34,461 nt of DNA from Thermoplasmata archaeon (GTDB lineage Archaea; Thermoplasmatota; Thermoplasmata; Lutacidiplasmatales; UBA184), in the NCBI GenBank assembly GCA_030041735.1, contig JASIBA010000164.1, positions 1 to 34,461 of the forward strand, written 5' to 3'. Position 1 is the stretch's first letter; each line of letters starts with the position of its first letter. The notes below the pieces were generated by a model. It worked only from the letters and a program-made list of their open reading frames with translations. It was not told the DNA's origin and did not search any database. The translations under genes were made by a program, and so were the position numbers. Below are positions 1-34,461 of this stretch, one piece after another.

Positions 1-350
1 GGGATCGGGCGGGCCGCCGAGAAGTAGAGATCCGCCGCGAGGCCGGCGGCGGCGAGGAGGGCGAGGAGGTTCGCCGAGCGCATCAGCTCGACCCGGTCGT
101 GGCGGTCCGCGAGGCTGCCGGCGAAGAAGGCGGCCAGGAGCGTAGGGAGGGTCGACGAGAGGCCGAGGAACGCGAGCGCGAGGGCCCCGTACATCTCCCG
201 GTCGGCGGCCGGGTAGGCGAGGGCGACGCGGAAGAGCAGGACCACCAGGACGGCGGGCGGCCCCGCGTACTGGAGCGCCCCGGCGGTGAGGAACGTGCGG
301 AACGACGCCCGACGGAGGAGCTCGGAGTACCGTACGGAAGAACCCTCCAT
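1..350 (-). CDS. MFS transporter, N-terminal part (runs off left edge)
   Basis: Reverse-strand reading from ATG at 350 is open to the edge: MEGSSVRYSELLRRASFRTFLTAGALQYAGPPAVLVVLLFRVALAYP...LADRHDRVELMRSANLLALLAAAG; hydrophobic helices and an MFS loop 2-3-like GSLADRHDR motif. Not in the ORF track because it is open-ended. Confidence 0.75.
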   Translation of the reverse strand, partial: MEGSSVRYSELLRRASFRTFLTAGALQYAGPPAVLVVLLFRVALAYPAADREMYGALALAFLGLSSTLPTLLAAFFAGSLADRHDRVELMRSANLLALLAAAGLAADLYFSAARPI

Positions 351-505
351 GGGCTTCCGGCCCGAGCCCGGTCGGGTTGGTAAACGTATCGAAACCCGCG
401 ACGGTGGGTTCCCCGGGGGCCGCGCGGGGGCGGGTCCCGCCCCGAGGGACGGCGCGCCGGAAAGCGCAAGTATCCCCCCCGTCCGTCCCGAGCCGGGCAC
501 CGCAC

Positions 506-1624
506 GTGAGGCTCCTCGCGCGAGACACGACGACGGGAGCGCACCGGCTCCGTCTCGAGACCCCGAGCGATCTCTGGCGGATCTCGCGTCTCGTGCGGCC
601 GGGCGACCGCGTGGGGGCCTCGACGACGCGGCGCGACCCGGAGGCGCCGATCGACGTGCCGGGCGCGGAGCGGACCCGTCGGCGCATCTACCTCGTGGTC
701 CGGGCCGAGCAGGTCGAGTTCCACGGGTTCTCCCAGCATGTCCGGATCACCGGCCCCATCCTCGAGGGGCCGTTCGACATCGGCCGCCACCACACGCTCG
801 ACCTGGCGGAAGGGGACGAGGTGACGCTGACCAAGCCCGAGCTGTCGGCGGGCGACCGGGCTCTCCTCGACGAAGGCCTCTCAGGACGGAGCGATCCCTC
901 GATCCTGCTCGCCGCGGTCGACTGGGGCGATTCGTCGATCGTACGGCTCCGCGGGCGGGCGATCGAGCCGGTCGCGGACGTTCGTAGGACGATCGCGGGC
1001 AAGCGGTTCGACGCGCGCCAGGGGGAGAAGGACCGGAACGCCTACCTGGACGAGCTCCTCACCGTGATCGCCCGCGAGGCGGAAGGGGCGAGCGCGCTCG
1101 TCCTCGCCGGCCCGGGGTTCCTCAAGGAGGACCTGTCCCGGCGCCTCGCCGAGACCCATCCGGAGCTGACCCGCCGGACCCGGGTCTACCCGACGTCGGA
1201 GGCGGGTCGCGTCGGGGTCGACGAGCTCCTGCGCTCGGGCCGGGCGAGCGAGGTCCTGCGCGCGAGCGTCGCGGCGGAGGAGGCCGAGGCGGTCGAGCGG
1301 CTGGTCCGGGCCCTCTCGGGAGGGACCCGCGCGGCGGTCGGTCGCCGGGAGGTCGCGGAGGCGATCGACGCGGGGGCGGTCGAGATCGTCCTCGTCGCGG
1401 AGACGTTGCTCGCGGACGAGGAGATCGCGGCGATCCTCGACCGCGCGCGGGGCGGCCGCGCCCGGTTGTTCGTCGTCCGCTCGAGCGAGACGGCCGGGGA
1501 GCGCCTGGTCGGGGTCGGCGGGATCGGGGCGATCCTGCGCTACGACTGGACGAGCCCGACGCGGGCTACGGGACCGACTGGATCGCCTCGCGGAGCGCCT
1601 CGAAGCGGCGCTTCAGGTCCTTGA
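506..1624 (+). CDS. pelA: mRNA surveillance protein Pelota (Dom34)
   Basis: VRLLARDTTTGAHRLRLETPSDLWRISRLVRPGD N-terminus, LVLAGPGFLKEDL and C-terminal GVGGIGAILRYDW match Pelota. GTG at 506 fits the family N-terminus better than ATG 377. Confidence 0.9.
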   Translation: MRLLARDTTTGAHRLRLETPSDLWRISRLVRPGDRVGASTTRRDPEAPIDVPGAERTRRRIYLVVRAEQVEFHGFSQHVRITGPILEGPFDIGRHHTLDLAEGDEVTLTKPELSAGDRALLDEGLSGRSDPSILLAAVDWGDSSIVRLRGRAIEPVADVRRTIAGKRFDARQGEKDRNAYLDELLTVIAREAEGASALVLAGPGFLKEDLSRRLAETHPELTRRTRVYPTSEAGRVGVDELLRSGRASEVLRASVAAEEAEAVERLVRALSGGTRAAVGRREVAEAIDAGAVEIVLVAETLLADEEIAAILDRARGGRARLFVVRSSETAGERLVGVGGIGAILRYDWTSPTRATGPTGSPRGAPRSGASGP

Positions 1625-2411
1625 GCGCGAACCGGAGCGCCTCCCGCGCGGAGAGCGACCCGTCGGTCTCGAACCGGAGGAAGAACCGCTCCGGGTCCGC
1701 CTCGATGCGGATCGAGCCGTGCTCGCAGGTCTTCTCGCAGGCGCCGCAGTCGATGCATTTCGGCTCGTCGTGGACGGTGAGCTTGCCCCCGGCGAAGTCG
1801 AGGATGTTCACCGGGCAGGAGGCGGCGGTGCGCTTCAGGCACGCCTCCGAGCAGCCTTCCTTGCGGGCGATCCGTACGTGGGGCCGCGGGTACATCCCGA
1901 CCCCGTGGGCGACCTGCCACTTCGCGTGCTCCCGCGCCGTCCCCACGACCGCCGTCGCGTAGGCGAGCAGCGCCTGGCGCGCGCCGAGGCGGACGATCGG
2001 GACGTCCGGCTCGAGGATCGCGAGCGAGGCGTCGCCGAGCGGGACGACGTCCTTCGCATAGACCGTGCACGGTCCCTTGCGATCGATGGAGTACATCACC
2101 TGGCAGTGGGCGCAGCCGGCGCCGTCGCAGGTGCACTCGCTCTTCCGCCGGAACTGTCCGAGGTCCGTGGGGATCGGCAGCAGGCCGAGCCGGAGCGCGA
2201 CCGCCTCGTCGAACATGCTGGTCGAGGAATCGTAGTCCTTGCCGGACGCCTCGTCGCGGATCGGGCCGAGGTGGAACTCGACGTCCTCGATCGCGAGCTT
2301 CGGCACGTCGGCGAGCAGCGTGCGTCGGATCGCGTTGACCTGTGCCGCGGTCGGGCCTTCGAACTCGAGCAGCGTCTGGCGCGGCTTGAGCTCCTGGATG
2401 GAGACCGGCAT
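1566..2411 (-). CDS. rpoD: DNA-directed RNA polymerase subunit D (Rpo3), with ferredoxin-like Fe-S domain
   Basis: QVNAIRRTLLADVPKLAIEDVEFH...SSMFDEAVALRLGLLPIPTD plus CIDCGACEKTC; located directly after S11. Confidence 0.95.
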   Translation of the reverse strand: MPVSIQELKPRQTLLEFEGPTAAQVNAIRRTLLADVPKLAIEDVEFHLGPIRDEASGKDYDSSTSMFDEAVALRLGLLPIPTDLGQFRRKSECTCDGAGCAHCQVMYSIDRKGPCTVYAKDVVPLGDASLAILEPDVPIVRLGARQALLAYATAVVGTAREHAKWQVAHGVGMYPRPHVRIARKEGCSEACLKRTAASCPVNILDFAGGKLTVHDEPKCIDCGACEKTCEHGSIRIEADPERFFLRFETDGSLSAREALRFALKDLKRRFEALREAIQSVP

Positions 2412-2415
2412 CGTC

Positions 2416-2799
2416 CTACACCCTCCGTCCGCGCCGGCCGCCCTTCGGCTTCGTGCCGTCGTGCGGGACCGGCGTCACGTCCTCGATCCGCTGGATCTTC
2501 ACGCCCGCGCGCGCGAGCGCGCGGATCGCCGCCTGGGCCCCGGGCCCCGGCGAGCGGGAGCGGTTCCCGCCCGGGGCGCGGACGCGCACGTGGAGCGTCT
2601 CGTACCCCTTCTCCTTCAGCACGGCCGCGATCTGGTCGGCGGCCTTCATCGCGGCGTACGGGCTCGATTCGTCGCGCGCGGCCTTCACGACCATCCCGCC
2701 GGTCGCCTTGGCGAGGGTCTCCGCGCCCGTGATGTCGGTCACCGTGATGTGAATGTTGTTGTAGCTCGCGAAGATGTGCGCGATCCCGATCTTCGCCAT
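2416..2799 (-). CDS. rps11: 30S ribosomal protein S11 (uS11)
   Basis: [35 protein letters not shown]...[18 protein letters not shown]. Confidence 0.97.
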
Positions 2800-2802
2800 C
2801 GC

Positions 2803-3390
2803 CTAGTGCTCCCCCTCCGCCGGCACGGGCGGCGCCTCGGCCGGTTTCGCGGTCAGGCGCTCGCGCAGCGCGACCCGCATCGGATGCTCGTCGTCGGCGA
2901 TCGGGCTGGTCGGCGTGTAGGCGATCTGGCCCTCCTCGTCGAGCCGGACGAGATAGCCCGGCCGGGTGACGCGGTGGTCGCCGATCGTGAAGTGACCGTG
3001 GACGATCCACTTCCTCGCGCCGTGGGGAGTGCCCGCGAGCCCGCGCGCGAGCACGATCGTCTGGAAGCGGCGGCGGAGCACGTCCTCGGTCGTGAGCGCC
3101 AGCACGTCGTCGATCGTGGGGGTGCCGACCTGGAGCACGCCGAGACGGGCGAGGCGCGCCAGCAGGAGCTCCGTCTCGCGCTGCGCCTGGGGCTCGCCGG
3201 TGCGCAGCCGCGCCTGGAGCTCGCGCGCCTGGCCGCGGAGGCCGCGCAGGATCGACTGCGCCTTCCACAGCTCGCGCTTGTTCTTCAGGCCGTACTTCTG
3301 GAGCAGCTTGCGCTCCTCCTCCATCCGGGCGGCCTCCCACGGATGCTTCGGCGTGTCGTAGGTGCGGCGCAGGAACTTCGGATCGCCCAC
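2803..3390 (-). CDS. rps4: 30S ribosomal protein S4 (uS4)
   Basis: GDPKFLRRTYDTPKHPWEAARMEEERKLLQKYGLKNKRELWKAQSILR...; GTG start; archaeal uS4. Confidence 0.97.
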   Translation of the reverse strand: MGDPKFLRRTYDTPKHPWEAARMEEERKLLQKYGLKNKRELWKAQSILRGLRGQARELQARLRTGEPQAQRETELLLARLARLGVLQVGTPTIDDVLALTTEDVLRRRFQTIVLARGLAGTPHGARKWIVHGHFTIGDHRVTRPGYLVRLDEEGQIAYTPTSPIADDEHPMRVALRERLTAKPAEAPPVPAEGEH

Positions 3391-3394
3391 AGGC

Positions 3395-4129
3395 TCACTC
3401 CTTCTTCGCCGCCGGGGCCGGTGCGGCCGGCGCGGGCGCCGGTTCCTTGCCGGCGGCCGCCGCGGCCTCCTTCGCCGCCTTCTTCAGCACGCCCGCAGCC
3501 ATGCCGGTGCGGCCGTTGGAGCGCGTCCGCTGGCCGCGGACCTTCTGTCCGCGCTCGTGGCGCACGCCGCGGTAGCTGCGGATCATCTTCATCTGGTTGA
3601 CATCGTCGCGTCGGCGGGTATCGAGGTCGGCGCCGACGTAGTGGATCGACTCGCCGAGGACCGGCTCGTGCGGGTGGTTGATCATCCAGGGGGGCACCTT
3701 GGACGGGAGCGCCGCGAGCACCGACTCGATCGACTCGACCGTCGGCTCGGGGAGGTTCCCGATGCGCTCGGTCGCCGGCACGCTCGCGAGCTCGCAGGCG
3801 ACCAGCGCGAGGCGTGCGCCGACGCCGCGGACGCCCGTGAGCGCGAGCGCGACGGGGCGGGTGCCGTCGAGATCGGTGTTGGAGACGCGGACGATGTAGC
3901 GGAAGTTCGGGTTGTCGGGGACGTACTTGGCGGCCTTTCCGGTCGCGCCCGGAGCGGCGGCCTTGGCCTTCTTCCCCTCCTTGCCCTCCTTCGCGTCCTT
4001 CGACTCCTTGCCCTTGCCGCCCTTCTCCTTCTTCGCGCCCTTCTCGGGAGGAGCCTCCGGCCCGGCGGCCTCGGCCGGCGCGGCGGCCTTCGTCTCGGCC
4101 TCCTTCGATTCCTTCGGCGCGGAGTTCAC
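3395..4129 (-). CDS. rps13: 30S ribosomal protein S13 (uS13) with long Lys/Ala-rich N- and C-terminal extensions
   Basis: Core NFRYIVRVSNTDLDGTRPVALALTGVRGVGARLA...YRGVRHERGQKVRGQRTRSNGRTG; GTG at 4129 gives VNSAPKESKEAETK... extension. Start uncertain. Confidence 0.9.
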   Translation of the reverse strand: MNSAPKESKEAETKAAAPAEAAGPEAPPEKGAKKEKGGKGKESKDAKEGKEGKKAKAAAPGATGKAAKYVPDNPNFRYIVRVSNTDLDGTRPVALALTGVRGVGARLALVACELASVPATERIGNLPEPTVESIESVLAALPSKVPPWMINHPHEPVLGESIHYVGADLDTRRRDDVNQMKMIRSYRGVRHERGQKVRGQRTRSNGRTGMAAGVLKKAAKEAAAAAGKEPAPAPAAPAPAAKKE

Positions 4130-4224
4130 TCCCCTTCGGCGGCCGGAACCCGGTACGGCGCGACCCGCAGGGAGCGGTCGCAGCCCCAGGTCCGGAGGTG
4201 CACCCTGCGAGCCGGCCCGCCTTT

Positions 4225-4899
4225 TTAAGCGCTTCCCTTCGCCGAGGGCGGCGAGGCCCCCGGCGCGGGCCCGGGCGACCGCCGCGCCTCGAGCACCCGG
4301 TACCCGGAGCCCCGGTCCAGCACGCGCACGGGACCCGGCCCGTGCTCTTCGAGCCACTGCTGGTAGTAGCGGATCCCCTGGCTGCCCTTCCCCACCAGAA
4401 GGAGGCGTCCCCCGGGCTCGAGGTGGGCGGGCGCCTCGGCCAGGAGACGCAGCACGTGCGGCCGGCCCACCCGGTACGGCGGATTGGTCGCGATGACGTC
4501 GAACGACTCGCCGTCCACCGGATCGTAGAACCCCCCTACGCGGACCTCCGCGTTCCGCACGCGGTTCCGATCGAGGTTCTGCTGGGCCAGGCGGGCCGCG
4601 CGGCGGTTGACCTCGGTCATGACGACCCGCCCCTCGCGCGCCGACTTCGCGGCGGCGACGCCGACGGCGCCCCAACCGCAACCGAGGTCGAGCACGCGAT
4701 CGCGCGGCTGGACCCCGAGGTTCTGGATCAGGAGCGCCGTGCCCGGATCGAGCCCCCGGGCGGAGAAGACGCCCCGATCGATCACGAACTGCAGCAGCTC
4801 GCCCCGGTAGAGGAAGCGCAGCTCGCGCGGCGAGGGTCGCGAGTGCGGGTGCTCCGCGAAGTACGGTTCGCCCGACGCGGGCTCGGGCTCTTCGGTCAT
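4225..4899 (-). CDS. Class I SAM-dependent methyltransferase, RsmC/small-domain type
   Basis: [22 protein letters not shown]...[22 protein letters not shown]...[13 protein letters not shown]; start overlaps dnaJ stop as ATGA. Confidence 0.88.
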
Positions 4900-6053
4900 T
4901 TCGCCGAACTGTGCCGCCGGAAGAACGAGTCGCGTCGGGCCGTCGGCGCCGGCGCGCCGGCCCCGAGGGCCTCGCGGAGCGTGTCCTTCTGACGGGACGA
5001 GAGCGATCGGGGGATGTCGACGTGGACGGTCACGAGGAGGTCCCCCCGCGACGCGCCCCGGAAGTGCGGGAAGCCGCGCCCCCGGAGGCGGAACTGCGCC
5101 TCGGGCTGCGTGCCCGGCGGGATGTGGAGCGCGACGGTGTCCTCGATGGTCGGGATGGTCACGTCGCCTCCGAGCAGGGCGGTCGCGAGGTCGATCGTCG
5201 TCTCGCTGTAGGCGTCCACGCCCTCGCGGCGGATGTGCTCGACCGGCTCGAAGAACACCTGGACGAACAGGTCCCCGTTCGGGCCTCCGTCGATGCCGGA
5301 ACCCCCGTGGCCGGGCACGCGCAGGACCGCGCCGTCGTCCATGCCGGGCGGGACCGTCACCTCGAGCCGCTCGACGCTGCGCACCTGACCCGAGCCGTGG
5401 CACGTGGAGCACTTCTCGAGGATGAGACGACCGCTCCCGTGGCACTTGGGGCACTCGCCCACCGAGATGAGCTGCGTGTAGCCCTGGCGGCGAACGCGGC
5501 GCACCTGGCCCGCGCCCCCGCACTCCGGACAGGTCTCGAGGGCGGTGCCGTCCTTCGCGCCCGTGCCGTGGCACGCCGGACAGGGTCCGCTCTTCGGGAC
5601 CTCGATGGTCGGGTGCGCCCCCTTCACGGCCGCGGCCAGCGGAAGCCGGACCGCGACCTCCACGTCGTGCCCGCGGTTCGTCGGACCGCGGGGACGCGAC
5701 GTGCCGAACGGATTCACGAAGGAACCGAACAGCTGCTGGAAGATCGGGGAGGAACCGAGGAGGTCCTCGAGGTCGGACTGGTGGGTGAAGTTCTGCCAGG
5801 TGAAGCCGCCGGGGCCGAAGTCGCTCTCGACCGCGTCGAACCCCTGCACGTCGTACCGGCGCCGCTTTTCCGGGTCGGCGAGCACCTCGTACGCCTCGGA
5901 GATCTGCTTGAACTTCTCCTCAGCGGCCTTCGGGTTCTCCTTCGCGACGTCCGGGTGGTACTGGCGGGCCAGGCGCCGGTACGCCTGCTTGATCTCGTCG
6001 GGGCTCGCGGTCTTGGGGACCCCGAGCACCTCGTAGTAATCGCGCCTCGCCAT
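4896..6053 (-). CDS. dnaJ: Chaperone protein DnaJ
   Basis: J domain [32 protein letters not shown]; four CxxCxGxG-type zinc repeats; C-terminal DnaJ domain. Confidence 0.96.
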
Positions 6054-6087
6054 GGCCCGGAAGGGAACGACGGAGGGGCACGCGTCC

Positions 6088-6927
6088 CTATTTACCGATT
6101 GAGCCGGAGCGCGCGCGTCGCCGACCCGCGGGCCGGGTCCGCGACCAGCGGAAGAGGAAGCGCGTTCCGACGGAGGCGTCCAGGCGGCGCGCGGCGTCGC
6201 CCTCCGCGACCGCGATCTCGACGAGGCCGAAGCTCGAGCCCAATGCTCCGAGCCTCGATCGGCCGAGCGACTCGTAGCTCCGCACCCACGGAAGCGTGCG
6301 CGCGCGGTGCCCGGCGGCCGCGAGCCGCACCTGCGAGGTCCCGGCGGGCACCCACTCCGTGGGCACGTTCGTGATCAGGTTGCCGAACCGGTCGGCGTGG
6401 AGGATCTCCCCTCGCGCGCCCTCCTCCGTCCGCTCGGGCTCCGGCAGCGCGAGGTGGTGCGGCTGGACCAGCGGGCCCAGCCGGCTCGGGTTCGCGCCCG
6501 AGGCCAGCCGCGCGGCGGCGGGTGCGAACACGTCCCGGCCGTCGAAGGTGGTCCCGATCCGCGATCGGCCCAGCCGGCCGGGGTCGATCCGGTACGCGGC
6601 TCCGCCCCCGAGCGCCTCCGCGAGCGGGATCAGCACCCCGTTGTCGGGGCCGACGAGGCGGGAACCGTCGCGCGTCGCCACGACGATCGGGGCCCGGCGC
6701 CCGCCGACCCCCGGGTCGACCACCACCACGTGGACCGTGCCCGACGGGAACCCGCGGGCCATCGCGCGCACGAGGAACGCGGCCTCGCGGATCGCGTGCG
6801 GGCGGAGGTCGTGGGCCAGGTCGACGATCCCGCCGGGCGGGAGGTCGTGCGCCAGCACCGCCTTCATCTGGGCGGCGTACGCCGAGCCGACATCGGTCGT
6901 CAGGGTGACCAAGCGATCCCGTCGCAT
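6088..6927 (-). CDS. SAM hydroxide adenosyltransferase / S-adenosyl-L-methionine hydrolase (DUF62 family)
   Basis: [16 protein letters not shown]...[14 protein letters not shown]...VGPDNGVL...[14 protein letters not shown] motifs. Confidence 0.88.
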
Positions 6928-6964
6928 CGAGGTCCGCCCCCGCCGGGGGTCGCCGCCGGCCCGC

Positions 6965-7297
6965 CTACGACTTCATGATCGCGACCAGGAAGATCCCGAC
7001 CGCGACCAGGGCGCCGATGACCGCCGCGATGATCACGAGGAACGAATTCCACAGGAGCGCCCCCAGGTGGCCCGAGGAGCCGCCGTTGAACGAGCCGTCG
7101 TGGTACAGGAACCCCGTCAGGATCCCGACGACCAGCCCGACGACCAGCAGCACGACCCCGATGGTCCGGCTCTTCCCGCTGCCGAAGTAGGCGGTGAAGA
7201 TCCCGGCGAGGATCAGGAACAATCCGAAGACCAGCAGGAGGATCGTCAGGAACTGCCAGCCGCCGACCTGGAACGCTGCCGCCATCGCATCGAACAT
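6965..7297 (-). CDS. Small membrane protein, about 3 predicted TM helices
   Basis: FLTILLLVFGLFLILAGIFTAYF, TIGVVLLVVGLVVGILTGFLY, SFLVIIAAVIGALVAVGIFLVAI; no recognised family. Confidence 0.7.
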   Translation of the reverse strand: MFDAMAAAFQVGGWQFLTILLLVFGLFLILAGIFTAYFGSGKSRTIGVVLLVVGLVVGILTGFLYHDGSFNGGSSGHLGALLWNSFLVIIAAVIGALVAVGIFLVAIMKS

Positions 7298-7306
7298 GGG
7301 TACCCT

Positions 7307-7540
7307 TCAGAATTTGATGCCCGTGAGCGTCTTCGTGTCGATCACGCCGGGCACCGAGCGGATCTTGTCGACGACGAGCTGTCCGAGGGCGTTGAAGTCC
7401 TCGGCCTCGACCTTCGCGATCAGGTCGTACTCCCCGAACAGCGGGTGCAGTTCCACGATCCCCTTGACCCGGAGCAGCTCGGTGTACACCTCGTGCTCCT
7501 TGGCCGGGGCGGTGCTGATGAGGACAAAGCCGATAGCCAA
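7307..7540 (-). CDS. Stand-alone Lrp/AsnC ligand-binding (RAM) domain protein
   Basis: MAIGFVLISTAPAKEHEVYTELLRVKGIVELHPLFGEYDLIAKVEAEDFNALGQLVVDKIRSVPGVIDTKTLTGIKF; no HTH. Confidence 0.9.
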   Translation of the reverse strand: MAIGFVLISTAPAKEHEVYTELLRVKGIVELHPLFGEYDLIAKVEAEDFNALGQLVVDKIRSVPGVIDTKTLTGIKF

Positions 7541-7676
7541 GCGACGGCCACCTTCTCGATGGGGCGCGACAACGGCCTCACCTTATAAGCGTTGAGTTTC
7601 GGAGCGCGGCCGCGCTCGCGCCGCAGGACCGGCGCCTCCTGTGGAAGCGACCTCGCTTAAGGGAGGCGCCCGTCGG

Positions 7677-9101
7677 ATGGGGCCGACCATGGCGATCGCG
7701 CTCCGGACGTGGCCGGCGAGGCTCGTCGCGCGGCCCTGGCTGCTCGCCTTCGTGCCGGTCAACGCGGCCACCGCCGGCTTCGGCGTGCTCCTGCCGCTCC
7801 TGATCCTGATCCCGCTCCACGGGAACTGGGCCGACGTCGCCACGGCCGCGACCGTCTACAACTCCGCGGTGATCCTGTCCGCGGTCGGATGGGGGCACCT
7901 CGCGGACCGATCGCCGGCCCGTCGCTCCTTCCTGCTCGTGACCTACGCGGGTTACGCGGTCCTGTACCTCCTGCTCACCCACATCGACTCGATGCCCCTG
8001 CTCTACCTCGTCTACGGGGCGATCGGGGCGATCTCACCCGCCGCCGCGAACGCCTCGAACCTGCTCATCCTCGAGCGCTTCGGGAACGGGGAACGGGCGA
8101 CCGCCTTCGCGTCGTTCCAGGAGATGAGCATCATCGGGTCCGTCCTCGGGCTCGTCATCGGGTTCCTCTGGACGAGCGCCGGGATCGCGCTCGTCGCGAT
8201 GATCTACGTCCTCGCGGGCCTCGCGCTCGCGAGCGCGCTCGCGTTCTGGTGGGGCGTGCGGGAGGCCCCGGCACCGGTGCACGCCCGCACGGTCGCCAAG
8301 CACCCCGAGAGCCTCGCCTCCCGCCTGCGGACCACCTTCCCGTACCGCATCCCCGTCCCGTTCTTCCCGCGGCCGCCGCGCCTCCGGCCCGGGGCGATCG
8401 CGCGGTTCCGCCTCTGGGCGAAGGAGGAGCTCCACCACGAGCTGCCGCTCCTGATGGGGGCGATGTTCCTGTTCAACCTCGCCTCGAACCTCTACAACAT
8501 CTCGTACACGCCGTTCCTCTACTCGCTCGGCATCGGGGCCGCCTCGATCTTCCTGGTGAACATCGCCAACAACTTCGCGCAGACGCTGCTCTACCCCGTC
8601 TCGGGCGCGTGGTCGGTGCGCTTCGGGCCGGACCGGCTGGTGCGCCTCTCCTCGTACGTGCGATCGCTCGGCTACCTCGCGACGGCCGGCTTCACGTTCG
8701 TCCTGCTGGTCGCGCCCCAGGCATTCTTCGCGAACTTCGTCGTCTTCGGCATCCTGGGGGGCGCGATCGCGATCTACACGACCGCGAGCACGCTGATCCT
8801 GTTCCGCGGGCTGGAGCGCCGCGACGCCGGGGGCATCCTGGGCATCAACAGCGCGCTCGGCGGCGCCGCGGCCGTGCTCGGCGCGGCGCTCTCCGGGGTG
8901 CTGGCGGTGTTCGGGAGCTACCGCCTCGTCTTCCTGGTCGCGGCGGGCGCGCTCCTCGTCTCGGTGCCGCTCTGGGCCGCCGCCTCGGTCGCCTACGAGC
9001 GCCGGATGCGGTCGTGCGCCGCGGAGACCACGGTAGCCTCCGTGGCGCCCCGCCCCCGACCGACCGCGCCGGACGCCCCGGTCGCCGCCAAACCAAATTA
9101 A
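7677..9101 (+). CDS. MFS transporter
   Basis: Multi-TM; GWGHLADRSPARRSFLLVTYAGYAV; start ATG 7677 or 7689. Confidence 0.85.
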   Translation: MGPTMAIALRTWPARLVARPWLLAFVPVNAATAGFGVLLPLLILIPLHGNWADVATAATVYNSAVILSAVGWGHLADRSPARRSFLLVTYAGYAVLYLLLTHIDSMPLLYLVYGAIGAISPAAANASNLLILERFGNGERATAFASFQEMSIIGSVLGLVIGFLWTSAGIALVAMIYVLAGLALASALAFWWGVREAPAPVHARTVAKHPESLASRLRTTFPYRIPVPFFPRPPRLRPGAIARFRLWAKEELHHELPLLMGAMFLFNLASNLYNISYTPFLYSLGIGAASIFLVNIANNFAQTLLYPVSGAWSVRFGPDRLVRLSSYVRSLGYLATAGFTFVLLVAPQAFFANFVVFGILGGAIAIYTTASTLILFRGLERRDAGGILGINSALGGAAAVLGAALSGVLAVFGSYRLVFLVAAGALLVSVPLWAAASVAYERRMRSCAAETTVASVAPRPRPTAPDAPVAAKPN

Positions 9102-9134
9102 TCCGACCCGTCTCGGCCTCGCCGGAGCGTTCGG

Positions 9135-10264
<1,130 letters not shown>

Positions 10265-10268
<4 letters not shown>

Positions 10269-10678
10269 GAGCGCGGCCGCCGCGCGACCGTCCGTCGGCG
10301 CGACGCCCCCACCCGGACCACCCGCATCAACGGGTAGCGGAGATCGGGCCGGTGGGCCAGGCGCGCCTCGACCTCGTCGGCGCCGTCCTTCAGGCGCACG
10401 GTGACGTCGAGCATCTCGGCCCGGAGGTAGGCGTAGGCGTACCGACCCCGGCCCACCGGCCCGCCCGCCCCCGGATCGAGGCGGACCCGGACCGCCACGA
10501 CGTAGGGCTGGAGCCCCACCGCCCGCTCGATCGTCCGCGCGACGCCGGGGGCGGTCCGGGCGGAGATCGGCATCCCGAGGTACTGATGGAACACGCCTCC
10601 GAGCTTCACGCCGGCCTCGAACAGCAGCGCCTCGCGCCGGGAGAGCGGCGCGTCGTGGATCGAGGTCGCCCGCGTCAC
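10265..10678 (-). CDS. mptD: Archaeal dihydroneopterin aldolase-type protein (MptD, DUF372)
   Basis: LSRREALLFEAGVKLGGVFHQYLGMPISARTAPGVARTIERAVGLQPYV...YAYAYLRAEMLDVTVRLKDGADEVEARL...DLRYPLMRV; GTG start overlaps upstream stop (GTGA). Confidence 0.8.
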
Positions 10679-11436
10679 GGTGCCGGGGCCTCCGCCGCAT
10701 GCGGCGTCCGATCGACGGTGAACGGCCCCGCGATGTAGTAGAGAGCGACCCCGACGAGGAGCACGTAGCCGGCGACGAGCGCGACCGCGTAGAGCGGCGA
10801 GCCGGTCGCCGGCCGGAATTGCAGGATCACGAGCGTGACCGCGGCGGCGGCCCCGGTGATGGCCGACGGCCATCGGAGGCGCGCGCCCCGTCGGATCTTC
10901 GGGTAGGGGATCGGCACGACCATCAGCACCGCCAGAGCGCTGGCCCCGATGAGGACCGCGAGCGGCTGGACCGTCTGGAACGCGGGGGTGTCGTGGAAGA
11001 GCAGGGCCACGATGAGCGCGAGGGCCGACTGGGGCGTCGGGACGCCGAGGAAGTAGCCCCGCTGGAACCCCCGCGCGGTGAAGTAGGTGAGCCGGGCGAG
11101 CGCCGCGGCGAGGTAGGCGCCGGCGACGACCGTGGTCCACGGCGCCCACGCCTGCCACGTCGCGACGTTGGCGGTATGCACCGCGATCAGGAACGCGGGC
11201 GCGACCCCGAACGTGATGCCGTCCGCGATCGAGTCGAGGTAGCGGCCGAGCGGGCCCGCGGGCCGCGGGCTGCGGCGGGAGAGCATGCCGTCGAGCCCGT
11301 CGAACCCGATCGCGGCCGCGATGAGGAACATCGCCCAGAGGGGGTTGCCCGCGAGCACGTAGAGGACCGCGCCGACGCCGAGCAGCGCGTTCGCGAGCGT
11401 GGCGAGATTCGCGAAGACGCGCCAGCGGTCGGTCAC
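10675..11436 (-). CDS. CDP-alcohol phosphatidyltransferase, probable archaetidylserine synthase
   Basis: FDGLDGMLSRRSPRPAGPLGRYLDSIADGITFGVAPAF, multi-TM; adjacent to decarboxylase; GTG start overlaps decarboxylase stop (GTGA). Confidence 0.88.
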   Translation of the reverse strand: MTDRWRVFANLATLANALLGVGAVLYVLAGNPLWAMFLIAAAIGFDGLDGMLSRRSPRPAGPLGRYLDSIADGITFGVAPAFLIAVHTANVATWQAWAPWTTVVAGAYLAAALARLTYFTARGFQRGYFLGVPTPQSALALIVALLFHDTPAFQTVQPLAVLIGASALAVLMVVPIPYPKIRRGARLRWPSAITGAAAAVTLVILQFRPATGSPLYAVALVAGYVLLVGVALYYIAGPFTVDRTPHAAEAPAP

Positions 11437-12059
11437 GGGCCCTCGCGGGCGATCGTCGTCTCGCCGGCGCGGACGCGGTCCCCGACGCGGACCGCGGGCG
11501 TCGCCCGCGCCCCCGGGAGCAGCACGTCGACGCGAGAGCCGAGGACGATCATGCCGAAGCGGTCGCCCTTCCGGCCCGCCCACCCGGCCCGGACGAACGA
11601 CACCAGCCGCCGGGCGAGGATCCCGGTCATCTGCACGACCTCCACCGGGCCGAGCGGGGTCTCGAGGACGTAGTGCCGCTGCACGTTGCGGTCGGCCTCC
11701 GCGCGGTACGCGGGCCGGAACCCCGCGCCCGCGTCCCCGACCGAGGCGACGCGGGCGTCCAACGGCAGCCGGTTCACGTGGACGTCGGTCACATTCATGA
11801 AGACCGAGACCCGCCAGCGATCCCCCTCCCGTTCCACGGAGCGGACCCGGCCGTCCGCGGCGGAGACGATGCCGGGACCCGGTCGGCGCTCCGGGTCGCG
11901 GAAGAACCACGCGAGGAACGCCGCGACGGCCGCGGCGACCCCGAGCACCGCCCACGCGGCGAGCGGGTGCGGTAGGATCCCCAGCGCGAGGAGGACGGCG
12001 CACAGAAGAAGGACGATCCCGACCGCCCCGAGAGGTCGGCCGGCGCCCGGGGCGAACAC
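11433..12059 (-). CDS. asd: Archaetidylserine/phosphatidylserine decarboxylase (short archaeal form)
   Basis: FFRDPERRPGPGIVSAADGRV...VFMNVTDVHVNRLPLDARV...RFGMIVLGSRVDVLLP, with Gly-Ser proenzyme cleavage motif. Confidence 0.93.
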   Translation of the reverse strand: MFAPGAGRPLGAVGIVLLLCAVLLALGILPHPLAAWAVLGVAAAVAAFLAWFFRDPERRPGPGIVSAADGRVRSVEREGDRWRVSVFMNVTDVHVNRLPLDARVASVGDAGAGFRPAYRAEADRNVQRHYVLETPLGPVEVVQMTGILARRLVSFVRAGWAGRKGDRFGMIVLGSRVDVLLPGARATPAVRVGDRVRAGETTIAREGP

Positions 12060-12064
12060 GCGCC

Positions 12065-12376
12065 TTATCCGGTCAGGACGATCTCGATGTTGACGCCGTC
12101 CGGCACCTGGATGCGCATCACCTGGCGGAGGGCCCGCTCGTCGGCGTCGATGTCGATCAGGCGCTTGTGGATCCGCATCTCCCAGTGGTCGATCGTGCTC
12201 GTGCCGCCGCCGTCCGGGCCCTTGCGGATCGGGACCTTCAGCTTCTTCGTCGGGAGCGGGATCGGGCCGGCGATCTGGACCCCGGTCTTGCTCGAGATCT
12301 CCCGGATCTGCTTGCAGATCGAGTCGACCTTCTTCGAGTCGGTCCCGCTGAGGGAGATCCGGGCCTTCTGCGGCAT
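12065..12376 (-). CDS. rps10: 30S ribosomal protein S10 (uS10)
   Basis: [55 protein letters not shown]... Confidence 0.97.
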
Positions 12377-12418
12377 CGATGGACCCTCCCCTCGGTCGGA
12401 CGCGCCCTGCGGGGCCGC

Positions 12419-13696
12419 CTACTCCCGCTTCTTGATGTCGACGACGACGCCCGCGGCGACGGTCTGACCCATGTCGCGGACGGCGAAGCGGCCCAGCTGC
12501 GGGAACTCCTTGTACTTCTCGAGGACGAGCGGGCGCTTCGGCGTGATGCGGACGACCGCCGCGTCCCCGGTCTTGAGGGTCTGGGGGTTCTCCTCGGCGG
12601 TCTGGCCGGTCTTCGGGTCGAGGCGCTTGAGCAGCTCGGTGAACTCGCAGGCGACCTGCGCCGTGTGCGCGTGGAAGACCGGCGCGTAGCCGACCGTGAT
12701 CACGCTCGGGTGGTTCAGGACCTGGATGTTCGCGGTGAAGCTCTCGACGACCGTGGGCGGGCTCGAGACCGGGCCCGCGACGTCGCCGCGCCGGATGTCG
12801 TTCTTGTCGATGCCGCGGACGTTGAACCCGACGTTGTCGCCGGGCAGCGCCTCCTGCACCGCCTCGTGGTGCATCTCGATCGACTTGACCTCGCCCGACT
12901 TCCCGCTGGGGAGGAAGATGATCTTGTCGCCGATCTTGACCTTCCCGGTCTCGACGCGGCCCACGGGGACCGTCCCGATGCCCGTGATCGTGTAGACGTC
13001 CTGGACCGGCAGCCGCAGCGGCTTGTCGGTCGGCTTCTCGGGGACCTTCAGGTTGTCGAGCGCCTGGAGGAGCGTCGGCCCCTTGTACCAGGGCATGTTG
13101 GCGCTCGCCTTGTTGATGTTGTCGTCCTTGAACGCGGAGATCGGGATGAACACGACCTGCTCCGCGACCTTGTAGCCGACGTTCTTGAGCAGCTTCGTCA
13201 GCTCCTCCTTAAGGTCGTTGTACTTCGCTTCGGAGTAGTTGACCTCCTGGCGGTCCATCTTGTTGATCGCGCAGATCAGCTGGTTGACCCCCAGCGTCCG
13301 CGCGAGGAAGATGTGCTCCCGGGTCTGCTCCTGCACGCCCTCGGCCGCGGAGACCACGAGCACGGCCGCGTCGGCCTGGCTCGTGCCGGTGATCATGTTC
13401 TTGACGAAGTCCCGGTGGCCCGGCGCGTCGATGATCGTGAAGTAGTACTTCTGGGTGTCAAACCGCCGGTGCGCGATGTCGATCGTGACGCCGCGCTCGC
13501 GCTCCTCCTTGAGGTCGTCCATCACCCAGGCGAACTCGAACGTCGCCTTGCCCTTCGCCTCGGCCTCGGCGCGGTACTTGTCGATCTCCTCCTGACGGAT
13601 CACCCCCGTGTCCAGGAGCAGCCGACCGACGGTAGTGGACTTGCCGTGGTCGACATGGCCAATGAAGACGATGTTGAGGTGGGGCTTCTGCGCCAT
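12419..13696 (-). CDS. tuf: Translation elongation factor EF-1 alpha
   Basis: [19 protein letters not shown]...[28 protein letters not shown]...INKMD. Confidence 0.98.
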
Positions 13697-13730
13697 CGAG
13701 AGTGGACTCCGGGCGCGGCCAAAAGGTACC

Positions 13731-13740
13731 CCTATTTAGG
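13731..13740 (-). promoter_or_regulatory. TATA-like promoter element for EF-1alpha operon
   Basis: Reverse strand CCTAAATAGG about 35-40 nt upstream of the EF-1alpha ATG. Confidence 0.5.
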
Positions 13741-13800
13741 TATTGTCACGCCGCACGCCGAAGAAATCGTCGTCCGGCGCCGGGCGGAGGCCACCGCGCG

Positions 13801-14226
13801 CTAGTCGGTCGGTCCGAGCGCGATCTCGTTGCCGTCCGGGTCGACGACCATGGCCCACCAGCCCCACGCCTCGTGCTTCGGGGCCTGGCTGAAGCGGACC
13901 CCCTTCGCCTGCAGCGCCGCGCACGACGCCTCGAAGTCCCCGGGCAGGTGGAGCTGGATGCCCTGGTTGCCCGGTTCGAGCAGCTCCTTGTCCATCCAGT
14001 CGGAGGTCTGGCAGAGATGGATCACGCCGTTCTCCCCCCGGCGGCCGACCGTCACCCAGTGATCGAAGTCCTGCACCACGTCCAGCCCGAGCTTCTGCGT
14101 GTACCACGCGACCGAGCGCGGCCGGTTCGACACTAGGACGGCGACCGACCAGAACTGGGGCTGGGGCGCCTTCGACTTCGCGGGGCTGGCCTTCGACTTC
14201 GGGGTGCTCTTCTTCCGGGCGGGCAT
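13801..14226 (-). CDS. VOC/glyoxalase-family protein with basic N-terminal extension
   Basis: QFWSVAVLVSNRPRSVAWYTQKLGLDVVQDF...WAMVVDPDGNEIALG; N-term MPARKKSTPKSKASPAKSKAPQP. Confidence 0.85.
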   Translation of the reverse strand: MPARKKSTPKSKASPAKSKAPQPQFWSVAVLVSNRPRSVAWYTQKLGLDVVQDFDHWVTVGRRGENGVIHLCQTSDWMDKELLEPGNQGIQLHLPGDFEASCAALQAKGVRFSQAPKHEAWGWWAMVVDPDGNEIALGPTD

Positions 14227-14382
14227 CGCTTCCTCGCTCGCCGGGAGCCCGAGCCGAGATATGAGGGTCCGCGGGGGTTCGCGGAACGCCTCGCGGCGTG
14301 GCGCGCAGCAATCAATTTAGCAGAGGAGGGGGTCCCCCGCCTTCACCGTCCCCGGAGGGCCGCGGGGGCGGCGCGTGGCACG

Positions 14383-14835
14383 ATGCTCTGCGAGATGTGC
14401 GGAAAGGACGTCGCGTCGACCTCGCGCGTCCGCATCGAGGGATCGGTGCTCCGCCTCTGTCCCGACTGCGCGCGGTTCGGCAAGCCGATCGACCCGCCCC
14501 CCGTCCCGGCGGCTGTGCGCTCGATCCCGCCGCCGACGCGCTACGGCGGGGGCGCCTCCCGGTCGGCGACCGGTCCGCGGCGGATGGAGGAACGCGACCT
14601 CTACGTCGAGATCGGCGAGCTCGAGCTGGCCGCGGACTGGCCGAAGCGGATCCGGCTCGCCCGGGAGGGCCTCCGCTGGACCCCGGAGGATCTCGCCAAG
14701 AAGCTGAACGAGAAGAAGTCGATCGTGCTGAAGCTCGAGAGCGGTGGGTTCCACCCGCCGGACGACCTCGTGCGCCGGGTGGAGCGCCTCCTGAAGGTCC
14801 GGCTGCGGGCCGACGGGTCGACCCCGACCGCCTGA
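14383..14835 (+). CDS. Archaeal multiprotein bridging factor aMBF1 (Zn ribbon + HTH)
   Basis: MLCEMCGKDV...LRLCPDCARFG followed by IRLAREGLRWTPEDLAKKLNEKKSIVLKLESG. Confidence 0.92.
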   Translation: MLCEMCGKDVASTSRVRIEGSVLRLCPDCARFGKPIDPPPVPAAVRSIPPPTRYGGGASRSATGPRRMEERDLYVEIGELELAADWPKRIRLAREGLRWTPEDLAKKLNEKKSIVLKLESGGFHPPDDLVRRVERLLKVRLRADGSTPTA

Positions 14836-14887
14836 GCCCGGCGCGAACCTTTACAAGCCGAGACCGCTCGGCCGCCGCAAGGTAGCC

Positions 14888-16324
14888 ATGCCCGCTCGAT
14901 CCAAGGCCCGCACGAAGTCCCGGTCGGCTCCGAAGCGCTCGGCCCCGCGGCGCCCGGCCCTCACGCCGACGACGAAGGCGCGCAAGGTGTTCATGGTGAC
15001 CGGCGGCGTGACCAAGTTCGCGAAGGCCCACCCCTCGATGGACTTCCGGCTGATGGTCAAGCGGGCGTACGACTACGCCCTGAAGGACATCCCGAACCTC
15101 ACCAAGGACCGGATCGACGGGACGCGGATCTCGTACTTCTCGGACCACTTCTCGCGCCAGCTCAAAGCGGCGAGCATGGTCCAGGACTACCTGGGCATGA
15201 ACCCGAAGGGGTCCGTGCGCATCGAGTGGGGCGGGGCGACCGGCGGCGAGTGCTTCCAGGCGGCGTACGAGGCCGTCGCGAGCGGCCGCATGGACGTCTG
15301 CCTCGGGGCCGGCTACGAGACCATGAGCCGCGTCGCGACCTGGAAGGGCAACGAGTTCATCGCGCTCGCGTCCGACACGAACTTCGACTTCCCGCTCGGG
15401 GGGTTCTACACGGGCTACTACGCCCTCATGGTCGTCCGCCACATCTACGAGTACATCCGGCGCAGCAAGTACGCGCACGTCACGGACGAGCGCGAGGCGC
15501 AGCGGCTCGCCATCGCCGAGGGCGCGCGCATCATGAGCCTGGTCTCGGTCAAGAACCACCGCAACGCGCTCCACAACCCCTACGCGCAGTACCCGAAGCG
15601 GCTCACCGTCGACGACGTGCTGCGATCGGAGATGATCAGCTACCCGCTGACCCGCGAGCAGATCTGCACGATGAGCGACGGGGCGGCCGTCGTGGTCCTC
15701 TGCACGGAGGAGCGGGCCAAGGAGTTCACCTCGAAGCCGGTCCGCGTCATCGGCGTCGGGACCGGCACCGACACGATGCGGCTCGCGGACCGACCGTTCG
15801 GGCAGGTGCCGCTCATGCCGAAGGAGCGGGCGAGCGACTACGAGGATCTGCAGTACCCGGGCATCCACTCCTTCCGCGCGGGCCGGGCGGCGGGCCTCGA
15901 GGCGTACCGCATGGCGGGGATCACCGATCCGAACCGGGAGCTCGACTTCATCGAGCTGCACGACGCCTACGCGTCGAGCGAGATCCAGACCTACGAGGAC
16001 CTCGGGCTCTGCAAGTACGGCGAGGGGTACGACTTCACCGAGCGCGGCGACCCGTTCCTGAAGGGGATCGACTACGGCTTCGAGGTGCCGGGCGCGGGCG
16101 CGATCCCCGTGAACCCGTCGGGCGGGCTGATCGCCTGCGGCCACCCGGTCGGCGCCACGGGCCTGATGCAGGGCGTCTTCGCCTTCTGGCAGCTCCAGGG
16201 GACGATCGCGAAGCACTTCGGCGACCGGACGCTGCAGATCGCGAACGCCCGGCGCGGGGCGATCCACAGCCACGCGGGGACCGGGTCCGCGGTCACCGTC
16301 TCGATCCTCGAGCGGGGGTTCTGA
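14888..16324 (+). CDS. SCP2/archaeal-type thiolase-fold protein (annotated type: acetyl-CoA acetyltransferase); canonical nucleophile Cys apparently absent
   Basis: DYLGMNPKGSVRIEWGGATGGECFQAAYEAVASG, ELHDAYASSEI, GGLIACGHPVGATG; basic N-term extension. Confidence 0.9.
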   Translation: MPARSKARTKSRSAPKRSAPRRPALTPTTKARKVFMVTGGVTKFAKAHPSMDFRLMVKRAYDYALKDIPNLTKDRIDGTRISYFSDHFSRQLKAASMVQDYLGMNPKGSVRIEWGGATGGECFQAAYEAVASGRMDVCLGAGYETMSRVATWKGNEFIALASDTNFDFPLGGFYTGYYALMVVRHIYEYIRRSKYAHVTDEREAQRLAIAEGARIMSLVSVKNHRNALHNPYAQYPKRLTVDDVLRSEMISYPLTREQICTMSDGAAVVVLCTEERAKEFTSKPVRVIGVGTGTDTMRLADRPFGQVPLMPKERASDYEDLQYPGIHSFRAGRAAGLEAYRMAGITDPNRELDFIELHDAYASSEIQTYEDLGLCKYGEGYDFTERGDPFLKGIDYGFEVPGAGAIPVNPSGGLIACGHPVGATGLMQGVFAFWQLQGTIAKHFGDRTLQIANARRGAIHSHAGTGSAVTVSILERGF

Positions 16325-16851
16325 TGCGGCCCCGGCCCCCGACCTACGACAAGTTCCGCGACGTCCAGGCCGAGCTCGACAAGACCGGCGCCGCGATCTT
16401 CCGCGACGTCGACCGCGTCGAGAGCCTCGTCATCCGCTACCCCTACTCGATCACGTACATCCACAGCTACGCCGAGGACTCGCCGTTCTTCCTCGGGCTC
16501 GCCGAGGGCAAGCTCCGCGGCTCCAAGTGCCGTCGGCCCAAGTGCGGGTTCGTCTACGCGACGCCGCGCAGCCACTGCATGGTGTGCGGGGCGCCTACCG
16601 AGTGGATCGATCTGCCCACCTCGGGTCGCGTCCACTCCTGGACGACCTGCCACTTCGGCAGCGAGGCGTTCCTGAAGGAGACGCCGTACAACCTCGCGAT
16701 GGTCGAGTTCGACGGGGTCGGGAGCCTCCTCCTCGTCCGCCTGAAGGACGCGGTCGAGTCGGACCTCTACGTCGGGATGCCGGTCGAGGCGCGCTTCGAC
16801 CCGAACCCGAAGTACCTCGTGACCGACATCTGGTTCGTGCCCAAGACCTGA
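16324..16851 (+). CDS. DUF35 / Zn-ribbon OB-fold acyl-CoA-associated protein
   Basis: FFLGLAEGKLRGSKCRRPKCGFVYATPRSHCMVCGAPTEWIDLPTSGRVHSWTT...; TGATG overlap with thiolase gene. Confidence 0.9.
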   Translation: MRPRPPTYDKFRDVQAELDKTGAAIFRDVDRVESLVIRYPYSITYIHSYAEDSPFFLGLAEGKLRGSKCRRPKCGFVYATPRSHCMVCGAPTEWIDLPTSGRVHSWTTCHFGSEAFLKETPYNLAMVEFDGVGSLLLVRLKDAVESDLYVGMPVEARFDPNPKYLVTDIWFVPKT

Positions 16852-16861
16852 GCGGGCAGGC

Positions 16862-17416
16862 TCACGGATCCCGGAGCCCGACCAGGGCGAGCACGTCCTG
16901 GTGGTCCCGGGCGAACTCGCTCGCGACCATCGTTCGGACCGGGCGGAACGCGAGCTCGCGCCAGAGGGGACCGGCCGCCGGGGCCGGATCCGGCCAGGAG
17001 AACCGATAGACGAACTGGAGGTCCCAGTGCGGGTCGCCTCCCTCCGCGCCGCGCCCGTACGTCTCCGAGAACACCTGCGGGCGGCCCGGCTCGTCGATCG
17101 GGCGGCCGAGCAGCTCGGCCGAGATCCGTCGGGCCGCGTCGCCGGGGGACTCGAACAGCAGGAGGTGGCTCGCCGGCAGCATCCAGCGATCCGGCCATCG
17201 TCGGAGCCGCTCCCCGCTCAGGCCCCCGGCCTCGGACCACGGGCCCTCGGGATCGATCCGGCCCAGGAGCACGTCGCCGGGTCGGGTCGCGGACTCGACG
17301 ACGAGGAAGGCGCTCAGGCAGAAGCCGTCGTCCGGGACCTCCGACGTCCCGGCCGAGGGCGGGCGAGTCCCCGGACGGAACCGGCAGAACCGGCGCGCGG
17401 CCACGCGCGCCCACAC
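16862..17416 (-). CDS. Uncharacterised protein, possibly degenerate Nudix-fold
   Basis: Region LLLFESPGDAARRISAELLGRPI resembles a Nudix box lacking catalytic residues; HWDLQFVYRF and ELAFRPVRTMVASEFARDHQDVLALVG. Weak call. Confidence 0.5.
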   Translation of the reverse strand: MWARVAARRFCRFRPGTRPPSAGTSEVPDDGFCLSAFLVVESATRPGDVLLGRIDPEGPWSEAGGLSGERLRRWPDRWMLPASHLLLFESPGDAARRISAELLGRPIDEPGRPQVFSETYGRGAEGGDPHWDLQFVYRFSWPDPAPAAGPLWRELAFRPVRTMVASEFARDHQDVLALVGLRDP

Positions 17417-17446
17417 CTCGCCGGTCGCTTGAGCTCTGCGCGATCT

Positions 17447-18151
17447 CTACGCCGGACCGGGCGGCGGGGGCGGCGCGCCCGAGGCCGGAGGGCTCCCACG
17501 CCGCCGCAGCGCCACGACGACCAGGGCGACGAGCGCGACCGCGACCACGATCGGCAGGAGGACCGCCCAGTCCTCGAACGGGTTCCCGCCGCCCGAGCTC
17601 GTCGGGCAGAGCGGGCCGGAGCAGGACCCGACATTCTGGTAGAACGAGCCGAGGGCGCTCGATGCGGTCGTCGTGCCCACCGTCGCGGTCGCGAACGCGT
17701 TGACGATGAAGCCGGACGACGTCCCGACCGCGACCTTCGCGATGCTGAACGTGAGCACGGTCCCGCTGTTCGAGAGCGAGAAGAGGAGGACCCCCGCGGG
17801 GGCGGACGACGGCTCCAGACTGACGTAGCTGCCCGCCGTGGTGTTGTTGCCGAAGAGGGCGTAGGCGCTCGCGTTGAGCTGGGACCCGCCCCCGAAGTCG
17901 ACCGAGTACTCGTACGACGTCGTGTTCAGCACGAAGGGCCCGTCCAGCGTCAGCGTCACCGTGAGATTCGCTCCCCCCGGGTCGTAGGTCGTGATCCCGA
18001 TCAGCGCAGCGCTCCGGATCGCCGTGGAAGGAGCCTGGCTGAACGACAGGTCGTAGCCGGAACCCGCGGCGCTGGCGAGGCCGGCCGAGCCGACCACCAG
18101 CGCGCCGGCGACCACGGCGAGCGCCACCCACCACGCGGAGCGGACGGACAT
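17447..18151 (-). CDS. Predicted secreted, C-terminally membrane-anchored surface protein
   Basis: Signal-like MSVRSAWWVALAVVAGALVVGSAGLASAAG; several N-x-S/T sequons; C-terminal TM LLPIVVAVALVALVVVALRRRG, then Pro-rich tail. Confidence 0.75.
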   Translation of the reverse strand: MSVRSAWWVALAVVAGALVVGSAGLASAAGSGYDLSFSQAPSTAIRSAALIGITTYDPGGANLTVTLTLDGPFVLNTTSYEYSVDFGGGSQLNASAYALFGNNTTAGSYVSLEPSSAPAGVLLFSLSNSGTVLTFSIAKVAVGTSSGFIVNAFATATVGTTTASSALGSFYQNVGSCSGPLCPTSSGGGNPFEDWAVLLPIVVAVALVALVVVALRRRGSPPASGAPPPPPGPA

Positions 18152-18267
18152 CGGTCCCTGCCGAGCCCGGAGCGGTGGCTGCGGAACCCCGTTCCGAGCG
18201 CGCCCCGGGGCCCGAATCAGCGGGACGGGGGTCGATAAGCCTTGCGAGGCGAGGATCCGGAGGGAGG

Positions 18268-18341
18268 TGCCGCGGGCCGGGCTTGAACCGGCGGCTTCAA
18301 GATCTTCAGTCTTGCACTCTCCCAAACTGAGTTACCGCGGC
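18268..18341 (-). tRNA. tRNA-Phe (GAA)
   Basis: Reverse strand GCCGCGG TA ACTC AGTTTGGGA GAGT G CAAGA CTGAAGA TCTTG AAGCC GCCGG TTCAAGC CCGGC CCGCGGC A: full cloverleaf, anticodon GAA, no encoded CCA, no intron. Confidence 0.97.
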
Positions 18342-18366
18342 ACGGAGGGGAGCCCAGCGACGCCCG

Positions 18367-18377
18367 CCATATTATAG
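18367..18377 (-). promoter_or_regulatory. TATA box for tRNA-Phe
   Basis: Reverse strand CTATAATATGG about 26-36 nt upstream of the tRNA 5' end; strongly AT-rich island in GC-rich DNA. Confidence 0.65.
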
Positions 18378-18403
18378 ATAGGGATAGTGCGAGCCCCGCC
18401 GGC

Positions 18404-18892
18404 TCAACGGGACGGGATTGCGTCCCAGAGATAGCCCGGAAGCGATAGACCGGCGCGTTCGATCTCGGCGCGCTCGACCGGACGCCAGAAGGTCCGGAGG
18501 GAGCCGCAGGGCCGGCCGTCCTCGGAGGCCGAGGTCGCGTCGATCGCCTGCCCCTCCGGCGCCAGGGGACCCAGCCGCGCCCGGGCCACGTAGAGTCGAC
18601 CGGCGCGCGGGAGCCGGCGGTGCTCGTAGGTGCCCGGACCGGTGCTCACCATCAGCCGGCCGCCCAGCTCGAGCGCGGTCCAATACGAGACCTCGTAGAG
18701 CACGGTAAAGTGGAGCCCGGTGTGGAACAGCCCGGGCCAGCCGGTCTCGTCGGACTCGGGCCGGAAGAACGTGCGCAGCTCCCGGCTCCCGTCCGCATCC
18801 TCCACCCGCTCGAACCGGAGCCGGAGGCCCCGGGGGTTCGCGGGCCCGCATCCGAAGCACCGGTTCTCGGGAGGGTTCTCCAGCTCGACCAT
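18404..18892 (-). CDS. Hotdog-fold thioesterase-like protein (PaaI-like)
   Basis: MVELENPPENRCFGCGPANPRGLRLRFERVED... CFGCG motif typical of this group; ORF extends to 18958 but ATG 18892 fits better. Confidence 0.72.
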   Translation of the reverse strand: MVELENPPENRCFGCGPANPRGLRLRFERVEDADGSRELRTFFRPESDETGWPGLFHTGLHFTVLYEVSYWTALELGGRLMVSTGPGTYEHRRLPRAGRLYVARARLGPLAPEGQAIDATSASEDGRPCGSLRTFWRPVERAEIERAGLSLPGYLWDAIPSR

Positions 18893-19038
18893 GCGGGGGG
18901 AACGCGCGGCCTCCCTCTTGCGGTTTCGGAGCCGGTCCGCCTCCGGGTCCCGGCCCAACGCGCGCGCGTGCGTTCGAGCGGCGGATCACGCTTCACCGGC
19001 GGGCGAGCCTTATCAACCCCTCCCGACCTCGTGAGTGC

Positions 19039-21492
19039 GTGCCCGGACCTTCGACCCTCGTCGTGGCGGAGAAGTTCAACACCGCGCTCCGGATCGCGGT
19101 CGTCCTCTCGGACGGCCGGATGAAGCGCGCCCGTGTCGGCGGGACGAACGTCTTCGAGTTCGATCGCCCCGACGGTCGCTACGCGGTCGCGGGGCTCCGC
19201 GGCCACATCGTCGAGCTCGACTACCCGGCCGAGTTCCAGGAGTGGACGCTGGCGAGCCTACCCCGGCTGCTCGAAACCCCCCCGCTCAAGCGGGTCACCG
19301 AGACCGGGATCGTCACCGCGCTCCAGTCGATGGTGCGCGGGTTCGACCGCGTGATTATCGCCACGGACTTCGACCGGGAGGGCGAGCTCATCGGGCTCGA
19401 GTGCCTCGAGCTCCTCCAGAAGGTCCACCCCGACATCGAGGTCCGGCGGGCCCGCTACAGCGCCCTCACGCGCGACGAGATCGAGCGGAGCTTCGGGAAC
19501 CTCCAGACGCTCGACCACGCGCTCGCGGAGGCCGCCTCGGCGCGCCAGGAGATCGACCTCGTCTGGGGCGCCGTGCTGACGCGCTACCTCTCGCTCACGG
19601 CCGGCCAGCGCGGTCGTGGCTTCCTGTCGGCCGGGCGGGTCCAGACCCCGACGCTCGCGCTGCTCGTCGAGCGCGACCAGACGATCAAGGAGTTCGTCCC
19701 GACCCCGTACTGGGAGATCCACGCCGAGGGCGAGAAGGGTGGGGAACGATTCTCCCTGCAGCACGCCCACGGTCGGTGGGAGTCGAAGCCGGAGGCCGAG
19801 GCGATCTTCGGGCGGGTCCGCGACGTCCACGAGGGCCGGGTCGCGGCGTTCCAGGAGGAACCGACCCGCCGGCGCCCCCCGGTGCCGTTCTCCACGACGC
19901 TGTTCGTCGCCGAGGCCACCCGACTCGGGCTCGGGGCCGCGAACGCGATGCGGATCGCCGAGGACCTGTACACCCAGGGCCTGATCAGCTACCCGCGGAC
20001 GGACAACACGGTCTACCCTCGGAGCCTCTCCCTTCGCCCCCTCGTCGAGAAGTTCCGCGAAGGTCCGTTCGCGGAGGCGGCCGACTTCGTGCTCACGCAG
20101 CCCAGCTTCCGCCCCAGCCGGGGACGGACCGAGACGACCGACCACCCGCCGATCTATCCGACCGGCGCGGTCGATCCGAAGAAGCTCCGCCCCGACCACG
20201 CCAGGGTCTACGAGCTCGTCGTGCGCCGGTTCCTCGCGACGGTCGCGCCCGACGCGATCGGCTACCAGCGGACCGCCCAGGTCGCGATCGGGGGCGAGCC
20301 GTTCGAGGGGAAGGGCCAGCACGTGACCGATCCCGGATGGTACCGCGTCTACCCGTACTCCCAGCCGGAGGAATCGGCGATGCCGGTGCTCGCGGTCGGC
20401 GAGACGGTCGCCGTGCCGAAGGTCGAGCTGGTCGAGGAGCAGACGCGTCCCCCCCGGCGATTCACCCAGGGCTCGCTCATCCAGGAGATGGAGCGGCTCG
20501 GCCTGGGCACGAAGAGCACGCGGCACGACGTCCTGCAGAAGCTCTTCGACCGACACTACGTCAACCAGCGCCAGCTCGAACCGACGACGACCGGGATCGC
20601 CGTCACCGACGCGCTGCGCGCGCACGCGGCGGTGATCACGCGCCCGGAGATGACCCACCGCCTCGAGGAGGACATGGAGCTCGTCGCGGAGTCGAAGAAG
20701 CCCAGGACCGAGGTCCTCGACGAGTCGCGGGAGATGCTGCGGGAGGCGTACGGTCTCCTCGCTGCGAACGCGCCCGCCGTCAAGGAGACCCTGACCGGGG
20801 CGCTCGACAGGCAACACTTCGTGGGGCCGTGCCCGCGCTGCGGGGGCGCGCTCCTGATCCAGCGAAGCCCGCGCGGCTCCCGATGGATCCAGTGCGCGAA
20901 CAACCCCGCGACGTGCACGGTCACCTACTCCCTGCCCGCGGCCGGTTTCATCGAACCGGCGCCGGAGTTCCTGTGTGCCCAGTGCAAGTCGCCGCGGCTC
21001 AAGATCACATTCCGGGGCCAGCGACCCGACCTCTACTGCATGAACCCCGAATGCCCCGAGCATCACCGGGCGTTCCGGATCGGCACGTGCCCGGCCAGCC
21101 ACCACCCGCTGGAGATCCGCTACTCCTTCCTCGGCAAGCGGTTCGTCGGGTGCACGGGATATCCGGAGTGCCGGGTCACCTACCCGCTGCCGCAGCGGGG
21201 CCGGCTCGACAAGGACCAGCCGCCCTGCCCGACATGCGGCGCCCCGGTCGTCACGGCGATCGAGGCCGGCCGCCCCCCGTGGACCCTTTGCATCAATCCG
21301 GCGTGCCCGACCCGCGTCAAGGAACCGGCCAAGGCGGCCGCGAAGAAGCCGGCCCGCTCGGGCACGAAGTCGAAGGGCCGCGCCCGGGCGGCCGGAGCGG
21401 CCTCGAAGGCCCGGTCCCGTCGCGCGCGCGCCGCGGAACCCGCGACCGCCGAGACGGCGGTCATCGCTCCGCCCCGCGTCCCGGAGTCGTAA
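19039..21492 (+). CDS. topA: DNA topoisomerase I (type IA) with C-terminal zinc ribbons and basic tail
   Basis: TLVVAEKFNTALRIA...ATDFDREGELIG...LSAGRVQTPTLALLVERD...GLISYPRTDNTVYP; repeated CxxC zinc ribbons. Confidence 0.96.
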   Translation: MPGPSTLVVAEKFNTALRIAVVLSDGRMKRARVGGTNVFEFDRPDGRYAVAGLRGHIVELDYPAEFQEWTLASLPRLLETPPLKRVTETGIVTALQSMVRGFDRVIIATDFDREGELIGLECLELLQKVHPDIEVRRARYSALTRDEIERSFGNLQTLDHALAEAASARQEIDLVWGAVLTRYLSLTAGQRGRGFLSAGRVQTPTLALLVERDQTIKEFVPTPYWEIHAEGEKGGERFSLQHAHGRWESKPEAEAIFGRVRDVHEGRVAAFQEEPTRRRPPVPFSTTLFVAEATRLGLGAANAMRIAEDLYTQGLISYPRTDNTVYPRSLSLRPLVEKFREGPFAEAADFVLTQPSFRPSRGRTETTDHPPIYPTGAVDPKKLRPDHARVYELVVRRFLATVAPDAIGYQRTAQVAIGGEPFEGKGQHVTDPGWYRVYPYSQPEESAMPVLAVGETVAVPKVELVEEQTRPPRRFTQGSLIQEMERLGLGTKSTRHDVLQKLFDRHYVNQRQLEPTTTGIAVTDALRAHAAVITRPEMTHRLEEDMELVAESKKPRTEVLDESREMLREAYGLLAANAPAVKETLTGALDRQHFVGPCPRCGGALLIQRSPRGSRWIQCANNPATCTVTYSLPAAGFIEPAPEFLCAQCKSPRLKITFRGQRPDLYCMNPECPEHHRAFRIGTCPASHHPLEIRYSFLGKRFVGCTGYPECRVTYPLPQRGRLDKDQPPCPTCGAPVVTAIEAGRPPWTLCINPACPTRVKEPAKAAAKKPARSGTKSKGRARAAGAASKARSRRARAAEPATAETAVIAPPRVPES

Positions 21493-21518
21493 ACCGGTCG
21501 CATAGGGCCGCGCGGCTA

Positions 21519-21566
21519 AGAGGTCGTCCCCCGGTCGCTCCGGGGGAACTCCGTTCCGCGACCTCT
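21519..21566. repeat. Nested inverted repeat downstream of topA
   Basis: AGAGGTCG (21519-21526) ... CGACCTCT (21559-21566) enclosing CCCCCGG-TCGCT-CCGGGGG (21528-21546). Confidence 0.6.
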
Positions 21567-21575
21567 CGCCCCGGG

Positions 21576-21582
21576 TTAAATA
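21576..21582 (+). promoter_or_regulatory. TATA-like box of the creatininase-family/uvrA/uvrC operon
   Basis: TTAAATA; centre about 26 nt upstream of in-frame GTG 21605, consistent with leaderless transcription. Confidence 0.5.
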
Positions 21583-21604
21583 CGGACGCCTCGTGAAATC
21601 TCTC

Positions 21605-22327
21605 GTGGCGACTTCCCGTCAGCTTCTGGAGCTCGACTCTCGCACGTTCGAGCGCGAGCTCGCCCGGAATCCCGTCGTCATCGTCCCCGTCGGGGCGCTC
21701 GAGGCCCACGGTCCCCACCTCCCGCTCGGGGCCGATCAGATCCAGGCGGAGGCGACCGCGCGGGCGCTGGCCGACCGGGTGGATGCCCTCATCGCGCCGA
21801 CGATCGCCTACGGATCCGCTCCGGGCGCCCGACGGTTCCCAGGGACGGTCTCCCTATCCATGGCGCAGTTGCAGACCCACGCTACCGGCGTCCTCTCGGA
21901 GCTCGCCCGCTCCGGCGTCCGGCGGCTCCTCGTGCTCTCGGGGCACGCCGAGCGCGGCCACATGGCGGCGCTCCGGGAGGCGGCCGACGACGCGATGCGC
22001 GCCTACCCCGCGACGAGGATCGTCGTGCTCTCCGACTACGATTTCGTCTACGAGCTCCGGGGAACGGAGTCGCCTGCGACCGACGGCCACGCGGGACTGC
22101 TCGAGACCTCGCGGGTGATGGCGCTCGCCCCGGGGGCGGTCGGGGCCGCGCGCCCGGTGGTGCTCGAGCGGGGCAGCCCGTTCGTGCCGGGCCCGCCCGA
22201 CGCGCGGGAGTGGCCCGAGAGCGTCATGGGCGACACGCGGCCCGCGTCGGCGGAGCTGGGACGCCGCGTCCAGGACCACGTGGTGGCGCGCCTGGTCGAG
22301 ACCGTCGGCACGCTGCTGCCGGCCTGA
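21605..22327 (+). CDS. Creatininase-family amidohydrolase; candidate FAPy deformylase (ArfB-like)
   Basis: VIVPVGALEAHGPHLPLGADQIQAEATARALADR...LLVLSGHAERGHMAAL...DGHAGLLETSRVM; track start GTG 21593, in-frame GTG 21605 better spaced from the TATA box. Confidence 0.82.
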   Translation: MATSRQLLELDSRTFERELARNPVVIVPVGALEAHGPHLPLGADQIQAEATARALADRVDALIAPTIAYGSAPGARRFPGTVSLSMAQLQTHATGVLSELARSGVRRLLVLSGHAERGHMAALREAADDAMRAYPATRIVVLSDYDFVYELRGTESPATDGHAGLLETSRVMALAPGAVGAARPVVLERGSPFVPGPPDAREWPESVMGDTRPASAELGRRVQDHVVARLVETVGTLLPA

Positions 22328-22343
22328 GCCGGATCGAGGACCG

Positions 22344-25183
<2,840 letters not shown>

Positions 25184-25187
<4 letters not shown>

Positions 25188-26908
25188 GCGAGGGGCGGGG
25201 CCCCGAGCTCCCGGCGTTCGTGCCGGCCAGCCAGCTCGCGGCCGCCACGGGCGAAGGGTTCCGGACCGGACCGGACGCTCCGGGCGTCTACCTGTTCCGC
25301 TCGCCGCGGGGCGAGGTCATCTACGTCGGGAAGGCCCGCAGCCTCCGCCGCCGGGTCCTCGACCACCTGCGGGCCAAGATCGAGAAGGACGGCACGATCG
25401 TCGCGCAGAGCGCGAGCGTCGAGTTCGTCCCGACGGCGACCGAGCGCGAGGCGCTCCTGCTCGAGGCGAACCTGATCAAGCAGTACCAGCCGCCGTCGAA
25501 CGTGCTCCTCAAGGACGACAAGAGCTACCCGTACATCGCCGTCACCGCCGGAGAGCCGTTCCCCCGGATCCTGCTGGTCCGACGGCCCCGCCGCGCGCCG
25601 GGCACGCTCCTCTTCGGTCCGTACACCAGCGCCCGGGAGGCCCGCGGCGTCGAGCGCCTCCTCGCCGACCTCTTCCGCCTGCGCCGGTGCGTCCGGCTCC
25701 CGAAGGCGGCCTGTCTCTACTACCACCTCGGGGTCTGCTCGGCCCCGTGCATCGGCGCGATCTCGCCCGAGGACTACCGGGCCGACGTCGACCGCGCCAC
25801 CCGCATCCTGCGCGGCCAGGCCGGCCTCGTGCGCTCCGAGGTCGAGGCCGAGATGCGGAAGGCCGCGCAGCACGAGGAGTTCGAGCGCGCGGCGAGCCTG
25901 CGCGACGCCCTCGCCGGACTCGGCGCGCTCGCCGAGCGGCAGTCGGTGCTGGGCCGGGGGACCGGCCGCTCCGATGTGATCGCCGTCGCGTTCCCGAACG
26001 ATCCGGCCACGCTGCGCGTCGCGGTGGGCCTCCTGCGCGTCGAGGACGGGGAGGTCCGGCGGACCGAGCCGCATCTGGTCACGATCCCGGCGGACGACCT
26101 GCCCGAGCCCGGCGAGGTCCTCCGCCAGTTCCTCTCGCAGTACTACGGCGCGCTCGTGGAGCTGCCCGAGCGGATCTACATCGCGGGGGCCCGCCCCGCG
26201 GGGCTCGACGCGACCCTGGACGAGATGTTCGGCACGCGGGGGATCGAGGTGCACTTCCGCCCCACGGGCCGCTACGCGGCGCTCGCCGGGCTCGCCGAGC
26301 GCCTCGCGCGCGCGACGGTCGACCAGGTGGTCGCCCGCCCCGCGCCGCGGGAGGTGCTGGTCGCGCTCCAGAACCTGCTGCGCCTCCCCACGCTGCCGAA
26401 CCGGATCGAGGGGATCGACATCTCGATCTTCCAGGGCGCCGAGGCCGTCGGGTCGGTCGTCGTCTTCGAGAAGGGGGAGCCGAAGCGCTCGGAGTACCGG
26501 CGCTTCCGCATCCGCTCGGTCCCCGGCACCAACGACTTCGCGATGGTCGCCGAGGTCGTCGGCCGGCGCTACCGTCGCCGGCTGGAGGAAGCGGAGATCC
26601 TGCCCGACCTCCTCCTGATCGACGGGGGCGCGGGCCAGCTCGGGTCGGCGCTCTCGGCGCTGGGCGGCCTCGGGCTCGCCGACCGGATCCCGACCATCGG
26701 GCTCGCGAAGCGCGAGGAGGAGGTCTACGTGCCGGACCGGGCCGAGCCACTGCGGCCGAACCCGAACGCGGCGCCGATGCTGCTGCTCCGGGCCGTCCGG
26801 GACGAGGCCCACCGCTTCGCGGTGACCTACCACCGGACCCGGCGGCGGATGCGGCTCAGGGAGGAGTTCGCAGCGGCGCCGGGACCGGCTCGGGCGCCGC
26901 CCTCGTGA
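25184..26908 (+). CDS. uvrC: Excinuclease ABC subunit C
   Basis: PGVYLFRSPRGEVIYVGKARSLRRRVLDHL (GIY-YIG), UVR motif EFERAASLRD, RNaseH-like IEGIDISIFQG; ATGA overlap with uvrA. Confidence 0.97.
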
Positions 26909-28424
26909 GGTCGGCCCCCGGGACGTCCCGGCGGCCGGACGACGCCCGGCCCGAGATCCCGAGCGCGACCGCGCCCGCCAGGATCGTCAGCACCGCCATC
27001 ACCAGGAAGACGGCCCGGTAGGCGGCCACGGCCGCCGCGAGCGCGTCGCCCGGCGTCGGGATCGGAGGGAGTCCCTGGGTCGAGCGCCAGGTGATGTAGA
27101 CGGTGAACAGCGAAAGGCCTACCGCCCCGCCGAGGCTCTGGAGGAACCGGGTGATCCCGATGCCCGCGCCGACCTCGTGCCGGGGCACCTCGTTCTGGAT
27201 CGCGATCGTGGCTCCCGCGAGACCGACCCCGGCCCCGAAGCCGAACGGGATCAGCGGCAGGACCAGGCCACCCACGGGCAGGAACCCGTCCGCGAGCGTC
27301 CACAGCGGGGTCGACGGGGTGACCCCGTAGAGGAAGAGCGCGCACACGCCCGCGAGCAGCAGCGAGGGCACCATCACGATCCGGTACGGCAGTCGCGCGA
27401 GCAGTCCGCCCGAGGCGACCGCGCCCAGGATGAGCGGGATCGCGAAGAAGTAGACGACGTCGCGCACGAGGTTCGCCTCGTTCGGGTTGCCGGGCAGGAG
27501 GACCACCCCGACGAACACGGAGAGCAGCGTGATCAGCGCCGTGAGGACGATCCCGGTCACGAGGCTGATCGTGCCGGTGGCCGCGACCACGCGCCGCCCC
27601 AGGAGCCGAAGCGGCACCAGCGGGTCCCGCGACCGGAGCTCGAAGGCCACGAACAGGACGAGGAGCACCGCCGCGGCCGCGAGGAGCGCCACAGACGCCG
27701 GCGTCGTCCAGGTCCAGGAGGCATCGGAGATCTCCACGAGCGGGTACATCAGCGCGGAGACCCACCCGGCCAGGAGCACCGCGCCCGCCACGTCGAACCG
27801 TCCCCGCTCGGTCGGCCGCAGGGGTCCGAGCGTGAGCAGCAGCACGATCATCGCGGCCACGCCGATCGGGAGGTTGACGTAGAAGACCCACCGCCAGGTC
27901 GTCACATCGACGATGTAGCTGCCCAGGAGCGGGCCGACCACGATCGAGATGCCGCCCGCGGCGGAGAGGACGCCGGTGAGCCGGGCCCGGTTCTCGGGCG
28001 AGAACAGGAGCGCGACCATCGCGATCCCCACGGGGAGGAACGCGCCGGATCCGAAGCCCTGGATCCCCCGGAACAGGATCAGCTCGCCGAGCGTCTGGCT
28101 GGTGCCGGCGAGCGCCGAACCGCCGATGAAGATCGCGAGGGCGATCAGGAAGATGGACCGCCGGCTGTAGAGGTCCGAGAGCTTGGAGAACAGCGGGATC
28201 GCGACGGTCGACGCGATGAGGTAGGCGCTCGCCACGAACGTGATCCCGTCCGCCTGGTGCAGCGACGCCGCGATCGTCGGGAGCGCGGTGGCGACCACGA
28301 GCGCGTCCAGCCCCGCGAGCAGGATCGCCAGGAAGATGCCGAGCACGACCCCGGCGGCGGCCCCGCCGGTCAGGTAGGTCGGGCGGGTGGCGGCGGGATC
28401 GGGAGCGGTCGGATGCGCGTCCAT
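26856..28424 (-). CDS. MFS drug efflux transporter, DHA2 (14-TM, EmrB/QacA-like)
   Basis: FLAILLAGLDALVVATALPTIAASLH...LSDLYSRRSIFLIALAIFIGGS...FRGIQGFGSGAFLPVG. Confidence 0.92.
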   Translation of the reverse strand: MDAHPTAPDPAATRPTYLTGGAAAGVVLGIFLAILLAGLDALVVATALPTIAASLHQADGITFVASAYLIASTVAIPLFSKLSDLYSRRSIFLIALAIFIGGSALAGTSQTLGELILFRGIQGFGSGAFLPVGIAMVALLFSPENRARLTGVLSAAGGISIVVGPLLGSYIVDVTTWRWVFYVNLPIGVAAMIVLLLTLGPLRPTERGRFDVAGAVLLAGWVSALMYPLVEISDASWTWTTPASVALLAAAAVLLVLFVAFELRSRDPLVPLRLLGRRVVAATGTISLVTGIVLTALITLLSVFVGVVLLPGNPNEANLVRDVVYFFAIPLILGAVASGGLLARLPYRIVMVPSLLLAGVCALFLYGVTPSTPLWTLADGFLPVGGLVLPLIPFGFGAGVGLAGATIAIQNEVPRHEVGAGIGITRFLQSLGGAVGLSLFTVYITWRSTQGLPPIPTPGDALAAAVAAYRAVFLVMAVLTILAGAVALGISGRASSGRRDVPGADLTRAAPEPVPAPLRTPP

Positions 28425-28456
28425 GGTGCGTGCGGAGCCTCGGCCGGGACAGGAGC

Positions 28457-28516
28457 AAACTGACTATAAGTCAGTTTTCAGACCATGAGTCAGTTTAGCA
28501 GACGCAAAGTCAGTTA
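28457..28516. promoter_or_regulatory. Operator array between MFS efflux gene and tetR
   Basis: AAACTGACT-ATA-AGTCAGTTT perfect inverted repeat (28457-28477), then AGTCAGTTT (28488-28496) and AGTCAGTTA (28508-28516); overlaps candidate TATA boxes on both strands. Confidence 0.75.
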
Positions 28517-28542
28517 TATCCCCCAGCGCCTCTCCGGCGGCG

Positions 28543-29181
28543 ATGCCGAAGGTGCTGCCCGGCTACAAGGCCGAGGCGAGGAAGCGGATCCTCGAGACGG
28601 CGCGGGAGCTGTTCGTCCTGCGCGGATACCGCCGGACCACGATGGACGATGTCGCCGAGCGGGTCGGCGTCAGCAAGGGCACGCTGTACCTCTACTACCG
28701 GAGCAAGGTCGACCTCTTGCGGGACATCCAGGCGACGAACCGCGCCCTCTCCCGACAGTGGATGGACGAGGCGCTCGCGCGGTCGGAGAGCCCCGTGGAT
28801 CGGTTCACCGACACGTTCGAGGACGTGTTCCGACGGGCGATCGGGCGCGAGGAGGTCGCCCTCTTCTTCGAGGTGCTGGGCGAGGCCTCGCACGACGCGG
28901 AGATCCGCGCCGCCCTCCGCGTCGACCACCGGGAGGACCTGCGGAGCCTCCAGCGGTTCCTCCGCGAGCTTCGACGCCGCGGTCAGCTCGCTCCCGACGC
29001 GGATCTCGAAGTCCTCGCGTTCATGATCGTCGGCCTGTTCCAGGCGGCGGTCTGGGATCTCAGCCTGGGCATCGACCCGACCCGCACCCGGCGGGTGCTG
29101 CGCGCGGCATTGAACCAGATGCTCGCGCCGCCGGAGCCACCGGCCTCGCGGGGCCCTCGCCGGGCGCGGGCTCCGCGCTAG
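28543..29181 (+). CDS. TetR-family transcriptional regulator
   Basis: RKRILETARELFVLRGYRRTTMDDVAERVGVSKGTLYLYYRSKVDLL TetR HTH. Confidence 0.95.
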   Translation: MPKVLPGYKAEARKRILETARELFVLRGYRRTTMDDVAERVGVSKGTLYLYYRSKVDLLRDIQATNRALSRQWMDEALARSESPVDRFTDTFEDVFRRAIGREEVALFFEVLGEASHDAEIRAALRVDHREDLRSLQRFLRELRRRGQLAPDADLEVLAFMIVGLFQAAVWDLSLGIDPTRTRRVLRAALNQMLAPPEPPASRGPRRARAPR

Positions 29182-29723
29182 GCGCGCCGTCGCCGCCGGC
29201 CCGCGGTCTGGCGACCCACGTCGATCCAGGTCATCTCGGGGGGCGTCACGTCGTCCTGCCAGAGCGCCCCGATGATCTCCCCCAGGTGGTGCGCCTCTTC
29301 GAAGGTCGTCTGGAGGAGCGCATCCCGGACGGTGTAGCGGCCGGGCATCCAGAACGCGGAGATGCGACGCGCGAGCCGCGCCGGGGTCAGCGTCTCGACG
29401 GTCGCATCGACCTCCGACCAGACCCGGCGCGCGTACGCGTCGAACTCCTTCCAGTTCGTCGGATGCCGACGGGGGTCGTCGAACAGCGGGCCGAGCTCGC
29501 GATCGGAGTTGCGTCCCCGGACGATGAACGTCAGCCAGACCTCGTGGACGTTCAGGACGTGCACCAGCGTGTCGAACAGCGACTCGTGGCCGATCCCGCG
29601 TTTCCGCGAGGCATCCTTCCAGGGCAGCCGACGGACCCGGCGCGCGTACCGGTCGAACAGCTCGCGATCGTAGGCGAGGATCGCCTCGGCATCCTCGCGA
29701 GAGAAGCCCAGCTTCTGCGCCAT
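29178..29723 (-). CDS. DinB-family (four-helix) protein
   Basis: AILAYDRELFDRYARRVRRLPWKD...ESLFDTLVHVLNVHEVWL...TVRDALLQTTFEEAHHLGEIIGALWQDDV; spaced His pattern of DinB proteins. Confidence 0.83.
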   Translation of the reverse strand: MAQKLGFSREDAEAILAYDRELFDRYARRVRRLPWKDASRKRGIGHESLFDTLVHVLNVHEVWLTFIVRGRNSDRELGPLFDDPRRHPTNWKEFDAYARRVWSEVDATVETLTPARLARRISAFWMPGRYTVRDALLQTTFEEAHHLGEIIGALWQDDVTPPEMTWIDVGRQTAGRRRRRA

Positions 29724-29769
29724 GCCCCGGCGAAGGCGCCGAGGCATCTCAAGGGTTCGGTCGCGCCGG

Positions 29770-30528
29770 TCAGCGCCCGTTCGACTTGCGCTCGGGCGTG
29801 CCGATGAACGGCAGCCCCTGGACCCGGCGCGCGACCTCGGCGGTCGGCAGCCGGCGCAGGGCGCTCTCGGGCTCGAGGATCGCGGCATCGAGCGCCTCGG
29901 CCTGGAACGGGGTCGGCGAGCCCTCGGCGACCGCCTGCACGGCGAGCTTGAAGGCCGCGTCCTCGGTCATCTTCTCCGCGACCTTCTCCTCGAGGAAGTC
30001 GGCCACGGCGCGGCGGTTGCGGCCGATGGCGTAGGCCTTCCAGCCGATCGTCGCCCCGCTCGGGTCGAGCTCGACCAGACCCGGCGTCCTCGCGTTGAAG
30101 CCTCCCAGGAGCAGCGAGACCGCGAACGGGCGCGTGCCGCCGAACTGCGTGAACTGCTGCAGCAGGGTCCCGAGCGAGTGGCCGAGGAGGCCGTACGGGG
30201 CCGCCTCGCCGTAGGTGATCCGGTGGCGCTGCGCCTCGACCCGGAGGTACTCGACCAGCACCCGCGAGTCGGCGATGAGGCCGGCGGTGACGCATCCGAG
30301 GCCCGTGTCGATGGCGAAGCTCTTCTCGATCGAGCTCGCCTCGGCGAGCGCGCTGACCGGCAGGTTCCGGTACGCGACGAACACGATCCCGGTCTCGTAG
30401 GTCACCGCGACCGCGGTGCCGCCCATCTGGATCGCCTGGAGGGCGTACTCGACCTGGAACAGGCGCCCGTCGGGCGAGAAGACGGTGCTCGCGCGGTCGT
30501 ACGCCATCTGGCCGGGCTGCATCTCCAT
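29770..30528 (-). CDS. psmA: Proteasome alpha subunit
   Basis: MAYDRASTVFSPDGRLFQVEYALQAIQ...SSIEKSFAID...TAGLIADSRVLVEYLRVEAQRHRITYGE...QFTQFGGTRPFAVSLLLGG...DPSGATIGWKAYAIG. Confidence 0.93.
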   Translation of the reverse strand: MEMQPGQMAYDRASTVFSPDGRLFQVEYALQAIQMGGTAVAVTYETGIVFVAYRNLPVSALAEASSIEKSFAIDTGLGCVTAGLIADSRVLVEYLRVEAQRHRITYGEAAPYGLLGHSLGTLLQQFTQFGGTRPFAVSLLLGGFNARTPGLVELDPSGATIGWKAYAIGRNRRAVADFLEEKVAEKMTEDAAFKLAVQAVAEGSPTPFQAEALDAAILEPESALRRLPTAEVARRVQGLPFIGTPERKSNGR

Positions 30529-30721
30529 CGCGGAACCCTCCGAGGACGGCGCGGCCCAGCGACGGGGGGCATTTGAGCCTAAGCCCCGACCGTTCCTCGA
30601 CCCCACTTGGTGGCGTTCGACCACCACGGGGCGTCGGCGCGCCTGCGGTCCCGGCGCGGCCGAAACGCCTTAGCGAGCGTCCGGCTGGGGCGGACCGCGC
30701 CGGGGCGCGCCCGAGGACCCG

Positions 30722-31234
30722 ATGGCCGACGACGGAACTCCCGAGCGCGTGCGGACCGTTCGCTGGGACGACCCGGCCCGGCTCCTCGAGGCGGCCCGCA
30801 CCCGGTCCGGCGCGGAGATGCTCGAAGCCGTCCGCACGGGCACGCTCCCCGCCCCGCCGATCGCGCAGCTGATCGGCATGCGGATCACCGAGGTCGCCGC
30901 GGGACGGGCGGTCTTCGAGCTCGAGGCCGCGGAGTTCCTCTACAACCCGCTCGGGACGGTCCACGGAGGGATCCTCGCGACGCTGCTCGACTCCGCCATG
31001 GGGTGCGCGCTCCACGCGACGCTCCCCGCCGGCACGTCGTACACGACCCTCGAGGTCCAGCTGCACTTCGTGCGCCCGGTCACGACGCGCGCCGGCACGG
31101 TCCGCGCGATCGGGACGCTGGTCCACGCGGGGGCCACGCTCGCGACCGCGGAGGGCCGGATCGAGGGACGCGACGGGACGCTCTTCGCCCACGGGACCTG
31201 CTCGATGCTGCTGCTCCGTCCGCGGCCGCCCTGA
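30722..31234 (+). CDS. PaaI-family hotdog thioesterase
   Basis: AAEFLYNPLGTVHGGILATLLDSAMGCALHATLPAGTSYTTLEVQLHFVRPV. Confidence 0.9.
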   Translation: MADDGTPERVRTVRWDDPARLLEAARTRSGAEMLEAVRTGTLPAPPIAQLIGMRITEVAAGRAVFELEAAEFLYNPLGTVHGGILATLLDSAMGCALHATLPAGTSYTTLEVQLHFVRPVTTRAGTVRAIGTLVHAGATLATAEGRIEGRDGTLFAHGTCSMLLLRPRPP

Positions 31235-31287
31235 CGGCGGACCCGCGCGGCAATCCTTTTTACGGACCGCGCGGGGTGCGGGCTCCC

Positions 31288-32427
31288 ATGGCGACCGACC
31301 GCCTGCACCTGCTGCCGATGGCGTCGAGCTATCGGGGCGAGCTGTCGCCGGCCTGCGTCCAGTGCAAGGAGGGCCGCAAGATGGTCCTCTTCGTCACGGG
31401 CCTCTGCCGGTTCCGCTGCTTCTACTGTCCCGTTTCGCCGAACCGCAACCAGCTCGACGTGGTGTACGCGAACGAGCGGCGCGTCACCTCCGACGCCGAC
31501 GTCCTGGACGAGGCGCGGGCGATCGGGGCGGCCGGGACCGGGATCACCGGCGGGGACCCGCTCGGCGTGCCGGACCGGGTCGAGCACTACCTCCGACTGC
31601 TGAAGGGCGAGTTCGGGCCCGAGCACCATATCCACCTGTACACGCACGAGCCCCACCCCGGGAAGCTCCGGCGGCTGGCGGGCGCGGGGCTCGACGAGTT
31701 CCGCCTGCACATCCCCCACTACCTGTGGGGTCCGCTCACGGGCGCGGGGGCCGCCTACCGGCGCGTGCTCGAGGAGGCTCCGGCGTGGGGGGTCCGGCGC
31801 GGCGTGGAGATCCCCGTGCTGCCCGAGAAGGAGGCGGAGCTGCGCCGCCTCCTGGTCGCCCTGGATGGGATCGGGGTCGACTTCGTGAACCTGAACGAGC
31901 TGGAGTTCTCCGAGACCAACGAGGACCTGCTGCACGCGCGGTCGTACCGCGTGGACCCGCGGAACGGATGGGGCGTCCGCGGCAGCCGGGCGGTCGCGGA
32001 GCGCGTGGTCCGCGAGATGCGGCTCCGGACCCCGGTCCACTACTGCTCCTCGCGCTTCAAGGACAGCGTGCAGCTGCGCCAGCGGCTCCTGCGACGCGCC
32101 GAGCGGACCGCGCCCGCGTTCGCCGATCGGACGCCCGACGGGACCGTGGTGCTCGGGATCGTGGAACCGACCGGCGGGGCCGACCTCGCCCGATGGAGCC
32201 GGGGCGTCGCCCGGCGACTCGGGCTCGCGCCGGAGGACTACCGCTTCGACCCCGAACGGCGGCGCGTCGAGCTCGCCCCGGCGACCCTGCGGCGGGCCGC
32301 CGCGCGCCTGCCCTGGCCGGCCTTCGAGGTCGAGGTGTACCCCACCGCGGACGCCCTCGAGGTCGAGCGGAGCCCGCTCAACTCGTCCGCGCGGACCACC
32401 ACCGGGGCGGCGATCGGAGGCACGTAG
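31288..32427 (+). CDS. Radical SAM protein, COG2108-like (uncharacterised)
   Basis: CVQCKEGRKMVLFVTGLCRFRCFYCPVSPNRNQLDVVYANERRVTSDADVLDEARAIGAAGTGITGGDPL; CX3CX2C motif. Confidence 0.9.
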   Translation: MATDRLHLLPMASSYRGELSPACVQCKEGRKMVLFVTGLCRFRCFYCPVSPNRNQLDVVYANERRVTSDADVLDEARAIGAAGTGITGGDPLGVPDRVEHYLRLLKGEFGPEHHIHLYTHEPHPGKLRRLAGAGLDEFRLHIPHYLWGPLTGAGAAYRRVLEEAPAWGVRRGVEIPVLPEKEAELRRLLVALDGIGVDFVNLNELEFSETNEDLLHARSYRVDPRNGWGVRGSRAVAERVVREMRLRTPVHYCSSRFKDSVQLRQRLLRRAERTAPAFADRTPDGTVVLGIVEPTGGADLARWSRGVARRLGLAPEDYRFDPERRRVELAPATLRRAAARLPWPAFEVEVYPTADALEVERSPLNSSARTTTGAAIGGT

Positions 32428-32609
32428 CCCTCGTCGCAGACGTGGCCGCCCCACGTGAGGTAGCGGCGGTCGCCGCGGCGGTGCTTGATCGAACAGGGTC
32501 CCCAGCCGTCGTCCTCGGCCCCGTACCACATGGGGCAGTCCCGGCAGTGGAGGGGGGAGGCGCGCGCGGCCCGCCCGGCCGGATCCGGCCGGGCCCGGGA
32601 CTTGCTCAT
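32238..32609 (-). CDS. Small Cys-rich protein (probable metal-binding); C-terminal part antisense to radical SAM gene
   Basis: MSKSRARPDPAGRAARASPLHCRDCPMWYGAEDDGWGPCSIKHRRGDRRYLTWGGHVCDEGYVPP...; ATG overlaps folD stop (ATGA). Confidence 0.68.
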   Translation of the reverse strand: MSKSRARPDPAGRAARASPLHCRDCPMWYGAEDDGWGPCSIKHRRGDRRYLTWGGHVCDEGYVPPIAAPVVVRADELSGLRSTSRASAVGYTSTSKAGQGRRAAARRRVAGASSTRRRSGSKR

Positions 32610-33496
32610 GGCGCGCTCGGCCCTCCGTGCAGCAGGTCCCGGGCGCGCACGGCTCCGTCCATCAGCTCCGCGACGGTGACCGGTCCGACTCCGCCCGGGA
32701 CCGGGGTCAGACCTCCGGCCCACCCCTCGAGCGACGCCGCATCCGCATCGCCCACCGCCCGGCTCCCGCCCGGGACGGACGCGTCCGGGACGCTCGAGAG
32801 CCCGACGTCGATGACGTACGACCCCCGCGGGACGACCGTTCGATCCAGGAGCCCCGGTCGGCCGACGCAGGAGAAGATCGTGCGGGCGTCGGCGAGCGCC
32901 CGTCCGAGGTCCGCGGTGCGCGAGTGGGCGATCGTGACCGTCGCGTGCACCCCCTCGGCGCGGCCGGCCAGCGCGAGGGCGAGGGGGAGGCCCACGGTCT
33001 CGGAGCGACCGATCACGGCGACCCGCTCCCCGTCGATCGGGGCGTGGTAGTGGCGCGCGATAGCGAGCGCCGCCCGGGCGACCGCCGGCACGTGCGTGGG
33101 GCGCTGGCCGACCAGCCGGCCGAGGTTGACCGCGCCGACCCCGTCGACGTCCTTCTCCGCGCGCAGCGTGGCGATGGCGGCCGAAAAGTCGTAGGGGCTG
33201 GGCAAGGGGTGCTCGAGGAGCACCGCGTCGACCCCGGGCTCGGCATCGAGCGCGCGGAGCCGCCCGATGAGCGCGTCCGGCCCGGCTCCGGGCGCGATCG
33301 CTTCCTCGCGGAATCCGACCCCGACCGCCGCGGCGGCCCGGGCCTGCCGTTTCAGGTAGAAGCGGAACGGACTGTCGACGTCCCGATGGACGCTCACGAG
33401 CAGCGGCGGGCGGCCGGCCGCGCCGGCCCGCGCGCGCGCCCGGGTCGCCTCGTCGATCGCCGCGGCGACGGGCCGTCCCTCGAGACGCTCGGTCAC
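32606..33496 (-). CDS. folD: FolD-family methylenetetrahydrofolate dehydrogenase (cyclohydrolase residues altered)
   Basis: AEKDVDGVGAVNLGRLVGQ, VIGRSETVGLPLALAL, ATVTIAHSRT, GSYVIDVGL, GGLTPVPGGVGPVTVAELM; GTG start 33496. Confidence 0.92.
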   Translation of the reverse strand: MTERLEGRPVAAAIDEATRARARAGAAGRPPLLVSVHRDVDSPFRFYLKRQARAAAAVGVGFREEAIAPGAGPDALIGRLRALDAEPGVDAVLLEHPLPSPYDFSAAIATLRAEKDVDGVGAVNLGRLVGQRPTHVPAVARAALAIARHYHAPIDGERVAVIGRSETVGLPLALALAGRAEGVHATVTIAHSRTADLGRALADARTIFSCVGRPGLLDRTVVPRGSYVIDVGLSSVPDASVPGGSRAVGDADAASLEGWAGGLTPVPGGVGPVTVAELMDGAVRARDLLHGGPSAP

Positions 33497-33538
33497 AGGC
33501 GGGCGACGAGCCCGGCGCGATAGATAACGAACGACTCC

Positions 33539-33568
33539 GGACGCTCCGGGAGCGCTCCCGGAGCGTCC
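33539..33568. repeat. Perfect 30-bp palindrome in folD-lonB intergenic region
   Basis: GGACGCTCCGGGAGCGCTCCCGGAGCGTCC equals its reverse complement. Confidence 0.95.
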
Positions 33569-33605
33569 CATACGGGGAAAGGAACGCGAGCGGTAACCGA
33601 AGGGA

Positions 33606-33612
33606 TTTATAG
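33606..33612 (+). promoter_or_regulatory. TATA-like box of lonB
   Basis: TTTATAG in AT-poor context, 59 nt upstream of lonB ATG 33671. Confidence 0.5.
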
Positions 33613-33670
33613 ACTCCACCGCATGGTTCCGACGGCGAGCGGCCCTGCGACTCGGGGTCGACACGCCACC

Positions 33671-34461
33671 ATGGCAGAAGGCGCGGTCACACCGTCGGCG
33701 GAATCCCCCGAGCCGGCGCCGTCCACCGACTTGGAAGAGTGGGCTCGGGCCCTCCCGTACCAGAGCACCGCTCAGGTCGAGGTCCCGCCCCGGCTGCTCG
33801 ACCAGGTGATCGGTCAGGACGAGGCCGTGGAGGTCGCCCGGAAGGCGGCGACCCAGAAGCGGCACATGATGCTGATCGGGGAGCCCGGGACCGGCAAGAG
33901 CATGCTGGCGCGGGCGATGGTCGACTTCCTGCCCAAGGAGCAGCTCCAGGACATCCTCGCCTACCCGAACAACGAGGATCCGAACGAGCCGAAGATCCGG
34001 GTCGTGCCCTCGGGCAAGGGCAAGGAGATTGTCGCGGCCCAGAAGCTCGAGGCGGCCCAGAAGCGCGAGCAGCGGACGATCCTGTTCGTGGTGATCGCGC
34101 TGGCGGTCTTCGGCTTCACGCTCTACATCGCGCTCTCGAGCCACCCGATCGATCTCACCGCGCTCCTCGTCGGTCTCCTCATCGTCCTGATCCTCTACGC
34201 GCTGATCCGGTTCTCCGGCGGCCGGAACGAGGCCGGCGCCGGGGTCGCGAAGCTGCTCGTGTCCCATACGCCCGACGACAAGCCGCCCTTCGTCGACGCG
34301 ACCGGCGCCCATGCGGGCGCGCTCCTCGGCGACGTGAAGCACGACCCGTTCCAGTCCGGCGGGCTCGAGACGCCCCCGCACGACCGCGTCGAGGTCGGGG
34401 CGATCCACCGCGCGAACGGCGGGGTCCTGTTCATCGACGAGATCAACCTGCTGAAGATCGA
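33671..34461 (+). CDS. lonB: Archaeal membrane Lon protease LonB, N-terminal part (runs off right edge)
   Basis: VPPRLLDQVIGQDEAVEVARKAATQKRHMMLIGEPGTGKSMLARAM, two TM segments inserted (TILFVVIALAVFGFTLYIAL, LTALLVGLLIVLILYALI), then GGVLFIDEINLL. Confidence 0.96.
   Translation, partial: MAEGAVTPSAESPEPAPSTDLEEWARALPYQSTAQVEVPPRLLDQVIGQDEAVEVARKAATQKRHMMLIGEPGTGKSMLARAMVDFLPKEQLQDILAYPNNEDPNEPKIRVVPSGKGKEIVAAQKLEAAQKREQRTILFVVIALAVFGFTLYIALSSHPIDLTALLVGLLIVLILYALIRFSGGRNEAGAGVAKLLVSHTPDDKPPFVDATGAHAGALLGDVKHDPFQSGGLETPPHDRVEVGAIHRANGGVLFIDEINLLKI

Follow-up and report, generated by a model that had tools for sequence, protein, structure and literature searches.

Two overlapping genes of a Thermoplasmata archaeon encode a thiolase-fold protein without the nucleophilic cysteine and its DUF35 partner, and they represent a widespread, tightly conserved and uncharacterised family. 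The window, i.e. the whole stretch of DNA that was analysed, comprises 34,461 nucleotides. We put the probability at roughly one half (about 0.48) that the two proteins form a heteromeric enzyme, a non-covalent aldolase-type C-C lyase/ligase, operating alongside a coenzyme B12 mutase in the metabolism of short branched-chain acyl-CoAs. New here are the conservation of the Cys-less site throughout the family, a residue signature specific to the family and the association with an isobutyryl-CoA-mutase-like enzyme; no prior description of the family's function was found in the openly accessible literature. The features concerned are:

14383..14835, + strand: HTH (HTH_3) protein upstream of the pair, a neighbour kept only in the window's own archaeal family
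14888..16324, + strand: thiolase-fold protein of the PRK06365-like clade, without nucleophilic Cys, 478 aa
15143..15148, + strand: Asp86-His87, invariant in the family (109/109 rows), candidate catalytic or substrate residues
15233..15235, + strand: codon of Gly116, the thiolase nucleophile position (6esq Cys85, Ltp2 Gly83) by gapless alignment
15959..15961, + strand: His358 of the HDAY motif, aligned with the catalytic Tyr294 of Ltp2 (Tyr in 5/109 rows)
16142..16144, + strand: His419 of GHPVGATG, the active-site His of thiolases, aligned with the catalytic Tyr344 of Ltp2 (108/109 rows)
16271..16273, + strand: His462 of HSHAGTG, family-specific (108/109 rows)
16324..16851, + strand: DUF35 partner, 175 aa, with zinc ribbon (C-x4-C ... 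C-x2-C) and OB fold

The stop codon of the thiolase-fold ORF and the ATG of the DUF35 ORF share the sequence TGATG, as an earlier note made from the DNA letters had described. Pfam recognizes Thiolase_N, Thiolase_C and Thiolase_C_1 in the larger product and zf-ChsH2 with OB_ChsH2_C (DUF35) in the 175-aa one, whose top PDB match is 9myr_B. The first ~30 residues of the thiolase-fold protein probably form a basic, disordered N-terminus; residues 30-478 yielded an AF2 model with mean pLDDT of 86 and pTM of 0.90. Its closest fold found by Foldseek is 6esq (TM 0.80/0.91), with Sal (9myr) at rank 32 and Ltp2 (6ok1) at rank 34, and this fold match, together with the Pfam domains, assigns the protein to the thiolase superfamily. 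Its best solved sequence relatives are again 6esq, an archaeal acetoacetyl-CoA thiolase, and a thiolase from Pyrococcus. The top NCBIfam match is PRK06365/NF004982 (residues 29-475), where the score of 628 bits does not reach the curated cutoff (695 bits).

Conservation of the active site was followed in a family alignment of 109 rows, corresponding to ~96 distinct loci as some were entered twice; L060 and L061, the two members that diverge most, were left out. The earlier note had placed a glycine where the acyl-accepting cysteine normally sits, and the gapless alignment agrees: Gly116 falls on Cys85 of 6esq and is present in 109/109 rows, whereas 8/8 Cys-type reference thiolases carry Cys there. 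Gly115, Asp86, His87, Tyr174, Tyr177, Tyr178, Arg298 and Asp359 are likewise invariant, and His358 occurs in 104/109 rows, the remainder having Tyr. His87, Tyr174, Tyr177, Arg298 and His462 are not found at these sites in the eight references, and Ltp2 also lacks His at the position of His87. The HDAYA (358-362) and CGHPVGATG (beginning at 417/418) motifs are kept as had been noted; the protein lacks the nucleophile of an ACAT-type thiolase and retains the GHPxGATG histidine (His419). The nearest cysteine indeed lies six residues on, in GGEC, but this Cys122 varies freely within the family (52 C, 27 A, 12 T, 10 S, 7 G and 1 N in the 109 rows) and was rejected as a shifted nucleophile; the second thiolase Cys (HDCF) is replaced by Ala360. 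Residue geometry is deduced here from the alignment.

Because Gly116 is invariant in ~96 archaeal and bacterial loci, alongside new invariant residues, the loss of Cys is an old, fixed redesign of the active site and not decay. The same invariance of Gly116 and its surroundings rules out a degenerating gene or an assembly error. A subgroup within the archaeal family f5 (L037-L044, L021, L174) has YDAY or YDSY for HDAY and GHA for GHP, and its motif seems to converge on the Tyr of the Ltp2/Sal motif.

Among 293 genomes of the phylum, the family (membership threshold E <= 1e-110) is present in 47; these come from three families of the class, with a few from outside it. A scan of species genomes gave 80 loci. 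Identity is 85-89% for the closest Thermoplasmata and falls to 55-65% in Scalindua, Nitrospirae, Deltaproteobacteria, Planctomycetota, Chloroflexi, Acidobacteria and others, and to ~40% in Lokiarchaeota, Marinimicrobia and Phycisphaerae (names follow the deposited MAG labels). In all members of sufficient length, Gly occupies the nucleophile site. In the tree, whose deep order is unresolved, whose branches are long and which does not include the Sal sequence, the family groups as a single clade (SH-aLRT 99), apart from HMGCS-linked thiolases and from Ltp2 (99). Sequences scoring over the PRK06365 cutoff fall into this same clade. An insertion of ~20 residues near positions 190-212 is common to the window protein and its archaeal family.

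In most loci whose contig extends beyond the family member, the DUF35 gene adjoins it. The other neighbours in the window (HTH protein, EF-1alpha, topoisomerase) are kept only within its own archaeal family, and the loci examined contain no constant third partner beside the pair. Acyl-CoA dehydrogenase is encoded near the pair in 26/80 loci; elsewhere the neighbours include CoA ligases, CoA transferase, enoyl-CoA hydratase, 3-hydroxyacyl-CoA dehydrogenase, canonical thiolase, PrpD and MeaB. The tested genomes with the family contain 6-9 acyl-CoA dehydrogenases each, while in three genomes without it these are few or absent. The context is thus one of acyl-CoA oxidation rather than of mevalonate synthesis. 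No single substrate fits all neighbourhoods. Since a canonical thiolase shares the cluster in several loci, the pair is not needed there for ordinary thiolysis.

Several neighbourhoods deserve separate mention. On a Lokiarchaeota contig (L185:10088-13478), two more Cys-less thiolases and DUF35-like genes are lined up consecutively beside a family member, near a BKACE-like gene. A Scalindua locus (L127:10082-16438) contains a mutase-thiolase-DUF35 cluster followed by genes which, by eye only, resemble the lysine fermentation pathway (Kce, 3,5-diaminohexanoate dehydrogenase, KamA, KamD). In the window itself, the genes at 18404-18958 and 16862-17416 (both - strand, both beside the pair) have no Pfam match; the former looks by eye like a hot-dog thioesterase.

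A two-subunit coenzyme-B12 mutase is encoded directly upstream of the pair in some ten bacterial loci, which belong to Scalindua, Nitrospirae, Deltaproteobacteria, Planctomycetota, Methylomirabilota, Acidobacteria and Chloroflexi. At two specificity sites the linked mutases carry Phe/Gln, compared with Tyr/Arg in methylmalonyl-CoA mutases. We take Phe/Gln to be the pair of isobutyryl-CoA mutase and Ile/Asp to be the signature of 2-hydroxyisobutyryl-CoA mutase. Methylmalonyl-CoA mutase is rejected on account of the wrong specificity residues, and 2-hydroxyisobutyryl-CoA mutase because Ile/Asp was not seen. According to PMC7238569, which cites Jost et al., the two positions are known specificity determinants. 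Substrates of IcmF are isobutyryl/n-butyryl-CoA and pivalyl/isovaleryl-CoA (PMC10481361).

The F/Q-mutase signature, searched with the pattern QND and with a second pattern, Q[AT]D, for one archaeal family, occurs in 46/47 phylum genomes with the family and in 62/246 without it; within the class the counts are 43/43 and 1/47. As this contrast tracks a few archaeal families and hence few independent events, its Fisher p-values do not count as independent evidence, whereas the physical linkage seen in distant bacteria does. Neither the mutase nor the dehydrogenases adjoin the pair in the window's own genome, and many genomes outside the class have the mutase and no detected family member.

The window contains no HMG-CoA synthase gene, as the earlier note had remarked, yet the genome has one on another contig (C154), accompanied by its own thiolase and DUF35. 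The pair under study is not adjacent to it, contrary to the archaeal HMGCS/ACAT/DUF35 arrangement, and its role as the acetoacetyl-CoA thiolase of the mevalonate route is rejected because the HMGCS operon has a thiolase/DUF35 set of its own. Cys-bearing thiolases are encoded elsewhere in the same genome (L001, L006, L007), the second canonical enzyme that had been proposed for search, so that the loss of Cys in the window gene leaves the cell with thiolases. The HMGCS-linked thiolase itself (L003, G000:C154) has neither the Cys (RVEAGGASG) nor the GHP His (GRP). Throughout the class, the thiolase directly downstream of HMG-CoA synthase lacks the nucleophile in 49/51 loci (L003, L066-L115), retaining it only at L066 and L113; the site is occupied by Gly, Ser, Thr, Asp or Glu and the GHP His is usually missing too. 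These sequences suggest a class-wide pseudo-thiolase in the mevalonate complex. The genome also encodes a third Cys-less thiolase/DUF35 pair (L004/L013, G000:C20), which has Ser in the nucleophile position (RVESASGTGG) and resembles the uncharacterised ST0096.

From fold, loss of Cys, conservation, pairing with DUF35 and the genomic link to mutase and acyl-CoA dehydrogenases, we infer chemistry, substrate, direction and residue roles as follows. An acyl-CoA would be bound in the usual thiolase CoA site of the heteromer, and a C-C bond next to the thioester would be made or broken via an enolate, without covalent acyl-cysteine; by its established mechanism, the ping-pong thiolase reaction is excluded where there is no nucleophile. 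The remaining equipment would consist of the CoA site, the thiolase His and new acid/base candidates near the acyl pocket. The most likely reaction would be aldol/retro-aldol: a 3-hydroxyacyl-CoA, supplied by acyl-CoA dehydrogenase and hydratase, would give an aldehyde or ketone and acetyl- or propionyl-CoA, or the reverse. His358, His419, Asp86-His87 and His462 would provide the acid, the base and the oxyanion hole, and the pair would act alongside the isobutyryl-CoA-mutase-like B12 enzyme.

Such aldol chemistry is plausible by analogy. Characterised enzymes that combine this Gly with a DUF35 partner are aldolases cleaving 3-hydroxyacyl-CoA (PMC12329534), and the dehydrogenase/hydratase context fits their reaction order. 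Tertiary 3-hydroxyacyl-CoAs, which are not oxidisable to 3-keto forms, would need a cleavage step of this kind. No HMG-CoA lyase over cutoff was found in the nine genomes searched, which is weakly compatible with a leucine route via 3-hydroxyisovaleryl-CoA (giving acetone and acetyl-CoA). Against the aldolase reading, the dyads of Ltp2 and Sal are not conserved, and the closest relatives by fold and sequence are Cys-type archaeal thiolases. A more far-reaching proposal, which we regard as tentative, is that the family may be a new, widespread, non-steroid class of thiolase-fold aldolases with a His-based site (His358/His419 and Asp86-His87), which in archaea and many bacterial phyla would handle short branched-chain acids by a so far undescribed route shared with the isobutyryl-CoA-mutase-type enzyme.

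The main rivals of the aldolase reading are a scaffold role and decarboxylation. The protein could be a catalytically silent thiolase-fold scaffold organising DUF35 and another enzyme, a role suggested for PhlA; inactive thiolase-superfamily subunits are known in DUF35 complexes, and the class itself has the Cys-less HMGCS-linked thiolases. We consider this unlikely, as His358, His419 and the new polar residues scarcely vary among archaeal and bacterial members, in contrast to the HMGCS-linked proteins with their variable Cys and His positions, and a constant third partner does not stand alongside the pair. Decarboxylation or another enolate reaction, for example on malonyl- or methylmalonyl-type CoA, would suit the retention of both histidines without Cys and the propionate/B12-mutase context; Cys-less ketosynthase decarboxylases exist. 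TbSLP slowly decarboxylates malonyl-CoA, but Sal has no decarboxylase activity (PMC12329534). The linked mutase, moreover, has no Arg for binding the carboxylate of a methylmalonyl group, and we hold this alternative to be quite improbable.

Acetoacetyl-CoA thiolases being the closest relatives, the pair might still work as an acyltransferase or thiolase, via direct transfer or another nucleophile such as Cys122, which about half of the family has. This is highly improbable: the other half has Ala, Thr, Ser, Gly or Asn at that position, the second thiolase Cys is replaced by Ala360, and canonical thiolases occur in the same clusters as the pair.

Proteins of the family are easily misread as acetyl-CoA acetyltransferases and would then be counted in genome-based metabolic maps as the acetoacetyl-CoA step, which they are not able to perform through the normal mechanism. 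Their conserved active site and the B12-mutase operon point to an unassigned step of branched-chain acyl-CoA metabolism in archaea and uncultured bacteria. The parallel loss of Cys in the HMGCS-linked thiolase raises the question of the source of acetoacetyl-CoA for the lipids of this archaeal class.

Among known systems, 6esq offers the best fold match and the best PDB sequence match, and shares the DUF35 partner and the thiolase His; its Cys85 and the Cys of its HDCF motif, however, correspond to Gly116 and Ala360 here, and the window pair forms a separate clade with no HMG-CoA synthase next door. PRK06365/NF004982, an uncharacterised NCBIfam "thiolase domain-containing protein", belongs to the same clade and its above-cutoff orthologues carry Gly at the site, while the window protein scores under the cutoff and has the ~20-residue insertion. 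ST0096 (4yzo), an uncharacterised Sulfolobus thiolase-like protein, also misses the nucleophilic Cys, but it has Ser in place of Gly, an HDMA motif and another position in the tree. The steroid aldolases Ltp2-ChsH2 (6ok1) and Sal-Shy (9myr) have in common with the window pair the Gly at the nucleophile site (Gly116 on Ltp2 Gly83; Gly also replaces Cys in Sal, PMC12329534), the DUF35 domains and the acyl-CoA dehydrogenase context. Unlike them, the pair has no hydratase fusion, and HDAY stands in place of their YDHF/YDCY. The residues essential for the aldolases are Tyr294/Tyr344 in Ltp2 and Tyr302/Cys304 in Sal (PMC12329534); the window protein has His358/His419 and His358/Ala360 at these positions, and thus neither the YDxx tyrosine nor the second residue (Ltp2 Tyr344 or Sal Cys304). 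Consequently, the earlier suggestion of Ltp2-type C-C lyase chemistry holds as regards the missing nucleophile, the constant DUF35 and the shared Gly, and is not supported as regards membership of the Ltp2/Sal group: filing the protein there was rejected because the catalytic residues differ, and neither the tree nor the fold comparison places them together. Judged by its residues, the window protein would resemble these aldolases in logic while standing outside their group.
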